64,000 bases of DNA from Ciceribacter sp. L1K22 (lineage in GTDB: Bacteria; Pseudomonadota; Alphaproteobacteria; Rhizobiales; Rhizobiaceae): the NCBI RefSeq assembly GCF_017599385.1, contig NZ_JAGFPK010000001.1:994177-1058176 (forward strand), given 5' to 3'. Position 1 is the first letter of the stretch. Every line of letters starts with the position of its first letter. Both the position numbers and the translations under genes were made by a program. Below, in pieces: positions 1-64,000 of the stretch. The notes under the pieces are model-generated. The model did not search any database. It had not been told where the DNA came from and saw only the letters and a list, made by a program, of their open reading frames with translations.

Positions 1-143
1 GTCAAAACGACAGGCCATGGACCTTGTCAAAAGCGGGACAAAACTTTGCGAACTGCCGCGCGGGTTGCGGATGCGCTCGCTGTCAGCGGAACTCGTGCCG
101 GCACGCGTTGCACGTCAAACCCGTGCCGGCTTGCAGCAGGCGC

Positions 144-1190
144 TCAGAGGATGAAGTCGCCGCGCGACATGCTGGCCAGGCCGTTCATGTCGATCTGAAA
201 GTCCGCGGACCGGTCTCCATTGACGTCGGCGCTAAGGATGCCGTTGTCGTAGCGCAACTGGCCGGCTGCCGAAAATGCAGCGTCACCAATAAAGCTGAAA
301 GCTTGGTTTCCGCTGCGCGTCGTGTTCGCATCCAGCGTGGAGAGGTCGATCTTGTCGCCCTGGCCACGGTTGAAATCGGTAATGATGTCCCGGTTGGCAG
401 CGCCGTTTGCGCTTTCGTTCAGCGCATTGTAGTCGAACCTGTCGGCGCCGCTGCCGCCTGTCAGTTGGTCCTTGCTGCGCCCTCCGGTCAGCACATCAGC
501 CCCCCCATTCCCCTCGATTTCGTCGCGTCCGTTGCCGCCAAAGAGTTGGTCATTGCCGCCGAGACCAAGCAGCAGATCGTTGCCATTCAGACCCTCAAGC
601 TTGTTGGCCCCGTTCGTGCCGTTGATTGCGTCGTTCGCATTGGTTCCGGCTGCATCCTCGATGCTGATGAGGGTCTCGAACCGGTTGTTGCCGGTCTGCG
701 CCAGTCCCGTGGCAAGATCGATCGTGACGCCGGAGCCACCCAGAGTGGAGGAATCGTCGCGCGGTTCATAGGTAATACGGTCGCGCCCGGAGCCGCCGTT
801 GAAGACGTTCTGCCACCCTTCGGAGGCGAACTTGTCGTTTCCGGCGTCGCCGAAATAGCGGCTCTTGAACGTGCTGACGGCGATCAGGTCGTTGCCGTCA
901 CCGCCGCGGACCACGTCGCCGATATCGCTGCCAAAGGAGCCGAAGCCGGTCCCGACATAGGTGTCATTGCCGGACCCGAGACGGATGTCGTTGCCGGATT
1001 CCTTGGCATTGGTCACGCGGTCGTTTCCCGACCCCGCATCGACGAAATTGCCACCGCCCAAATCGTCGCTTCTGTTGATGATGATCGTATCGTTACCGCC
1101 GAGGGTAAAGAGCCTGAACTCGATCGTGCTGGAAGTATTGCCCTGTACGAAACGGTCTGCACCCGAGGTGCCGCGAAAAGTCTGTCCCAT
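144..1190 (-). CDS. RTX (hemolysin-type calcium-binding repeat) protein
   Basis: A 348-residue protein built almost entirely of glycine/aspartate-rich nonapeptide repeats of the GGxGxD type. They are seen around residues 80-105 and 130-140 and as a dense block near residues 195-255 (for example GGNGRDEIEG, GGSGADRF). The last ~100 residues (IITDFNRGQGDKIDL onward) resemble the C-terminal region of serralysin-type exoproteins that carries the type I secretion signal. There is no N-terminal signal peptide and no protease, lipase or adhesin domain, so this looks like a calcium-folded secreted structural protein. Such proteins leave through an ABC/MFP/OMP exporter, and none is encoded nearby. The exact role is unknown. 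Confidence 0.85.
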   Translation of the reverse strand: MGQTFRGTSGADRFVQGNTSSTIEFRLFTLGGNDTIIINRSDDLGGGNFVDAGSGNDRVTNAKESGNDIRLGSGNDTYVGTGFGSFGSDIGDVVRGGDGNDLIAVSTFKSRYFGDAGNDKFASEGWQNVFNGGSGRDRITYEPRDDSSTLGGSGVTIDLATGLAQTGNNRFETLISIEDAAGTNANDAINGTNGANKLEGLNGNDLLLGLGGNDQLFGGNGRDEIEGNGGADVLTGGRSKDQLTGGSGADRFDYNALNESANGAANRDIITDFNRGQGDKIDLSTLDANTTRSGNQAFSFIGDAAFSAAGQLRYDNGILSADVNGDRSADFQIDMNGLASMSRGDFIL

Positions 1191-1307
1191 GAACGTGTCT
1201 CCCTTTGCTCTGGATCACGTTCTATCGTTTTTTTTGCCCGCGCTAGGTGTCGCGCGTCACACCCTCGCCGACTGCCAGAAAAGGTCCGCCAACGAGAAGC
1301 TTCTACA

Positions 1308-1853
1308 TCATCCCCGTCGCCGCAGATGTTCGTCGAGACGCGGCATGATCTCGACGAAGTTGCAGGGCATGTGGCGATAGTCGAGCTGCCATTTGAGGAT
1401 ACCGTCCCAGGCATCCTTGCAGGCGCCCGGAGATCCAGGCAGAACGAAGATGAAGGTGGAGTTTGCAACGCCGCCTGTCGCACGAGATTGTATCGTCGAT
1501 GTTCCGATCTTGTCGTAGGAAATTCGGTGGAAGACTTCCGAAAAGCCATCCATGCGTTTTTCGAACAGGGGCTCCACCGCCTCGGGCGTCACGTCTCTGC
1601 CTGTAAATCCGGTTCCGCCCGTGGTGATCACCACGTCGATCTCGTCGGAAAGTGTCCAGGCATGGACGCGCGCTGCAATCCGGTCCTTGTCGTCGGGAAC
1701 GATGGCCCGGTCGACAAGACGGTGACCCGCGTCCGTGATTCTTGCTGCCAGTGTGTCACCGGATTTGTCATCGGACAGCGTACGCGTGTCCGAGACGGTC
1801 AGGACAGCGATTCCGATCGGCAGAAAGGGCCGGGTATCATCAATGCGCGTCAT
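1308..1853 (-). CDS. moaB: Molybdopterin adenylyltransferase-type protein MoaB
   Basis: A 181-residue MoaB/MogA family protein of the molybdenum cofactor pathway, binding molybdopterin and nucleotide in the cytoplasm. The hallmark TTGGTGFTGRD stretch (around residue 75) and the later LPGSPGACKDAWDGIL segment match the MoCF_biosynth fold. The start chosen is the ATG at 1853 (MTRIDDTRPF): a longer reading upstream has no family similarity, and this ATG overlaps the ispE stop codon as ATGA, suggesting translational coupling. The role in molybdopterin activation is taken from the family. The modABC molybdate importer lies about 33 kb away in the same window. Confidence 0.9.
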   Translation of the reverse strand: MTRIDDTRPFLPIGIAVLTVSDTRTLSDDKSGDTLAARITDAGHRLVDRAIVPDDKDRIAARVHAWTLSDEIDVVITTGGTGFTGRDVTPEAVEPLFEKRMDGFSEVFHRISYDKIGTSTIQSRATGGVANSTFIFVLPGSPGACKDAWDGILKWQLDYRHMPCNFVEIMPRLDEHLRRRG

Positions 1854-2755
1854 GGTTTGGTCCCTGCAATAGTGCGCGTCAGCAGCACATACCAGTCCGG
1901 TTTGAAAGCGGAAAGGGCAAGGGCGGCCTTGAGTGCCGCCGCGTCGTCGCTGTAAAGACCGAAGCACGTTGCTCCCGAGCCGGACATCCGCACCAGTTGC
2001 GCTTCACTTTGCCGAAGAAGTTCTCTCGCCTCCGCGATTTCTTGGACAAGTGCTACCGCGGGCGTTTCCAGGTCGTTTCTCAGGGTCGAGAGCGCGGATA
2101 TCCAGCGCCCCCCCTCTTGACCGTCCGGAAGCTCTCCAATCGGCAAATTGTCCCGCCGCTCCAGCCCTCGGAATACCTCTGGTGTCGAAACCGCTTTCAG
2201 CGGATTGACGAGAACCATAGGGAAGGATGGCATGGCGACGGGCTCCAGCGTCTCTCCGATGCCACGTGCCCGCAGTGGAACCGAGGCAAGACACATTGGA
2301 ACGTCCGCGCCCAGCCGCAAGGCGATGCCAGTCAGGGTGGTATCGTCCAGTCTGGCGTTCCAGAGACGCATCAGTCCGCGCAGCGTGGCCGCGGCATCCG
2401 CTGACCCGCCGCCGATGCCGGAAGCGACCGGAAGCATCTTTTCAAGCGCGATCATCACCGGCGTGTATGGCTGACCGGTGTCATCAAGCGCGGCACGCAG
2501 CATATCGCGCGCTTTGACCACCAGATTGTCGCCATGCTCCGCGCCTTGCAGGGACAGCAGCCCCCCAAAGCGGCCTCCCAGTTTGAGGTCATCCTCGTCG
2601 CTTTCCTGAAAGACCAGTTCGTCGCCGTCCTCCGCGAACGTGACGATGCTGTCCAGCAGGTGATAACCATCCTCACGCCTGCCGGTCACATGGAGCGCAA
2701 GATTGACCTTTGCGGACGCGGTTTCGCGGATTGCGCCCTGTTCACTGAAGTGCAT
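1850..2755 (-). CDS. ispE: 4-diphosphocytidyl-2-C-methyl-D-erythritol kinase
   Basis: A 301-residue GHMP kinase that phosphorylates CDP-methylerythritol in the MEP isoprenoid pathway. The N-terminus has the family substrate segment (AKVNLALHVTGRREDGYH), and the ATP-binding glycine-rich loop PVASGIGGGSADAAATL lies near residue 105. The start is the ATG at 2755 (MHFSEQGAIRE). An in-frame upstream extension is arginine-rich noise read through the TPR gene. The gene lies 4 bp after the TPR gene stop and overlaps moaB by 4 bp, so the three are probably one transcript. dxs, the first enzyme of the same pathway, is at 57.4-59.4 kb. Confidence 0.95.
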   Translation of the reverse strand: MHFSEQGAIRETASAKVNLALHVTGRREDGYHLLDSIVTFAEDGDELVFQESDEDDLKLGGRFGGLLSLQGAEHGDNLVVKARDMLRAALDDTGQPYTPVMIALEKMLPVASGIGGGSADAAATLRGLMRLWNARLDDTTLTGIALRLGADVPMCLASVPLRARGIGETLEPVAMPSFPMVLVNPLKAVSTPEVFRGLERRDNLPIGELPDGQEGGRWISALSTLRNDLETPAVALVQEIAEARELLRQSEAQLVRMSGSGATCFGLYSDDAAALKAALALSAFKPDWYVLLTRTIAGTKP

Positions 2756-2759
2756 GAGG

Positions 2760-4580
2760 TCAAGACTTCTTGTCGACCTCGGTGGTCGCGGCCGGCGTCT
2801 CCACCGGCTTTTCCGCTGTTTCGCCAGCCTTGTCGAGAGGCGGCAGGCCGTTGGCGATCTTGGCTTCGATCTTCGGGATTTCTGCCGCTTCGGGAGATGA
2901 CGCCAGCGCCCGCTTCCATTGGTAGACGGCTTCCAGCGTTCGTCCCACACGCCAATAGGCGTCACCCAGATGGTCGTTGATCGTTGCATCGCCGGCTCTG
3001 AGCTCAACCGCCCGTTCAAGCTCGGAAACAGCCTCTTCGAAACGCCCAAGGCGATAATAGGCCCATCCAAGCGAGTCGACGATGTACCCGTCGTCCGGCT
3101 TCAGCTCCACCGCTTTGCGGATCATGTCGAGGCCTTCTTCCAGGTTATCGTTCATGTCGACCCAGGAATAGCCAAGATAATTAAGCACCTGCGGCTGGTC
3201 GGGGTTCAATTCGAGCGCCTTGCGGAAATTGGGTTCCGCCTGCGGCCACTTCTTCAGGCGCTCATAGGCAATGCCCCTTTGGAAAAAGACCGGCCAATGC
3301 CCCCGTGTCGGGGTCGGCCCGATCATCGCCGCGGCCTTGTCATAGGTTTCCGCCATAGCCTCGTAGTTCTTTGCGTCGGAAAACACGCTGCCAAGCGCGA
3401 GATAACTGCGGAAATCGGATGGATCTGCATCGATCAGCGACTGCAGGTGCTGCGTCGCTTCATCGGTCTTGCCTGTCTGCGCGAGCGCGAGACCCAGTTG
3501 CATTTCCGAAAGCCGCCGCATCGGTGAGTCTTCCGGTACAGAACTGTAGTAAGCGATCGCGGCGTCCGTCTTATCCGCTTCCTCGGCAATGCCACCGAGC
3601 ATGATCAGCGTGTCCGCCGACTTTTGATCGAGAGCCCGGGCAAACTGCAGATAAAGCATCACGGTGTCTTCCGCTCCGGGGCGGTTGAGGGCACCGGCGA
3701 TCGAGAACAGAACACCGGAAGCACCCTCTGAGGCGTTCGTCACGACGGGATCGAGTTTCTTGCCAGCATTGATACGGTCACGAAGCGCCTTGAAGGGAGC
3801 GTAGTCGTTGAGCAGCGCGTCTCCGGCCGAGACAGCATCGAGCGCCTTCTGCTTGTTGCCCTGATTGGCCTCGACGGTTGCCAGGGCAATCACGGCGCGT
3901 ACGAAGAGATCGGTTGCCGTTGCGGCACCTTCACGGTCGGTTACAGCACTCGTCAGATGCTTGCGCGCGGTATCCGCATCCCCAAGCATCGCTGCCGCCA
4001 CACCCGCGTTGTAGTTTTTGAAGATGGCATACCAGGGCGGGCCATCCAGCGCAGCCATCTGGGCAACGGCTTCTTTCCCCTTGCCTGCACCGAGGCGAGC
4101 CCATCCGCTCAAGAGCGAATTGATCAGCCGGTCGAGATCGTTCGGACCCTTGTAGGAGAGGATTTTCTCCGCCGTGTTGTATTCACGGTTCCTGATGGCG
4201 TGGAGGCTTCGAGCCACCGTCGTCACCCGTTCGACCGAAGCATCGTTCTTCAGGTCATTGGCATAGCGGATTGCGGCGTCGAAGTCGCCGTGCATGAACA
4301 GCGCAAGCATCAGCCGTTCGCGAATCTCCACATTGCCCGGCTCTGATTCGAGAGCTTTCTTGTAAAGCGCGACCGCATTCTCGTAGTCCCTGTCCGCATC
4401 GGCGGTTCGCGCCGCCAGGAAGGCGCCTGCGAAGGTATCCACTTCGGCGGGATTGAATACCGTCTCCGTCTTCTCCTCAACGGCGGGTGTCTGGGCGGCT
4501 GTTGCCGACAGTCCGGCGAGGGATATCAGTGCGGCGAACGCGACGCTGGAGAACAGACGGGTGGCAAGATTTTGCCGCAT
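2760..4580 (-). CDS. Secreted tetratricopeptide repeat protein
   Basis: A 606-residue protein with an N-terminal signal peptide (hydrophobic residues 9-28, AATAAQ-like cleavage region) followed by tandem 34-residue TPR helical pairs through most of its length. The clearest ones are near residues 65-100, 385-420 and 440-540 (for example ALELNPDQPQVLNYLGYSW, AVELKPDDGYIVDSLGWAYY). The tail is low-complexity and rich in Glu, Pro and Thr. No catalytic domain is visible. It is predicted to act in the periplasm as a protein-interaction scaffold. It is the first gene of the unit leading to ispE and moaB, an arrangement I recall from other rhizobia, where its function is also undefined. Confidence 0.85.
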   Translation of the reverse strand: MRQNLATRLFSSVAFAALISLAGLSATAAQTPAVEEKTETVFNPAEVDTFAGAFLAARTADADRDYENAVALYKKALESEPGNVEIRERLMLALFMHGDFDAAIRYANDLKNDASVERVTTVARSLHAIRNREYNTAEKILSYKGPNDLDRLINSLLSGWARLGAGKGKEAVAQMAALDGPPWYAIFKNYNAGVAAAMLGDADTARKHLTSAVTDREGAATATDLFVRAVIALATVEANQGNKQKALDAVSAGDALLNDYAPFKALRDRINAGKKLDPVVTNASEGASGVLFSIAGALNRPGAEDTVMLYLQFARALDQKSADTLIMLGGIAEEADKTDAAIAYYSSVPEDSPMRRLSEMQLGLALAQTGKTDEATQHLQSLIDADPSDFRSYLALGSVFSDAKNYEAMAETYDKAAAMIGPTPTRGHWPVFFQRGIAYERLKKWPQAEPNFRKALELNPDQPQVLNYLGYSWVDMNDNLEEGLDMIRKAVELKPDDGYIVDSLGWAYYRLGRFEEAVSELERAVELRAGDATINDHLGDAYWRVGRTLEAVYQWKRALASSPEAAEIPKIEAKIANGLPPLDKAGETAEKPVETPAATTEVDKKS

Positions 4581-4707
4581 GAACAGAGCCTTTCAACGAG
4601 CGACGCCGGCTGTTGCCGGCAACAAAAGCGATCCGGGATGCGCGAAACGATTCCCGAACACCATGGCTTTTTTGAAGCGGGGTCGCAAGGCAGCGCCGGT
4701 TTTCGCC

Positions 4708-5724
4708 TCAGTTCACGCGTTCGATACAGAAGTCGATGACTTCCAGCAGCGCTTTCTTCCATGGACCTTCCGGCAACGGCGCGAGCGCGTCGCGGGCGAT
4801 CGTGCCGTAGTGAACCGCGCGAGCGATCGTGTCGCCGAGGCTACCGTATTTGTTGATCAGGCCGAGTGCCTTCTCGAGCTGCTCGTCGTCGGACTGGCCA
4901 CCCTCGATGGCATCGCGCCAGAATTGCCGCTCCTCCTGCGTGCCGCGTCGATAGGCAAGAATCACCGGCAAGGTGATCTTGCCCTCGCGGAAATCGTCGC
5001 CGACGTTCTTGCCGAGATCGGCCGCCTTGCCACCGTAATCGAGCACGTCATCCACGAGCTGGAATGCCAGGCCGAGGTTCATGCCGTAGGATTTCAGCGC
5101 GTTCCGCCCGGCCTTGTCTGTGCCCGCGATGATGGGCCCCACTTCCGCCGCCGCCGCAAAAAGAGCTGCTGTCTTGGCCCTGATCACCTGCAGGTAATCG
5201 TCTTCCGTCGTCTCCATGTTCTTGGCGACGGAAAGCTGCAGAACTTCGCCCTCGGCGATGACGGAGGCTGCCGTGGAAAGCACATCCAACGCCTCGAGAG
5301 AGCCAACCTCCACCATCATTCGAAACGCCTGGCCGAGAAGGAAGTCTCCCACCAGCACGCTTGCCTGGTTGCCCCATATCATCCGGGCTGTCGACTTTCC
5401 GCGGCGCATGTCGCTCTCGTCGACCACATCGTCATGCAGAAGTGTCGCGGTGTGCATGAACTCGACGCTTGTCGCGAGCTTCACGTCGCCGTCGCCCTCG
5501 TAGCCGTAGAGCGCGGCCGAGGCGAGTGTCAGCATCGGCCGCAGCCTTTTGCCACCTGACGAAATCAGGTGGTTTGCGACCTCCGGGATCATCTGGACGT
5601 CGGATCCGGCCTTGGAAAGGATCAGCTGATTGACGCGCTCCATCCCCGGGCGGGTCAGATCCACCAGTGGTTTGACCGAAGCCAGTTTGTTTTTGTTTTC
5701 GCCGAGCGGTATGACTACACCCAC
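4708..5724 (-). CDS. ispB: Polyprenyl (octaprenyl-type) diphosphate synthase
   Basis: A 338-residue trans-prenyltransferase making the long isoprenoid tail of ubiquinone. Both aspartate-rich motifs are present: DDVVDESDMRR around residue 98 and DDVLDYGGK around residue 227, with GGKRLRP near residue 62 for diphosphate binding. The start chosen is a GTG at 5724 (reads VGVVIPLGENK), which has an AGGAG ribosome site 9 bases upstream. The ATG farther upstream would add a Cys/Arg-rich extension unlike the family. It is transcribed away from the divergent DUF2007 gene. UbiA, which attaches this tail to 4-hydroxybenzoate, is encoded at 30.7 kb. Confidence 0.92.
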   Translation of the reverse strand: MGVVIPLGENKNKLASVKPLVDLTRPGMERVNQLILSKAGSDVQMIPEVANHLISSGGKRLRPMLTLASAALYGYEGDGDVKLATSVEFMHTATLLHDDVVDESDMRRGKSTARMIWGNQASVLVGDFLLGQAFRMMVEVGSLEALDVLSTAASVIAEGEVLQLSVAKNMETTEDDYLQVIRAKTAALFAAAAEVGPIIAGTDKAGRNALKSYGMNLGLAFQLVDDVLDYGGKAADLGKNVGDDFREGKITLPVILAYRRGTQEERQFWRDAIEGGQSDDEQLEKALGLINKYGSLGDTIARAVHYGTIARDALAPLPEGPWKKALLEVIDFCIERVN

Positions 5725-5832
5725 CGGAACGCACTCCTGTTCACACGTGGGACAGACAATAGTAAACGGGTTACGCCGACGGCAAGAGGCGAATTGTCTC
5801 GTCTGGTCCAAATCACGGGAGTTTTAGAGGAA

Positions 5833-6060
5833 ATGAGGGAGCTGATCCGCACCAACGATCCTGTTGTCTTGAGTTTTGCGGAGAGTTTGATGCGGGATGC
5901 TGGAATTCATTGCCTGATCGCTGATCAGGCAATGAGCATCATGGAGGGTTCGCTGGGCATGCTTCCGCGGCGCTTTCTCGTTGAGAACGATAGGGAGAGC
6001 CAGGCGCGCCGGATTCTATCCGAAGCCGGTCTCGGCGCCGAATTGCGCGACGATGGGTAA
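5833..6060 (+). CDS. DUF2007 small protein (putative signal-transducing)
   Basis: A 75-residue protein (MRELIRTNDPVVLSFAESL...) matching the DUF2007 pattern: an amphipathic N-terminus, a central alternating strand/helix segment, and a conserved RRFLVENDRESQARRIL region near residues 46-62. The start is the ATG at 5833, preceded by AGAGGA. The family is annotated as putative signal transducers, but no biochemical role is established. Its stop codon overlaps the start of the downstream methyltransferase by 8 bases, so the two are probably co-translated. Confidence 0.8.
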   Translation: MRELIRTNDPVVLSFAESLMRDAGIHCLIADQAMSIMEGSLGMLPRRFLVENDRESQARRILSEAGLGAELRDDG

Positions 6061-6856
6061 GGATATGGTAGTGCCGGCCCCAGCCATCGCCGAAACCGTC
6101 GATGCTTTCCATCGCGGCCGCTTCTATCTGGTGCAGCCGTCAGGGCGTGGGCATCGGGCCGGCATGGACGCAATGTTGCTGGCATCCCTCGTCGACGCTT
6201 CCGGACCCATCCGCGTCGCCGATCTCGGCGCAGGCGCTGGGGCAGCGGGCCTTGCCGTTGTGTCCCGGCTATCTTCGGCTAGCGCCGTTCTGTTTGAACG
6301 CTCGCCGGAGATGGCGGAATTCGCGCGCAAATCCCTGGTTCTGCCGGAAAACGCCGGGCTTGCCGACCGCGTCTCGGTGGTCGAAGCCGACGTGACACTG
6401 ACCGGCAAGGCCCGCAACGATGCGGGTCTTGTCGACGACAGCTTTCACCACGTCATCATGAATCCGCCGTTCAACGACGCGGCGGACCGTGCCGCACCCG
6501 ACCGGCTGAGGGCCGAAGCGCACGCGATGACAGGTGATCTTTTCGAAAGCTGGATACGGACGGCGGGCGCGATCATGATGCCCGGTGGTCAGCTTTCGCT
6601 GATTGCCCGTCCGCAATCGATCGCGGAAATCCTCGACGCCTGCGGTCGGCGCTTCGGCGGGATCGAGATCACGCCACTACATCCGCGTCCAGGCGAAAAC
6701 GCGGTTCGCATCCTCCTGACCGCGATCAAGGGATCGCGCGCTCGCCTGCAACTGCGTCCGCCGCTCGTCATGCATGATGATCCGAGCTCGCATTCCTTCT
6801 CCGCCTTTGTCGACGACCTCAATAACGGGCGCGCAGCTTATCCGCGCAAATCCTGA
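6053..6856 (+). CDS. N6-adenine-type methyltransferase (TrmN6/YfiC-like)
   Basis: A 267-residue class I SAM-dependent methyltransferase. The SAM-binding loop is ADLGAGAGAAGLAV near residues 57-70, and the catalytic NPPF motif (IMNPPFNDAADR, near residue 140) is typical of enzymes that methylate N6 of adenine or N5 of glutamine. Overall it looks like the family of tRNA1(Val) adenine-37 methyltransferases, but the substrate cannot be read from sequence. The start at 6053 overlaps the DUF2007 stop; an in-frame ATG at 6065 is an alternative. Confidence 0.8.
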   Translation: MGKDMVVPAPAIAETVDAFHRGRFYLVQPSGRGHRAGMDAMLLASLVDASGPIRVADLGAGAGAAGLAVVSRLSSASAVLFERSPEMAEFARKSLVLPENAGLADRVSVVEADVTLTGKARNDAGLVDDSFHHVIMNPPFNDAADRAAPDRLRAEAHAMTGDLFESWIRTAGAIMMPGGQLSLIARPQSIAEILDACGRRFGGIEITPLHPRPGENAVRILLTAIKGSRARLQLRPPLVMHDDPSSHSFSAFVDDLNNGRAAYPRKS

Positions 6857-6936
6857 CGATTTTCAGGACCGTGTATTGAGTTCGACCCTGCTGACATTAC
6901 ATGTCCCTCACAATGTAATTGCAGGAAGTACGGAGC

Positions 6937-7797
6937 ATGATGGAGCGTTTGAAGAGTTTGTTGCCGGCCCGGTTCAGGAAGAAGAAGACCGTCATCCCGG
7001 TTGTTCGCCTTGAAGGCGCGATCATGACCGGAGGCAGCAAGTTCAAGCCGGCACTCAACCTTGCAAGTGTCGCTCCAATGCTCGAGAAGGCGTTTTCGAA
7101 GAAAGATGCTCCGGCCGTTGCGATCGCGATCAATTCGCCTGGCGGCTCGCCCGTGCAGTCTCGCCTGATCTTCGAACGCATCCGCGCTTTGGCGGACGAA
7201 AAGAAGAAGACGGTTCTCGTCTTCGTCGAGGATGTCGCGGCCTCGGGCGGCTATATGATCGCGCTCGCCGGTGACGAGATTCACGCCGACCCGACGTCGA
7301 TCGTCGGTTCGATTGGTGTTGTCTCCGGCGGCTTCGGTTTCCCGGAAATGCTGAAGAAGATCGGCGTCGAACGCCGCGTCTATACAGCCGGTGAAAATAA
7401 GGTGATCCTCGATCCCTTCCAGCCCGAGAAGGAAAGCGACATCGAATATCTGAAGTCGTTGCAGGTCGAAATCCACCAGGTGTTCATCGATATGGTGAAA
7501 TCTCGTCGCGGTGCACGTCTCGCGGACGATCCGACGTTGTTTTCCGGCCTGTTCTGGACCGGGATAAAGGGTTTTGAGCTCGGTCTTGTCGATGGTCTTG
7601 GTCATATGCGCCAAATTGTTCGCGAGCGCTATGGCAAGGAGGCGAAACTCGAACTCGTCACCGGGTCCCGCGACTTCTTCGGCCGCCGCACGCCGGGTGT
7701 CTCCGGTTTGTCGGCGGAACGCATCGCTGCAGCTGCTGCTACCGGCCTTGCCGAGACTGTTGAGGAAAGGGCATTGTGGAGCCGTTTCGGGCTTTGA
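6937..7797 (+). CDS. S49 family serine peptidase (SohB/SppA-like)
   Basis: A 286-residue member of the signal-peptide-peptidase/SohB family. The predicted Ser-Lys dyad is Ser103 in AASGGYM and Lys155 in TAGENK, with the substrate-binding INSPGGSP loop near residue 67. It lacks the N-terminal transmembrane helix of classical SppA, so a cytoplasmic or peripherally bound enzyme is likely. The start is the ATG at 6937, with GGAAG 8 bases upstream; an ATG at 6940 follows directly, and a TTG at 6919 is less likely. A 63-residue membrane protein follows 17 bp downstream. Confidence 0.88.
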   Translation: MMERLKSLLPARFRKKKTVIPVVRLEGAIMTGGSKFKPALNLASVAPMLEKAFSKKDAPAVAIAINSPGGSPVQSRLIFERIRALADEKKKTVLVFVEDVAASGGYMIALAGDEIHADPTSIVGSIGVVSGGFGFPEMLKKIGVERRVYTAGENKVILDPFQPEKESDIEYLKSLQVEIHQVFIDMVKSRRGARLADDPTLFSGLFWTGIKGFELGLVDGLGHMRQIVRERYGKEAKLELVTGSRDFFGRRTPGVSGLSAERIAAAAATGLAETVEERALWSRFGL

Positions 7798-7814
7798 TCG
7801 GCTGAGGGGGATTT

Positions 7815-8006
7815 ATGCCGCAACTCGTATTCCTGCTTTTGCTCGTCGGTGGCGCGCTGCTGCTCTATCGTCGGTTCGTCGCCGACGCTCAGAAGCTGCA
7901 GAAGCGGTCCCAGGAGATGCAGAAGGAGCAGGAAAACGGCGCGATCGGCACGTTGGTGAAGGACGAGAAGACGGGGGAGTATCGCGTGAAGCGCGATGAT
8001 GAGTGA
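7815..8006 (+). CDS. Small membrane-anchored hypothetical protein
   Basis: A 63-residue protein with an N-terminal hydrophobic helix (residues 2-18, rich in Leu) followed by a highly charged, coiled-coil-like cytoplasmic tail (QKLQKRSQEMQKEQE) and an acidic C-terminus. The reading frame has a GGGGG Shine-Dalgarno region just upstream of the ATG and begins 17 bp after the S49 peptidase, so co-transcription is likely. No family recognised. The topology suggests a small accessory of a membrane process, possibly of the peptidase, which is inference only. Confidence 0.7.
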   Translation: MPQLVFLLLLVGGALLLYRRFVADAQKLQKRSQEMQKEQENGAIGTLVKDEKTGEYRVKRDDE

Positions 8007-8109
8007 TTTGAGCTCGATGGCGCGCGCCTGTCGCATCCCTTGACCCATGAACGCCATCGTGGCACCAGTCGGGCTAATTTCCAGACCCAGTTGCCGGACC
8101 GAAAATTCA

Positions 8110-9069
8110 ATGACCGATACCAGCCTCGCCCCGCACATGGACCCGAAGCGATCCTTCCAGGCGCTGATCTTGACGCTGCACAACTACTGGGCAGACAAGG
8201 GCTGCGCCGTTCTGCAACCGTACGACATGGAAGTCGGCGCCGGCACCTTCCACCCGGCGACGACCCTGCGTGCGCTCGGCCCCAAGCCCTGGAAGGCCGC
8301 CTATGTGCAGCCGTCGCGCCGCCCGTCCGACGGCCGCTATGGCGAAAACCCGAACCGTCTGCAGCACTATTACCAGTATCAGGTAATCCTGAAGCCGAAC
8401 CCGTCGAACCTGCAGGAACTCTACCTCGGCTCCCTAAAGGCCATCGGTCTCGATCCGCTGCTGCATGACATCCGGTTCGTCGAGGACGACTGGGAAAGCC
8501 CGACGCTCGGCGCCTGGGGGCTCGGCTGGGAGTGCTGGTGCGACGGTATGGAAGTCTCGCAGTTCACCTATTTCCAGCAGGTCTGCGGCATCGAGTGCTC
8601 GCCCGTCGCGGGTGAGTTGACCTACGGTCTCGAGCGCCTCGCAATGTATGTCCAGGGTGTCGACAACGTCTACGACCTGAATTTCAACGGTCGCGAGGGC
8701 GAGGAAAAGATCTCGTATGGCGAAGTCTTCCTGCAGGCAGAGCAGGAATATTCCCGGCACAATTTCGAGTTCGCCAACACCGAGATGCTGCATCGTCATT
8801 TCATCGATGCCGAGAAGGAATGCCAGGCGCTTCTTGCCGCCGGCGCGCCCGCTGACAGCGAGAACCAGCGCCTGCACAAGTGCGTGTTCCCCGCCTATGA
8901 CCAGTGCATCAAGGCATCTCACATCTTCAACCTGCTCGATGCCCGTGGCGTGATTTCCGTGACGGAGAGGCAGAGCTATATCGGCCGTGTGCGCGCGCTC
9001 GCCAAGGAATGCGGAGAAGCCTTCCTGTTGACCGATGCCGGCGGTGTAAACTGGGGCAGGGCGGCCTGA
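8110..9069 (+). CDS. glyQ: Glycyl-tRNA synthetase alpha subunit
   Basis: A 319-residue class II synthetase subunit that forms the alpha2beta2 enzyme charging tRNA-Gly. It is near full family length (~300). Recognisable segments are [15 protein letters not shown] near residue 37, [27 protein letters not shown] near residues 60-85 (class II motif region) and [19 protein letters not shown] near residue 140. The start is the ATG at 8110 ([11 protein letters not shown]); upstream in-frame codons lack similarity. The beta subunit gene glyS lies 5.5 kb downstream on the same strand, separated by a membrane-protein block. Confidence 0.97.
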
Positions 9070-9079
9070 GGCGAAACGA

Positions 9080-9793
9080 ATGCCGCTTGAACGACTGCGT
9101 CGACGACTGAGGATCGCGGTCTTTTTCTGGCGGCTATCGGCAGTCGTCACTGGCATTCTGGTGGTCATTGGCGGTGCCGGCGCGCTCTATCTGTCCGCTT
9201 TAAACCATCAGTTGGCGATCGGGACTTGGATCGAACGCGCGCTGTTCGACCGCAGTTCGGTTGTAGCGATCGTTACATGGCTGCCGCTTTTTGATCTCAG
9301 CCTGATCGGCCTATCGATCTTCACGATCTATTTCTGGCTGCGCTGGATCGCCGTCGCAGTGAGGGCCGCCCGGTCGGTCGAGAGCGGTGCTGTTCGGTAT
9401 TCGCCTGCGGTCGCGGTTCTGGGTTTCCTGGTGCCGGTAGTGAATCTCTGGATGCCGCTCTACACGCTGTTGGACCTTGAGCACTTCGCCGCATCTGTGA
9501 ACGGCGAAAAGGCGAGCCCCTTCGTCGTGAGGCCTACGATGGTGGTTTTGCTTGGCTTGTTGGCTTTAGGGCTCATCCGCTCCGTTGGCCTTCACGCGGT
9601 CGATGACTTCTCGATGCCGGAGGAGGGGCGCTGGATGATGCTCGGCGTAGCGCTTGCCGCGATCATGGCGCTCATTCTGCTGATGGTCCTCGCCTCCATC
9701 ATGAGCGATTTCAATCGAGCCGCGGACAGGGTGCTTGTCGACGGGCCGGAGGCAAGCGTATTAACGCATGACTTTGGTACGGCGAGCGGCTAG
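9080..9793 (+). CDS. DUF4328-like multi-pass membrane protein
   Basis: A 237-residue inner-membrane protein with about six hydrophobic segments (near residues 12-40, 60-95, 107-130, 150-170 and 187-210). The segment YSPAVAVLGFLVPVVNLWMPL around residue 107 fits the signature of the DUF4328 family (small residue, then GFxxPxxNLWxP). It starts 10 bp after glyQ and is followed 35 bp later by lemA, so it probably belongs to the same transcription unit. The function of the family is unknown. Confidence is good for a membrane protein, moderate for the family name. Confidence 0.75.
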   Translation: MPLERLRRRLRIAVFFWRLSAVVTGILVVIGGAGALYLSALNHQLAIGTWIERALFDRSSVVAIVTWLPLFDLSLIGLSIFTIYFWLRWIAVAVRAARSVESGAVRYSPAVAVLGFLVPVVNLWMPLYTLLDLEHFAASVNGEKASPFVVRPTMVVLLGLLALGLIRSVGLHAVDDFSMPEEGRWMMLGVALAAIMALILLMVLASIMSDFNRAADRVLVDGPEASVLTHDFGTASG

Positions 9794-9828
9794 TTTCCGC
9801 CCCATCACAGGTTGGGAGGGGTTCCTTC

Positions 9829-10380
9829 ATGTATGTCACGCTTGCAATTCTGGTCGCAATCGCGCTCTACGCCATCGTCATCTACAACGGATTGGTGAAA
9901 TCCAGGCAGATGGTCGAGGAAGCCTGGTCTGGTATCGACGTTCAACTGAAGCGTCGCGCCGATCTCATTCCGAATCTGATCGAGACCGTGAAGGGTTATG
10001 CTACCCACGAGAAGACGACGCTTGAGGAGGTTGTCGCCCTTCGCAACAAGGCGCAGTCGGTTCCGACCGGCGATGTCGAAGGTCGAGCCCAGGCTGAGGG
10101 GCTGCTCGGCCAGGCATTGGGCCGGGTGATAGCACTCGCCGAAGCCTATCCGGATCTGAAGGCCAACGAGAACTTCCTCGAATTGCAGCGCTCTCTTGAA
10201 ACGGTCGAGGGCGAAATCCAGATGTCGCGTCGCTACTACAATGGAGCCGCACGCGATCTCAATGTCAGGGTCGAGAGCTTCCCGTCCAATCTGGTCGCTG
10301 GCCAGTTCGGCTTTTCCAAAAAGCCGTATTTCGAGATCACCAACGAGGCGGACCGCGCTGTGCCCGCCGTGAAATTCTAA
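9829..10380 (+). CDS. lemA: LemA family protein
   Basis: A 183-residue LemA protein with one N-terminal transmembrane helix (residues 2-20) followed by a helical bundle. The family hallmarks are visible: EEAWSGIDVQLKRRADLIPNLIETVKGYA near residues 28-58 and YNGAARDLNVRVESFPSNLVA near residue 140. LemA proteins are anchored in the inner membrane with the helical domain outside. They are commonly encoded with a DUF2207 protein, which here comes 1.6 kb downstream after an inserted aroA. Biochemical role unknown. Confidence 0.92.
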   Translation: MYVTLAILVAIALYAIVIYNGLVKSRQMVEEAWSGIDVQLKRRADLIPNLIETVKGYATHEKTTLEEVVALRNKAQSVPTGDVEGRAQAEGLLGQALGRVIALAEAYPDLKANENFLELQRSLETVEGEIQMSRRYYNGAARDLNVRVESFPSNLVAGQFGFSKKPYFEITNEADRAVPAVKF

Positions 10381-10408
10381 TTGCGGGATATCCGCTTCGA
10401 GACCACGC

Positions 10409-11659
10409 ATGAAAACTGACAAGCTGACCATTGTTCCGCCCGGCGGCCCTCTCACCGGGCGTGTGAGCCCGCCCGGGTCCAAGTCGATCACCAATCGCGC
10501 CCTGTTGCTGGCCGGTCTTGCGAAAGGGACGAGTCGGCTGACGGGCGCGCTGAAGAGCGACGATACCCGCTATATGGCGGAAGCCCTGCGCGCGATGGGT
10601 GTGATTGTCGACGAGCCGGATGCCACGACCTTCGTCGTCACCAGCATGGGTGAACTGAAGCCCCCGGCCGGACCGCTTTTCCTCGGCAATGCCGGCACGG
10701 CCACCCGCTTTCTGACGGCAGCGTTAGCGCTGGGCAACGGACGCTACGTCGTCGATGGCGACGAACACATGCGCAAGCGGCCGATCAAGCCGCTGGTCGA
10801 TGCTCTGAAATCGCTCGGCGTCGCGATCGATGCGCCGACCGGCTGCCCGCCCGTGACCATCGACGCAACCGGTGCATTCACCAGCAATCGCGTGGTCATC
10901 GATGGCGGTCTCTCCAGCCAGTACGTTTCCGCCCTGCAGATGGCCGCGGCCTGCGGATCGGAACCTTTCACCATTGAGCTCGCCGGCGCCGAGATCGGCG
11001 CGCGCGGCTATATCGAGCTGACGCTCGCCGCCATGCGTGCGTTTGGGGCGAAGGTCTCCCAGCCGACGCCGGCTTCCTGGCGCATAGAGCCCACCGGTTA
11101 TGCGGCGACCGATTTCCACATCGAGCCCGACGCCTCTGCAGCCACCTATCTCTGGGGCGCCGAAGTCCTGACCGGCGGTACGATCGACATCGGCACGCCC
11201 GCCGAAACGTTCACCCAGCCCGACGCGAAGGCCCATGCGGTGATCGCCGCCTTTCCGCATATGCCTGCTGTCATCGACGGCTCGCAGATGCAGGATGCCA
11301 TTCCGACCATCGCGGTGCTCGCCGCCTTCAACGAGACGTCGGTGCGTTTCGTCGGAATCGCCAACCTGCGGGTCAAGGAATGCGACCGCATCCGGGCGCT
11401 GTCGACGGGCCTCAATAACATCCGGCCGGGCCTTGCGACGGAGGAGGGGGATGACCTTATCGTCGCCTCCGACCCGGCGCTCGTGGGTCAGACCCTCCCT
11501 GCCGAGATCGACACCTTTGCCGATCATCGCATCGCCATGAGCTTCGCGCTCGCCGGCCTGAAAATCTCCGGCATCACGATTCTCGATCCCGGCTGCGTTG
11601 CCAAAACATACCCTGCGTACTGGGATGCCCTGTCCTCGCTTGGCGTCAAATATTCCTGA
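10409..11659 (+). CDS. aroA: 3-phosphoshikimate 1-carboxyvinyltransferase (EPSP synthase, class I-like)
   Basis: A 416-residue EPSP synthase joining shikimate-3-phosphate and PEP in aromatic amino acid synthesis. Substrate residues are present: Lys25 and Arg30 in KSITNR, the LGNAGTATR loop with Gly96, Arg124 in RKRPIKPL, Gln171 in SSQYVSAL, Asp295, and Glu323/Arg326 in RVKECDRIR. It reads as class I-like rather than the CP4-like class II typical of rhizobia (SKSISHR, GNAATG). The usually conserved Pro after TAMR, position 101 in E. coli numbering, is Phe here. It sits between lemA and DUF2207, not next to cmk/rpsA, so it may be a second copy. The motifs are seen; the copy number is inferred. 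Confidence 0.9.
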   Translation: MKTDKLTIVPPGGPLTGRVSPPGSKSITNRALLLAGLAKGTSRLTGALKSDDTRYMAEALRAMGVIVDEPDATTFVVTSMGELKPPAGPLFLGNAGTATRFLTAALALGNGRYVVDGDEHMRKRPIKPLVDALKSLGVAIDAPTGCPPVTIDATGAFTSNRVVIDGGLSSQYVSALQMAAACGSEPFTIELAGAEIGARGYIELTLAAMRAFGAKVSQPTPASWRIEPTGYAATDFHIEPDASAATYLWGAEVLTGGTIDIGTPAETFTQPDAKAHAVIAAFPHMPAVIDGSQMQDAIPTIAVLAAFNETSVRFVGIANLRVKECDRIRALSTGLNNIRPGLATEEGDDLIVASDPALVGQTLPAEIDTFADHRIAMSFALAGLKISGITILDPGCVAKTYPAYWDALSSLGVKYS

Positions 11660-11746
11660 TGTGTCGGGGAACATTCTGATCGTAAAGGCATTTTCCGCTG
11701 GCCTTGGCGCGCAAGGGCGTGCGCCGCATTTCAGGGGAGTATGTTC

Positions 11747-11896
11747 ATGAGCCGCACCAACGGTCTTTATCTCGTCATCGGCGCTCTGGTTGTCGCCGTC
11801 ATCGGCCTCGGCGCTTACGTCTATCAGGAAGAGACCGAGCCGAAGGGCGTCGAACTCAGCATTGGCCAGAACGGCATTTCCGTTGAGGAAAACTGA
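11747..11896 (+). CDS. 49-residue single-pass membrane peptide
   Basis: A short gene starting at the ATG at 11747 with a strong AGGGGAG ribosome site 7 bases upstream; an in-frame ATG at 11741 would be too close to that site. The peptide (MSRTNGLYLVIGALVVAVIG...) has one transmembrane helix at residues 7-26 and a short charged tail ending GQNGISVEEN. A hairpin terminator follows 13 bp after the stop. It lies between aroA and the DUF2207 gene on the same strand. No characterised family recognised, though similar short 'YVYQEE' peptides occur in rhizobia as far as I recall. Confidence 0.65.
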   Translation: MSRTNGLYLVIGALVVAVIGLGAYVYQEETEPKGVELSIGQNGISVEEN

Positions 11897-11909
11897 CGGA
11901 CGGGAAGGC

Positions 11910-11937
11910 GGGCCGCAACTCGCGGCCCAGCCTCTTT
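11910..11937 (+). terminator. Rho-independent terminator after the 49-residue peptide
   Basis: Perfect 7-bp stem GGGCCGC/GCGGCCC with a 5-base loop (11910-11928), followed by a short pyrimidine run AGCCTCTTT. It probably closes the glyQ-lemA-aroA transcript, meaning the DUF2207 gene has its own promoter in 11938-12008. Confidence 0.6.
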
Positions 11938-12008
11938 GAGGGTCTCGGTGGATGTTCCATCAAGCGACCCTCTCCCTTATAAGAAGACCTCCATAACGGA
12001 GGCATTTC

Positions 12009-13934
12009 ATGAGATCGCTTTTCGGCCTGGTTCTGACGCTCGCCGTCAGTCTACTTCTGCTGCAGCAACCTGCCCTCGCCGAGGAATATATCCAGTCCTA
12101 CCATTCCGACATCGCCGTTGAGCAAGACGCCTCGCTGACGGTAACCGAGACCATAACGGTCAACGCTGAGGGAAATAACATTCGTCGCGGCATCTTCCGC
12201 GATTTTCCGCTGCGGACGAGGTCTCAGGACGGCCGGATCGTCGATGCGGATTTCGAGCTGATCTCCGTCGAGCGGGATGACGAGCCGGAAGACTATCACA
12301 CAGAAACGATTTCCGGCGGCATCCGCATCTATGCCGGATCGGCGGATGTCCTGCTCGAACGGGGCCTTCATACCTACCGCATCACCTACACCACCGATCG
12401 CTGGATCCTTCGCTATCCCGAGCAGGACGAACTCTACTGGAACGTCAACGGCACTGGCTGGCAGTTCCCGGTAAGGCGGGTTTCGGCGACCGTGACGCTG
12501 CCCGATGGTGCTCGTCCGACAGAAACCGATTATTTCACAGGAGGTTACGGCGAGGAGGGCAAGGGCGCCCGCGCGCGCAGCGAGGGAAATATCGCCCGCT
12601 TCGAGACGACGCGGCCGCTTGGGGCCAATGAAGGTTTGACGATTCTGGTGGGCATTCCCAAGGGTGTGCTGGCGGAGCCCTCGGATGCGCAGCAGCTGCG
12701 CTGGTTCTGGCGCGACTACGCGGCCGCCTTCATCGGCTTCGGCGGTCTCGCCGTTGTATTCTTCTATTATCTCCGATCCTGGATGTTCGTGGGACGCGAT
12801 CCCGCCTCCGGTGTCATCGTTCCACGCTGGGACGCTCCGGATGGCCTCTCGCCGGCGCTGGTCAACTACGTCGACAACAAGGGCTTCTCCGGCGCCGGCT
12901 GGACCGCCTTCTCCGCCTCTGCCATCGATCTTGCAGTGAAGGGGTATGTTGAATTGGATGACCTCGACAGGGAGGTCACCATCAGGCGAACCACGAAACC
13001 GGTCCCCGGCGACCTTCCGGCAGGACAGCGTGCGCTGCTCAAGGAGGTCGACGCTGCCGGCGGTATCTTCATGATCGACAAGGAAAACGGCCCGGCGGTC
13101 CAGAAGGCCGGCAAGCGGTTCCGTGACGCGATCGAGCGCGAACATCGCGGCAAGTACTACAAGCACAATGCCGGCTATGTGTTCGGCGGCGTGGCGATCA
13201 GCGTCGTCTTCCTCGTCGCGCTGTTCTTCTTCGGCAATATTCCGGAGGATTCCGTACCGCTTATGGTCCTCCCGATCTTCTTCTCCGCCTTCTTTGGTTT
13301 CTTCTCGATCAATGTCGGTCAGAGTTTTCGCCGTGGACGATCGCTTGCCTCCCGTATCGTCTCGGTTCTCATGATCGCCTTTTTCGGGTTCGCGGCGATC
13401 TCCACCGCTGGGACGATCGTCCTGACTGTTATCTTCGAGGTCATTGAGGCAGGCGGGCTTGCAGCGCCGATCGCGGTCGCTGGCATCGTGCTGTTGAATG
13501 TCGTCTTCTACTTCCTGATGGGCGCTCCCACCCCGCTTGGGCGCAAGCTGATGGACGGGATCGAAGGGTTGCGCACCTATCTGACGCTGGCCGAGAAGGA
13601 CCGGCTGAACATGGCCGGCGCGCCGACCATGTCGCCGCAGCACTTCGAGACGCTCCTGCCCTATGCGGTGGCTCTCGGCGTCGAGAAGCCATGGACGAAA
13701 GCCTTCGAGGCCTGGCTCGCGACAGCTGCTGCCGGTGCCGCGGCCGCCACCGCCTACAGCCCCGCGTGGTATCACGGCGGCTCCATGGGCGATTTTTCAG
13801 ACCGTATCGGCGGTTTTTCCTCCTCCATGGCGTCGACCATCGCGTCCACCATCCCGCAGCCGAAGTCGAGTTCCGGCGGTGGCGGCAGTTTCTCGGGCGG
13901 CGGTGGCGGCGGCGGCGGCGGTGGCGGCTGGTAG
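12009..13934 (+). CDS. DUF2207 membrane protein with polyglycine C-terminus
   Basis: A 641-residue protein. A signal peptide (residues 1-25) leads into a beta-rich extracytoplasmic DUF2207 domain (IQSYHSDIAVEQDASLTVTETI near residue 28 and RRGIFRDFPL near residue 60). A transmembrane helix lies near residue 240 and a cluster of hydrophobic segments near residues 395-510. A cytoplasmic segment with GLRTYLTLAEKDRLN (near residue 520) precedes a tail SSGGGGSFSGGGGG...W almost purely of glycine. This order matches DUF2207 proteins often paired with LemA. Function unknown; a cell-envelope role is the usual guess. Confidence 0.88.
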   Translation: MRSLFGLVLTLAVSLLLLQQPALAEEYIQSYHSDIAVEQDASLTVTETITVNAEGNNIRRGIFRDFPLRTRSQDGRIVDADFELISVERDDEPEDYHTETISGGIRIYAGSADVLLERGLHTYRITYTTDRWILRYPEQDELYWNVNGTGWQFPVRRVSATVTLPDGARPTETDYFTGGYGEEGKGARARSEGNIARFETTRPLGANEGLTILVGIPKGVLAEPSDAQQLRWFWRDYAAAFIGFGGLAVVFFYYLRSWMFVGRDPASGVIVPRWDAPDGLSPALVNYVDNKGFSGAGWTAFSASAIDLAVKGYVELDDLDREVTIRRTTKPVPGDLPAGQRALLKEVDAAGGIFMIDKENGPAVQKAGKRFRDAIEREHRGKYYKHNAGYVFGGVAISVVFLVALFFFGNIPEDSVPLMVLPIFFSAFFGFFSINVGQSFRRGRSLASRIVSVLMIAFFGFAAISTAGTIVLTVIFEVIEAGGLAAPIAVAGIVLLNVVFYFLMGAPTPLGRKLMDGIEGLRTYLTLAEKDRLNMAGAPTMSPQHFETLLPYAVALGVEKPWTKAFEAWLATAAAGAAAATAYSPAWYHGGSMGDFSDRIGGFSSSMASTIASTIPQPKSSSGGGGSFSGGGGGGGGGGGW

Positions 13935-13944
13935 GCCAGCGGAC

Positions 13945-14505
13945 ATGATCATGACGAAGCGGGCCGATCGTGTTCTGGCTGTGATCGCGTTACTGGCGAT
14001 CTTCATGCTGTTGGCGGCGTTCTTCAGCAGCGACCGCTTTTTCGAATGGGCGTTCGAGCGGCACCAGAACACGGCATCCTGGGCCGTTCGTCCGCTGCTT
14101 TTGCTGCCGCTTTGCTACAGCGCGTGGCATCGGTCGATGGCGGGCGTCATGCTGAGTGTCCTGGCGATCCTGTCATCCATGTTCTGGTTTCCGACACCGG
14201 ATGAGGTACGGCCGGATGTCGAGAAGTTCCTTGCGATGGAAAGAGCGGTGTTGCGAAATGGCTGGACGTCGTCCTCGATGGCCGGTTTGGCCGCGATCCT
14301 CCTCTATGCCACCGCGTTGATTGCCGCCTTCTGGCGTCGGTCATGGCGTCTGGGACTTGCGGTGGCGCTTCTCGGAGCTGCCGGCAAGATAGGGTGGAGC
14401 GTGGCCGCTAGCCCAGGGGCGGGCAGCGCGGTCGTCCCCTTCGCGCTCGTCGGTGTCACAGCCCTGGTGGCCGGCCTCCTGCTTTGGCGTAGGCTTTTGA
14501 ACTAG
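13945..14505 (+). CDS. Multi-pass membrane protein, unknown family
   Basis: A 186-residue protein starting at ATG 13945, 10 bp after the DUF2207 stop, so probably co-transcribed with it. Five or so hydrophobic stretches are visible (near residues 9-26, 43-58, 64-80, 110-128 and 133-180). A conserved-looking FWFPTPDEVRPDVEKFLAME segment lies near residue 80. No known family recognised. The link with LemA and DUF2207 between glyQ and glyS suggests the same envelope-related module. Confidence 0.75.
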   Translation: MIMTKRADRVLAVIALLAIFMLLAAFFSSDRFFEWAFERHQNTASWAVRPLLLLPLCYSAWHRSMAGVMLSVLAILSSMFWFPTPDEVRPDVEKFLAMERAVLRNGWTSSSMAGLAAILLYATALIAAFWRRSWRLGLAVALLGAAGKIGWSVAASPGAGSAVVPFALVGVTALVAGLLLWRRLLN

Positions 14506-14609
14506 CGGCCATCCGCCAGTCGCTGCGCATCCCCTCAGTTTCCCTTGGCTTTTCCCCCACGGCTTGCTAAGTCCGCCGCAACCCCAAGCAACCGACGAAG
14601 CTGTTTCCC

Positions 14610-16925
14610 ATGCCCGATCTTCTGCTCGAACTCCGCTCCGAGGAAATTCCCGCCCGCATGCAGCGCAAGGCGGCCGGCGACCTGAAGAAGCTCGTCACCG
14701 ACGCGCTGGTCGAGGCCGGTCTGCATTACGAGGGCGCCCGCGAATACTGGACGCCGCGTCGGCTGACGCTCGATATTCGCGGCCTTTCCGCCCGCTCGGC
14801 CGATGTCCGCGAGGAAAAGAAGGGCCCGAGCGTCAGCGCGCCGCAGCAGGCGATCGAAGGCTTCCTGCGCGGTGCAGGCCTTTCATCCATCGATCAGGCC
14901 GTGGTGAAGACCGACCCGAAGAAGGGCGATTTCTACGTCGCCTATCTCGACAAGCCGGGCCGCGCGGCGGAAGAAATCGTCGCCGAGGTCATGCCCGGTA
15001 TCATCCGCACCTTCCCCTGGCCGAAGTCGATGCGCTCCGGCGCGGCCTCCATGCCGAAGGGCTCCAGTTACGCCGGGATTGAAGGCAAGGGTTCGGAAAG
15101 CCTGCGCTGGGTCCGCCCGCTGCAGTCGATTGTCTGCACCTTCGGCACCGAGCACGACGAAACCCAGGTCATCCCCTTCGAGATCGATAGCATCGTGGCC
15201 GGCAACGTCACCTACGGCCATCGCTTCCACGCGCCCGAGGCGATCACCGTGCGCCGCTTCGACGATTACGTCTCGAGCCTCGAAAAGGCGAAGGTCGTGC
15301 TCGACGCAGAGCGCCGCAAGCAGATCATTGCGCAGGATGCCGCGAACCTTGCTTTCGCCAACGGCCTGGACCTCGTCGAGGACGAGGGGCTTCTGGAGGA
15401 AGTGTCCGGTCTCGTCGAATACCCACATGTGCTGCTCGGCACCTTCGAGAGCGACTTCCTGTCGATCCCGGCCGAGATCATCCGTCTGACGATCAAGACC
15501 AACCAGAAGTGCTTCGTTACCCGGCCGACCGGCGAGACGGACAAGCTCTCCAACCACTTCATCCTCGTCTCCAACATCGAGGCGAAGGACGGCGGCAAGG
15601 AGATCATGCACGGCAACGGCAAGGTCGTGCGCGCGCGGCTCTCCGACGCGCTCCACTTCTGGAAGCGCGACCAGGGCGACCTGCCGGACCTCGAAACGTT
15701 GAAAGCCTCGGCCGAAAAATTCGGCCTCGACCTCAAGAAGCCGCTCGACCAGCGCATGGCAAAGCTCGACGCGCTGAACGTCACCTTCCACGCCAAGCTC
15801 GGCACGCAGGGCGAGCGCGTCGCCCGCATCCGCGATTTGGCGAGGGAACTCGCCCCGATCGTCGGAGCCGACGCCGCGCTCGTGGATCGCGCCGTCGTGC
15901 TTGCCAAGGCCGACCTGCGCACCGAGGCTGTCGGAGAATTCCCCGAACTCCAGGGCGCCATGGGGCGCAAGTACGCGCTTTTGCAGGGCGAAGATGCCTC
16001 CGTTGCCGCAGCCATCGAGGACCACTGGAAGCCGAACGGCCCCTCGGACCGTCTGCCGGAAGACAAGGTGGGGCTGACGGTGGCGCTGGCGGACAAGCTG
16101 GATACGCTCGTCGGCTTCTGGGCGATCGATGAGAAGCCGACTGGATCGAAGGATCCCTATGCGCTGCGGCGTGCAGCGCTTGGTGTGGTGCGTATGATCT
16201 TGGAAACTGGCATTCGGTTAGGGCTAGTCAAACCACTGACCGAAGTAAATCTGTCCTTCTACCCAAATGCAAAGCGAGTTGACGCAAGAGCGCTTTTGAC
16301 ATCCATCAATCCCTTGAGAGGCGGGTTTGAAGAGGAGGCTCTTTATGAGAGAATCTCTGACAGTAATGATTATTCGAATGGGGTCTTTGTCCCTAGACCT
16401 TCGGTTTATTCGCTCCTCTCCTTCTTCCACGACCGCCTAAAGGTCTACCTCCGCGATCAGGGCGCCCGCCACGACATCATCGATGCGGTGCTCACCCCAG
16501 AGTCTGACGACCTGCTGATGGTCGCCCGGAAGGCCGAGGCGCTCACCGCCTTCATCACCTCGGAAGACGGCATCAATCTGCTGGCCGGGACAAAGCGCGC
16601 GACGCAGCTTCTCGCCGCCGAGGAGAAGAAGGGGACTGTCGTCGCCGACGCCGTGTCCGAGGCGCTGCTAAAGCTCGACGCGGAAAAGGCGCTGTACGCG
16701 GCGATCAAGGTCGCGACGACCGAAGCCGCCGACGCCGTGGCGAAGGAAGATTTCCGCTCCGCCATGCAGGCGCTGTCGAAGCTGCGCGGCCCGGTCGATA
16801 CCTTCTTCAACGATGTTCTGGTCAACGACGAGGACGCCGCCATCCGCGCCAACCGCCTGGCCCTCCTGAAGGCCATCCGCGAGGCGACCGGAACAGTCGC
16901 GGACTTCTCGAAAATATCAGGCTAA
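14610..16925 (+). CDS. glyS: Glycyl-tRNA synthetase beta subunit (extended)
   Basis: A 771-residue beta subunit of tRNA-Gly synthetase. The N-terminus [18 protein letters not shown] and the segments [17 protein letters not shown] and [12 protein letters not shown] are typical, and the C-terminal part contains [21 protein letters not shown] leading into the DALR-type anticodon-binding region. It is longer than the usual ~690-700 residues. Residues ~530-607 (16197-16433) are encoded by DNA of about 46% GC by hand count, clearly lower than the flanks, with codons otherwise rare in the gene (AGA, TTA, CTA, AAT), and show no family motif. The frame stays open, so the gene is probably functional. 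A terminator follows. Confidence 0.95.
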
Positions 16926-16935
16926 GCATTCCTGG

Positions 16936-16957
16936 CCCCGCTTCGGCGGGGTCTTTC
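16936..16957 (+). terminator. Rho-independent terminator of glyS
   Basis: Six-bp GC stem CCCCGC/GCGGGG closed by a stable TTCG tetraloop, followed by TCTTTC. It lies 11 bp after the glyS stop codon. Confidence 0.8.
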
Positions 16958-17030
16958 ACGACCTGACAACCGTTTCCCGACACCGGCGACCTGTGATATC
17001 GTTCGACCTCAGGCAGACGGAGACTTCCGC

Positions 17031-17282
17031 ATGAACAAGCCAGTTCAGGTCACCATCGCAGAACCTTACGACAGCTTCATCGACGCCCAGCTCGAAAGCG
17101 GGCGCTTCAGTTCGCCCGAAGAGGTGGTCGAGGCCGGCCTCCGTCTTCTGAAGGAGGAAGAGGCCCGTGTGGAATGGCTGCGCAACGCCCTGATCGAGGG
17201 GGAGAATAGCGGGCCATCCGTGCCCTTCGAGCCCGAAGACCTTATGGCATCGGTTCGCGAGAGATGGAAGAACCGTGGCTGA
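17031..17282 (+). CDS. parD: ParD-like antitoxin of a type II toxin-antitoxin pair
   Basis: An 83-residue protein with an N-terminal ribbon-helix-helix DNA-binding region (PVQVTIAEPYDSFIDAQLESGRF, then EEVVEAGLRLLKEEE near residues 29-45) and a C-terminal tail expected to wrap the toxin. This is the standard ParD layout. It should repress its own promoter and neutralise the ParE-like toxin encoded downstream, whose start overlaps this gene by 8 bp. The pair lies between glyS and the DUF523 gene. Confidence 0.85.
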   Translation: MNKPVQVTIAEPYDSFIDAQLESGRFSSPEEVVEAGLRLLKEEEARVEWLRNALIEGENSGPSVPFEPEDLMASVRERWKNRG

Positions 17283-17574
17283 GGTTCGACTCAGTCCTGC
17301 TGCGCGTCAGGACTTTCTCGACATCGGCGACTACACCCGTGATCGTTGGTCCGAGATACAGGCCGAGCGGTACCTGAGGCAAATTCTGAGCATGATTGCC
17401 GAAATTGGGGCGCATCCGTTCTCTGGTGGCGAGGTGACATCCTTGAGAACAGGCTATCGTCGTCGTCGTTGCTGCTCGCATCTTATCTTCTATGTCATTC
17501 AGGAAGACGGCATGGTCGAAGTCCTTCGCATACTTCACGAAAGAGCCGATACGTTGCACCAACTGGACGACTAA
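17275..17574 (+). CDS. parE: ParE/RelE-family toxin
   Basis: A 99-residue protein read from a GTG start at 17275 inside the end of the antitoxin gene. It has the RelE/ParE fold signature: VRLSPAARQDFLDIGDYTRDRW at residues 4-25, a central basic strand (RTGYRRRRCCSHLIFYVIQ) and the C-terminal VEVLRILHERAD. ParE toxins block DNA gyrase, whereas RelE relatives cleave mRNA; adjacency to a ParD-type antitoxin favours ParE. The double Cys in RRCCSHL replaces the more common RxxRxGxHRI pattern, so the activity should be checked. Confidence 0.85.
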   Translation: MAEVRLSPAARQDFLDIGDYTRDRWSEIQAERYLRQILSMIAEIGAHPFSGGEVTSLRTGYRRRRCCSHLIFYVIQEDGMVEVLRILHERADTLHQLDD

Positions 17575-17578
17575 TCTC

Positions 17579-18076
17579 ATGCCCGCCAACATCCTCATCA
17601 GCGCCTGCCTTCTCGGCCGTCCCGTTCGCTATGACGGCAAGGGCAAGCCTCTGTCGCATCCCGCCATCGAGCGTTGGTCGGCGGAGGGAAGGCTGGTCGG
17701 CTTCTGTCCCGAGCAGGCCGGCGGCCTGCCGACTCCGCGTCCGCCCGCCGAGATCGAGAACGGCATGACGGGTGAGGATGTCCTCACGGGACGGGCGCGC
17801 GTGATTGAGATCACGGGCGGTGACGTGACGGCACAGTTCATCGCCGGCGGCAACAAGGCGGTGGCATATGCCCTGGAGCGGGGGTGTCGCTACGCTCTGT
17901 TGATCGACGGTAGTCCGTCCTGTGGCTCAGGATTCATCTATGACGGCTCGTTTTCTGGCGCGCGCCATGAGGGCCAGGGCGTGACGGTGTCGCTTCTTCG
18001 CCGCGCCGGCATCATAGTCTTCTCCGATCGCGAGATCGACGGGCTTGTCGCACGGATCGATACCGCCGGCGAATAA
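17579..18076 (+). CDS. DUF523 protein, TudS-like thiouracil desulfidase
   Basis: A 165-residue DUF523 protein starting 4 bp after the toxin gene. Three cysteines expected to hold a [4Fe-4S] cluster are present: ISACLLG (near residue 9), GFCPEQ (near residue 41) and the diagnostic SPSCGSGFIYDGSFSG (near residue 115). Members of DUF523 have been described as TudS, which removes sulfur from 2-thiouracil. Whether this protein does so is inference from the motif set. It may be co-transcribed with parDE. A 34-bp palindrome controlling the divergently purposed acu genes begins 14 bp after its stop. Confidence 0.8.
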   Translation: MPANILISACLLGRPVRYDGKGKPLSHPAIERWSAEGRLVGFCPEQAGGLPTPRPPAEIENGMTGEDVLTGRARVIEITGGDVTAQFIAGGNKAVAYALERGCRYALLIDGSPSCGSGFIYDGSFSGARHEGQGVTVSLLRRAGIIVFSDREIDGLVARIDTAGE

Positions 18077-18090
18077 ACTGATGCCGTCCC

Positions 18091-18124
18091 TTTATTTATT
18101 AGACTGAGTGGTCTAATAAATAAA
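18091..18124 (+). promoter_or_regulatory. Candidate AcuR operator: perfect 14-bp inverted repeat
   Basis: Arms TTTATTTATTAGAC and GTCTAATAAATAAA are exact reverse complements around the 6-base spacer TGAGTG, an AT-rich island in a GC-rich region. The right arm ends one base before the acuR ATG. TAATAA (18114-18119) is placed like a -10 box, with TTTATT (18091-18096) 17 bp upstream as a weak -35. That would start transcription at about the ATG, with no room for a ribosome site. TetR-family repressors bind such palindromes. The use of this one by AcuR is inferred from position. Confidence 0.7.
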
Positions 18125-18125
18125 C

Positions 18126-18782
18126 ATGATACTGATCGAGCAGGCAAACAAGGTGGAGGCTGGTGGCGACCAGCCGCGTAAGCGCGGCCGGCCGCCGCGT
18201 GACATTGTCGATGCCGAAGTTCGAAGGCGACTTGTCCGGTCCGGCCTGATTTTCCTGACGGAGAGGGGTTATTCCCCCGTTGGCCTCGATGAAATCCTGC
18301 GTCATGCCGGCGTGCCCAAGGGCGGCTTCTACCACTACTTTTCCAGCAAGGCCGATTTCGGCCGCGTGCTGATCGCAGCCTATCATGCCTATTTCGCCGA
18401 GAAACTGGACCGCTGGTTTCTCGATGAAAGCCTGTCGCCGCTCTCGCGCCTGCGGGCCTTCGTCGCCGATGCAGAGCAGGGCATGGCGCGCCACGATTTT
18501 CGCCGCGGCTGCCTGATCGGTAATCTTGGCCAGGAGATGGGTGCGCTACCCGAGGAGTTTCGCGACTTGTTGGTCTCCGCCCTCGATGGTTGGCAATCCC
18601 GCACCGCTCGATGCCTTCGCACCGCGCAGGCGGAAGGCGAGATCGCCAGTCGACACGATCCCAACGCGCTTGCTGCATTCTTCTGGATCGGCTGGGAGGG
18701 AGCGGTGCTACGCGCCAAGCTGGAACGCCGCGCTGATCCACTGTCGGCTTTTGCCGACGGCTTCTTCGCCATGCTCACCTGA
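18126..18782 (+). CDS. acuR: TetR-family repressor AcuR
   Basis: A 218-residue TetR regulator. The N-terminal arm is basic (PRKRGRPPRD), followed by the helix-turn-helix LTERGYSPVGLDEILRHAGVPKGGFYHYF near residues 44-72. The ligand domain contains GMARHDFRRGCLIGNLGQEMGALPEEFR (near residues 118-145), a stretch I recognise from AcuR of Rhodobacter sphaeroides, where it represses acuR-acuI-dddL and responds to acrylate. Gene order is identical here. The ATG directly follows a perfect inverted repeat, and no Shine-Dalgarno is visible, consistent with a leaderless message as reported for the Rhodobacter operon. Binding and inducer are inferred by homology. Confidence 0.9.
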   Translation: MILIEQANKVEAGGDQPRKRGRPPRDIVDAEVRRRLVRSGLIFLTERGYSPVGLDEILRHAGVPKGGFYHYFSSKADFGRVLIAAYHAYFAEKLDRWFLDESLSPLSRLRAFVADAEQGMARHDFRRGCLIGNLGQEMGALPEEFRDLLVSALDGWQSRTARCLRTAQAEGEIASRHDPNALAAFFWIGWEGAVLRAKLERRADPLSAFADGFFAMLT

Positions 18783-18797
18783 ACACGGGAGGTTCTG

Positions 18798-19790
18798 ATG
18801 TTCGATGCAATCCTGATCGAGAAGACCCAAGCGGGCCAGACGGTTCGCCTCACGTCCATGGATACGGCGCAACTGCCCGCCGGTGATGTGCTGGTCGAGG
18901 TCGCCTGGTCGACGCTGAACTACAAGGACGCCCTGGCCATGACCGGTGCCTCGCCGGTCGTACGCAGCTTCCCTATGGTGCCGGGTGTCGATCTGTCGGG
19001 GACTGTCCTTGAAAGCGACAATCCCGCCTTCAATCCGGGCGACCGGGTCGTGCTGAATGGCTGGGGCGTCGGCGAAAAACACTGGGGCGGCCTTGCCGGC
19101 CGCGCGCGCCTCGACGGAGACTGGCTGGTGCCGCTGCCGGAAGGCATCACCCTGCGCCAGGCCATGGCGATCGGCACGGCCGGCTACACCGCGATGCTTT
19201 GCGTGATGGCCCTCGAAAAGCACGGCGTCACCCCGGAAAGCGGCGAAGTGGTGGTGACCGGCGCCGCCGGAGGCGTCGGCAGTGTCGCTGTGGCCTTGCT
19301 GGCGAAACTCGGTTACGACGTCGCGGCCGTGACCGGACGTCTGGATGAATCCGACTACCTGACCAGCCTCGGCGCCCGGACCATTGTCGACAGGGCGGAA
19401 CTGTCCCAGCCGGGGCGGCCACTGGCCAAGGAACGTTGGGCGGGCGGCATCGATGTCGCCGGTGGCGTCGTCCTCGCCAATGTTCTTGCTGCCACCCGTT
19501 ATCGCGGTACGGTTGCCGCCTGCGGCCTCGCCGGTGGTATGGACCTGCCGACGACGGTCGCACCGTTCATCCTGCGGGGCGTCACGCTTGCCGGTGTTGA
19601 TAGCGTCATGTGCCCAAAGCCGGACCGCATCGCCGCCTGGCAGCGCCTGGCCAAGGATCTGGATTTCGACAAGCTTGATGCGATGACCACGGAATTGCCG
19701 CTGGCCGACGTCATCGCTCGTACGCCGGATTTCCTCCAAGGCAAGGTACGCGGCCGCGTCATCGTGCCCATCAATCCCGCGCTCAGATGA
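18798..19790 (+). CDS. acuI: Acryloyl-CoA reductase (NADPH), AcuI
   Basis: A 330-residue zinc-independent medium-chain dehydrogenase/reductase of the YhdH/AcuI type. It reduces acryloyl-CoA to propionyl-CoA, removing the toxic product of DMSP cleavage. The N-terminal [13 protein letters not shown] segment is near residue 39, the family region [18 protein letters not shown] near residue 85, and the nucleotide-binding loop [21 protein letters not shown] near residue 153. No structural zinc cysteines are seen. It starts 15 bp after acuR with GGGAGG as ribosome site and is followed by the DMSP lyase gene, so it is the middle gene of the operon. Confidence 0.92.
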
Positions 19791-19844
19791 AGGCTGCCTG
19801 CCTCATTCCGGCATTGCCAACCCCGTAGACGGATCTTCGCGCCG

Positions 19845-20504
19845 ATGACACGCCGCCTTTCCGACATGCCGAATTGGACCTACCTGCTCCAGGAGTTCGA
19901 GGCGCTCTATCGCTTCGGTTCCGCGGGGGGCAGCAAGGCGATCCGCAGCCATCGCAAGCGCGTGCGCGAAATCCTCGCCGGCATCATCGACGCGGACCCG
20001 CCGCTTCTTGATCGGGAGCCGGCGTCGAAACCGGTGGTCGCGCATTTCGGGCGCGCCATCGATCTGGGCAAGCGTAGTGTGATGGCCAATTTCAGCCGGG
20101 CGCTGGAGCGGTTGCAGGAAGAACTGACCTGGGAATATGGCTACGTGCGGGTGCCGAAGACGCTCGAACGCAAATACGCCTATTGCGAAGTTCTCGGACC
20201 AAAGGGGCCCGTCAAGTCGGATGCGCTTATTCTCGGCTTCGTACTCTTCGCTCCGAACACCACCTATCCGCAACACAGTCACAAGGGTATCGAGGAGAGC
20301 TACCTTTCGATCGCCGGTGCCTGGTCGGAAAACGATGCTGCCGTCTACGCGCCGGGTTCGCTGATCCTCAACAAGGCCGAGCAAGAGCACCGGATCACGA
20401 TCGGAGAAACCGAGCCCTGCCTGCTGGCCTATGCCTGGGTCGGTCCAAGCGAGCGCCTGGCATCGCCCGGCATGACGTTCTCTGCGACCCGCAAGCCGAA
20501 GTGA
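19845..20504 (+). CDS. dddL: DMSP lyase DddL (cupin)
   Basis: A 219-residue cupin enzyme splitting dimethylsulfoniopropionate into dimethyl sulfide and acrylate. The N-terminal helical part (WTYLLQEFEALYRFGSAGG) and the mid segment TWEYGYVRVPKTLERKYAY are characteristic of DddL. The metal site is visible as His144, His146, Glu150 and Tyr153 in PQHSHKGIEESY plus His182 in QEHRIT. Length matches known DddL (~220-235). It lies 54 bp after acuI, and a strong terminator follows, closing an acuR-acuI-dddL unit like that of Rhodobacter sphaeroides. No DMSP transporter or later acrylate genes are adjacent. Confidence 0.9.
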   Translation: MTRRLSDMPNWTYLLQEFEALYRFGSAGGSKAIRSHRKRVREILAGIIDADPPLLDREPASKPVVAHFGRAIDLGKRSVMANFSRALERLQEELTWEYGYVRVPKTLERKYAYCEVLGPKGPVKSDALILGFVLFAPNTTYPQHSHKGIEESYLSIAGAWSENDAAVYAPGSLILNKAEQEHRITIGETEPCLLAYAWVGPSERLASPGMTFSATRKPK

Positions 20505-20528
20505 GGAAAGACAGCGCCCGAACATAAA

Positions 20529-20558
20529 AAGACCGCCGGAATTGCTCCCGGCGGTCTT
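20529..20558. terminator. Bidirectional terminator between dddL and a chemoreceptor gene
   Basis: Perfect 11-bp arms AAGACCGCCGG/CCGGCGGTCTT with an 8-base loop. It is preceded by AAAAA, so it can serve the convergent minus-strand chemoreceptor gene as well as dddL. Confidence 0.8.
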
Positions 20559-20577
20559 CGGCGGTGGATGCCTTTAA

Positions 20578-22410
20578 TCAGCCGGCTCGACGCATCTGCT
20601 GGGCTGTGTTGTTGAGGTTACTGGCGGACGAGCCGGAGACCTTGAAGCTGCGGATGAGGCTCAGCAGGTCGCCAGTGTCGTTGGCAAGCACTTCCGCCGA
20701 AGCCGTGGTCTCTTCGGCCATGGCGGCGTTCTGTTGGGTCGCCTGGTCGAGTTGGTTCATCGACGACGAGATCGAGCGCAGAGTCGTGTCCTGTTCCTGG
20801 GCGCTGTGCGAGATCTTCGAGACGATGTCGTTGGCGCTCGCGATCTGATCGGAGATCCGTTTCAGCGCCTCGCCGGCTTCGCCGACCAGTTGCACACCCT
20901 GTTCGACCTGCTGCGAGGACCGGGCGATCTGATCCTTGATCTCCTTTGCTGCGGCGGCGGACCGCTGGGCGAGTTCCCGCACTTCCTGGGCTACGACGGC
21001 GAAACCCTTGCCGCTTTCCCCAGCGCGAGCAGCCTCGACACCGGCGTTCAATGCCAGCAGGTTGGTCTGGAAGGCGATTTCGTCAATCACGCCGATGATC
21101 TTGGTGATCTCGGCGGAGGACTGCTCGATGCCGCTCATTGCGCTGATGGCGCGGCTGACGATCTCGTCGCTCTGGCGCGCCTCGGCGCTGACCGAGCCGA
21201 CGCGGGTGGCCGCGTCGCGGGCGCCATCTGCCGTCTGGCGTACAGCGACAGTCAGCTCGTCCAGCGCGGCAGAGGTCTCTTCGAGATTGGCCGCCTGGCG
21301 CTCGGTACGGCTCGCAAGCTCGCCGGATGCGCGCCGGATTTCTTCCTTGGAGACGGCGATGTCATTGCCCTTGAGGTTGACGCGGGCCATCGCTTCTTCA
21401 AGACGGGCAAGGGCGTCGTTGAAGTTATCGCGCAGCGCCGCATATTTCGGTCCTAGGTCGGCACAGCGAACGGTCAGGTCGCCGTCCGCGAGCTTTTCAA
21501 GCGACTGGCCGATGGTTGAAACCACGTGCGCCTGCTGGCGAGCTTCGGCGAGCTGCGCCTCGGCATTCTGGCTACGCTCGCTGTCGAGCTCGCGCTTTTG
21601 TTCTTCCTGGCGGGCAGCCATGGCATGGCGTTCGCGTACTTTTTCCTGCAGCGACCGCGTTGCCTTGGCCATCATGCCCACTTCATTGCCCATCTCCGTG
21701 TGCGGGATGGCGATTGTCACGTTCTCGTCCGCGACCGCTTCTAGCGACCTGTGGATCGCGGCGAGAGGAACCGTAATCCCGCGAATGACGTACCAAGCGG
21801 CGGCGGCGAGCAGCAGCATGACAAAAAAACCGATACCTGAGGCTTTCAGGATCATATTGCGAATCTGGGCCTGGAGGTCGTCGACGTAGACACCGGTGGC
21901 CAGAACGATGCCCCAAGGCTCGAATGCTTTTGCGTAGGAACTTTTGAGATAGTTGCCCTCGGGCTGACCCGGCTTGACGGTGCTGTAATAGTCGACAATG
22001 CCACCGCCCGCTTTACCCACGCTCACCATTTCGTCCCGGTACATATGCCCGGTCTGATCGGGCTTGCCCTTGCCGCTTTCTCCGACCTTGCTAGCAACGG
22101 GATGGATGCGCATCACCACGTCGTAGTCGTATGCGAAGACATAGCCATCGGGATTGTACCGTATGGTCGATACCGCCCGATACGCCTGTTCCTTCGCCTC
22201 TTCAGTGGTCAGCTCGCCCGCCTTTTCGCGATCATGGTAGGACTGCATGATGGAGAGTGCGGATTCCACTTGCGTCCGAAGCATCGCATAACGCTCGGCA
22301 TAGATCGAATCGGTCGCCATCTGGATCTGGTAGTAAATCAGACCGGCTGTGGCGACGACCATGCCTATGACCAGCAGGAAGAGCTGGCGGGAAATCTTCA
22401 AGTTTTTCAT
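20578..22410 (-). CDS. Methyl-accepting chemotaxis protein with single Cache domain (copy A)
   Basis: A 610-residue chemoreceptor. An N-terminal transmembrane helix (residues 9-28), a periplasmic single-Cache sensor ([19 protein letters not shown] near residue 85, [25 protein letters not shown] near residues 155-180), a second transmembrane helix near residues 190-210, HAMP, and a cytoplasmic signalling domain with the hairpin tip [37 protein letters not shown]. It ends QQMRRAG with no WxxF tether. The start is ATG 22410. It is a tandem paralogue of the next receptor (equal length, nearly identical cytoplasmic half). The ligand is unknown; sCache domains often bind small organic acids. Confidence 0.93.
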
Positions 22411-22725
22411 TGGTCGGCCTCGGAAGGGAGTAAGACGAAGAGCTGGCGACGTCCAATCATTTGACGTTTGCCAAAATTGCATGGGCTCCGGGCCGTCATT
22501 GCCTCGTGCACGATCCATTCAGAAGAACATTACCGCGCAATAGGTAATAAAACGATAAAATTGTCTGTAATCCGCCTGATGTTGGTCGTAGACGTGATCG
22601 TTGTGGGTTGCTTTCACTAAACGTTCAGCGTGTCGATACTTGGCGCACGTATTGATCGCCAAGCGCCAAGGAAAGAGGCCGCCGGAGAGTTCGTCCGGCG
22701 GCCTTCTGGCGGTAAATACGTGTAA
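22411..22725. other. 315-bp intergenic region between tandem receptor genes
   Basis: The region holds the minus-strand upstream region of receptor copy A and the terminator of copy B (listed separately). No further open frame, tRNA or repeat is seen. An AT-rich part near 22530-22570 is the likely promoter zone of copy A, but I cannot assign a -10/-35 pair with confidence. Confidence 0.5.
22677..22703 (-). terminator. Rho-independent terminator of chemoreceptor copy B
   Basis: Ten-bp perfect stem GGCCGCCGGA/TCCGGCGGCC with a 7-base loop. On the minus strand the hairpin is followed by TCTTTCC. It lies 23 bp after the stop codon of the receptor gene ending at 22726. Confidence 0.75.
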
Positions 22726-24558
22726 TCAGCTTGCGCGGCGCATCTGATGGGCGACGTGGTGAAGGCCGCTGGTAGACCCACCGGACACTTTGAAGCCGCG
22801 GATTAGGTTAAGCAGCTCCTCCGTATCGACCGCGAGCGCCTCGGCCGAAGCCGTGGTCTCCTCGGCCATCGCGGCGTTGTGTTGGGTCGCCGAATCGAGC
22901 TGGTTCATAGATGACGAGATTGAGCGCAGCGTGGTGTCCTGCTCGGCCGCCGAATGGGCGATCTTGGAGACGATGTCACTTGCCGACTTGATCTGGTCCG
23001 AGATGCGCTTCAGCGCCTCGCCGGCCTGGCCGACGAGCTGCACGCCGTTTTCCACCTGGCCGGATGAGTTGGAGATCTGGTCCTTAATCTCCTTGGCGGC
23101 AGAGGCCGAGCGCTGCGCGAGTTCACGGACTTCCTGGGCGACGACGGCGAAACCCTTGCCGCTCTCGCCAGCGCGCGCCGCTTCCACCCCGGCGTTGAGT
23201 GCCAGCAGGTTCGTCTGGAAGGCGATGTCCTCGATCACGCCGATGATATTGGCGATCTGCTGCGAAGACTGCTCGATGCCGCTCATGGCGTCGATTGCTT
23301 GCGAAACGATCCCGTCGGACTTCGAAGCCTCGGCGGCAACGGTGCCTACACGCTTGGCTGCTTCCTGGGCACCCTCGGCCGTCTGGCGAACGGCAACAGT
23401 GAGTTCGTCAAGGGCCGCCGATGTTTCTTCGAGATTTGCGGCCTGGCGCTCGGTGCGCTGCGACAGTTCGTTGGAAGCACGGCGGATCTCCTCCTTGGAA
23501 CCGCCGATGTCGATCCCCTTGGCGTTGACCTTGGCCATGGCGGCCTCGAGGTGGGAGAGTGCCTCGTTGAAGTTGTCGCGCAGTGCCGCATATTTGGGGC
23601 CGAGATCACCGCAGCGGATCGTCAGGTCGCCGGTGGCGAGCTGTTCGAGGGCAGCGCCGATGGTCGAGACGACGCGGGCCTGCTGCTCGGCTTCGGACCG
23701 TTGCATATCTGCGTTCTGCTGACGCTCGGCGTCGAGCTGATGCTGCTGCTCTTCCTGACGGGCGGCCATCGCGTGGCGTTCGCGCACCTTCTCCTGCAGC
23801 GAGCGCGTGGCCTTCGCCATCATGCCGACTTCATTGCCCATGTCCGTATGCGGTATGGCAATCGCAACGTTCTCGTCCGCGACCGCTTCTAGAGACTGGT
23901 GAATGGCCTTGAGGGGCTTTGTGATGCCACTGATCAGAATGTAAGCGCCAATTAGGCCGAGTACGACAACTATACCGCCGATCGTACCAGCTTCGACGAT
24001 CATCGCATTGATCTTCACCTGCAGGTCGTCGATATAGACGCCGGTGCCGACGACGATCTTCCACGGCTCGAACGCTTGGCTGTAGGCCGCCTTCAGATAC
24101 ACGCTGCCATTCGGCTCCGTCGGCTTTTCCCAATAGTATTCGGTTACGCCGCCGCCAGCCCGACCCTTGGCGATCATTTCCTCACGAAACAGATTGCCCA
24201 TCTTATCCGGCTGGCCCGCCTGTTTCAGGCCGACCTGCTTTTGAACCGGGTGGAAAAGCATCGTCACGTCATAGGCGAGACCAAAGAGGTAGCCATTTGG
24301 CTCGTACTTCATCGATGTCAGGGTCTTGAAGGCTTCGGCCTGCGCCTGCTCCAGGGACAGCTCACCACTTTTCACGCGCTCGTCGTAGGCCTTCAGAATG
24401 GCGATGCCGCTCTCCACCTGCGTGCGCAGCATGTCCGTGCGCTCCGCATAGATGGCGTGAGACGCCGTGCGGATCTGGAAAATCGTCGCAATGCCGAAAG
24501 CAATCATCAGCGCGCCGATCAGCGCGAACAATTGTTGTGAAATCTTGATGTTCTTCAT
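22726..24558 (-). CDS. Methyl-accepting chemotaxis protein with single Cache domain (copy B)
   Basis: A 610-residue chemoreceptor with the same architecture as its neighbour: transmembrane helices near residues 10-28 and 190-212, a periplasmic sCache domain between them ([23 protein letters not shown] near residue 85), HAMP, then a methylation/signalling helix pair with the conserved tip [23 protein letters not shown]. The ATG at 24558 has AGGAT upstream. The signalling half is almost the same as copy A while the sensor half has diverged, which suggests duplication followed by ligand specialisation. It ends HQMRRAS and lacks a CheR/CheB-binding pentapeptide. Confidence 0.93.
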
Positions 24559-24882
24559 TTTATCCTCGCAATATCAAATTTGTTTTTGCGAAGCGCGAAG
24601 AGGGTTCCGTGATGCGGAGCGCTCTTCGGCTCCAGGCCGAAACCTCCCATGGCCTCGGAATCTCCCCTAGAAATGCATGGATTATAGGTAAAATTCTATG
24701 AATTGACGTGGCCAAAAATCCAACGATAAGAAATCGTATAAAGGCGATGCAGTTGGGATCGACGGGCCTAAAAAAGAAACGCCCCTGCCGAGGCAGGGGC
24801 GTTGGACCGTCTTGCGGCGGTCATCCCCGACGGCCTGGATCGTTGGGCCGGGTGGGGCAGGGAAGGGCGATCCGAACGAGCC
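24559..24882. other. 324-bp intergenic region
   Basis: The upstream region of chemoreceptor copy B and the terminator of the secreted protein gene at 24883 share this stretch. On the minus strand a TATAAT hexamer is present at 24681-24686 but lacks a convincing -35. No open reading frame or RNA gene is supported. Confidence 0.5.
24780..24801 (-). terminator. Rho-independent terminator of the 24883-25305 gene
   Basis: Stem CGCCCCTGC/GCAGGGGCG with a tetraloop. Read on the minus strand it is followed by TTTCTTTTTT, a classic U-tract. Confidence 0.8.
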
Positions 24883-25305
24883 TCAGGGTAGCCGAAGTTC
24901 GAAGGATGCCAGATCCAAAGTCTTTGTCTGATCGATGGCCGCGGTCGTCGCGGTGCGGTCGATCTCCGATGCCATCGCCATGGCGGTGCCGCTGGCATCT
25001 GTCTCCCAGTAGGGAGCCTTGCTGACGAACACCACAGGCGAACCGCCCATCCAGGATTCGGTGCGCAACAGCGTACGCTGGCCATCGCGCTCGACCATTT
25101 CCACCTTCTGGGCGCCAGCCGGCAATGCCGGAACGACGTAATCCGCCACCCCTTCCCTTGGCTTCAGCGGTGGGCAGGACTGGCATCCGATTTGCGTGAT
25201 GCTGGAAGCCGTCACCGGAGCCGATGCAACGACCTCAATGGATGACGCCGCAGCCGGAGCTGCAACGCTGAGCGTCGCGATGGCGGCGAGCATAAGGTGG
25301 CGCAT
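24883..25305 (-). CDS. Secreted protein, HPE1-like family (tentative)
   Basis: A 140-residue protein with a clear signal peptide (MRHLMLAAIATLSVAAPAAAS). The mature part has a CQSC motif near residue 41, a DYVVPALPAGAQKVEM segment near residue 55 and LRTESWMGGSPVVFVSKA near residue 78. I recall this layout from a small rhizobial family labelled 'plant virulence effector HPE1-like', but I cannot confirm the match, and that name does not prove a role in plants. The gene stands alone with its own terminator. Confidence 0.65.
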   Translation of the reverse strand: MRHLMLAAIATLSVAAPAAASSIEVVASAPVTASSITQIGCQSCPPLKPREGVADYVVPALPAGAQKVEMVERDGQRTLLRTESWMGGSPVVFVSKAPYWETDASGTAMAMASEIDRTATTAAIDQTKTLDLASFELRLP

Positions 25306-25414
25306 GACGAAGACTCCCCTTGATCTTTACCCAGGAGAATATGCGCCGTTCGTTTCCATCGGGTCACGACGAATGGTAAAATTTGAATGAGTTGACGATT
25401 TTTGCCGCGCCTGA

Positions 25415-26686
25415 TCAGGCTTTTTCGCGCTCAATCGCCCGCCAGCCGATATCGCGGCGGCAAAAGCCGTTCTCCCAGGAGACGCTGTCCACGAGGGCGT
25501 ATGCTTGTCGTTGCGCTTCGGCGACGGTCGGTGCGAGTGCAGTTGCGTTGAGGACCCGGCCGCCGGTGGCAACGAGCTTGCCGTCTTTCAACGCTGTCCC
25601 GGCATGGAACACCTTGGCACCGTCAGTCTCGGTGGGGATAGCGTTGATCGCCGTATTCTTGTCGTAGGAACCGGGATAGCCGCGCGAGGCCAGCACAACC
25701 GTCAACGCCGGTTGATCATGCCATTCGGCGCGCACCTTATCGAGTGTACCGGTGGCGCAGGCGTAGAGGATCGGCAGCAGGTCGCTCTTCAGCCGCATCA
25801 TCAGCACCTGGCATTCCGGGTCTCCGAACCGGACATTGTATTCGATCAGCTCCGGCCCTTTTTCTGTGATCATCAGGCCGGCGAAAAAGACGCCCGAGAA
25901 GGGGTGACCCATTTCCGCCATACCGTGCATCGTCGGTGCTATGATCTCCCGCATGGTCCGGTCCACCATCTCCGGCGTCATCACCGGTGCAGGAGAATAG
26001 GCGCCCATGCCACCGGTGTTGGGTCCGGTATCGCCATCGCCGACCCGTTTGTGGTCCTGCGCGGCGGCAAGTGGCAGCAGCGTCTTGCCATCGCAAAGGC
26101 AAAAGAAGCTTGCCTCCTCGCCATCGAGAAAGGCCTCGACCACGACCTCGGCGCCGGCGGCACCGAACGCACCCTCGAAGCAATCGTCGATCGCCGCGAG
26201 CGCCTCGTCGATTGTCATGGCGACCGTCACACCCTTGCCGGCGGCGAGGCCATCCGCCTTGATCACGATAGGCGCACCCTGCTGGCGCACATAGGCCTTT
26301 GCCTTCGGCGCGTTGTTGAAGCGCTGGTAAGCGCCGGTCGGAATGTTGAAGCGGGCGCAGATATCCTTGGTGAAGCCCTTCGAGCCTTCGAGCAGGGCTG
26401 CGGCAGCGGAGGGACCGAACACGGCGATGCCTTCGCCACGCAGAACATCAGCCAGGCCTGCAACAAGCGGTGCTTCCGGGCCGACGACAACGAAGTCGAT
26501 CGAGCGTTCCCTACAGAAGGAGACGACAGCGGCGTGATCATCCACATCGACCGAAACAAGTTCGGCGTGCTCTGCGATTCCGGGATTGCCGGGTGCGGCG
26601 AAGAGCGTCGTCAGGAGGGGCGACTGGGCGATCTTCCAGGCCAGCGCATGCTCGCGTCCGCCAGAACCGATCAACAGTACCTTCAT
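25415..26686 (-). CDS. purD: Phosphoribosylamine--glycine ligase
   Basis: A 423-residue ATP-grasp enzyme for the second step of purine synthesis (phosphoribosylamine plus glycine to GAR). Features include the N-terminal [12 protein letters not shown] loop, [12 protein letters not shown] near residue 74, [13 protein letters not shown] near residue 142 for ATP binding, and [12 protein letters not shown] near residue 225, with metal-binding [10 protein letters not shown] near residue 284. Length equals the family norm. It is transcribed away from the tex gene, with a 174-bp intergenic region between them. Confidence 0.97.
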
Positions 26687-26860
26687 TGCCAGATCTCCGC
26701 TTGCCTTGATAGCCGGCGGTTAAGGGGGGACGGTGGAAAGGTCAAGGAAAAAGCCGCCGCCGCCCTGGTCGCTTTCCTGTGGAATCGTTGCCTGCGCCGT
26801 TGCCTTGCCGTTTTCGCGAACTACAGTCCGCCCACACTTTGCGAAGGAACCCCACGCCTC

Positions 26861-29176
26861 ATGGCTGACGACATCAAGTCCATTTCCGGAATAATCGCTG
26901 CGGAGATCAAGGCGCGGCCAGAACAGGTGACCGCCGCGATCGGCCTTCTCGATGAGGGCGCGACCGTGCCCTTCATCGCGCGCTACCGAAAGGAAGTGAC
27001 CGGCGGTCTCGATGATACCCAGCTTCGCGATCTGGCCGAGCGGTTGACCTATCTTCGCGAGCTCAATGCCCGCCGCAAGTCGATCTTCGAGTCGATCACC
27101 TCGCAGGGCAAGATGACCGACGAACTGGCCGTGAAGATCGCGGGAGCCGTGACCAAGGCGGAGCTGGAAGACCTCTATCTCCCCTACAAGCCGAAACGCC
27201 GGACCAAGGCCGAAATCGCCCGCGAACGCGGCCTTGGCCCGTTGGCGGAGGCGATCCTGACCGACCGCATGGTCGATCCGGCAAAACTAGCCGAAGCCTA
27301 TGTGGCCGGGGAAGTGACGGATGTGAAAGCGGCGCTGGAGGGTGCCCGCGACATCGTCGCCGAGCAGATCTCGGAAAATGCCGACCTGCTCGGACGCCTG
27401 CGCCAGGACATGCGTGATCGCGCGATCCTCTACTCGAAGGTCGTGGATGGGAAAGCCGAAGCCGGAGAAAAATTCGCCGACTATTTCGATCATTCCGAAC
27501 GCTGGGCGACCGTTCCGGGTCATCGTGCGCTTGCCATGCTGCGTGGCTGGAACGAGGAGATGCTGACGCTGTCGATCGAGATGGATCGTGACGACGTATC
27601 GCCCGTCAAGCCTGCGCAGCGCACCATCGCTGCGGCGCTCGACATCCGCGAACGCGGCCCCGCAGACAAGTGGCTTATGGATGTCGCAGGATGGACGTGG
27701 CGCGTAAAGCTTTCGATGTCGCTGTCGCTCGACCTAATGCGGGAACTGCGTGAGCGGGCCGAAGAGGAAGCTATTCATGTCTTCGCCCGCAATCTCAAGG
27801 ATCTTCTGCTGGCCGCTCCCGCCGGTTCGCGTCCCACGATGGGGCTTGATCCCGGTATCCGCACCGGCGTGAAAGTCGCGGTCGTCGACGGCACCGGCAA
27901 GGTGGTCGAAACCACGACGGTTTATCCGTTCCCGCCGAAGAACGACGTGCGCGGCACCCAGGTCGAACTTGCCTCAATGATCCGCAAGCACAAGGTCGAA
28001 CTGATCGCGATCGGCAACGGCACTGGCAGCCGCGAAACGGAAAAACTGGTTGCCGACATGCTGTCGCAGTTTCCGTCGACGCAGCCGAAGCCGACCAAGG
28101 TCATTGTGTCCGAGGCGGGCGCCTCCGTCTACTCGGCCTCCGAGCTTGCAGCAAAGGAATTCCCGGGACTCGATGTTTCTCTGCGCGGTGCCGTCTCGAT
28201 CGCCCGCCGGCTGCAGGACCCTCTCGCCGAGCTCGTGAAGATCGAGCCCAAGTCGATTGGCGTCGGCCAGTACCAGCACGATGTCGACCAGGGTAAACTC
28301 GGCCGCTCGCTCGACGCCGTGGTGGAAGATGCGGTGAACGCCGTTGGAGTCGACCTCAACACGGCTTCGGTGCCGTTGTTGTCGCGTGTATCCGGTTTGT
28401 CGAACTCGATTGCAGAGGCGATCGTTTCGCACCGGGACGTCACCGGTGCGTTCGAAAGCCGCAAGGATCTCCTGAAGGTCGCGCGTCTCGGTGCCCGCAC
28501 CTTCGAACAGTGCGCCGGCTTCCTGCGCATCCCGAACGGCAAGGAGCCACTTGATGCATCCTCCGTGCACCCGGAAGCCTATGACGTTGCCAAGCGCATC
28601 GTCGCAGCCTGCGGCCGTGACCTTCGCTCATTGATGGGGGATAGCGCAGCACTCAAGAAGCTGGATCCCCGCCAGTTCATCGACGAACGGTTCGGATTGC
28701 CGACGGTGAAGGATATTCTTTCGGAACTGGAAAAGCCAGGCCGCGATCCACGCCCGTCATTCAAGACCGCGACTTTTGCCGAAGGCGTAGACGAGATCAC
28801 CGATCTCAAACCCGGCATGACGTTGGAAGGGACGGTGACCAACGTGGCCGCCTTCGGCGCTTTCGTTGATATCGGTGTGCATCAGGACGGCCTCGTGCAT
28901 GTCTCGCAACTCGCAGACCGGTTTGTGAAAGACCCGCACGAGGTAGTGAAGGCGGGCGATGTCGTGAAGGTGCGCGTCGTCGAGGTAGACGTGAAGCGCA
29001 AGCGCATTGCCCTGTCGATGCGTAAGGACGGGGGCGAAGCACCGCCTCCTTCGATGCGCGAAAACCGGGGCCCTTCCGCTGGGCGGCAGGCACCGGGGCG
29101 TGCACCCTCTCGACCCGAGCAGAATGCCGTCGGTGGTCTTGGCGCGGCTCTCATGGATGCGCTTCGCAAGAAATGA
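26861..29176 (+). CDS. tex: RNA-binding transcription accessory protein Tex
   Basis: A 771-residue Tex protein. The N-terminal helical domain holds [17 protein letters not shown] near residue 36, the central YqgF-like RNase-H fold begins at [20 protein letters not shown] near residue 327, a helix-hairpin-helix pair near residues 485-560 includes [16 protein letters not shown], and the S1 RNA-binding domain is at residues ~650-720 ([28 protein letters not shown]). Length fits the family. Tex binds nucleic acid and affects transcription and stress traits in several bacteria. The start is ATG 26861 (MADDIKS); the much longer upstream frame is read through the antisense of purD. Confidence 0.95.
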
Positions 29177-29239
29177 GCGGTTTCGCGGCGCCCCGTCCAG
29201 CGAATCTGATCATTTGTTAAGAAAATATGAAGCCTGCAA

Positions 29240-29270
29240 ATGCATCCCAAGCTTGTTTCTTGGGCTGCAT
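29240..29270 (+). other. Hairpin in the cfa upstream region
   Basis: ATGCA-T-CCCAAG, a 7-base loop, then CTTGGG-C-TGCAT: an 11-bp stem with one mismatch, 55 bases before the cfa start codon. There is no downstream T-run, so it is not a typical terminator for tex. It may be a weak terminator or a leader structure of cfa. Confidence 0.4.
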
Positions 29271-29325
29271 GCGCTAACCTCTTGGCATTGGTATCTGTTA
29301 AAAATACTGTGTTGTGGAGGTGTTG

Positions 29326-30585
29326 ATGGCCTCATCACTCCGTATTCTTCTCGGTCGCATTATTCGACAAGGCAATTTGAAGGTCGTCGGTGCGGATGGT
29401 CACATCCAGCATTTCGGCGATGGCAGCGGAAAACCGCTGACAATCCGCTTTACCGACCAAAAAGCCGAAGACGAGCTTTACAGGGATCCGCAGCTGAAGC
29501 TCGGCGAGATCTACATGGACGGTCGCCTCCTCGTCGACGAGGGGGAGATCTATGACCTTCTTGCGCTGGTGAAGTCCAACACGCTTGCTGAGGACCTGTC
29601 GTTCGGCATGGTCTGGCGCGGTGTTGCTAGACTTGCGTGGCAACGCTTGAGCGCCGTCATTCCGGTCAACCGCAACAAGCGCAATATAGCGCACCATTAC
29701 GATCTCTCGGCCAGGCTCTACGACCTCTTTCTCGATCCGGACTGGCAATACTCCTGCGCTTACTTTAACCCGCCCGGGATATCTCTCGAGGAAGCGCAAC
29801 TCGCCAAGAAACGGCACATCGCGGCCAAACTCATGGCCGAACCGGGCCAGACAACGCTCGAGATCGGCTCCGGCTGGGGCGGCATGGCCCTCTATCTCGC
29901 GGAATGCTGCAATGTCGAGGTCACCGGAATCACGTTGAGCGAGGAGCAGCTCAAGATATCCCGGCAGCGGGCGGCAAAACGCGGCCTGGCAAAGAACGTC
30001 CGCTTCGAGCTCGAGGACTACTATAACCTGCCGCCCAGCAAACGATACGACCGTATCGTCTCGGTAGGCATGTTCGAGCACGTCGGACGTCGCAACTTCC
30101 AGCGATATTTCGACAAGGTGAACGACGTGCTCGCCGATGACGGCGTCATGGTTCTGCACTCGATCGGCCAGCCCTATCCGGCCTTCATGAATAATCCCTG
30201 GATCGAAAAATACATCTTTCCCGGCGGCTATATCCCGTCCCTGGCCGAGGTGCTGCCGCGCGTGGAAAAGGCCGGCCTCCTGGTCGCCGACATCGAAATC
30301 CTGCCGATGCACTACGCCTACACCCTGCGGCAATGGCGCGAGCGTTTCATGGCCCGGAAACAGGAAGCGATTGCCCTCTATGACGAACGCTTTGTGCGGA
30401 TGTGGGAGTTTTATCTGGCCGGATCGGAAATGGCCTTCACCCACGAGAGCTTCTTCATCTTCCAGATGCAGATCGTGAAAAGCCGCACGGCAGTTCCGGA
30501 CAACCGCGACTACATCTATGAGCGGGAGAGGAAGCTCAAGGAGATCGAGCAGCAACGCTCGCCGCTTGACCGGATTGCGGTGTGA
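29326..30585 (+). CDS. cfa: Cyclopropane-fatty-acyl-phospholipid synthase
   Basis: A 419-residue SAM-dependent enzyme that converts unsaturated acyl chains of membrane phospholipids to cyclopropane chains. SAM-binding residues lie in LEIGSGWGGMALYLAE near residue 179. Family segments YDLFLDPDWQYSCAYF (near residue 135), SVGMFEHVGRRNFQRYF (near residue 246) and FPGGYIPSL (near residue 298) are all present. The start ATG 29326 has TGGAGG 5 bases upstream. It stands alone between tex and ubiA. Cyclopropanation is usually linked to acid or stationary-phase stress. Confidence 0.93.
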   Translation: MASSLRILLGRIIRQGNLKVVGADGHIQHFGDGSGKPLTIRFTDQKAEDELYRDPQLKLGEIYMDGRLLVDEGEIYDLLALVKSNTLAEDLSFGMVWRGVARLAWQRLSAVIPVNRNKRNIAHHYDLSARLYDLFLDPDWQYSCAYFNPPGISLEEAQLAKKRHIAAKLMAEPGQTTLEIGSGWGGMALYLAECCNVEVTGITLSEEQLKISRQRAAKRGLAKNVRFELEDYYNLPPSKRYDRIVSVGMFEHVGRRNFQRYFDKVNDVLADDGVMVLHSIGQPYPAFMNNPWIEKYIFPGGYIPSLAEVLPRVEKAGLLVADIEILPMHYAYTLRQWRERFMARKQEAIALYDERFVRMWEFYLAGSEMAFTHESFFIFQMQIVKSRTAVPDNRDYIYERERKLKEIEQQRSPLDRIAV

Positions 30586-30676
30586 GTGTTGGCGCACGCT
30601 CCTATCCTCGTCGTCTTGACCGGGCCTGCCGGCAAGCCTAGACCTTGCCCCGTTCGGACGTATCGGGAGCTTTGCC

Positions 30677-31630
30677 ATGACGCACATCGACGATCTCAAT
30701 GACCGCGTCGTTGATGCGCCTTCAGACAACTGGGTTTACAAGGTCTTGCCGCGCCCGGTCTGGCCGTATGCGCAACTGGCGCGTTGGGACCGGCCGATCG
30801 GCTGGCAGCTGCTGATGTGGCCGTGCTTGTGGTCTTCGGCGCTTGCGGCAAACCATCTCGCCGCTGGTGGCGTCCTCGATCTGCGGATTTTCGTCTTCCA
30901 TCTGGTCCTGTTTGTCATCGGGTCGATCGCCATGCGCGGCGCCGGCTGCACCTACAACGATCTGGTCGACCAGAACATCGATATGGCCGTGGCCCGCACC
31001 CGGTCGCGACCACTACCCTCGGGGCGGGTCAGCCGGACGCAGGCGAAACTCTTCATGGTGGCGCAGTCGTTGACGGGACTTGCCGTTCTGCTTTGCTTCA
31101 ACGGCTTTGCAATCGTGCTGGGTATCGCCTCGCTGGCGATCGTGGCGATCTATCCCTTTGCCAAGCGCTTCACCGACTGGCCGCAATTCTTCCTGGGGCT
31201 CGCCTTTTCCTGGGGCGGTTTGATGGGATGGGCCGCTCTGGTTGGCAGCCTGTCATGGGCGGCGGTCGGCGTTTACGTCGCCGCGATCACCTGGACGATC
31301 GGCTACGACACGATCTATGCCCATCAGGACAAGGAGGATGATGCCTTGATCGGCGTTCGATCCACCGCTCGTTTGTTCGGAAAAAGGACGCGTCAGTGGC
31401 TTGTCGCGCTCTACGGCCTAACTCTTCTTCTGCTGTGGCTTGCCTTCATGCTCGCTGGAGCAGGTATCCTGGCCTATCTGGGACTGGTCATTGCCGGAGG
31501 TTTGCTGGCCTGGCAGATCCTGGTGCTCGATATCGATGACCCGGTTCAATGCCTGGCGCTCTTCAAGTTCAATTCGCGTGTTGGCGCCGTCATTTTTGCG
31601 GGGCTTGTGCTGTCGCTCGCATTCGTCTGA
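30677..31630 (+). CDS. ubiA: 4-hydroxybenzoate polyprenyltransferase
   Basis: A 317-residue integral membrane prenyltransferase of ubiquinone synthesis. The first aspartate-rich motif NDLVDQNIDMAVARTRSRPL is near residue 94 and the second, DTIYAHQDKEDD, near residue 212. Nine or so hydrophobic helices surround them. It uses 4-hydroxybenzoate and the polyprenyl diphosphate supplied by the IspB-type synthase encoded at 4.7 kb. The gene is followed 21 bp later by a strong bidirectional terminator. Confidence 0.95.
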   Translation: MTHIDDLNDRVVDAPSDNWVYKVLPRPVWPYAQLARWDRPIGWQLLMWPCLWSSALAANHLAAGGVLDLRIFVFHLVLFVIGSIAMRGAGCTYNDLVDQNIDMAVARTRSRPLPSGRVSRTQAKLFMVAQSLTGLAVLLCFNGFAIVLGIASLAIVAIYPFAKRFTDWPQFFLGLAFSWGGLMGWAALVGSLSWAAVGVYVAAITWTIGYDTIYAHQDKEDDALIGVRSTARLFGKRTRQWLVALYGLTLLLLWLAFMLAGAGILAYLGLVIAGGLLAWQILVLDIDDPVQCLALFKFNSRVGAVIFAGLVLSLAFV

Positions 31631-31651
31631 TCGGACATGGGTTGGATACGT

Positions 31652-31685
31652 AAAGGCCGCCAGCGTCTTTCGACTGGCGGCCTTT
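31652..31685. terminator. Bidirectional terminator between ubiA and DUF6101 gene
   Basis: Perfect 12-bp arms AAAGGCCGCCAG/CTGGCGGCCTTT with a 10-base loop, placed between two convergent genes; both arms end in A/T runs. Confidence 0.85.
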
Positions 31686-31704
31686 GTCACTAATCGCGAA
31701 CGCC

Positions 31705-32271
31705 TTAATTCCGCGCAATGATTTCTTTGCCGGAAATCTTCATCGTCACGCCCAGATCGCCGGTCGAGCGACGCACGAGAAAGCGGGGACGCCGCTTGGC
31801 GAAGTAGGAGTGGCGGCGACGGGGCTGCAGGTCCGATGTCCGGACGCCGCCCAGATGGACTTCCAGAGGGCGCGCGATACCGTCTGCCTCTACCATCAAC
31901 ATCGGAATGCGAAACGCCTCTGCCCAGCTGCGCCAGTCGGCGGCGATGTCGCAAAGATCGTGGGCGACCAGCAGCGGAATGCAGAGTTCCGGATCATCGT
32001 GATGCAGTTCCAGCGTCACGGTCACGCCACCGTCACCGTGATCTATGGCACGGGCTGCTACACCCTTGAAGGCGCCGGCCGGGAGAGCGAAGGAAAGCGG
32101 GAGACCGCTGTGCGGAAGGATCTTGCGAAGCACGGCGCCACGTTCGTCGATGGTGATGGACACGTCGCCGGGAGCCCCGCGCAACGCATACGTCACCTGC
32201 TGCGGAAACCGTGTGGGATCGAGCCGCAATGTCGCGCCTGCCCATGCGGGCTTCAAAACTGTGTTTGTCAT
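31705..32271 (-). CDS. DUF6101-like rhizobial protein
   Basis: A 188-residue soluble protein with no signal peptide. The N-terminal part has LRLDPTRFPQQVTYA near residue 15 and VSITIDERGAVLRKI near residue 38; the C-terminal part is basic (PRRRHSYFAKRRPRFLVRRS) and ends GVTMKISGKEIIARN. I recognise this layout as the rhizobial DUF6101 family, whose function is unknown. The ATG at 32271 is preferred over a TTG two codons earlier. Confidence 0.75.
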   Translation of the reverse strand: MTNTVLKPAWAGATLRLDPTRFPQQVTYALRGAPGDVSITIDERGAVLRKILPHSGLPLSFALPAGAFKGVAARAIDHGDGGVTVTLELHHDDPELCIPLLVAHDLCDIAADWRSWAEAFRIPMLMVEADGIARPLEVHLGGVRTSDLQPRRRHSYFAKRRPRFLVRRSTGDLGVTMKISGKEIIARN

Positions 32272-32536
32272 GCTCAAGCTACCCTTGTTTTACCCGAGAG
32301 CCGTTTGGGGTCTTCTCGTCGGGACTTTTTCGTCCTCTACCTCCAAGCATAGGGCGGGCCTGTTCCGGACAGCTTAAAAATCGCGGTTAAGAAAACTTTG
32401 CCGTGTCAAATGGTTAGCATTCTCGCACGCGTTAGGGTTTCGATTGGGTGAATGGATGGGTCTCTGAAGGTGACAGTTCGGGACAAGCTTTGATCGCTAG
32501 GGTCGGTCGACCGCGACGTTTCTCGGAGGCCGTTTC

Positions 32537-34726
32537 ATGGTGTCGACCTATCTCAGCTACAATCTCGTGATGCGCGACCTGAAGTCGAGTCTCGATCGGG
32601 TGGAGTCCGACAGTGTCGTCGCACGCGAGTCAGCCTACTACGAGGAAAACATCGGAAAGGTCACCTCACTCGAGGAGTTCCTCGACGACTATCGCCTGTA
32701 TAATTACGCGATGAAGGCGCATGGCCTCGAAGAAATGGCTTACGCCAAAGCCTTCATGAAAAAGGTTCTGGAAAGCGACCTCTCCGACGAGAACAGCTTT
32801 GCCAACCAGTTGTCGGATGAGCGTTACCGAGACTTCGCGCAGGCGTACCAGTTTAATGGCCAGACAAAAGACGCGCAGACAGAGTTTCAGGAAACGGAAA
32901 TGCTGTCGCTTTACGAGGAAGCCATAGCCGCTGAATCGGACACGATCGAAACCGAGACGAACTACTATGAAAAGACCATCAACACGGTCACGACCGCGCA
33001 GCAGCTTGTCCGGAATTCTCGCCTCTTCAACTATATGGTCGAAGCCTACGGCATAGACCCGACCTACTATTCCAAGGACCATTTCGTGAAGGTGCTGACG
33101 AGCGACGTCAGTGATCCTGACAGCTATGTCAATCAGTTGGTCGCAAGCGGCGCGGCCTCGGCCGCAGCCTTCCGCCAGATGGCATTGGGTTACAACTTCG
33201 AAGCCGATGGAACGCTTGCGAGCGGCGTAAGGCCCCAGACGGACTCACAGATAACCTTCACGGTCAATGAGTACATCGACAGTGCACAGACCTATGTCTC
33301 GGAGTTCTATCTGGAACGCGAGCGAGAATACTATGCATCAAAGATAGGCAGCATCACCTCCGTCAGTGAGCTGACCAGCGATAGCCGGCTGTTCAATTAC
33401 GTGAAGACAGCTTTCCAGCTGGATTCGACCGTAACCTCGACCGTCTTTAAAAACATTGTTACGAGCGACCTGTCGGACCCTGCCAACTATGCAAACGTTA
33501 ATGGTGGCGACGCCTGGGTCAAGGTCGCGCAGGCCTTCAATTTTGCAACCAATGGCACAGTTAAATCCGGTCTGAGCGCCCAGCTCAACTCTCAGATTGT
33601 TACGACAAACAGCGGCTTTACGGAATACTACGATGATGCCGATGTCGAGAAGAAGGAATACTTGCTCGGCTACTACACCGACAAGATGGCCGATATTACC
33701 GAGGTCGACGACATCTTCGCAAACGAGTCATTGCGCATCGTTCTGCTCAGGGCATTTGGGCTGGAGCCAGACGAATACACCAATGCCGAGCTGAAAAAGG
33801 TACTGACCAGCGATATCACCGATCCGAAGAGCTATGCCAACAAGACCAAGGATGACCGCCTGATACAGATGGCGACGCTCTTCAATTTCGATAGCGAAGG
33901 ACAGGCCGCTGAACCGCTGCTCGCGCAGAACCAGGGCACGATCACCACAGTCGCGGCAAACTACATCATCAACAAGATCATGTTCCTGGAAGGCGACGAG
34001 AGGGATGCTGCGCGGGAGAAGGCGGACGCCGAGTCGAGCTATTATTCCGAGAATATTCTGGGCATCCGTACTGCGGAGGACTTCCTGGCGGATCGAAGAC
34101 TCGTGGACGTGGTGCTGATCTCGAACGGCTTTGATCCAGATGAGGTTACGGACGACTTCCTGAAGCAGGTCTTCGCATCCGATCTGACAGACGACAAGAG
34201 CTTCGTCAATCAACAGTCCGACGGTGCCTGGGCGGAATTGCTGGCATCGTTCAACTTCGACGTCGAAGGCAACCTGACCCGCGACACCGTCGGGACGATC
34301 CAGCAGCGGGGTGCCGCCCTCGAGACCATCAACCAGTATGTCCGTCAGACTCTGGAAGAGAACGAAGGAGCCAGCAACGAGGCCGTGCGTCTGGCGCTTT
34401 ACTTCGAGCGCAAGATCGAGGGAATCACAGACGCCTATGAAATCATCGCCGACGATGCACTTGCGGAGGTCTTCCGCGTCACATTCGGCTACACGGAAGA
34501 CTTTGCCAATCTTGACGTCGACGTTCAGGCCAAGATCATCGACAAGAACCTTGATCTGTCTGAGATGCGGGATCCCGCCAAGGTCGAGCGCTTCCTTCAG
34601 CGGTTCACCGCCATGTGGGATATGGAAAACGGCGCTACCGATCCTGTCCTCAACATCTTTTCCAACGGCTACCAGGGTATTAGCGCCGATCTTTTGATGT
34701 CGATCGCATCCCTCCGCTCCGGCTGA
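32537..34726 (+). CDS. DUF1217 protein with six internal repeats
   Basis: A 729-residue soluble protein, notably long for DUF1217 members found in rhizobial flagellar clusters. The N-terminus MVSTYLSYNLVMRDLKSSLDR is typical. Six copies of a ~110-125-residue unit start near residues 31, 141, 263, 373, 499 and 620. Each has a Y-Y/F-x-x-x-I core, a hydrophobic (R/D)LxxY/V helix, a (V/I)L-x-SD(L/V/I)-(S/T)D-x-x-S/N-(Y/F) motif and a final F-N-F/Y segment. The last copy lacks the SD motif. Despite the family, no flagellar gene is nearby, so this is an isolated copy. The function is unknown; a structural or export-related role is possible. Confidence 0.85.
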   Translation: MVSTYLSYNLVMRDLKSSLDRVESDSVVARESAYYEENIGKVTSLEEFLDDYRLYNYAMKAHGLEEMAYAKAFMKKVLESDLSDENSFANQLSDERYRDFAQAYQFNGQTKDAQTEFQETEMLSLYEEAIAAESDTIETETNYYEKTINTVTTAQQLVRNSRLFNYMVEAYGIDPTYYSKDHFVKVLTSDVSDPDSYVNQLVASGAASAAAFRQMALGYNFEADGTLASGVRPQTDSQITFTVNEYIDSAQTYVSEFYLEREREYYASKIGSITSVSELTSDSRLFNYVKTAFQLDSTVTSTVFKNIVTSDLSDPANYANVNGGDAWVKVAQAFNFATNGTVKSGLSAQLNSQIVTTNSGFTEYYDDADVEKKEYLLGYYTDKMADITEVDDIFANESLRIVLLRAFGLEPDEYTNAELKKVLTSDITDPKSYANKTKDDRLIQMATLFNFDSEGQAAEPLLAQNQGTITTVAANYIINKIMFLEGDERDAAREKADAESSYYSENILGIRTAEDFLADRRLVDVVLISNGFDPDEVTDDFLKQVFASDLTDDKSFVNQQSDGAWAELLASFNFDVEGNLTRDTVGTIQQRGAALETINQYVRQTLEENEGASNEAVRLALYFERKIEGITDAYEIIADDALAEVFRVTFGYTEDFANLDVDVQAKIIDKNLDLSEMRDPAKVERFLQRFTAMWDMENGATDPVLNIFSNGYQGISADLLMSIASLRSG

Positions 34727-34770
34727 TCGACGCTCGCGGCCGGCTTGCGGATATAATTCTTTTCGGCTAC

Positions 34771-34794
34771 CGATATATCCTGTGAAATATATCG
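34771..34794 (+). promoter_or_regulatory. Candidate Mo-box (ModE operator)
   Basis: Inverted repeat CGATATAT-N8-ATATATCG ending 17 bp before the modA start. It resembles the AT-rich ModE palindromes with TATATA arms known upstream of modABC in other bacteria. A TATAAT hexamer at 34752-34757 lies just upstream, so bound ModE would sit at or after the transcription start. A ModE-type regulator is encoded at 37411-37806. Confidence 0.65.
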
Positions 34795-34811
34795 ATTCCG
34801 TCGGAGGCGTT

Positions 34812-35606
34812 ATGACATTCATGTTTGGTATTTCGAGTCGCCTGCGCGCGATTTCCTTGGCGCTTGCTTTTGCGTTGGCGCCGCTCGGAACCGCTCTCGC
34901 GGAGGGACCGACTGTCTTCGCCGCGGCAAGCCTCAAGAATGTACTCGAAAGCATCGCGACCTCTTGGAAGGACGAAACCGGAAAGGAAGTGACGTTGTCG
35001 TTTGCCGGTAGCTCTGCGCTTGCCAAGCAGATAGAGCAGGGCGCTCCCGCCGACCTGTTCATTTCGGCGGACCTCAATTGGATGGACTATCTCGATAAGG
35101 CCGGTCTGATCGACAAGGAAAGCCTCCGCAATCTCCTCGGCAACTCCATCGTCCTTGTCGCGCCGAAGGAGTCGCCCGTAGCGCTCGTGATCACCAAAGA
35201 TTTTCCGCTCGCGGAAACGCTGGGCGACGAAAAACTGGCGATGGCCAATACCGATTCCGTTCCCGCCGGGGTCTACGGGAAGGCTGCATTGACGTCTCTT
35301 GGTGTCTGGGAGGCGGTTCAGGGCAAAGTTGCGCAAGCGGAGAACGTCCGTGCGGCTCTGTTGCTGGTGTCGCGGGCTGAGGCGCCCCTCGGAATCGTTT
35401 ACGCAACGGATGCAAAGGCCGACCCGGACGTAAGAGTTGTGGACACCTTTCCGGAAAACAGTCATCCGCCAATCGTGTATCCGGGCGCCGTCATCAAGGC
35501 CTCGCAGAATGCTGACGCAGGTGCCTTCCTTGACTATCTCTCAAGTCCCAAAGCCGTCGAACAGTTCGAAGCCGCCGGATTCACCGCGCTCGCGGCCTCC
35601 AACTGA
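34812..35606 (+). CDS. modA: Molybdate ABC transporter substrate-binding protein
   Basis: A 264-residue periplasmic protein with a signal peptide (residues 1-30, ending near ALAEG). The mature part begins PTVFAAASLKNVLESIA, followed by the oxyanion-binding SFAGSSALAKQIEQGAPADLFISAD near residues 60-85 and the later TDSVPAGVYGKAAL near residue 148, all hallmarks of ModA. The start ATG 34812 has CGGAGG just upstream; a longer in-frame ATG overlaps the Mo-box. It is the first gene of modABC. Confidence 0.95.
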   Translation: MTFMFGISSRLRAISLALAFALAPLGTALAEGPTVFAAASLKNVLESIATSWKDETGKEVTLSFAGSSALAKQIEQGAPADLFISADLNWMDYLDKAGLIDKESLRNLLGNSIVLVAPKESPVALVITKDFPLAETLGDEKLAMANTDSVPAGVYGKAALTSLGVWEAVQGKVAQAENVRAALLLVSRAEAPLGIVYATDAKADPDVRVVDTFPENSHPPIVYPGAVIKASQNADAGAFLDYLSSPKAVEQFEAAGFTALAASN

Positions 35607-35623
35607 TCGTTTGCGGGGCCGGC

Positions 35624-36316
35624 TTGGAGTTCACTGAGGAAGAAATCACCGCGCTGATGCTCAGCCTGAAGGTGGCCGCCACCGCCGTTGCCTTCTCGAT
35701 CCCGCTTGCCATCGCCGTGGCCTGGCTGCTCTCGCGGGGTCGGTTCTGGGGGAAGAATTTGCTGGATGCGGTCGTCCATCTCCCGCTGATCATGCCGCCG
35801 GTGGTGACCGGCTATCTCCTGCTGCTGACCTTCGGGCGAAAGGGCGCGGTCGGCGCCTTTCTCGACGAGTGGTTCGGCATCGTCTTTTCGTTCCGGTGGA
35901 CAGGGGCGGCCCTCGCTGCCGCCGTCATGGGTTTTCCTCTGATGGTTAGGGCCATCCGTCTCTCGCTCGACGCGATCGACAGCAAGCTCGAAGCGGCCGC
36001 ATCCACACTCGGTGCCGGTCCCCTTTGGGTGTTTCTCACGGTGACGCTGCCACTCGCTTTGCCCGGCCTCGCGGCCGGTGCCGTGCTCGCCTTTGCCAAG
36101 TCCATGGGGGAATTCGGGGCCACCATCACCTTCGTCTCCAATATCCCGGGCGAGACGCAGACGCTGGCCTCCGCCATCTACACCTATACCCAGGTTCCCG
36201 GCGGCGAGCTTGGCGCCATGCGTCTCACGATCATTTCCATCGCCGTTTCGATAGCCGCCATGCTTGCGTCGGAATGGCTTTCGCGACGCATCGCAGACAA
36301 GGTGGGTGGGCGATGA
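35624..36316 (+). CDS. modB: Molybdate ABC transporter permease
   Basis: A 230-residue inner-membrane permease with about five transmembrane helices and the cytoplasmic EAA-like loop SLDAIDSKLEAAASTLGAGP near residues 110-130, which docks with the ATPase. The segment AKSMGEFGATITFVSNIPGETQTL near residue 155 is typical of ModB. The reading begins with TTG at 35624, 17 bp after modA; the next ATG at 35657 would delete the first helix start. It overlaps modC by 4 bp (ATGA). Confidence 0.93.
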   Translation: MEFTEEEITALMLSLKVAATAVAFSIPLAIAVAWLLSRGRFWGKNLLDAVVHLPLIMPPVVTGYLLLLTFGRKGAVGAFLDEWFGIVFSFRWTGAALAAAVMGFPLMVRAIRLSLDAIDSKLEAAASTLGAGPLWVFLTVTLPLALPGLAAGAVLAFAKSMGEFGATITFVSNIPGETQTLASAIYTYTQVPGGELGAMRLTIISIAVSIAAMLASEWLSRRIADKVGGR

Positions 36317-37404
36317 CCCTGTCGATTGCCGTCAGCCATCGGCAGGGTGAGTTCGATCTCAAGGTCGATCTGGAGATCGGCGTCGGATTGACGGCGCTTT
36401 TCGGCCCCTCCGGCTCGGGGAAGACCACGCTTATAAACCTTGTCGCAGGGCTCGCTCGTCCGATCTTGGGCCGGATCAGCTTTGCAGGCGATGTCTGGGT
36501 CGACACGTCGGACGATCGCTTCGTACCGGCCCATCGCCGCCGCATCGGCTATGTCTTTCAGGAGGGGCGGCTTTTCCCGCATTTGTCCGTCAATAGCAAT
36601 CTGCGCTACGGAGTTCGCTTCTCCGCCACGCCACCGTCCTCTCGCGACGTCGACCAGCTCGTGGACATGCTGGCGATCGGGGCGCTTCTCGGTCGTCGCC
36701 CCGGCGACCTGTCGGGCGGCGAAAAGCAGCGGGTGGCTCTCGGACGCGCGCTGATGTCAGGACCACGCCTTCTCCTGATGGATGAGCCGCTCTCGGCACT
36801 CGATGAAGGTCTTAAAGGATCGATCCTGCCCTACATTGAGCGCATCCGCGATGAAGCTGGCATTCCGATCATTTATGTCAGTCACTCCATCGAGGAGGTC
36901 ACCCGTCTCGCCACCCGTGTCATCTCCGTGTCTGAGGGACGCGCCGCGACGGTCATGGACACGGCGTCACACCCAGGCGAGACGTCGTTCATTCCCGGCT
37001 CCGGCCCGCTCGAAAACTTCATCGAAGCGACGATCATCGAGCAATCGCCGACGGAGGGACTGACCATCGCCGAGAGCCGATCGGGTCGCCTTTTTCTCCG
37101 TCATGCTGATCTGCCAGTCGGTCGGAGGGTTCGGGTCTACATACCGGCCTCGGAGATCGTTCTTGCGAAAGGCGAGGTCGGGCAGGTGTCCACCCTCAAC
37201 CGCCTTTCCGGCTCCGTAGAGCAGCTGGATGAACGACAGGCTGGCGTGTCGGTGCTGGTGAATTGCGCGGGGGAACGACTGGTCGCCAATATAACGAGGA
37301 GATCAGCCACATCGCTTGGGCTGGCGGCAGGCATGCCGGTTACCCTCCTGTTCAAGGCTGTCTCGCTTGCGGCCGAGGGGGTCTACCGCCATCCACGGTA
37401 CTGA
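36313..37404 (+). CDS. modC: Molybdate ABC transporter ATP-binding protein
   Basis: A 363-residue ATPase energising molybdate import. Walker A GPSGSGKTT near residue 31, the Q-loop FQEGRLFPH near residue 78, signature LSGGEKQRVALGRAL near residue 134, Walker B LLLMDEPLSALD near residue 155 and H-loop YVSHSIEEV near residue 192. The C-terminal ~70 residues form the molybdate-sensing TOBE (Mop) domain (SGRLFLRHADLPVGRRVRVYIPASEIVLA). Translation is coupled to modB by an ATGA overlap. It ends 6 bp from the convergent modE gene. Confidence 0.95.
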   Translation: MTLSIAVSHRQGEFDLKVDLEIGVGLTALFGPSGSGKTTLINLVAGLARPILGRISFAGDVWVDTSDDRFVPAHRRRIGYVFQEGRLFPHLSVNSNLRYGVRFSATPPSSRDVDQLVDMLAIGALLGRRPGDLSGGEKQRVALGRALMSGPRLLLMDEPLSALDEGLKGSILPYIERIRDEAGIPIIYVSHSIEEVTRLATRVISVSEGRAATVMDTASHPGETSFIPGSGPLENFIEATIIEQSPTEGLTIAESRSGRLFLRHADLPVGRRVRVYIPASEIVLAKGEVGQVSTLNRLSGSVEQLDERQAGVSVLVNCAGERLVANITRRSATSLGLAAGMPVTLLFKAVSLAAEGVYRHPRY

Positions 37405-37410
37405 CGCTTT

Positions 37411-37806
37411 CTAGTCGTCATCCGCGGCACTGTTCTTTTCGAGCTTATCCTCGTACTCGGACGACATCGCGGCCTCCAGCCACCGAAGATCGTCTCCGAT
37501 TGCCTTTCGGCTGTCGCTTTCCATCTGTCGCGCCCGCCGCAACAGATCCTCGCCGAACGCGGTCAATACTGCCCCGCCGCCGCTCTTGCCGCCGTGCCGC
37601 GTCAGGATCGACGGCTCCCGAAACATGCGGTTTATCTCGTCGCCAAGCAGCCAGGCGCGCCGATACGACATGCCCATTGCCGCGCCGGCGGCCCGGATCG
37701 AGCCGTGTTCGGCAATGCCAGCGAGCAGCGCGATCTTGCCGGGCCCGAGCCGAGCGCCGTTGACGAGATCGATACGCAGCGTCACGCGGCTGGTCTTGCC
37801 CTTCAT
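37411..37806 (-). CDS. modE: ModE-type LysR-HTH transcriptional regulator, single domain
   Basis: A 131-residue protein consisting of the ModE N-terminal winged helix-turn-helix (LGPGKIALLAGIAEHGSIRAAGAAMGMSYRRAWLLGDEINRMF, near residues 21-62) plus the GGKSGGGAVLTAFGEDLLRRAR stretch near residue 73. The molybdate-binding Mop/TOBE domains of E. coli ModE are absent, as in many alphaproteobacterial versions. It is convergent with modC and overlaps the upstream FAD oxidase gene by 4 bp, so it seems to be expressed from that operon. Its probable target is the palindrome upstream of modA. Confidence 0.88.
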   Translation of the reverse strand: MKGKTSRVTLRIDLVNGARLGPGKIALLAGIAEHGSIRAAGAAMGMSYRRAWLLGDEINRMFREPSILTRHGGKSGGGAVLTAFGEDLLRRARQMESDSRKAIGDDLRWLEAAMSSEYEDKLEKNSAADDD

Positions 37807-39239
37807 GGCAGCGGCACCACCTTTCCGGGGTTCATGATGCCAGCAGGGTCAAAGGCCTTCTTGATCCTGATCATCAGTTCCGTCTCTACAGCGGGCCTGC
37901 TCGCGGCCAGCTCGTCGCGCTTCAACTGGCCGACGCCGTGCTCCGCTGAAATGGAACCGCCGTGCTTGCGCACGATCGCGTGGACGATCTCGTTGACTTC
38001 GCGCCAGCGGGCAATGAAGGCCGCCTTGTCGGCGCCGACCGGCTGGCTGATATTGTAGTGGATGTTGCCATCGCCGAGATGGCCGAAGGCGCAGATCCGG
38101 GCGCCGGGTACCGCAGCCATGACGGCCGCGTCTGCCTCTGCCATGAAGCCGGGCACACGCGACACCGGCACCGAAACGTCATGCTTGATCGACCCACCTT
38201 CAGGCTTCTGCGCATCCGACATGCTTTCCCGCATCCGCCAGATGGCATCCTGCTGCGCCACCGAGGTTGCAATCACGGCATCCTGGACGAGACCGGCCTC
38301 GACACCTTTTTCCAGCACGGCCGTCACCATCGTCTGCGCAGTCTCGGCTGAATCGGAGGTCGAGATATCGATCAGGACATACCAGGGGTGCACGGTCGAA
38401 AGTGGATCCCGCACGCCCGGTATGTGCCGGGTCGTGAAGTCTACGCCGATGCGGGGCATGAGTTCGAAGCCGGTGAGCGCCGCCCCGCAGATGGCCTGGG
38501 CATGCTCGAAAAGCGCCAGGGCGTCCTCCGTCGAGTGAAGCCCGGCAAAGGCCACCTGCCGACCCAGGGGCTTCGGAAACAGCTTCAGCACCGCGCCGGT
38601 GATAACGCCGAGGGTACCTTCCGCCCCGATGAACAGATCCCTCAGATCGTATCCGCTATTGTCCTTCTTCAGTCGCCGGAGCCCATCCCATATCTCACCC
38701 GTCGGCAAAACGACCTCCAGCCCTAGGCAGAGCTGGCGCATATTGCCATAGGCAAGGACTGCAGTTCCCCCGGCATTGGTCGACAGGTTGCCGGCGATGC
38801 GGCAGGAGCCTTCCGATCCCAGAGAGAGGGGAAAGAGCCGGCCAACATCATCGGCCGCCTTCTGGATGTCGGCGAGGATGCAGCCGCCATCCGCGACGAT
38901 GACGCTGGCCACGGTATCGACCTCGCGGATCCGGTTCATTCTTTCAAGCGAGAGAAGGATGTCGCGGCCGTCGGCACGCGGAACCTGACCACCGACGAGG
39001 CCAGTACGCCCGGACACCGGGACGATAGGAGTGCCGGTTTCAGACGCGAGCGTCATGATGGCGGACACCTCGGCGGTCGATCCGGGTTTCAGCACAAGCT
39101 GGGTCGCGCCGCGATAGAGGCCGCGACCCTCCACCAGATAGGGCTCTACATCGTCCGAGGTCGTCAGCGCTGCGGCTTCGCCGACGATTGCCACAAATCG
39201 GTCGATGAGATCCTGGGGATAGATGGCTGCAGCGGTCAT
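37803..39239 (-). CDS. FAD-linked oxidase (GlcD/D-2-hydroxyacid dehydrogenase family)
   Basis: A 478-residue flavoprotein of the vanillyl-alcohol-oxidase fold. The FAD-binding part has PVSGRTGLVGGQVPRADGRDILLSLERMN near residues 73-101 and GNLSTNAGGTAVLAYGN near residue 150, and IGAEGTLGVITGAVLKLFP near residue 205. The C-terminal FAD-oxidase domain contains AFGHLGDGNIHYNI (near residue 386) and GGSISAEHGVGQLKR (near residue 432), where His residues coordinate metal in D-2-hydroxyglutarate and D-lactate dehydrogenases. The substrate is not predictable from sequence. It lies 12 bp after tsaC and overlaps modE. Confidence 0.88.
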   Translation of the reverse strand: MTAAAIYPQDLIDRFVAIVGEAAALTTSDDVEPYLVEGRGLYRGATQLVLKPGSTAEVSAIMTLASETGTPIVPVSGRTGLVGGQVPRADGRDILLSLERMNRIREVDTVASVIVADGGCILADIQKAADDVGRLFPLSLGSEGSCRIAGNLSTNAGGTAVLAYGNMRQLCLGLEVVLPTGEIWDGLRRLKKDNSGYDLRDLFIGAEGTLGVITGAVLKLFPKPLGRQVAFAGLHSTEDALALFEHAQAICGAALTGFELMPRIGVDFTTRHIPGVRDPLSTVHPWYVLIDISTSDSAETAQTMVTAVLEKGVEAGLVQDAVIATSVAQQDAIWRMRESMSDAQKPEGGSIKHDVSVPVSRVPGFMAEADAAVMAAVPGARICAFGHLGDGNIHYNISQPVGADKAAFIARWREVNEIVHAIVRKHGGSISAEHGVGQLKRDELAASRPAVETELMIRIKKAFDPAGIMNPGKVVPLP

Positions 39240-39251
39240 GGTCCCTCTCTG

Positions 39252-40229
39252 TCAACTGTCCCTGGGTGCTGCGGCGCGCGCCAGACGGTCGTTGATCGCC
39301 TCTCCGAGGCCTGCCATCGGAATGGGAGCCACAGCGATCGTCCGCGCGCCAGCGGCATCGGCGCGTTTCATGAAATCGAAAAGGTTGGCCGCCGCCTCTC
39401 GCAAATCGCCGGAGGGGCTGAGGTTCAGCACCGCCGTAGCCCGATCCGCACCTGCCACCGTCACGTCGCCAAAAGTGATCAGCGCCTCGTCGGGCGATAC
39501 GTCCGTCACATCGAGACGCATGCGGGCAGCGGGTGCGTAGTGCGATGCCAGCATGCCAGGAGCCTCGATGGACGCGCCCGCAGACTGGGGCCGATCAACC
39601 TTGATCCCCGTGACAGTCTCGATATCTTCAACCGCGACGCCGCCGGGTCGCAAGAGACGGATGCGCCCGTCCTCGACTTTGACGATGGTGGATTCGACAC
39701 CCACGCGCGAGGCACCGTCGTCGAGGATCAGATCGATCCGGTCGCCGATATCCTCGTTGACGTGGCGTGCCGTCGTCGGGCTGATCCGTCCTGACAGATT
39801 GGCGCTCGGCGCGGCGAGGGGACGGCCGAAGGCAGAAATCAGGCGCCGCATGAACCCGAGCGGTACGCGAATGCCGACCGTATCAAGCCCCGCCGTTGCC
39901 AGCGGATGGATTGCCGAACCGTCCCTGATGCTGAGGACCAGCGTCAGCGGCCCCGGCCAGAAATGCTCCGCCAGCCTCCTCGACACCGGATCGAACACAG
40001 CATGACGTTCGGCCATGGCGAGATCGGCCATGTGGCAGATCAGCGGGTTGAACTGAGGGCGCCCCTTCGTCTCGTAGATCGCGGCGATCGCTTTGGGATT
40101 GGTGGCATCCGCCGCCAGTCCGTAGACGGTCTCCGTCGGCAACGCGACGGGGTGGCCGGCGACAAGCAGGGTCAACGCCTCCGTCAGGGCGACATCGCTT
40201 CGCTGTTCGATCGGTATCAGTTTGGCCAT
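39252..40229 (-). CDS. tsaC: L-threonylcarbamoyladenylate synthase (Sua5/TsaC type)
   Basis: A 325-residue long-form Sua5 enzyme making threonylcarbamoyl-AMP for the t6A37 modification of tRNA. The N-terminal YrdC domain shows PTETVYGLAADATNPKAIAAIYETKGRPQFNPLI (near residues 35-69) and the substrate-cleft segment PSANLSGRISPTTARHV near residue 141. A C-terminal Sua5 domain (from about residue 220, APGMLASHYAPAARM) follows. It is the first gene of a minus-strand set with the FAD oxidase and modE. Confidence 0.93.
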   Translation of the reverse strand: MAKLIPIEQRSDVALTEALTLLVAGHPVALPTETVYGLAADATNPKAIAAIYETKGRPQFNPLICHMADLAMAERHAVFDPVSRRLAEHFWPGPLTLVLSIRDGSAIHPLATAGLDTVGIRVPLGFMRRLISAFGRPLAAPSANLSGRISPTTARHVNEDIGDRIDLILDDGASRVGVESTIVKVEDGRIRLLRPGGVAVEDIETVTGIKVDRPQSAGASIEAPGMLASHYAPAARMRLDVTDVSPDEALITFGDVTVAGADRATAVLNLSPSGDLREAAANLFDFMKRADAAGARTIAVAPIPMAGLGEAINDRLARAAAPRDS

Positions 40230-40420
40230 CAGTCCTGTCCGGCAGTTCAGGGCTCAATACCGCGTCTAGGGCTTGCTGATCAAACAGTCTTTTTCTCTGC
40301 TTCGGATCGTCTTGGACCGATCGTTAAACATTTAAGGATCGTTGTAAGAGAAAGATGGAATTCCTCGTGTACAGTCCGTTTCGTTCTGACCATCGTTTAT
40401 CTTTCGGGGTATCCAAGTCG

Positions 40421-41491
40421 ATGCAGCCATTGAAAAATCCAGCTTCCAGCATCGCGTTGCGGGTTGCCACCGCCATGCACCAGATGGGCATCGACGGCCT
40501 GCCGCGAAACTACGAATTGGTCTACGAAGCCTACTCGGGCAGCAACCCCGACCTGGTGCGAGACTTCATCGCCCTCGGGAAGAACAAGACTCAGGAAGCG
40601 CTGGACGAACTCGGCCGCAAATATCTGCCGCATCACCATGAGGAAGGTCTCCTGGCGCAGCAGAACGGCAAGGTCCGCGCCGAGATGAGCAGCTTCATCA
40701 GTCTCCTCAACGAGGAAAAGATATCGCTCAGCGACTACGGCCGGCTGATTGGCAACGCCTCGAAGGTGATCCTGACGGACGGCGAGATCGATCACGCCGA
40801 GCTCGGCCAGTCGATCCAGGCGCTCAAGGTGGCAACGGAAAAGCGTGCCAGCGAGAACAGCAATGTCGTCCGCACCGTTGTCGGGAAGACCGCGGCATTG
40901 GCCGACATGCAGCGCCAGGCGGAAGATGCGGAAACGGCGAAATTCGTTGATCCGCTCACCGGTCTCGGTAGCCGCCGTGCCTTCAACAAGGCGCTCGCGA
41001 AGGTCTATGTGAACCCCGAGATGCCGGTCTTGTGTGGCCTTGCTGTCGGTGAAATCGATGACTATGCGCGCCTTGCGGAGCAAATGGGCCCGGCCGTCGG
41101 GGACCGCTTCCTGAAACAGGTCGCCAAGGTTGTCGAAGCCGTTGCCGGCACCGAGGATCTTGCCTGCCGTTTCGATGGCGGACGCTTCGGCCTGTTGTTC
41201 TATACCAGCGATCAGGACGAAATCAGCCGTATCATCGAACTGGTTCGCTCCAAGTTGCGGGCGACCGCAGTCGTGAATTCCGGCTCGGGACGCGCGACCG
41301 GGCAGATCGGCATGTCCTTCGGCATCTGCCTGTCGCCGCAGGCGCCGAATGCGTTCGACTTCATGAGCTTCGCCGAGAAGGCACTGGCCACCTCCAAGGC
41401 TGCCGGCGGCAATACCGTCACGATCTACAGCGACGGCTCCTATGTTCCGAAGGATTGGCTGATCTACAAGAAGGAAGTCCGGCCAGCCTGA
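40421..41491 (+). CDS. GGDEF-domain protein with degenerate active site
   Basis: A 356-residue protein with an N-terminal helical region (~residues 1-165) and a GGDEF domain starting at DPLTGLGSRRAFNKAL. The active-site loop reads DGGRFGLLF where cyclases have GG(D/E)EF, so the catalytic acidic residue is missing. No PAS, GAF or transmembrane domain is seen. It probably does not make cyclic di-GMP and may act as a nucleotide-sensing or partner domain instead. The start at 40421 (MQPLKN) is chosen because the ATG at 40355 adds a poorly conserved-looking 22 residues; this is uncertain. Confidence 0.8.
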   Translation: MQPLKNPASSIALRVATAMHQMGIDGLPRNYELVYEAYSGSNPDLVRDFIALGKNKTQEALDELGRKYLPHHHEEGLLAQQNGKVRAEMSSFISLLNEEKISLSDYGRLIGNASKVILTDGEIDHAELGQSIQALKVATEKRASENSNVVRTVVGKTAALADMQRQAEDAETAKFVDPLTGLGSRRAFNKALAKVYVNPEMPVLCGLAVGEIDDYARLAEQMGPAVGDRFLKQVAKVVEAVAGTEDLACRFDGGRFGLLFYTSDQDEISRIIELVRSKLRATAVVNSGSGRATGQIGMSFGICLSPQAPNAFDFMSFAEKALATSKAAGGNTVTIYSDGSYVPKDWLIYKKEVRPA

Positions 41492-41513
41492 GGCGTATCG
41501 GCTACTCGCCCAC

Positions 41514-42119
41514 TCAGAGGCGATCGATGGCGGCACGCAGTTCCGGCGTCGCCGCGCCGAGCTTGAGCACGTTCTTCAGCGCTTCCTTTGGATCGTGCGT
41601 CCGGAACAGCAGCCCGTTGTCGCGGATGGAGCGATCGATCTTCAGGGTTTTCAGCGCCTTGTCAGGCTCGATGGCCACGGCGAAATACATCCTCGAGTAT
41701 TGCGTCTGGATTTTCTCGAAGAACTGCTCGGCGTCGCCGATCTCCGAAAAGAAGTTGGCGATGTAAAACGACCATTTCACGTCGGCAAATTTCGCGAAGT
41801 TCGTCTTCGCAGCCGTGACGTGGCAGTAGCCGAGATGCGGGCTGTTTGCGAGCGTGCGGTGAAAGATGATCTTCGGGAACTGGATCGAGCGGTGAAAGCC
41901 GTTCAGGCGCGTATGTGTCGTCGTAGCGGCGTTTTCCAGTTTTCGGCCGGTCTTTTCAGCCACTTCTTCATAGGTGAGGTAGCGGCGCTCCTCCGGCAGC
42001 CAGTCGTCGCGGCGCCTTGAAATCCGCCCGGTTCGCAGGAATTCCGAGTGGATCGCGGGCGGCAGACCCGGCTCCGGCGCTTTCTGTTCGGACTTGGCGT
42101 AGTATCTGAGTTTGGTCAT
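41514..42119 (-). CDS. DUF6656-like rhizobial protein
   Basis: A 201-residue cytoplasmic protein with no signal or membrane segment. Visible blocks include MTKLRYYAKSE, SEFLRTGRISRRRDDWLPEERRYLTYEEVAEKTGRKL near residues 25-60, and HLGYCHVTAAKTNFAKFADVKWSFYIANFF near residues 95-125. I recall this as a Rhizobiaceae-specific family (DUF6656) without known function. The start is ATG 42119; the longer upstream frame has unrelated composition. It is convergent with the GGDEF gene, 22 bp apart. Confidence 0.7.
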   Translation of the reverse strand: MTKLRYYAKSEQKAPEPGLPPAIHSEFLRTGRISRRRDDWLPEERRYLTYEEVAEKTGRKLENAATTTHTRLNGFHRSIQFPKIIFHRTLANSPHLGYCHVTAAKTNFAKFADVKWSFYIANFFSEIGDAEQFFEKIQTQYSRMYFAVAIEPDKALKTLKIDRSIRDNGLLFRTHDPKEALKNVLKLGAATPELRAAIDRL

Positions 42120-42405
42120 GCCCGGCCTCTCCGCCTTGTCGCGGCGAGTTTCATTGTAGTGCGTCGATATTAACGCCCGCTTGCTGGGGACCCTGCCACC
42201 GGTCGGTTTCGCGAAGCTTGCGGAAACCAAACGCGATCAGATGCGTTATCGGGGCAGCGAAAGCCCGAGTGCGAGATTTTCATCCGACAACCTCGTTAAT
42301 CCCGGGTTCAGCTTGGGTTTATTAGCATCTTAAAAGGCTGTGGAGAGCCAGGAGCACACCACTCGGGACGCTCGCCTCTCGATGAGCCCGCGAAGGGAGA
42401 AAGTC

Positions 42406-42837
42406 ATGAAGATCTCGATCAAGAACTTGGCGGCTATGGGCCTCGCAGCGGCGATGGCTGCTACGAGCTATCTGCCCGCACAGGCGGCCATGCCGCTTCC
42501 GGCACCCGTTCTGCAGAAGTCGACGGATGTGACCCAGGTCCAATATCGTCGCCACTATAACAGGCACGGCAACGGCTATTACCGCGGCTACCGGGGCTAC
42601 CGCCACCATCGCCACGGCTATCGCTACCACAACGGTTACTGGTTCCCGCTTGCAGCGTTTACGACCGGTGCAATCATCGGCGGCGCGATAGCCCAGCCGG
42701 CACCGCCCCGTGCGGCCGGAGTGAACCCGCGTCACTACCAGTGGTGCGCGAACCGGTATCGTTCGTATGACGCCCGGTCGAACACCTTCCAGCCCTACAA
42801 CGGCCCCCGCCAGCAGTGCTACTCGCCCTACTATTGA
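42406..42837 (+). CDS. BA14K family secreted protein
   Basis: A 143-residue protein with a signal peptide (residues 1-27, cleavage near AQAAM). A His/Tyr/Arg/Gly-rich middle (RRHYNRHGNGYYRGYRGY) is followed by a hydrophobic glycine stretch TTGAIIGGAIAQ. The C-terminal signature HYQWCANRYRSYDARSNTFQPYNGPRQQC is diagnostic of the BA14K/lectin-like family of Rhizobiales first known as a Brucella immunoreactive protein. The start has GAAGGGAG upstream. A terminator follows 21 bp after the stop. The roles of rhizobial members are not settled. Confidence 0.9.
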   Translation: MKISIKNLAAMGLAAAMAATSYLPAQAAMPLPAPVLQKSTDVTQVQYRRHYNRHGNGYYRGYRGYRHHRHGYRYHNGYWFPLAAFTTGAIIGGAIAQPAPPRAAGVNPRHYQWCANRYRSYDARSNTFQPYNGPRQQCYSPYY

Positions 42838-42858
42838 GCGAGGCACGAGACAGTGAAG

Positions 42859-42886
42859 AAGCCCGGCCACCGTGCCGGGCTTTTTC
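42859..42886 (+). terminator. Rho-independent terminator of the BA14K gene
   Basis: Nine-bp stem AAGCCCGGC/GCCGGGCTT with a 6-base loop followed by a TTTTT run. It could act in part on the convergent gene ending at 42897. Confidence 0.85.
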
Positions 42887-42896
42887 GTTGCCTACA

Positions 42897-44480
42897 TCAA
42901 GGTGTCGGCGCGTTTGGCGGATCGTCACCGTCTTGCGTGGTTCCTGAAGGCTGGACGGCCGGCGCGATTTCGGTTTGAGCGGGGTTTGCTATACCCGTTT
43001 CCTGGTTTCCGGGCCGTTGGACCCCGTTTGATCCCCCGTCCTGAAATCCTTCTGCAGAATCGGTCTGATCCAGCGCCGATGTCGAGGCCTGGGGCGATTG
43101 CGGTGGCATTCGATCTGTTCCTATGGGCTCGGGAACGACCGTGCCGTCTGCCGGCGCGACCCGCCAGACCGTATTGCCCGCGTCGTCGGCCACAAGCAGC
43201 GCACCGGTCCCGTCGATGCCGACACCCACTGGCCGCCCCCGTGCCTGATCGCCATCAAGGAAGCCGGTTACGACATCCTGGGCCATGCCGGTCGGCATCC
43301 CGTTTTCGAAGGGGATGTAAACGACCTTGTAGCCGTTGAAATTCGTCCGGTTCCAACTGCCGTGCTCGCCGACGAAGGCCCCGTTGGCATAGGCCTCCGG
43401 CATTGCAGACCCCATGCTGAAGGTCAGGCCCAGAGCCGCGACGTGGCTGGAAAGCGCATAATCCGGCTTGATAGCCGTCTCCACCATGTCGGGACGCGGT
43501 GGATGGATACGCTCGTCAACATGGTTTCCGTAGTAGCTCCAGGGCCATCCGTAGAAGCCGCCCTCCTGGACAGAGGTCATGTAGTCAGGAACGAGGTTGG
43601 GACCGAGTTCGTCCCGCTCGTTGACAACGGTCCACAGCGCGCCGGATTGGGGGTTGATCGCAAGTCCATTTGGATTTCGAAGGCCGGAGGCAAAGACTTT
43701 GGCGGCTCCTGTCTGGCGGTCAACGAGCCAGATGGCAGCACGACCTTTTTCAGCTTCCATGCCGCGCTCAGCGGCATTGGAATTGGACCCGACCGAGGCG
43801 TAGAGGAAACGGCCGTCGGGAGACAAGGCCAGGTCCTTTGTCCAGTGGTGATTGATGGGGCCGCCCGGCAACGGTGTCAGCACCGTCGGCTCCGCGGAAA
43901 TCGTGTTTTCTCCCAGCTTGTAGGGATAGGTGAGGATCGCATCGGCTGCTGCGACATAAAGCGTATCATCGACCCAGGCCACGCCGAACGGGGAGCTGAG
44001 TCCCTTCAGGAGGTCGTGACGCTCGTCGACGGTTCCGTCCCTGTCAGCATCGCGCAGCAAAGTGATGAGATTGCTTTCCTTGCTTTCTCCGCCGCCACCC
44101 TTGGCAAGAGACATGATCCACCCGCGGATGTAGTCCTTCGGGCGCTCGAGCGGTTTGCCTCCGGGCGCCTTGCCTTGCACCACCAGGACATCGCCATTGG
44201 GCAATGTGTGGACAGTTCTCGGATTCGCGAGATCCTTTGCGTAGGCAGTGACGGTGAAGCCCTCGGGGACGGCTGGCGTTTGCCCGTCTTCCCAGCCGAC
44301 GACTTCCGCAACCTTGAGGTCCGGCATCAGTTCTGCGCTTGGCTCGGGCAGAACCGGATCTGGCCCGATCTGCTGAGAGATGTCGAAATCATCTGAATCG
44401 CCGCAACCAACAAGTAATACGGGGAGTGCGATTGCCGAGGCCATCAGGATGCGGTGGCGATTTTGGACGGGGTGTCTCAT
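42897..44480 (-). CDS. Sorbosone-dehydrogenase-like PQQ/beta-propeller lipoprotein
   Basis: A 527-residue exported protein. The N-terminus has a lipobox (LLVGCG, Cys near residue 26). The body matches the soluble aldose/L-sorbosone dehydrogenase beta-propeller family: GFTVTAYAKDLANPRTVHTLPNGDVLVV near residues 75-102, NHHWTKDLALSPDGRFLYASVGSNSN near residues 210-236, SGLRNPNGLAINP near residue 264 and FVGEHGSWNR near residue 369. Family members use PQQ, but PQQ binding is not provable here. The last ~70 residues are a Pro/Thr/Gln-rich low-complexity tail. It overlaps the DUF2231 gene by 4 bp. Confidence 0.85.
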   Translation of the reverse strand: MRHPVQNRHRILMASAIALPVLLVGCGDSDDFDISQQIGPDPVLPEPSAELMPDLKVAEVVGWEDGQTPAVPEGFTVTAYAKDLANPRTVHTLPNGDVLVVQGKAPGGKPLERPKDYIRGWIMSLAKGGGGESKESNLITLLRDADRDGTVDERHDLLKGLSSPFGVAWVDDTLYVAAADAILTYPYKLGENTISAEPTVLTPLPGGPINHHWTKDLALSPDGRFLYASVGSNSNAAERGMEAEKGRAAIWLVDRQTGAAKVFASGLRNPNGLAINPQSGALWTVVNERDELGPNLVPDYMTSVQEGGFYGWPWSYYGNHVDERIHPPRPDMVETAIKPDYALSSHVAALGLTFSMGSAMPEAYANGAFVGEHGSWNRTNFNGYKVVYIPFENGMPTGMAQDVVTGFLDGDQARGRPVGVGIDGTGALLVADDAGNTVWRVAPADGTVVPEPIGTDRMPPQSPQASTSALDQTDSAEGFQDGGSNGVQRPGNQETGIANPAQTEIAPAVQPSGTTQDGDDPPNAPTP

Positions 44481-44917
44481 GGCAGCCTCCAGTGAATTGC
44501 GGTGCGGTGTTCGGCGGAAATGAAAACGGTGACTACGATGACAATGACCGTGACCGCCGAGAGGATGAGGCCGTAGGGCACGACTGCGGTCCACCCATCG
44601 CCGGCGTGGACGAAACTGTTGACGAATGCGAGCACCAGGGTCGCAACGAATGCGATCACCGCCGACAGTGTCGGGCGCATATCAAGCGTGCGCGGACGCA
44701 GCAGGTCGATGGCGCCGGCAATCAGAGCCAATGCACCACCTATGAGACCGGCGAAGAGCAGCCAGGCCGAAAAGTTCTGCCACATCAGATACGACGACTG
44801 CCAGTAGGCAATGTCGGTAAGAAGGGCGAGAATGAAGCAGACGAATGGAAAAGGGACGAACAGCCCGTAAAGGGGATATCCCCTGGCGGTCAGGGCCAAA
44901 GCTGGCGACGTGCTCAT
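44477..44917 (-). CDS. DUF2231 four-helix membrane protein
   Basis: A 146-residue integral membrane protein with four transmembrane helices (near residues 16-36, 48-68, 83-103 and 112-132). The segment GYPLYGLFVPFPFVCFILALLTDIAYW at the N-terminus fits DUF2231. The start is ATG 44917. Its 3' end overlaps the sorbosone-dehydrogenase-like gene by an ATGA, so the two are co-expressed and may work together, with this protein possibly passing electrons or anchoring; that is speculation. DUF2231 function is unknown. Confidence 0.85.
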   Translation of the reverse strand: MSTSPALALTARGYPLYGLFVPFPFVCFILALLTDIAYWQSSYLMWQNFSAWLLFAGLIGGALALIAGAIDLLRPRTLDMRPTLSAVIAFVATLVLAFVNSFVHAGDGWTAVVPYGLILSAVTVIVIVVTVFISAEHRTAIHWRLP

Positions 44918-45021
44918 CGAGCGCCTCCCGTTATTGTTTTGATTGGACACAGAAGGTCGTACGGTTGAGACGCGGTTTTGTTCCATCCCGTCCAGGAACA
45001 GGCGTGGGTAAGGAAAGATAG

Positions 45022-46017
45022 CTAGAGGATCCCGGCGCGCCGCAGCACAAGCCAGGAGAGGAAAACCGAGAACGCGATGAAGCCAAAAGCGCTCAACGTG
45101 CCGTGAAGCCCGTCCGCGAACGGAAGGCCGGTCGTGTTCATGCCGAAAAAGCCGGTCACCAGTGATGCCGGCAGCAGGAAGGCCGTCATCAGCGACAGGA
45201 TATAGAGATGCCGGTTGGTCTCTGACGATAGCTTCGAATCGATTTCTTCGTGGAGCAGGCGGGCGCGTTCCTGCAGAGCATGCACATCGTGGTCCACCGA
45301 CTCCAGCCGGGCGCACAGCCGTCGCGCGACCTCATCGAAGCCGAAAGGCATATCTTCCTCGTCGCTGGCGGCGGCGCGGCGCATGAGCGACAGCAGCGTG
45401 CGCAGGTGGCGATAAAGCCGCACCACCACCCGCCGCACGGAAGCCAGTTGGCGGCGCTCGTCCCGCAGTTCGCTGTCGTAGACGATATCCTCGATGGCGT
45501 TTAGCTCCTCTGTCATCTCCATCACGACCTTGATCAGGCCGCGCTGAAACTCCGCGACCAGCATCTCGAACAGTTGCATCGGGTTGCCGCACTTGCCGGG
45601 GTTTTTCTCCAGCGCGGCACGCACGCGGTCGATCGAGCGGATCGGTTGCAGCCGGCTGGTGATGATGAACCGGTCCGAGAGCGCGAAATGCAGCCAGCCG
45701 ATGTCCCGCGTCTCGGCATCGAATTCCCGCTGGAAATCGACCAGCGTCCCGAAGGCCAATTGTTCGTCGACGGTGACCGCAGCATGCGTTTCATGTGTCG
45801 TCAGCGCCGTATGCGCTTCGGCTGACAGTCCCGGAAAGTCGTCGAGGAAAGCGCTGACCCGCGTATCGACGAGGTTGAGATGCAGCCAGAGAAACCCGTT
45901 TCCGTCGGCGAACGAGGGAAGTTCGCCGTCCGGCTCCAGGCGAATTGCCGTACCGCCGGCCGGGTCGACATAGTAAGCCCAGACGAGGCCGGGAATGGAA
46001 CGGGTTGGCGACAACAT
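45022..46017 (-). CDS. ZntB/CorA-family divalent metal transporter
   Basis: A 331-residue CorA superfamily protein. A cytoplasmic funnel of mixed alpha/beta then a long helix leads into two C-terminal transmembrane helices. The pore signature GMN is seen in GFFGMNTTGLPFAD near residue 287. The N-terminus LVWAYYVDPAGGTAIRL is typical of ZntB-like members from rhizobia, which transport zinc, rather than of Mg-type CorA. The start is ATG 46017. Metal selectivity cannot be read from sequence. Confidence 0.85.
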   Translation of the reverse strand: MLSPTRSIPGLVWAYYVDPAGGTAIRLEPDGELPSFADGNGFLWLHLNLVDTRVSAFLDDFPGLSAEAHTALTTHETHAAVTVDEQLAFGTLVDFQREFDAETRDIGWLHFALSDRFIITSRLQPIRSIDRVRAALEKNPGKCGNPMQLFEMLVAEFQRGLIKVVMEMTEELNAIEDIVYDSELRDERRQLASVRRVVVRLYRHLRTLLSLMRRAAASDEEDMPFGFDEVARRLCARLESVDHDVHALQERARLLHEEIDSKLSSETNRHLYILSLMTAFLLPASLVTGFFGMNTTGLPFADGLHGTLSAFGFIAFSVFLSWLVLRRAGIL

Positions 46018-46094
46018 GAACAGCTTTCCTTGATTGCTGGCCGGTCGCGAGAGGCGCCGCTGAACGATTTCTATCGATGTGCATCGCAAACGAA

Positions 46095-46118
46095 AAGCGC
46101 GCCGTCGCCGGCGCGCTT
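46095..46118 (-). terminator. Rho-independent terminator of phoX
   Basis: Ten-bp arms AAGCGCGCCG/CGGCGCGCTT with a 4-base loop. On the minus strand the stem is followed by TTCG after a T-rich arm. It separates phoX from the downstream transporter gene. Confidence 0.7.
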
Positions 46119-46143
46119 CCAAGTTGGTGGCACTGTGCCGGTA

Positions 46144-48057
46144 TCAGCCGACCAGCGCGTTATCGTCGCGGCGGATCGCCACAATTGTCGACCGGGGTAG
46201 CTTGCCGTCGCCATCCGGGAAGGGAGCGGAAGGATGCTGGATGCCCGCGAACATGGTGCGCTTGTCGGCCGTCCACGTCAGGCCCGTGACTTCCGAACCC
46301 TTCGGGCCGGTGAGGAAGCGTTCGATACGGCCGGTGACGGGATCGCCGGCGAGCATCTGGTTGTTGCCCTGGCCGGCGAAATCGCCTTCGTCGGAATCTT
46401 CGCCGTCCGTCAGGATCCAGACGAGACCGGTCGAGTCGAACATCATGCCGTCAGGCGAATTGAACATGTTGCCTTCGTTGATATTGGACGAACCGGCATA
46501 GAGCGTGCCCTGGTGCACGGTGGGATTGCCTGCCATGGCGAACAGGTCCCACTTGAACGCTTCGCTGGTGTGATCTTCCGCGTCCGGATACCAGCGGACG
46601 ATCTGGCCATACTCGTTCTTTTCGCGCGGGTTCACGGCGTTGACAGCCATCTCGTCACCGCCGGCATTGGTGCGCAGCTTGCCATCCTTGACCTCGCCGC
46701 GACGGCTGTTGTTCGTCAGGCAGCAATAAGCCTCGATGGCGACCGGGTTGACGGCGACCCACTCCGGACGGTCCATGGTCGTTGCGCCGACCTTGGAGGC
46801 GGCCATGCGGGTGAAGACGCAAATCTCGTCCATCTTCATGCCGGTCGTTTCTTCCGTCAGCGCCAGCCACTGGCCGGTGCCGTCGTCGGAGAACTTGGCG
46901 ACGTAGAGCGTGCCCTCGTCGAGCAGCTTGGAAGTGTCGCCCCCCGGAACGTAGATGCCGTTGGAGACATACTTGTAGAGGAACTCGCCACGCTCGTCGT
47001 CGCCCATGTAGACGACCACGCGACCGTCGCGGGCAATGGTGACGGCAGCGTTCTCATGCTTGATGCGGCCGAGCGCGGTGCGCTTGATGGGGGTCGAAGA
47101 GGCGTCCGACGGATCGATCTCGACGACGTAGCCGGCGCGACGCGGTTCGTTCGGGTTCTTGGCGACATCGAAGCGTTCGTCGAACTTTTCGTAGGCGTAG
47201 CGGGTTTCGGCGGCGATGCCGTATCGCTTGTAGTCGTCGGGCATCTGGAAGTCGGCATTCGTGGTGCCGAAATAGCCGTTGAAGTTTTCTTCGCAGGTGA
47301 GGTAGGTGCCCCAAGGGGTCTTGCCGGCGCCACAGTTGTTGAAGGTGCCGAGGGAGTCGGTTCCGTTGGGATCAGCTGCAGTTTTCAGGAGCTCGGAGCC
47401 TGCTGCGGGACCCGAGATTTTCATCGGTGTATTGTGATGGATGCGGCGGTTGAACGGGCTGTCGAGCACGATTTCCCAGCCGTTTTCCCCTTCGGCGATT
47501 TCCATGACGGTAACACCCTGCATGTTCTGCAGGATCTTCACGTCGTCAGCCGACTGCGGCACGCCTTCCGGCGCGTGCGGCAGGTTGATTTCCGGATTAA
47601 CGTATTCGTGGTTGACCGCGATGACCTGATGGGTGCCGATCAGGAAGCTCTCCATGCCATCGGTGTTTTCCCCGAAGACCTTGTCGGAATGCTCGACGGA
47701 AACGCCCTTCTCGTGGTCGATATCCGGAACGTTCGAGAACAGCGGCTGGCCCCACTTGGCAAGCGGCTTCCAGCTGTAGCCTTCCGGCACATGCACGGTC
47801 GCATCCGTCTGGATCGCGATCGGCTTGAACGGGAAGCGCGAGGCGGCTTCCTGCGCCTGGGCCGATGTGGATGACATCAGGTTGCCGAGCGTGCCCATGG
47901 CGGCAGCGGCAGAGCCCATGGCGAGAACGCCACCGAGGAAGCCGCGGCGCGAAATTGCCGATTCGACCACTCGGTCGAAATCGGTCACGGCCGGGGGCGG
48001 ATTGTGCAGTTCGTCCCACTCGTCCCACGATAGGTGGTTCTTGTTCACTTCGGTCAT
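46144..48057 (-). CDS. phoX: PhoX-family alkaline phosphatase, Tat-exported
   Basis: A 637-residue PhoX/DUF839 protein. The Tat signal is SRRGFLGGVLAMGSAAAAMG near residues 36-55 and the likely cleavage follows TSAQA. Hallmark blocks are NNCGAGKTPWGTYLTCEENFNGYFG near residues 241-265, MGDDERGEFLYKYVS near residue 353 and PDGMMFDSTGLVWILTDG near residue 545. PhoX enzymes are iron/calcium-dependent phosphomonoesterases active in the periplasm and made under phosphate limitation. A candidate Pho box lies 59 bp upstream. Confidence 0.92.
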   Translation of the reverse strand: MTEVNKNHLSWDEWDELHNPPPAVTDFDRVVESAISRRGFLGGVLAMGSAAAAMGTLGNLMSSTSAQAQEAASRFPFKPIAIQTDATVHVPEGYSWKPLAKWGQPLFSNVPDIDHEKGVSVEHSDKVFGENTDGMESFLIGTHQVIAVNHEYVNPEINLPHAPEGVPQSADDVKILQNMQGVTVMEIAEGENGWEIVLDSPFNRRIHHNTPMKISGPAAGSELLKTAADPNGTDSLGTFNNCGAGKTPWGTYLTCEENFNGYFGTTNADFQMPDDYKRYGIAAETRYAYEKFDERFDVAKNPNEPRRAGYVVEIDPSDASSTPIKRTALGRIKHENAAVTIARDGRVVVYMGDDERGEFLYKYVSNGIYVPGGDTSKLLDEGTLYVAKFSDDGTGQWLALTEETTGMKMDEICVFTRMAASKVGATTMDRPEWVAVNPVAIEAYCCLTNNSRRGEVKDGKLRTNAGGDEMAVNAVNPREKNEYGQIVRWYPDAEDHTSEAFKWDLFAMAGNPTVHQGTLYAGSSNINEGNMFNSPDGMMFDSTGLVWILTDGEDSDEGDFAGQGNNQMLAGDPVTGRIERFLTGPKGSEVTGLTWTADKRTMFAGIQHPSAPFPDGDGKLPRSTIVAIRRDDNALVG

Positions 48058-48115
48058 GATGGCCTCCGAGAGTTGGTTTCTGGAATGGTTCCAATCTCTG
48101 GACTAGTCACACCGG

Positions 48116-48133
48116 GTAACAGCGATGTGACGA
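48116..48133 (-). promoter_or_regulatory. Candidate Pho box upstream of phoX
   Basis: On the minus strand, TCGTCAC-ATCG-CTGTTAC fits the PhoB layout of two 7-mers (consensus CTGTCAT) separated by 4 bases, with matches of four and five of seven positions. Position 59-76 bp before the phoX start is suitable. The match is imperfect. Confidence 0.45.
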
Positions 48134-48349
48134 AATCCCGGCAATGCGGTGGATCAGAATTCAATCATCGAAAGCGAAGCTGCAAGAGGGCAATATTTAC
48201 GGCTCTAAGTGTTTGACGCCCCTTGGTATTGCCGGTCCGGGTCGGTCGCCGAAATATGCTGCGTTATGGTCCGTTCACATAAGCTTGTTCGCGCGCCGAT
48301 AGGTTCGTTGCGTGTCCTCGGCAGGAGGGTAAACCAACTTCCAAAAGAT

Positions 48350-48365
48350 TTGACGTTTACGTAAA
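48350..48365 (+). promoter_or_regulatory. Candidate LiuR-like palindrome
   Basis: TTGACGTTTACGTAAA is a 16-bp imperfect palindrome (6 of 8 half-site positions agree) of the kind bound by MerR-family LiuR regulators of branched-chain/acyl-CoA catabolism. It lies 90 bp before the acyl-CoA dehydrogenase start. A LiuR gene is not in this window. Confidence 0.45.
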
Positions 48366-48455
48366 AATCAATTAGCCAGAAGGATGAATAAGCCGCGCCT
48401 CCTGGGTGGGAGTCTGGGCGTGGCATAGAGCATACGCCAGATGGAGGAGCACGTC

Positions 48456-50234
48456 ATGTACAAGGCGCCCGTTGAAGAGATCGCGTTCACCCTGAAGCAC
48501 GTCGCGGGCCTTAGCAAGGCCATCGAGGACGGCAAGTTGGGCGACCTGAGCGACGACCTGGTCGACGCGATCCTGACAGAAGCCGGCCGCTTCGCCTCAG
48601 ATGAAGTCGCCCCGCTCGCCGAAATCGGTGATAAGCAGGGTGCCCGCATGGTCGACGGCAAGGTCGTGGTTCCCGATGGCTGGGACAATCTCTATCGCGC
48701 CTGGGCCGAAGGCGGCTGGAACTCCCTGACCGCATCCGAAGATTTCGGCGGGCAGGGGCTTCCCCATATGCTGAACGTTGCGGCGCTCGAAATGTGGAAT
48801 TCCGGCTCCATGGGCTTTGCGCTTGGACCGACGCTCACCATGGGTGCCGTCGATGCCGTCACCGCCCACGGCTCCGACGCGCTGAAGGCGAAGTACCTGC
48901 CGAAGATGGTCTCCGGCGAATGGACCGGCACCATGAACCTGACCGAGCCCCATGCCGGCTCCGATCTCGGCGTCATGAAGTCCCGAGCCGAGCGTCGTGA
49001 TGACGGCACCTACCGCATCTTTGGACAGAAGATTTTCATCACCTGGGGCGAACACGAGGTCACCGAGAACATCATCCATCTGGTTCTGGCCCGTCTTCCC
49101 GATGCACCCGCCGGCACCCGCGGCATTTCGCTCTTCCTCGTGCCGAAATACCTCGTCAACGACGACGGCTCGATTGGTGCCCGCAACGACCTTTACTGCC
49201 ATTCGCTGGAGCACAAGCTCGGTATCCACGGCTCACCGACCTGCACCATGATCTATGGCGACGGCAAGTTCGGCGACGAGCCGGGCGCGATCGGCTATCT
49301 GATCGGCGAGGAAAACAAGGGCCTCGCCTGCATGTTCACCATGATGAACAATGCTCGCCTCGCCGTCGGCATGCAGGGTGTCGCCATCTGCGAAGCCGCG
49401 ACCCAGAAGGCCGTGAAGTATGCGAAGGAGCGCACCCAGGGCAAGGCACCGGGCTGGACGGGGCAGGGCATGTCGCCGATCATCGAGCATCCCGATGTCG
49501 CCCGCATGCTGGTGACGATGAAGGCGCTGACGCAAGGCTCCCGCGCGATCTGCTACGTCTGCGCCCACGCCACAGACATGAGCCATCACGCAGACGGCGA
49601 TGAGGCCCGTCATTGGGCCGAGCGCGCAGCGCTGCTCACCCCGATCGCCAAGTCCTTCGCCACCGACGCCGGCGTCGATGTCGCCTCGCTCGGCATCCAG
49701 ACCCATGGTGGCATGGGCTTCATCGAGGAAACCGGAGCCGCCCGCTTCTGGCGCGACAGCCGCATCGCTCCGATCTACGAGGGCACCAACGGCATCCAGG
49801 CCGCCGACCTCGTGACGCGCAAGTTGCCGCTCTCGAACGGCAATCACGTCCGCGGCTTCATCACCGAGCTGAAAGAAATCGTATCCGTTGTCCGCACCTC
49901 CAATCTCGAAGGTTTCGGCGACACCGCAGCCCGTCTCGACGCAAGCCTCGCCGACCTCGAAGACACCACAGAATGGCTTCTCTCGCAGTTGGCCGCCGGC
50001 AATGCCTCGGCCGCACTGGCAGGCGCCACACCGTACCAGCGGCTCTTCGGTCTCGCGTTGACGGGCGTCTACCTCGCCAAGGGCGCGCTCGCCGACGAAG
50101 ACCATGGCCGGGACAACCGTCTCGCGCTCTGCCGCTTTGCCGCGGAGAACCTGATCGCCGAGACCGCGGCGCTGAAGGATCGCGTCATCAATGGCGAGGC
50201 GAGCCTCAACGCCGCACGCGCTCTTTTTGCATAA
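48456..50234 (+). CDS. Acyl-CoA dehydrogenase, ~600-residue DmdC/FadE-type
   Basis: A 592-residue flavoprotein oxidising acyl-CoA at the alpha-beta position. It shows MNLTEPHAGSDLGVMKSRA near residue 160, the FAD segment IFITWGEHEVTENIIHLVL near residue 192, the conserved IQTHGGMGFIEETGAARFWRDSRIAPIYEGTNGIQA region near residues 418-455 (with catalytic-type Glu in IYEGT), and a C-terminal extension of ~130 residues. This length and layout are shared with DmdC, 3-methylmercaptopropionyl-CoA dehydrogenase of DMSP demethylation, and with other long acyl-CoA dehydrogenases. The start is ATG 48456 after GGAGGAG. The exact substrate is unknown. Confidence 0.9.
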   Translation: MYKAPVEEIAFTLKHVAGLSKAIEDGKLGDLSDDLVDAILTEAGRFASDEVAPLAEIGDKQGARMVDGKVVVPDGWDNLYRAWAEGGWNSLTASEDFGGQGLPHMLNVAALEMWNSGSMGFALGPTLTMGAVDAVTAHGSDALKAKYLPKMVSGEWTGTMNLTEPHAGSDLGVMKSRAERRDDGTYRIFGQKIFITWGEHEVTENIIHLVLARLPDAPAGTRGISLFLVPKYLVNDDGSIGARNDLYCHSLEHKLGIHGSPTCTMIYGDGKFGDEPGAIGYLIGEENKGLACMFTMMNNARLAVGMQGVAICEAATQKAVKYAKERTQGKAPGWTGQGMSPIIEHPDVARMLVTMKALTQGSRAICYVCAHATDMSHHADGDEARHWAERAALLTPIAKSFATDAGVDVASLGIQTHGGMGFIEETGAARFWRDSRIAPIYEGTNGIQAADLVTRKLPLSNGNHVRGFITELKEIVSVVRTSNLEGFGDTAARLDASLADLEDTTEWLLSQLAAGNASAALAGATPYQRLFGLALTGVYLAKGALADEDHGRDNRLALCRFAAENLIAETAALKDRVINGEASLNAARALFA

Positions 50235-50244
50235 GGACCGTCCA

Positions 50245-51006
50245 ATGACCGACCACATTCTCATCGAACGGCCCGACGAGCATCGCGGCGTCCTCGTCCT
50301 GCGCTTCAACCGCCCGGACAAGAAGAACGCCATCACCCAAGCCATGTACGAGAAGCTGACCGCAGGCCTGCTCGAAGGCGAGGGCGACGACACGATCCGC
50401 GCCATCGTCTTCCTCGGCACCGAGAAGTGCTTCTCCGCCGGCAATGACATGGCCGACTTCCTCGGCTTCGCGATGGCCGGCGCCGTCGGCGAACCTGCCG
50501 CCTTCGGCCTGTTGAAGGCACTGACCGAAGTCACCAAGCCGCTGGTTTCGGGCGTCGATGGTCTCGCCATCGGCATCGGCACGACGCTGCACATGCATTG
50601 TGACCTGACGGTCGCCTCCGACCGCAGCCTGTTCAAGACGCCCTTCGTCGATCTGGCTTTGGTGCCGGAAGCCGCTTCCAGCTTGATTGCCCCGCGCATC
50701 ATGGGTCACCAGCGCGCCTTCGCCATGCTCGCCGCCAGCGAAGGCTTCTCCGCTGAACAGGCCCGCGAGGCAGGTCTCATCTGGAAGGTTGTCGCGCCCG
50801 ATCAGGTCGAGGCCGAAACCCTGAAGATCGCGTCCTCGCTCGCGTCCAAGCCGCCAGCGGCGATGAAGATCGCCCGCGCTCTGGTCAAGGGCAGCGCCGA
50901 CGAGGTTCGCGCCCGCATGCAGGAGGAGCTCGTCCACTTCGTCGCCCAGCTGAAGAGCGCTGAAGCCCGCGCCGCCTTCGAAGCCTTCATGAAGGGAAGA
51001 GGATGA
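50245..51006 (+). CDS. Enoyl-CoA hydratase/isomerase (crotonase family)
   Basis: A 253-residue crotonase-fold enzyme. The oxyanion-hole segments are FSAGNDMADFLGF near residue 71 and DGLAIGIGTTLHMHCDLTVASDRSLFKTPFVDLALVPEA near residues 110-150, with Glu in the LVPEAASS position corresponding to one catalytic glutamate. The pattern SAGNDM resembles isomerase/hydratase types related to PaaG. It begins 10 bp after the acyl-CoA dehydrogenase, so the pair should run consecutive oxidation and hydration steps of an acyl-CoA. Confidence 0.88.
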   Translation: MTDHILIERPDEHRGVLVLRFNRPDKKNAITQAMYEKLTAGLLEGEGDDTIRAIVFLGTEKCFSAGNDMADFLGFAMAGAVGEPAAFGLLKALTEVTKPLVSGVDGLAIGIGTTLHMHCDLTVASDRSLFKTPFVDLALVPEAASSLIAPRIMGHQRAFAMLAASEGFSAEQAREAGLIWKVVAPDQVEAETLKIASSLASKPPAAMKIARALVKGSADEVRARMQEELVHFVAQLKSAEARAAFEAFMKGRG

Positions 51007-51104
51007 CGTCAGAGCCCGTCTCCGCCTAAAATGGAACGAAATCGCGCGGCAGGGTTTGAACTGAGACCGGTCGCGCGGTGCGGCCAACGAGGGTTTGGAA
51101 GAAC

Positions 51105-51416
51105 ATGTTCAAGCGTATTTCCGTCGCCATGATGATTGCGGCTATGACGACTTCGGTTGCTGTCGCGGACCAATTGCTGCCCGCGCAGTCCTACCAGTTG
51201 GCACAGGTGCCACAGGACCCTGACTTCAACGGAAGCATCCAGAACGGAGATTCAGATCGTCCTGGCTATCGGCCCGGCTATCGCCCGGGTGCGGTTCGCG
51301 ACCGGTACTACTGTGTTCTCTCCAGCGGAAGCTATTGCTCCGCCGGGGAGCAGCGCGTCGGCGGCGTCTGCCGGTGCCCGAACCAGATCGGCAGCGGACG
51401 CGTGATCGTCCGCTGA
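51105..51416 (+). CDS. Small secreted cysteine-containing protein
   Basis: A 103-residue protein with a signal peptide (MFKRISVAMMIAAMTTSVAVA). The mature part is rich in Pro, Gly, Tyr and Asp (RPGYRPGYRPG repeat near residue 52) and has four cysteines at the C-terminal end (RYYCVLSSGSYCSAGEQRVGGVCRCP), probably disulphide-bonded. No family recognised. It is convergent with the RNA methyltransferase gene 10 bp away. Confidence 0.7.
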   Translation: MFKRISVAMMIAAMTTSVAVADQLLPAQSYQLAQVPQDPDFNGSIQNGDSDRPGYRPGYRPGAVRDRYYCVLSSGSYCSAGEQRVGGVCRCPNQIGSGRVIVR

Positions 51417-51425
51417 AGCGGAGCG

Positions 51426-52679
51426 TCAGCCCTTCGTCAGCGTAGCGACGACCTCCACATGGGAAGACCAGAGGAACTGGTCGATCGGCGTCACCGTCTC
51501 GATCCGGTATCCTCCCTCGGCGAGGATTGAAAGGTCGCGCGCCAGCGTCAGCGGATTGCAACTGACGGCAACGATCTTCTTTACCGACGAGCGGGCAAGT
51601 TCCTTGCACTGTGCCTCGGCTCCCGCACGCGGCGGATCGAACACCACCGCGTCGAAAGCCTTCAGTTCCTGTGTCATCAGCGGGCGTCGGAAGAGATCGC
51701 GTTTCTCGGCCTTGACCGGTTTGAGTCCCTGGGCGTTGCGGGCCGCGTGATCAAGCGCCTTCATCGCCTTTTCGTCCGACTCGACGGCATGCACCTGACC
51801 CACCCGCGCGAGCCGCAATGAAAACGTCCCGGAGCCGGCGAACAGGTCGGCAATGCGTTTGGCCTTGCCGACATGCGCCAGCACGAGTTCCGACATTGCC
51901 TGCTCGGCCTTCTGGGTCGCCTGCACGAAGCCTCCCGGTGGCGGATTGACCGTCACGCCGCCAAAATCAAGTGCGGGCTTCACCGGCTCGATCAGGATTT
52001 CCCCGTTCGCCGAAACACGTGCAATGCCACGCAACGACAGCACGACCTGTGTTACCGCTCGTCGTTGACCATCGGAAACCCCTTTGAGCCCGTCCACCGC
52101 GATGTCGAGACCCGAAAGGGTTTCGAGGACGGTCATCCTGAACGGATCGGCGTTCGTGGACAGCGAGAAACCGATCTTCCGGATCGCTTCCAGCCGGGAA
52201 ACGATTCCCGGAGAGGCGATCGGACATTCCGAGATCGCCACGATGTGATGGCTCTCCGCCTGATGGAAGCCGAGAAGCAGACCCTTTTCGGTGCGGCGTG
52301 CGGCCAGCACCACCCGTCGTCGTTCGCCTGGCTCAGCTTCGATGATCGGCCGCACGTCGGCGGCTAATCCCTTGGATTTCAGGGCGGAGATGACGAGGTC
52401 GCGCTTGAAGCCGGTGTAGAGCGGACGCGACATATGCTGCAGCGAACAGCCGCCACATGTGCCGCCCTCTCCATCCGGTCCGAAATGGCGGCAGGGCGGC
52501 GCCACCCGTTCGGAGGACGCTTTCGCCATGGAAATGATCGTGCCTTGCGCTTTTACCCTGGCGATCGCCACGGTCTCGCCGGGCAGGGCGAATGGCACAT
52601 AAACTGGGCCATTCTCGGCGTGGACAATGCCGTCGCCCTGGGCGCCAAGGCTGTCGATGGTGACTGTTTCGGCGCTCAT
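51426..52679 (-). CDS. RumA/TrmA-family RNA (uracil-5-) methyltransferase
   Basis: A 417-residue SAM-dependent RNA methyltransferase. The N-terminal TRAM domain (VTIDSLGAQGDGIVHAENGPVYVPFALPGE) is followed by the [4Fe-4S] cysteines CRHFGPDGEGGTCGGCSLQHM near residue 62, the SAM site ADLFAGSGTFSLRLAR near residue 280 and the catalytic-Cys region VSCNPLTLARDL near residue 375, with DPPRAG upstream. It belongs to the RlmD/RlmC group methylating 23S rRNA uracil; the position is not known. The start is ATG 52679, overlapping tlyA by 4 bp. Confidence 0.88.
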   Translation of the reverse strand: MSAETVTIDSLGAQGDGIVHAENGPVYVPFALPGETVAIARVKAQGTIISMAKASSERVAPPCRHFGPDGEGGTCGGCSLQHMSRPLYTGFKRDLVISALKSKGLAADVRPIIEAEPGERRRVVLAARRTEKGLLLGFHQAESHHIVAISECPIASPGIVSRLEAIRKIGFSLSTNADPFRMTVLETLSGLDIAVDGLKGVSDGQRRAVTQVVLSLRGIARVSANGEILIEPVKPALDFGGVTVNPPPGGFVQATQKAEQAMSELVLAHVGKAKRIADLFAGSGTFSLRLARVGQVHAVESDEKAMKALDHAARNAQGLKPVKAEKRDLFRRPLMTQELKAFDAVVFDPPRAGAEAQCKELARSSVKKIVAVSCNPLTLARDLSILAEGGYRIETVTPIDQFLWSSHVEVVATLTKG

Positions 52680-53440
52680 TCTGTCGTCTCCGGTTTCCGT
52701 CCCGCCAGCAGGAATTCCTGGTTGCCGTCGCCGCCCGCGATGGGCGAGGGGATAAGGCCGAGACTTTCCCATCCCATGTCCTCCACCAGCCATTGTTCGA
52801 GCTCGGCCGCCACCATCGGTGCCGTCTCCGGCTCCTTCAGCAGCCCCGCCTTGCTGATGGCATCCCGGCCCGCCTCGAACTGCGGCTTGACCAGCAGCAC
52901 GCATAGGGCACCGGGCTCTGCCATATCGAGGGCCGGCGGCAGGGCGAGCTTCAACGAGATGAAGGAGACGTCAGACACGACGAAGTCGATCTGCCTGTCC
53001 TCGATGTCCTCTGCCGTCATCGCGCGAGCGTTCAGTCCTTCGATATTGGTCACGCGCGGGTCGTCGGCGACGTCGGGGTGCATCTGCCCATGGCCGACAT
53101 CTACCGCCGTGACATGGACTGCTCCACGTTCGAGCAGAACCTGCGTGAAGCCGCCGGTCGATGCGCCGACATCGAGACAGTTCTGGTCCCTCGGGTCGAG
53201 ACCGAAATGATCGAGCGCCGCCACTAGCTTCAGCGCTGCACGCGAGACATACGCCTGGGCCGGGTCGTCGATTTCGAAGCGATGCTCGTGCGAAAAGACC
53301 AGGGCTGGTTTCGTGACGGCCTTACCGTCCACCTTCACCGTCCCTCGCTGAATGGCGTCCCGGGCGCGGGCCCGGCTCGGAAACAGGTTGAGGGCGACGA
53401 GCAATTGATCGAGGCGCTGGGGTTCTGGTGGCTTCTGCAT
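52676..53440 (-). CDS. tlyA: TlyA-family rRNA 2'-O-methyltransferase
   Basis: A 254-residue protein with an N-terminal S4 RNA-binding domain (RLDQLLVALNLFPSRARARDAIQRGTVKVDGKAV) and a FtsJ-type methyltransferase domain with the SAM loop CLDVGASTGGFTQVLLERGA near residues 90-110 and VDVGHGQMH. TlyA methylates ribose 2'-OH in 16S and 23S rRNA and its loss gives capreomycin resistance in mycobacteria. It is translationally coupled to the RumA-like gene. In many rhizobia tlyA stands directly behind dxs; here a ~4-kb segment lies between them. Confidence 0.92.
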   Translation of the reverse strand: MQKPPEPQRLDQLLVALNLFPSRARARDAIQRGTVKVDGKAVTKPALVFSHEHRFEIDDPAQAYVSRAALKLVAALDHFGLDPRDQNCLDVGASTGGFTQVLLERGAVHVTAVDVGHGQMHPDVADDPRVTNIEGLNARAMTAEDIEDRQIDFVVSDVSFISLKLALPPALDMAEPGALCVLLVKPQFEAGRDAISKAGLLKEPETAPMVAAELEQWLVEDMGWESLGLIPSPIAGGDGNQEFLLAGRKPETTE

Positions 53441-53623
53441 GGCCCGTCATGGCTGTGGATGGCGCGACATGCAAGGCTTTTGTGCACGGCGCCTCTGCCG
53501 ATGACGAACGTAAACAAGCAGCAATGCAAATAGACCCTATTCCGGTCGTTGACAGTTTGCCGCTTTGGTCTCTAACTCGCCGCCATCAGCTCGCGCAGGC
53601 GATGCTTCTTGGGGGACGTGACG

Positions 53624-54628
53624 ATGGTGAAATCCTTTCTTGCCTTGGCGACAGGCACGTTGATGGCCGGCTCCTGCCTTGCCAATGACACGATGGCGGA
53701 GGTGAAGGGTGGCGGACTTGTCTATGTCGTGTCGCCCGATGTCTCGATGGCCGAGGAGGATTTGTTCATTTCGCCGACCAAGGTCACGGTCGACTATGTC
53801 TTCCGCAACCAGGGGGACGAAGATGTTGAGGCAACCATTGCCTTCCCCATGCCGGACATCAAGGGGGACCCAAATACGAACGTCGCCATTCCGGACTTTG
53901 AAGTGGATAATTTCCTTGGCTTTTCGGTAACCCAGGACGGAGAAGAGATCGAACCCGAGCTGCAGCAGCGTGTGTTGAGCGCGACTGGCGTCGATGTGAC
54001 CGACGAACTTACGGAACGCGGCGTCCCGCTGCTGCCAATGAGCGATGCCGCGCGCGCCGCTCTTGCCGAGCTTCCGGAGGACGTTCTGGCGGACTGGCTC
54101 GTTCGCGGTATTATCATGAAGGATGAGTATGATGCCGGCAATGGCTGGGAAAGCCATCCGACTCCGATCTGGACGCTGCGTTCGGTATATCACTGGCGCA
54201 CGACATTCCCGGCCGGCGAGGACGTCAACGTCCATCACGAATACAAACCCGGCGTCGGTGGCACGACCGCAATCAGCTTCCTGTATGACGGGAAGCCGAA
54301 CGACTACAACTTCGAGGACTACAAGACCCGCTATTGCATGGACGATGGCTTTGTCCGCACCGCCACCAAACTCCAGAAGGCGTCGGAGGGAGGCCAGGGA
54401 CCTTATTACATGGAGCAATGGCTGTCCTACATCCTGACGACCGGCGGGAACTGGGCGGGTTCGATCGGCAAGTTCCGCCTGACGGTCGACAAGGGTTCGG
54501 AGAAGAGTTTCATCTCGTTCTGCGGCAAGAATGTGAAGAAGACCGGGCCGACGACCTTCGAGATGACGGCGACGGATTTCTTCCCCGAAAAGGACCTGCA
54601 ATTTCTTCTGCTTGTCCCGGTTGAGTAA
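53624..54628 (+). CDS. DUF4424 family secreted protein
   Basis: A 334-residue protein with a signal peptide (residues 1-20, MVKSFLALATGTLMAGSCLA). The mature part begins NDTMAEVKGGGLVYV and contains SMAEEDLFISPTKVTVDYVFRNQGDEDVEATIAFPMPDI near residues 42-80, the recognisable start of DUF4424. Further on, WRTTFPAGEDVNVHHEYKP near residue 193 and the C-terminal FEMTATDFFPEKDLQFLLL. Predicted periplasmic beta-sandwich. The function is unknown. A GGGGGAC ribosome site supports ATG 53624. It is monocistronic, upstream of a chemoreceptor. Confidence 0.85.
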   Translation: MVKSFLALATGTLMAGSCLANDTMAEVKGGGLVYVVSPDVSMAEEDLFISPTKVTVDYVFRNQGDEDVEATIAFPMPDIKGDPNTNVAIPDFEVDNFLGFSVTQDGEEIEPELQQRVLSATGVDVTDELTERGVPLLPMSDAARAALAELPEDVLADWLVRGIIMKDEYDAGNGWESHPTPIWTLRSVYHWRTTFPAGEDVNVHHEYKPGVGGTTAISFLYDGKPNDYNFEDYKTRYCMDDGFVRTATKLQKASEGGQGPYYMEQWLSYILTTGGNWAGSIGKFRLTVDKGSEKSFISFCGKNVKKTGPTTFEMTATDFFPEKDLQFLLLVPVE

Positions 54629-54787
54629 ACGGCTCGATCTCTTCATCTGCTAACCAAATGATAACGGCACGCGGCTTTAATGGCGCCGGTGGAGCGCGCG
54701 CCCGCGTTCACCGGATGCCAGACACGCCGGTGGCTCAAGCGTCCGGGTGAACAGTGGCAGCGATATCGGCCGTCTGGTTCCTTCCTG

Positions 54788-56716
54788 ATGAGTAATCCCA
54801 TGTCGTTGAAAAACCTTTCCCTGAGCAAGAAGCTGATCCTGACGTTCGTCGGCATCATGGCGAGCTGCTTCCTGGCAACCGCCATTGTCTTCGTCGAGCA
54901 GTACCGAGCGCGTCTTGCCTCCGAAGAACTGGTGAAATCGGAACAGATTCTGGCCCAGTCGGACCTGGCGCTCGAGGCAATGCTCGAGCAGGTCGCGAAC
55001 CAGCGCGGTTTCCTCCTGCTTGGCAGCGACAGCACCTACAATGGCGTCCTGGCGAATCGTGAGAAGATGCTGACCAATCTCGCGGAGGCGAAGCGGGTCG
55101 CGGCCGGCGAGCCAGCGATCATCGCTTCGCTGGATGCTATGCAGCAGGCTGCGGATGCCTTCCACAACCAGCTGACCGTCCCTCAGCTTGCCGCCCGTAA
55201 GGCAGGCGCGCCGCTGGATGACGTTACAGAACTCGGCCATGATGCGGGTGGGCAGATCGATGCATTCCGCAGCGAAGCGGCGAAGATTAAGGAGCTGGTT
55301 GGTCAGCTCTCCGCCAGGAACCATGCCGCCCTCGAAAGCGCGCACTTTCAGTTGCAGATGGCGCTTCTGGTTGGCGGCGGTATCGCAGGTGTTGTCGCCG
55401 TCGTGCTGATCTGGCTCCTCGCCGGCGCCATCGTCACACCGATCGTTGGCATGACGCAAGCCATGACCCGCCTGGCGTCCGGTGACCACAATGTTGAGGT
55501 TCCGGCTCTCGATCGCGGCGACGAGGTCGGCCAGATGGCAAAGGCCGTCGTCGTCTTCAAGGACGCCGCCGTCGAAAAGCTTCGCCTGTCCAACGAAACC
55601 GAGGCCATGCGCGCCGCTTCCGAAGAGGAGCGCCGGCGCGCTGAAGCCGAGAAGGCGAGGGAAGCCGCCGAGGTGACCTTTGCGGTCGATAACCTTGCGC
55701 GCGGCCTGTCGGCCCTCGCTGACGGCAACGTGGCCTATCGTCTCAATGAGCCGTTTACCGGCCGGCTTGATGAGTTGCGCACCAACTTCAACGCCTCCCT
55801 CGACAAGCTTCTGTCCGCCCTGACCGCTGTCGGGCAGACGGCATCGGCAATCAATGCCGGCGCCGCTGAGATTCGCTCCGCCACCAACGACCTTGCCAAG
55901 CGCACCGAGCAGCAGGCCGCGTCGATCGAGCAGACGGCGGCCGCACTCGAAGAGGTCACGACGACGACCAAGGACAATGCCGCGCGCGCCGAGAATGTTG
56001 GCCACCTCGTGACCACCACCCGCACAGGCGCCGAACGATCCGGCGAGGTTGTTCGCAACGCGGTGGCTGCCATGACGGAGATCGAGACATCCTCCGGCGA
56101 GATCGGAAACATCATCGGCGTGATCGAGGACATTGCCTTCCAGACCAATCTGCTTGCGCTGAACGCAGGCGTCGAAGCGGCGCGCGCCGGAGAAGCAGGC
56201 AAGGGCTTCGCTGTCGTGGCTCAGGAGGTGCGCGCGCTCGCCGAACGGTCCGCGAATGCCGCCAAGGAAATCAAAACGCTGATCGCCAAATCCAGCGAAA
56301 ACGTCGGCAACGGCGTTACGCTCGTTGGAGAAACGGGACGGGAGCTCGAAAAGATCGTCGCAGCCGTTCAGGATATCAGCGAACACGTGGCTGCCATCGT
56401 CACCTCCAGCCGCGAGCAGTCGACCGGCCTTTCCGAGATCAACAGTGCCGTCAACGCGATGGATCATGGCACGCAGCAGAACGCGGCCATGGTCGAGGAA
56501 CAGACCGCCGCAAGCCACGGCCTTGCGTCCCAGGCGGAGGCACTGGCCGACCTGCTGCGTCAGTTCAAGCTCGCCGAAGGTGCCATCGGCACGCGTCCCG
56601 CGGCTGCCAGATCGTCTGCTCCGACCTCACCCGCAGGCGCTCTCACCAACCGCGTCGCCCGAGCCTTCTCCGGTGGTTCCGCGGCGGCGGTGAAGCAGGA
56701 ATGGTCGGAGTTCTGA
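54788..56716 (+). CDS. Methyl-accepting chemotaxis protein with C-terminal CheR/CheB tether
   Basis: A 642-residue chemoreceptor. First transmembrane helix near residues 14-34, a periplasmic four-helix-type sensor ([20 protein letters not shown] near residue 75), second transmembrane helix near residues 195-220, then HAMP, and the conserved signalling tip [41 protein letters not shown]. It ends QEWSEF, matching the W-x-x-F pentapeptide that binds CheR or CheB; the two MCPs at 20.6-24.6 kb lack it. The linker before it is Ala/Ser/Pro-rich, as a flexible tether should be. The ligand is unknown. ATG 54788 is chosen; 54800 is possible. Confidence 0.93.
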
Positions 56717-56738
56717 CCACAGAGCTGAAACGCAAAAA

Positions 56739-56765
56739 AAAAAGCCGGGTTCGAGCCGGCTTTTT
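56739..56765. terminator. Bidirectional terminator after the chemoreceptor
   Basis: Arms AAAAAGCCGG/CCGGCTTTTT with a 7-base loop between the plus-strand chemoreceptor gene and the convergent DUF2188 gene; flanked by long A and T runs. Confidence 0.85.
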
Positions 56766-56783
56766 CATTTCTTAACAATGGCG

Positions 56784-57032
56784 TCAGACGTCATCCTCAA
56801 CATCGGTAACGGGTCTGTCTGCACCGTCGGCGTGTTCACTCCGCCACTGTCCGCTTTCATCCTGATAGCTGATCTCAGCGTCGCTCCCGGAAAGCCGGTG
56901 CTCAGCTGCTGCGACCCGAGCTGCTTCCAGGGCTTCCTCATGCGTGGGAAACGGTTCCGAGTAGACGTCGTCCACCCGGTAAGCATAACCATCGTCATGG
57001 GCAACCACGTGGTAGACGACCTCGCTCATCAC
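56784..57032 (-). CDS. DUF2188 small protein
   Basis: An 82-residue protein (MMSEVVYHVVAHDDGYAYRVDD...). The core HVVAHDDGYAYRVDDVYSEPFPTHEEALEAARVAAAEH matches the DUF2188 layout (an N-terminal strand pair and one helix). Such proteins are found in many stress-inducible loci, but their role is unknown. Acidic C-terminus. It follows 8 bp after the helical protein gene ending at 57041, so both are likely one transcript. Start 57032 or 57029. Confidence 0.8.
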   Translation of the reverse strand: MMSEVVYHVVAHDDGYAYRVDDVYSEPFPTHEEALEAARVAAAEHRLSGSDAEISYQDESGQWRSEHADGADRPVTDVEDDV

Positions 57033-57040
57033 GACGCCCC

Positions 57041-57376
57041 TCAGTTCCAGCGCCAGCGGGAATCACGTTCCGGGGTATGGCCTTGGCCGAGCAGGTAGCC
57101 GATGACACCACCAATGAGGCCGATGGTCAGCAGGGCTGTCGATGTGGCAGTGGGATGTTCCCGGGCGATGCTCGCCACGCTGCTGGCTTCGTCACGCGCA
57201 TAGGACGCGGCGTTGCGGGCGCGGTCGGAGGCCTGACGCATCGCGATGCTGCCGCGTTCGCGGATATCGTCCGCTGCAGTGCGGCCCTCTGTTCCGATCA
57301 TGTCCTTGAAATGTAGAACCTGCGCTTCGAGGCTCTTCAGTTCCTTCATCAGGTCGCGATTGTTCAGGCTCGCCAT
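57041..57376 (-). CDS. DUF883/YqjD-like membrane-anchored protein
   Basis: A 111-residue protein with a long amphipathic alpha-helical N-terminus (MASLNNRDLMKELKSLEAQVLHFKDMIG...) and a repeated Ala/Arg-rich helix (RARNAASYARDEASSVASIAREHP), then one C-terminal transmembrane helix near residues 80-97 (LLTIGLIGGVIGYLLGQG). This fits ElaB/YqjD-type ribosome-associated inner-membrane proteins, seen mainly in stationary phase. The family assignment is moderate. Together with the DUF2188 gene it forms a two-gene unit. Confidence 0.7.
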   Translation of the reverse strand: MASLNNRDLMKELKSLEAQVLHFKDMIGTEGRTAADDIRERGSIAMRQASDRARNAASYARDEASSVASIAREHPTATSTALLTIGLIGGVIGYLLGQGHTPERDSRWRWN

Positions 57377-57448
57377 TTGGATGTCTCCTGTCGTTGAAAA
57401 ACTCGACAGGGGAACGCAACGAACTCTCGATTGTTCCGCCTTACGGCG

Positions 57449-59368
57449 TCAACGAAGGACGCCGAGCCCGCGCTCGGTACCGGCCAAGGCGGCGAACACC
57501 TTGGATACGATGGCGGGGCTATCGAGCCCGGCCTTGGCATACATCGTTTCCGGCTTGGCCTGATCCATCCAGATATCCGGCATGACCATCGAGCGCACCT
57601 TGAGGCCGTTGTCGAGCAGGCCTTCATTCGCGAGGAAGTGCAGCACCTGCGAACCGAAGCCGCCGACCGACCCTTCCTCGACTGTAATTAGCACGGCGTG
57701 CTCGCGCGCAAGACGTCGTACCAGGTCGTCGTCGAGCGGCTTGGCGAAGCGGGCATCGGCGACGGTGGTCGAAAGACCGGCGGCATCGAGATCCTCGGCC
57801 GCCAGCAGGCAATCCGCGAGCCGCGTGCCGAACGACAGCAGCGCCACCTTCGTACCTTCCTTGACGATCCGCCCCTTGCCGATCTCGAGAATCTCGCCAC
57901 GTTCGGGCAATTGCACGCCAACACCTTCGCCGCGCGGATAGCGGAACGAGATCGGGCCGTCGTCGTAGGCGGCGGCGGTCCGCACCATATGCTTGAGTTC
58001 TGCTTCATCGGCTGCTGCCATTACGACGAAGCCGGGAAGGCAGGCGAGGAAGGCCGTATCGAAAGAGCCCGCGTGGGTCGGGCCGTCGGCGCCGACGAAA
58101 CCGGCGCGATCGATCGGAAACCGTACCGGCAGCCCTTGGATCGCGACGTCGTGCACCACCTGATCGTAGCCACGCTGCAGGAAGGTCGAATAGATCGCGC
58201 AGAACGGCTTGTAGCCTTCGGCCGCGAGGCCGGCGGCGAACGTCACCGCGTGTTGTTCCGCGATGCCGACATCGAAGGTCCGGGCGGGAAATACCTCTTG
58301 CAGCTTGTCGAGGCCCGTGCCGGACGGCATGGCCGCCGTGATGCCGACGATCTTGTCGTCATGCGTGGCCTCCTGCACCAGCGCTTCTCCGAAAACCGCC
58401 GTATAGCTCGGCGCGTTCGGCTTTGCCTTGGCCTGCGTTCCGGTAATGACGTCGAACTTGTTGACCCCATGATACTTGTCGGCCGCGGCCTCGGCTGGCG
58501 GATAGCCCTTGCCCTTCTGGGTCACCACGTGGATCAGCACCGGGCCCTTGCCGTTATCGCGGACATTGCGCAGCACGGGCAGCAGGTGTTCGAAGGAATG
58601 TCCGTCGATCGGTCCGATATGGTAGAAACCCATCTCCTCGAACATCGTGCCGCCTGTCACGTAGCCGCGAGCATGCTCGACCGCACGGGTAATCGCCCGG
58701 TCTATGTTCTTGCCGAGATAGGCTGTCAGCTTCTTGCCGAACTCGCGGAAGCCCATATAGGTCCGCCCGGAGGCAAGGCGCGCGAGATATGCGCTCATGG
58801 CCCCCGTTGGCGGGGCGATCGACATGTCGTTGTCGTTGAGGATGACGATCAGTCGCGCGTCGAGCGCACCCGCATTGTTCAGCGCCTCGTAGGCCATGCC
58901 GGCACTCAGGGCGCCGTCTCCGATCACGGCGATGACCTTTCTGTCGGTCTTTGAAAGATCGGCCGCAACCGCCATGCCGAGACCGGCGGAGATCGATGTG
59001 GAGGAGTGCGCCGCGCCAAACGGATCGTATTTGCTCTCCGCACGCTTGGTGAAGCCGGACAGCCCGTCTTCCTGGCGCAAGGTCCTGATACGGTCCCGGC
59101 GGCCGGTGAGAATCTTGTGCGGATAACACTGGTGGCCGACGTCGAAGATCAGCCGGTCATCGGGCGTGTTGAAGACCTTGTGGATCGCGATCGTCAGTTC
59201 CACGACGCCGAGACCTGCGCCCAGATGCCCGCCCGTTTTCGACACGGCGTCGATCATCTCGTCGCGCACTTCGCGGGCAAGCTGCGGCAGATCCTTGTCC
59301 TCGACAGCGCGAAGATCGGCGGGCAGCTTCACCGTGTCCAGGAGCGGCGTATCGGGAAGGGATGTCAC
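57449..59368 (-). CDS. dxs: 1-deoxy-D-xylulose-5-phosphate synthase
   Basis: A 639-residue thiamine-diphosphate enzyme that joins pyruvate and glyceraldehyde 3-phosphate to start the MEP isoprenoid pathway. Motifs: [17 protein letters not shown] near residue 76, [18 protein letters not shown] near residue 152 (ThDP-binding GDG...N), and [18 protein letters not shown] near residue 430. Length matches the family. It is transcribed with no gene closely behind it in this window, unlike the common dxs-tlyA arrangement. IspE of the same pathway is at 1.8 kb. Confidence 0.97.
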
Positions 59369-59460
59369 GGGCTCTTGCCTCTTTTTTGCGTCTTTCGGGT
59401 CGGCGATATCATCCCCTGACCATCAGGGCAAATCTTCGGCACCAACCGCTTATATAGACG

Positions 59461-60387
59461 TCAAAAGCCCTCGGGCAAAGGCACGAATTCCTCTTCGTCA
59501 CCCGGTACGATGTCGAAGCGTCCGGTTCTCCACTCTTCCTTCGCCTGTTCGATCCGCTCTTTTGAGGACGAGACGAAGTTCCACCAGATGTATCGCTTGG
59601 AGTTCAGCGCCGCGCCCCCGAAGAGCATCACGTGACAGCCTTGGGCGCCTCCTTCCAGCGTGATAGGATCGCCGGGGCGGAAGACGAGCAACTGGTCGGC
59701 CGCGAACCGGTCGCCGGCAACGACCAGTTCTCCGGATAGAATGTAGACGGCCCGTTCCTCCTGCGTCGCGTTGAAGGGAAAACGTCCGCCGGCAGTCAGC
59801 GTGACGTCCACGTAAAGCGTGTCGGAGAAGGCTTTGACCGGCGAACTCAAGCCCCCGGTCGAGCCGATCACGACGCGTCCTGTTGCCCCGTCCGCATCGA
59901 AATCCGGCATGGCGCTACGGGCTGTATGCGAAAAAGCTGGATCGATCTCCTCCTGCGCATCGGGCAAGGCGAGCCAGGTCTGCAGGCCGGAGATCGAGAG
60001 CGGCCCGCCGCGCAGGTTTTCCGGGGTACGTTCGGAATGCACGATGCCGCGGCCGGCGGTCATCAGATTGATGTCTCCGGGCTCGATCACCAGTTCTGTG
60101 CCGAGACTGTCGCGGTGCTTAATCTCGCCGTCGAAGAGATAGGTGACAGTCGAAAGCCCGATATGAGGATGCGGCTTCACATCGAGCGCCTCGCCCGGTT
60201 TCAGGATCGCCGGCCCCATTCTGTCAAAAAAAATGAAGGGACCGACAAGACGCCTTTTGGCGGTCGGCAACGCGCGCCGCACGGCAAAACCGCCGATATC
60301 GCTGGAGCGGGGAATGATCAGGTTCTCGATGGCATCGCAGGCGAACGCGTCGCCGGGCAGGGGGTCTTTTCCGGGAAAGAAGGACAT
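59461..60387 (-). CDS. Pirin family protein
   Basis: A 308-residue bicupin. The N-terminal cupin carries the metal-binding set in KPHPHIGLSTVTYLFDGEIKHRDSLG near residue 86 (two His and, farther on, a Glu/His). The second cupin is near residues 170-250 with GGRFPFNATQEERAVYILSGELVVAGDRF. Bacterial pirins are iron-binding proteins; some act as quercetin-type dioxygenases or regulators, and no function can be assigned here. Standalone gene, 73 bp upstream of the dxs promoter region. Confidence 0.88.
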   Translation of the reverse strand: MSFFPGKDPLPGDAFACDAIENLIIPRSSDIGGFAVRRALPTAKRRLVGPFIFFDRMGPAILKPGEALDVKPHPHIGLSTVTYLFDGEIKHRDSLGTELVIEPGDINLMTAGRGIVHSERTPENLRGGPLSISGLQTWLALPDAQEEIDPAFSHTARSAMPDFDADGATGRVVIGSTGGLSSPVKAFSDTLYVDVTLTAGGRFPFNATQEERAVYILSGELVVAGDRFAADQLLVFRPGDPITLEGGAQGCHVMLFGGAALNSKRYIWWNFVSSSKERIEQAKEEWRTGRFDIVPGDEEEFVPLPEGF

Positions 60388-60491
60388 GATGCACCTCGTG
60401 TTTCAGCTGCGGTGAGACTAACACGTCGCGACGGCCGACATAGTGCCCTGCGGCGGAACGGTGTGTCTTCAGACACGCACCGGAGTGCTGT

Positions 60492-60854
60492 TCATTTCGA
60501 ACAGGGCGTGATCACGCTGTCCTCGCCGGGCTTCTCTCCAAGCGTCAGGCATCCCTGTGAATGGCACAGTCGCCAGCCCCCGACCGTCGCGCCCGACGAT
60601 GCCAGTCGGAGCTCCGGGATGGTGGGAAGCTTGGGCGCCCAAGTCCACCAGCCGTTTTCCAACCGGGCATTCTCTCCAGGTTCCATGCCGGCTCCTGAAC
60701 CTTTGACCGACGCCATCTGCAATTCCAGGCCCGCCTCAGTCACGACCCAGTTCTCTCTCCATTCGATCCTCTCGACGGAATGAACCCACGAGAGAGAGAA
60801 GGCTACTGCCGGTATGACAATGGCTTTTCCGGCGATTGCGATGCAGAGGCTCAT
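60492..60854 (-). CDS. DUF1850 protein of a TRAP transporter operon
   Basis: A 120-residue protein with a hydrophobic N-terminal segment (residues 3-20), then FSLSWVHSVERIEWRENWVV near residue 18 and the GSGAGMEPGENARLENGWW segment near residue 52, both hallmarks of DUF1850. It is encoded typically next to fused TRAP permease genes. The gene overlaps the permease gene by 4 bp (ATGA), so it is translated with it. Its role in the transporter is unknown, perhaps periplasmic and accessory. Confidence 0.82.
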   Translation of the reverse strand: MSLCIAIAGKAIVIPAVAFSLSWVHSVERIEWRENWVVTEAGLELQMASVKGSGAGMEPGENARLENGWWTWAPKLPTIPELRLASSGATVGGWRLCHSQGCLTLGEKPGEDSVITPCSK

Positions 60855-62959
60855 GCAACGCCTGTCGGAGGCGGGCCCGTTTCGGTCCGAACACCGTCAC
60901 GTCCCGGGAATTTCCAGGCGAGGAAGCCGAAGAGGAATACGAGTGCGAAGCCGATTTCGTCGGTGATCGGCATGGCGGCGACCAGGAAGAAGGCCGCCAT
61001 GACAGCGACGATCCGATGCAGCACCGGCAGCGGCGCGTTGAAATAGCCGATGACCGCCACGCCCCAAAGGCCGATGGACAGGCCGGCTTTTATGACAATG
61101 TAGATCACGGCGAGGGGATAGCCGATCGCGTTCGCAAGTGCCCCTCCATCCTGCAACATCAGCGCCGGCGTATAGACCGCCATGAACGGGATCACGAATC
61201 CGGCCGCCGCCACCTTCACTGCCTCAAGCGAAATCCTCAGCCCCGACTCCTTGGCAATGGGAGCAGCCGCGAAACAGGCCAGCGCCACCGGCGGCGTCAG
61301 GTCGGCGAGGATGCCGAAGTAGAAGACGAACATGTGGCTGACGATCAGCGGCACCCCGAGTTCCAGCAATGCGGGTCCGGCGATCGACGAGGTGATGATG
61401 TAGTTCGGGATCGTCGGGATACCCATGCCGAGCACGATGCAGGTGATCATGGTCAGCACCAGCGACAGGAAAAGACTGTGGGCTCCCACCGCGACCACGA
61501 ACTGGCCGAAGGTATTGGCGGCCCCGGTCAAAGTCATCGTTCCGACGATGATGCCGACCACCGCGCAGGCGATCCCGACCGGCAGCGCCGTCTTCGCCCC
61601 GTCCGCCAGACTGTCGACACTGAGCTTCAGCGCCTGCCGCCCTCCGGATGTCACCGCATTCCAGGCAATCAGGACCAGGATCGCGATCAGCACGGCATTG
61701 AACCCGTACCGGAAGAACGCGGCGCCGGCGATGCCGACGCCGATCCAGAAGATGGTTCGGATCACGATGTTCGGCAGGCCGAGCGCGATCGAACTGCCGA
61801 GCACCAGCAGTATGGTGAGCGCAAGCCCCGCTGTTCCGGCAAAGAGCGGCGTGTAGCCTGAGAACAGCAGCCAGACGAGCGCGATCAGCGGAAGCAGCAG
61901 ATACCATTGCTCGCGGATCGCCCGGAGTGGGGAGGGCAGTTGATCAGGGTCGAGCCCCATCAGACCGCGCTTGCCGGCCTCCAGGTGCACCATCCAGAAA
62001 ACCGAGGCGAAGTAGAGGATAGCCGGGATGAGGGCCGCCTTCACGATCTCGGCATATTCCACGCCCAGAGTCTCGGCCATGATGAATGCCACGGCGCCCA
62101 TGACCGGCGGCATGATCTGCCCGCCCATGGAAGATGTCGCCTCGACCCCGCCCGCGAAAGCCGGCCTGTAGCCGAAACGCTTCATCAGCGGGATGGTGAA
62201 CTGACCCGTCGTGACGACATTCGCCACGCCTGAACCCGAAATCGTTCCCATCAATCCCGAAGAGATGACCGAAACCTTGGCCGGTCCTCCGCGCTTGTGG
62301 CCTACGAGACCGAGCGAGACATCGGTGAAAAGCTTGATCATGCCGGCACGTTCGAGGAAGGAGCCGAACAGGATGAACAGAAAGATATAGGTCGACGACA
62401 CATAGGTCGGCACGCCGTAGATGCCCTCGGTGCCATAGGCCATGTGGTCGATCACCTGGGCGAAGTCGTAACCCCGGTGATTGAGCGGCGCCGGCAAATA
62501 TTGCCCGAAGAAGCAATAGGCGAGGAAGATACCGGAGATGATCGGCAGCGCCGGCCCCATGATCAGCCAGGAGGCGGCAAAAACGGTGAAGATTGCGACC
62601 ACGCCAAAATAGAGGTCCCTCGGTTCGAGGTCTCCGGCGCGGAATATCAGGTCCTCGTATTCGATGAACTGGTAGGCGGCGACAGCGACGCCCAACGCCG
62701 CGAGCAGCCAGGCGAGCGCCTTGAACAGCGCCCCTTGCCGAAGATTGGCCATGACCAGCGGAAAGCCGAGCAGCAGCAGGAAACCGACATGCAACGCCCG
62801 AACGACCTGGCTCGGCATGTCGATGAGATGGGCCGCCGTTGCGATCTGGAAGAGTGAGAAGACGATCGCTATGCCGTAGAGAAGCCTGCCTTCGATCGTT
62901 TCTGGAAACCGCTGTTCGTGACTGTCAGGCGTATTCGCCGCATCGGTTGAGGCGCTCAT
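60851..62959 (-). CDS. TRAP transporter fused permease (4TM/12TM, DctMQ type)
   Basis: A 702-residue protein with ~16 transmembrane helices. The small-subunit part is at the N-terminus (residues ~30-170) and the large DctM-like part follows, with conserved motifs GTISGSGVANVVTTGQFTIPLMKRFGY near residue 240 and GMGIPTIPNYIITSSIAGPAL near residue 520. This is the fused type that works with TAXI solute receptors, using an ion gradient. The substrate is unknown; dicarboxylates or amino acids are typical. It overlaps the DUF1850 gene and follows the TAXI receptor gene, with a hairpin in between. Confidence 0.93.
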   Translation of the reverse strand: MSASTDAANTPDSHEQRFPETIEGRLLYGIAIVFSLFQIATAAHLIDMPSQVVRALHVGFLLLLGFPLVMANLRQGALFKALAWLLAALGVAVAAYQFIEYEDLIFRAGDLEPRDLYFGVVAIFTVFAASWLIMGPALPIISGIFLAYCFFGQYLPAPLNHRGYDFAQVIDHMAYGTEGIYGVPTYVSSTYIFLFILFGSFLERAGMIKLFTDVSLGLVGHKRGGPAKVSVISSGLMGTISGSGVANVVTTGQFTIPLMKRFGYRPAFAGGVEATSSMGGQIMPPVMGAVAFIMAETLGVEYAEIVKAALIPAILYFASVFWMVHLEAGKRGLMGLDPDQLPSPLRAIREQWYLLLPLIALVWLLFSGYTPLFAGTAGLALTILLVLGSSIALGLPNIVIRTIFWIGVGIAGAAFFRYGFNAVLIAILVLIAWNAVTSGGRQALKLSVDSLADGAKTALPVGIACAVVGIIVGTMTLTGAANTFGQFVVAVGAHSLFLSLVLTMITCIVLGMGIPTIPNYIITSSIAGPALLELGVPLIVSHMFVFYFGILADLTPPVALACFAAAPIAKESGLRISLEAVKVAAAGFVIPFMAVYTPALMLQDGGALANAIGYPLAVIYIVIKAGLSIGLWGVAVIGYFNAPLPVLHRIVAVMAAFFLVAAMPITDEIGFALVFLFGFLAWKFPGRDGVRTETGPPPTGVA

Positions 62960-62990
62960 GGCAAACCCGTCGAAGGATAAGGCTGAGAAC

Positions 62991-63014
62991 CCGGGAGACC
63001 TGCGGGCCTCCCGG
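62991..63014 (-). other. Intercistronic hairpin between receptor and permease genes
   Basis: Seven-bp stem CCGGGAG/CTCCCGG with a 10-base loop between the TAXI receptor stop and the permease start. No U-tract follows. It may stabilise or partly end the receptor transcript so that more receptor than permease is made, as known for some binding-protein operons; inference. Confidence 0.4.
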
Positions 63015-63038
63015 AAGGATTTTCATCGGCCGCCGCGC

Positions 63039-63992
63039 TCAGAGCAGGCCCTTTTCCTTGTAGTACCGCTCGGCCCCCGGATGCAGCGGGATCGGCATAC
63101 CCTTGGTGGCATCTTCCAGCTTGATGTCCTTGGCCGCGTTGTGTGCGGCCAGCATGTCCGGCAGATTCTCGAACAACTGCTTGGTCATCTCGTAGGCAAG
63201 GTCGTCGGACACATCCGAGTGCGTGACCAGGAAGTTGACGACGGCGACCGTCGGCACATCTGCCGTCTGGCCCTCGTAGGTGCCGGCCGGGATCGTGGCG
63301 GCGATATAGGGGGCGCCGAGTGTGTTGGCAACGTCTGCCGGAACGGCGACCAGCGATACCGGAAGCGAGGTGGAAAGGTCCTTCAGCGAAGCGACCCCGA
63401 GACCCGCCGATTGCAACGTCGCATCGAGCTGGCGGTTCTTGATCAGTTCTACGGATTCGGCGAACGGCAGGTATTCCGTCTTGCCAAGATCGTCATAGCT
63501 CATGCTTGCGGCGCCGAGGATAGCGCGCGCGTTGAGTTCAGTGCCTGATTTCGGCGCACCGACAGAAATGCTCTTGCTCTTGAGATCGGCGAGCGAGGTG
63601 ATGCCGGACTCTTGCGTGGCGACGATCTGGATGTAGTTCGGATAGATCGCGGCGATGCCGCGCAACTTGTCGAGCGGTGCCTTGAAGCCCGCATCCGCAT
63701 TGCCTTCGGCGGCGAGTTTGACGCTGTCGCCGAGCGAGAAGCCGATTTCGCCCTTGCCCTGCTGCAGGAGGTTGAGGTTTTCAACCGAGGCCTTGGTCGC
63801 CTGCACCTGCGTGCGGACATCAGGAATTTTCTCGCCGTAAATCTTCGAAAGCGCCACGCCGAGCGGATAGTAGACGCCGGACGTGCCGCCCGTCAGGACG
63901 TTGATGAACTGTTCCGCCCGCGCCGCGCCGCCGACCATTGTCACAGCGATGAGCGAGCCTGCAATGACTTTGGAAATTGTGCTGATCTTCAT
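63039..63992 (-). CDS. TAXI-family TRAP transporter solute receptor
   Basis: A 317-residue periplasmic binding protein with a signal peptide (MKISTISKVIAGSLIAVTMVGGAARA) near the cleavage region. The mature part begins EQFINVLTGGTSGVYYPLGVALSKIYG, the TAXI family signature, followed by QTKASVENLNLLQQGKGEIGFSLGDSVKLAAEG near residues 65-95 and SISVGAPKSGTELNAR near residue 145. It is the first gene of the transporter operon, with permease and DUF1850 downstream. The window ends 8 bp after its start, so its promoter is not visible. Confidence 0.93.
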   Translation of the reverse strand: MKISTISKVIAGSLIAVTMVGGAARAEQFINVLTGGTSGVYYPLGVALSKIYGEKIPDVRTQVQATKASVENLNLLQQGKGEIGFSLGDSVKLAAEGNADAGFKAPLDKLRGIAAIYPNYIQIVATQESGITSLADLKSKSISVGAPKSGTELNARAILGAASMSYDDLGKTEYLPFAESVELIKNRQLDATLQSAGLGVASLKDLSTSLPVSLVAVPADVANTLGAPYIAATIPAGTYEGQTADVPTVAVVNFLVTHSDVSDDLAYEMTKQLFENLPDMLAAHNAAKDIKLEDATKGMPIPLHPGAERYYKEKGLL

Positions 63993-64000
63993 GATGGTCC

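Follow-up and report, generated by a model that had tools for sequence, protein, structure and literature searches.

DMSP cleavage is a main source of dimethyl sulfide (DMS), and the acuR-acuI-dddL operon type has been known since 2011 (PMC3017554). As excerpted, that paper gives TAATAGAC/n6/GTCTATTA as the proven AcuR operator of Rhodobacter sphaeroides, reports that mutation of this operator leads to constitutive expression, and describes acuR promoter elements (TTGATT and TATTAT) as well as a transcript that begins at the acuR AUG (PMC3017554). A 2012 paper, again in its excerpted text, finds dddL largely confined to Rhodobacterales and Rhizobiales, knows the acuI-dddL linkage only from R. 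sphaeroides strains, and lists three named dddD-bearing Rhizobiaceae strains without acuI (PMC3338564). The presence of DddL in Rhizobiales is, as such, not new. Among the papers listed by literature searches, no title concerned an acuR-acuI-dddL operon in Rhizobiaceae.

The window analysed here, i.e. the whole stretch of 64,000 nucleotides, contains acuR, acuI, and dddL as three uninterrupted and complete open reading frames on one strand, arranged in the order of the R. sphaeroides operon and separated by 15 bases (acuR-acuI) and 54 bases (acuI-dddL; Table 1). The models NF051457 (AcuR) and NF051456 (AcuI) are equivalog models, and both cut-offs are passed. Among solved structures, AcuI matches 3nx4 (putative oxidoreductase; 381 bits) and 1o89 (YhdH; 374 bits), along with the AcuI structures 5gxe (370 bits; 369.8) and 5gxf (369 bits). 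AcuR matches the structure of the TetR regulator 3bru (262 bits), in which GMARHGFRRGC is the counterpart of GMARHDFRRGC in the window protein. The Pfam DMSP_lyase match spans residues 39–194 of the cupin. An NCBIfam scan of the cupin returned no DddL match and 2 weak ChrR-like matches far under cut-off, and no DddL structure or DddL equivalog model was found for testing this protein. In a tree, the cupin falls within the main DddL group, its nearest relative being the DddL of another genome of the same genus (G060; 97/92). A sequence-only reading of this DNA had proposed an acuR-acuI-dddL module in R. sphaeroides order and had staked the identity of the cupin on phylogeny; the intact frames and over-cut-off matches bear out the module, its gene order and its likely chemistry, and the cupin came through that phylogenetic test because it groups with DddL.

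Table 1. Features of the acuR-acuI-dddL operon and of the slot that holds it, in window positions
Feature	Position	Strand	Evidence and remarks
DUF523 gene (2-thiouracil desulfurase family), left slot border	17492..18076	+	Pfam PF04463, 136.6 bits
AcuR operator (predicted)	18091..18124	.	Core TATTAGAC-N6-GTCTAATA at 18097-18118, within a perfect 14+14 inverted repeat
Probable promoter	18091..18119	+	TTTATT 18091-18096, 17-bp spacer, TAATAA 18114-18119; placed by eye
acuR	18126..18782	+	TetR-family, acrylate-responsive AcuR type; NCBIfam NF051457, 289.6 bits (cut-off 247)
acuI	18798..19790	+	NADPH-dependent acryloyl-CoA reductase; NCBIfam NF051456, 546.2 bits (cut-off 440)
dddL	19845..20504	+	Cupin DMSP lyase; Pfam PF16867, 137.5 bits (cut-off 27)
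Slot terminator	20528..20559	.	From a scan (- strand); separates the operon from the chemoreceptor gene that converges on it
Chemoreceptor gene, right slot border	20578..22518	-	Neighbour in nearly all relatives with the slot fully seen; missing in G068

The active site of the window DddL was predicted by alignment with DddQ (PDB 5jso, 4la2), a cupin lyase of a different and distant lyase family (25 bits, a weak match). Residues Y120, H123, H125, E129, Y131, and H163 of DddQ, whose roles, including that of E129 as metal ligand, are described in an excerpted paper (PMC4437653), pair with Y141, H144, H146, E151, Y153, and H182 of DddL. The window, G022, G060, and G066 retain all six; the first five are invariant (59/59 DddL rows), and H182 is present in 57/59. 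The earlier choice of His144, His146, Tyr153, and His182 stands, but not that of Glu150 as metal ligand. We place the metal-binding Glu at E151, because this residue is invariant and pairs with E129 of DddQ, whereas position 150 is Glu in 47/59 rows.

A predicted AcuR operator lies before acuR. The arms of its repeat (18091-18104 and 18111-18124; 14 nt each) match at 100%, and its core ends seven bases before the acuR ATG. The core has 1 match in the window vs 0.01 expected by chance; in the whole genome this exact match is unique, and no further site with ≤3 mismatches is found. A reversed control pattern also gives near-matches (2 per strand with ≤3 mismatches across the whole genome), and thus only the exactness of the operator match counts. 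This repeat was absent from the sequence-only reading and is the best regulatory evidence at the locus. A repeat with at least 11/16 letters matching stands seven bases before the ATG at 10 of the 11 scored acuR-acuI(-dddL) loci (the window, L027, L040, L046, L056, L057, and L099–L102; the miss is L061), and 5 to 8 of 8 arm letters are complementary at those 10 loci. Among 5 more distant Rhizobiaceae acuR-acuI pairs, L177 and L178 show a fully complementary repeat at the same spacing, L179 and L180 have a conserved right arm and a left arm that is imperfect, and in L176 no repeat was found at that spacing before acuR.

A consensus promoter scan found no promoter before acuR, so the probable promoter in Table 1 is placed by analogy with R. 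sphaeroides. When read by eye, no Shine-Dalgarno sequence is evident before the acuR ATG, and a GGGAGG ribosome site is seen upstream of acuI. Because the operator sits seven bases before the ATG without an evident ribosome site, the acuR mRNA is probably leaderless, the R. sphaeroides design being kept. By the same analogy, AcuR is most likely a repressor. Three literature observations, each from excerpted text, point the other way: AcuR of Halomonas D47 is an activator of acuI (PMC13104084), DMS production was not induced by acrylate in four other dddL strains (2011), and a related Burkholderia regulator did not respond to acrylate (PMC3017554).

We regard it as highly probable that the locus is an acrylate-controlled DMSP-cleavage operon that pairs a DMSP lyase with an acryloyl-CoA reductase. 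This enzymatic and regulatory reading joins the observed genes, gene order, operator sequence, active-site residues, and distribution to putative enzyme activities, regulation, and a leaderless start modelled on R. sphaeroides work. DddL, as a metal-dependent cupin, would cleave DMSP into dimethyl sulfide and acrylate, and published work describes DMS formation from DMSP by dddL cloned in E. coli (PMC10686828, as excerpted). AcuR would bind the palindrome that overlaps the promoter until released by acrylate, and the operon would therefore be turned on by its own product; a transcript starting at the acuR AUG would hold AcuR scarce. The genome also encodes a single full-length ligase of the PrpE type, whose 696 bits fall short of the 827 cut-off and which scores higher with propionate than with acetate models, AcsA being separate, and one BCCT transporter that passes the general BCCT model and has a glycine-betaine carrier as its best model (477, below the 650 cut-off). 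Because both proteins fall under the curated cut-offs, their candidate roles in acrylate activation to the CoA form and in DMSP uptake, respectively, are guesses.

The host family appears to be Rhizobiaceae, because the identities of the window GlyS are highest to this family. Over matched stretches, GlyS is 83–93% identical to five genomes of its genus; outside the genus, the best stretches reach 74% with G380 (same family) and 71% with Pararhizobium mangrovi (Rhizobiaceae), vs 63% with Amorphus and 52% with the two genomes of L031 and L046, in agreement with the rhizobial background first suggested for this DNA. DddL is found in 21/397 genomes of the order, own genome included (E ≤ 1e-40), and in 4/63 genomes of the genus (E ≤ 1e-20), while AcuR is found in 5/63 genomes of the genus (E ≤ 1e-40) and in 8/394 genomes of the family (E ≤ 1e-50). 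None of the 7 further AcuR matches among the 394 family genomes has a gene of the slot described below within about 1.5 kb, which led us to reject the same slot in other Rhizobiaceae genera; 5 of these 7 have a neighbouring acuI, and the roughly 490 bp downstream of that gene contain no dddL. Spread by plasmids was likewise rejected; 3/72,556 plasmid records match DddL. One of these matches over 98% of the query and is annotated DddL; the window DddL is 66% identical to this plasmid gene.

The operon occupies a defined slot. Across the genus, glyS, DUF523, and the chemoreceptor gene follow one another in a conserved order, with DUF523 present in 59/63 genomes, and the slot was read in 59 genomes, i.e. 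the window and the loci of 58 relatives. It holds acuR-acuI-dddL in 3/59 (the window genome G000, G022, and G060), acuR-acuI with a dddL remnant in 1/59 (G062), and neither acuR-acuI nor dddL in 55/59, including 4 in which the far border is not seen (G021, G067, and G078, at a contig end; G068, with no chemoreceptor) and in whose genomes AcuR was found nowhere. The search of related genomes for this island, proposed with the sequence-only reading, thus located acuR-acuI at the same slot in three others of the genus. The gap of empty slots ranges from 52 to 586 bp in the 49 that were properly measured and is ≤90 bp in 39, the values of L121 and L124 being frame-choice artefacts. Operon remnants were looked for in the 55 operon-free slots, and none was found. 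Nor does any of the 49 empty slots that were measured contain other large cargo, so the slot is no general hotspot, and insertion at a hotspot was rejected. The window contains no tRNA gene, and no direct repeat pair was found at the two slot borders.

The window operon sits between the DUF523 stop and a terminator of the CCGCCGG or CCGTCGG hairpin type, which is also found in 48/55 slots without the operon. The terminator noted in the sequence-only reading is real, yet its type is a property of the site; we infer that it also serves the operon. G060 and G062 have a CGCCCGGG terminator in common; it occurs in none of the 55 operon-free slots and makes exchange a better explanation than descent for these two genomes. 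Downstream of acuI in G062, a stretch of about 200 bp still aligns to the beginning of G060 dddL (score 148; shuffle control: mean 47, largest 60, 0 of 200 reaching the score), and we conclude from this alignment that G062 once had a dddL that decayed. The same remnant scores 88 against the window dddL (0/200 shuffles) and 64.5 against G022 dddL (7/200). G066 differs from these genomes: its slot is empty, and its operon copy lies elsewhere, by a major-facilitator transporter gene and a glucose-6-phosphate dehydrogenase cluster, and a scan of ten neighbouring genes, one of which has no family, revealed no mobile-element family.

A quick tree of the flanking proteins of the 59 genomes, built entirely from slot-linked markers, rejects the four occupied genomes as one clade (p-AU 3e-47) and splits them between its two halves, one containing the window and G022, the other G060 and G062. 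A single-gene artefact was rejected as the source of this result, because one clade is also rejected by GlyS alone (57 genomes; P = 5e-4, quick tree) and by the right-hand gene alone (38 genomes, with three of the four occupied; P = 2e-5). The tree of acuR and acuI recovers the pairs window and G022 (99/98) and G060 and G062 (100/99); the best tree groups both with two distant Rhizobiaceae pairs and lacks a clade of the four alone, although such a clade is not rejected (P = 0.378). The dddL tree was built with 57 rows and rebuilt with 55 after removal of the long rows L061 and L175, with the partial rows L059 and L060 and the duplicates L064 and L158 left out of both. In the 55-row tree, the window and G060 pair (97/92), followed with weak support by the DddL of another Rhizobiaceae genus and that of G022; neither a clade of the window, G022, and G060 (P = 0.41) nor one of the window and G022 (P = 0.42) is rejected. 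AcuI identity is 84% between the window and G022, 90% between G060 and G062, and 79–80% in the other four pairs. For the flanks, DUF523 identities are 75–78% (G060-G062 88%) and GlyS identities are 86–88% (G060-G062 94%).

The ends of the flanks (DUF523 and chemoreceptor) were compared in a chosen subset of 35/59 genomes. In this subset, the nearest flank end of every occupied genome belongs to an empty genome, and hitch-hiking of the flanks from recent exchange was set aside on these grounds. By similarity, the remaining occupied genomes take places between 3rd and 33rd out of 34. Among them, G060 and G062 come nearest to each other on the left (3rd, 5th), as do the window and G022 on the right (3rd, 8th), and because they rank this high, a weak flank link between occupied genomes may exist.

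How the operon came to this slot was left by the sequence-only reading as either transfer or retention, with a putative marine ancestor as source. A recent private transfer into the window genome is unlikely, since acuR-acuI also occupy this slot in three relatives of the genus, of which two have dddL as well. What fits better than one recent arrival is a long-standing presence with recurrent loss and a degree of exchange within the genus. We give an even chance to the account that the operon is an old resident of one genus slot, often lost and partly exchanged, with dddL the first gene to go in one decaying case. In a more specific version, held tentatively and at slightly below even chances, an old entry into the genus gave rise to a module that comes and goes at one address, is deleted cleanly down to the terminator and sometimes restored, and loses the lyase first and acrylate detoxification last. 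Four points run against this history: one clade is rejected, the 55 operon-free slots yielded no remnants, the terminator shared by G060 and G062 speaks for exchange in that pair, and the dddL tree joins the window to G060 and not to G022. Pure vertical descent from the genus ancestor, with loss in every empty lineage, would account for AcuI identities that run with those of DUF523 and GlyS, for nearest flanks that belong to empty genomes, and for the decay visible in G062. It would also need 14 losses on the flank tree if the operon was gained once, with no remnants in the empty slots, and has against it a CGCCCGGG terminator of G060 and G062 that is seen in none of the operon-free slots; we consider it somewhat unlikely, and the terminator and missing remnants lead us to favour old residence with loss and some exchange.

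The scatter of occupied genomes (4 changes by parsimony) and the rejected clade might also suggest that the operon was received several times from outside, e.g. from Rhodobacterales, and always into the same slot. G066 could be an example of such a gain, as its copy is separate, its DddL shares 79% identity with the Roseivivax protein, and its acuR-acuI group with those of Pararhodobacter (85/82). Repeated outside gain is nevertheless improbable for the slot, where empty gaps hold no other large cargo, where neither a tRNA gene nor border repeats mark a target, and where the acuR-acuI genes of the four form two supported pairs whose union is not rejected. Function offers a further alternative, i.e. 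that DddL has drifted to another substrate while acuR-acuI handle acrylate or another enoyl-CoA of other origin. Under this alternative, acuR-acuI could persist without an intact dddL, as in G062 and in the neighbouring pairs of five other Rhizobiaceae genomes, and dddL could diverge faster, as among the slot-sharing genomes (58–69% identical to the window, vs 71–84% for acuR and acuI); known DMSP lyases also cleave DMSOP. The kept DddQ-equivalent residues, the kept AcuR-type operator, and the preference of the DddL enzymes tested so far for DMSP over DMSOP (PMC10686828, as excerpted, for both DMSOP observations) make substrate drift very improbable. Presence, decay, and absence are seen at one address, and gain and loss of a DMSP trait can therefore be studied in close relatives whose slots are known.

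DddL proteins at 36 named genome loci, mostly of Rhodobacterales, are 50–72% identical to the window DddL and have the same active-site residues, except H182 in two. acuR-acuI lie directly upstream of dddL in 6/36 of these loci (L027, L040, L046, L056, L057, and L061), a count to which L026, L050, and L053, with <1.3 kb of upstream sequence, cannot contribute. From their genus names, we take these six loci to be Rhodobacterales, and the operon arrangement is thus wider than the 2012 paper knew. The whole operon and its predicted operator are now also found in Rhizobiaceae, relatives of root-nodule bacteria. The window operon resembles that of R. sphaeroides 2.4.1 in gene order, in gene families, in an 8-N6-8 inverted-repeat operator that overlaps the promoter position, and in an acuR without evident Shine-Dalgarno sequence, a likeness of order, family models, and operator rather than of directly compared proteins. 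It differs in its Rhizobiaceae host, in its operator arm (TATTAGAC vs TAATAGAC in R. sphaeroides), and in lying before the terminator of its slot. The operon thus belongs to a known kind, and its history in the genus is unusual, a few scattered species having it and most of those examined lacking it.

In G066, a genome of the same genus as the window, the acuR-acuI-dddL operon lies elsewhere in the genome, outside the slot between the DUF523 and chemoreceptor genes. Its DddL shares 79% identity with that of Roseivivax and pairs with the Pararhizobium mangrovi protein in the dddL tree (support 97/78). Because of this other location, the identity to Roseivivax, and the pairing with Pararhizobium mangrovi, the G066 copy looks like a separate arrival. 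At the slot itself, the congeneric genomes G060 and G062 have a common terminator, CGCCCGGG, 3' of the operon at the slot end (L100 and L101), which is found in none of the 55 slots without the operon and hints at exchange between species.

Coordinates of the features discussed
Feature	Location	Remark
1223-residue ORF	window 25505-29176	Tex domains confined to residues 459-1173
Small ORF	window 17031-17282	between glyS and the DUF523 gene
acuR-acuI-dddL of G066	L102:6463-8871	
DddL of Amorphus coralli	L055:6001-6642	
DddL of uncultured Rhodobacteraceae	L058:6001-6651	

Elsewhere in the window, the two halves of the 1223-residue ORF align as separate stretches in many relatives; the ORF may have been called too long, or it may represent a fusion. 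The small ORF, whose matches in relatives reach 89% identity, looks like a candidate ParD-type antitoxin.

Among the aligned DddL homologues, 57 of 59 rows carry His at metal-binding position 182 (window numbering), which is replaced by Arg in Amorphus coralli and by Thr in the uncultured Rhodobacteraceae; both proteins may be inactive or have activity of a different kind. Rhodobacter kunshanensis (L061) has the same acuR-acuI-dddL order as the window. Its DddL sits on a very long branch and is only 50% identical to the window protein, in contrast to 75% for AcuI.
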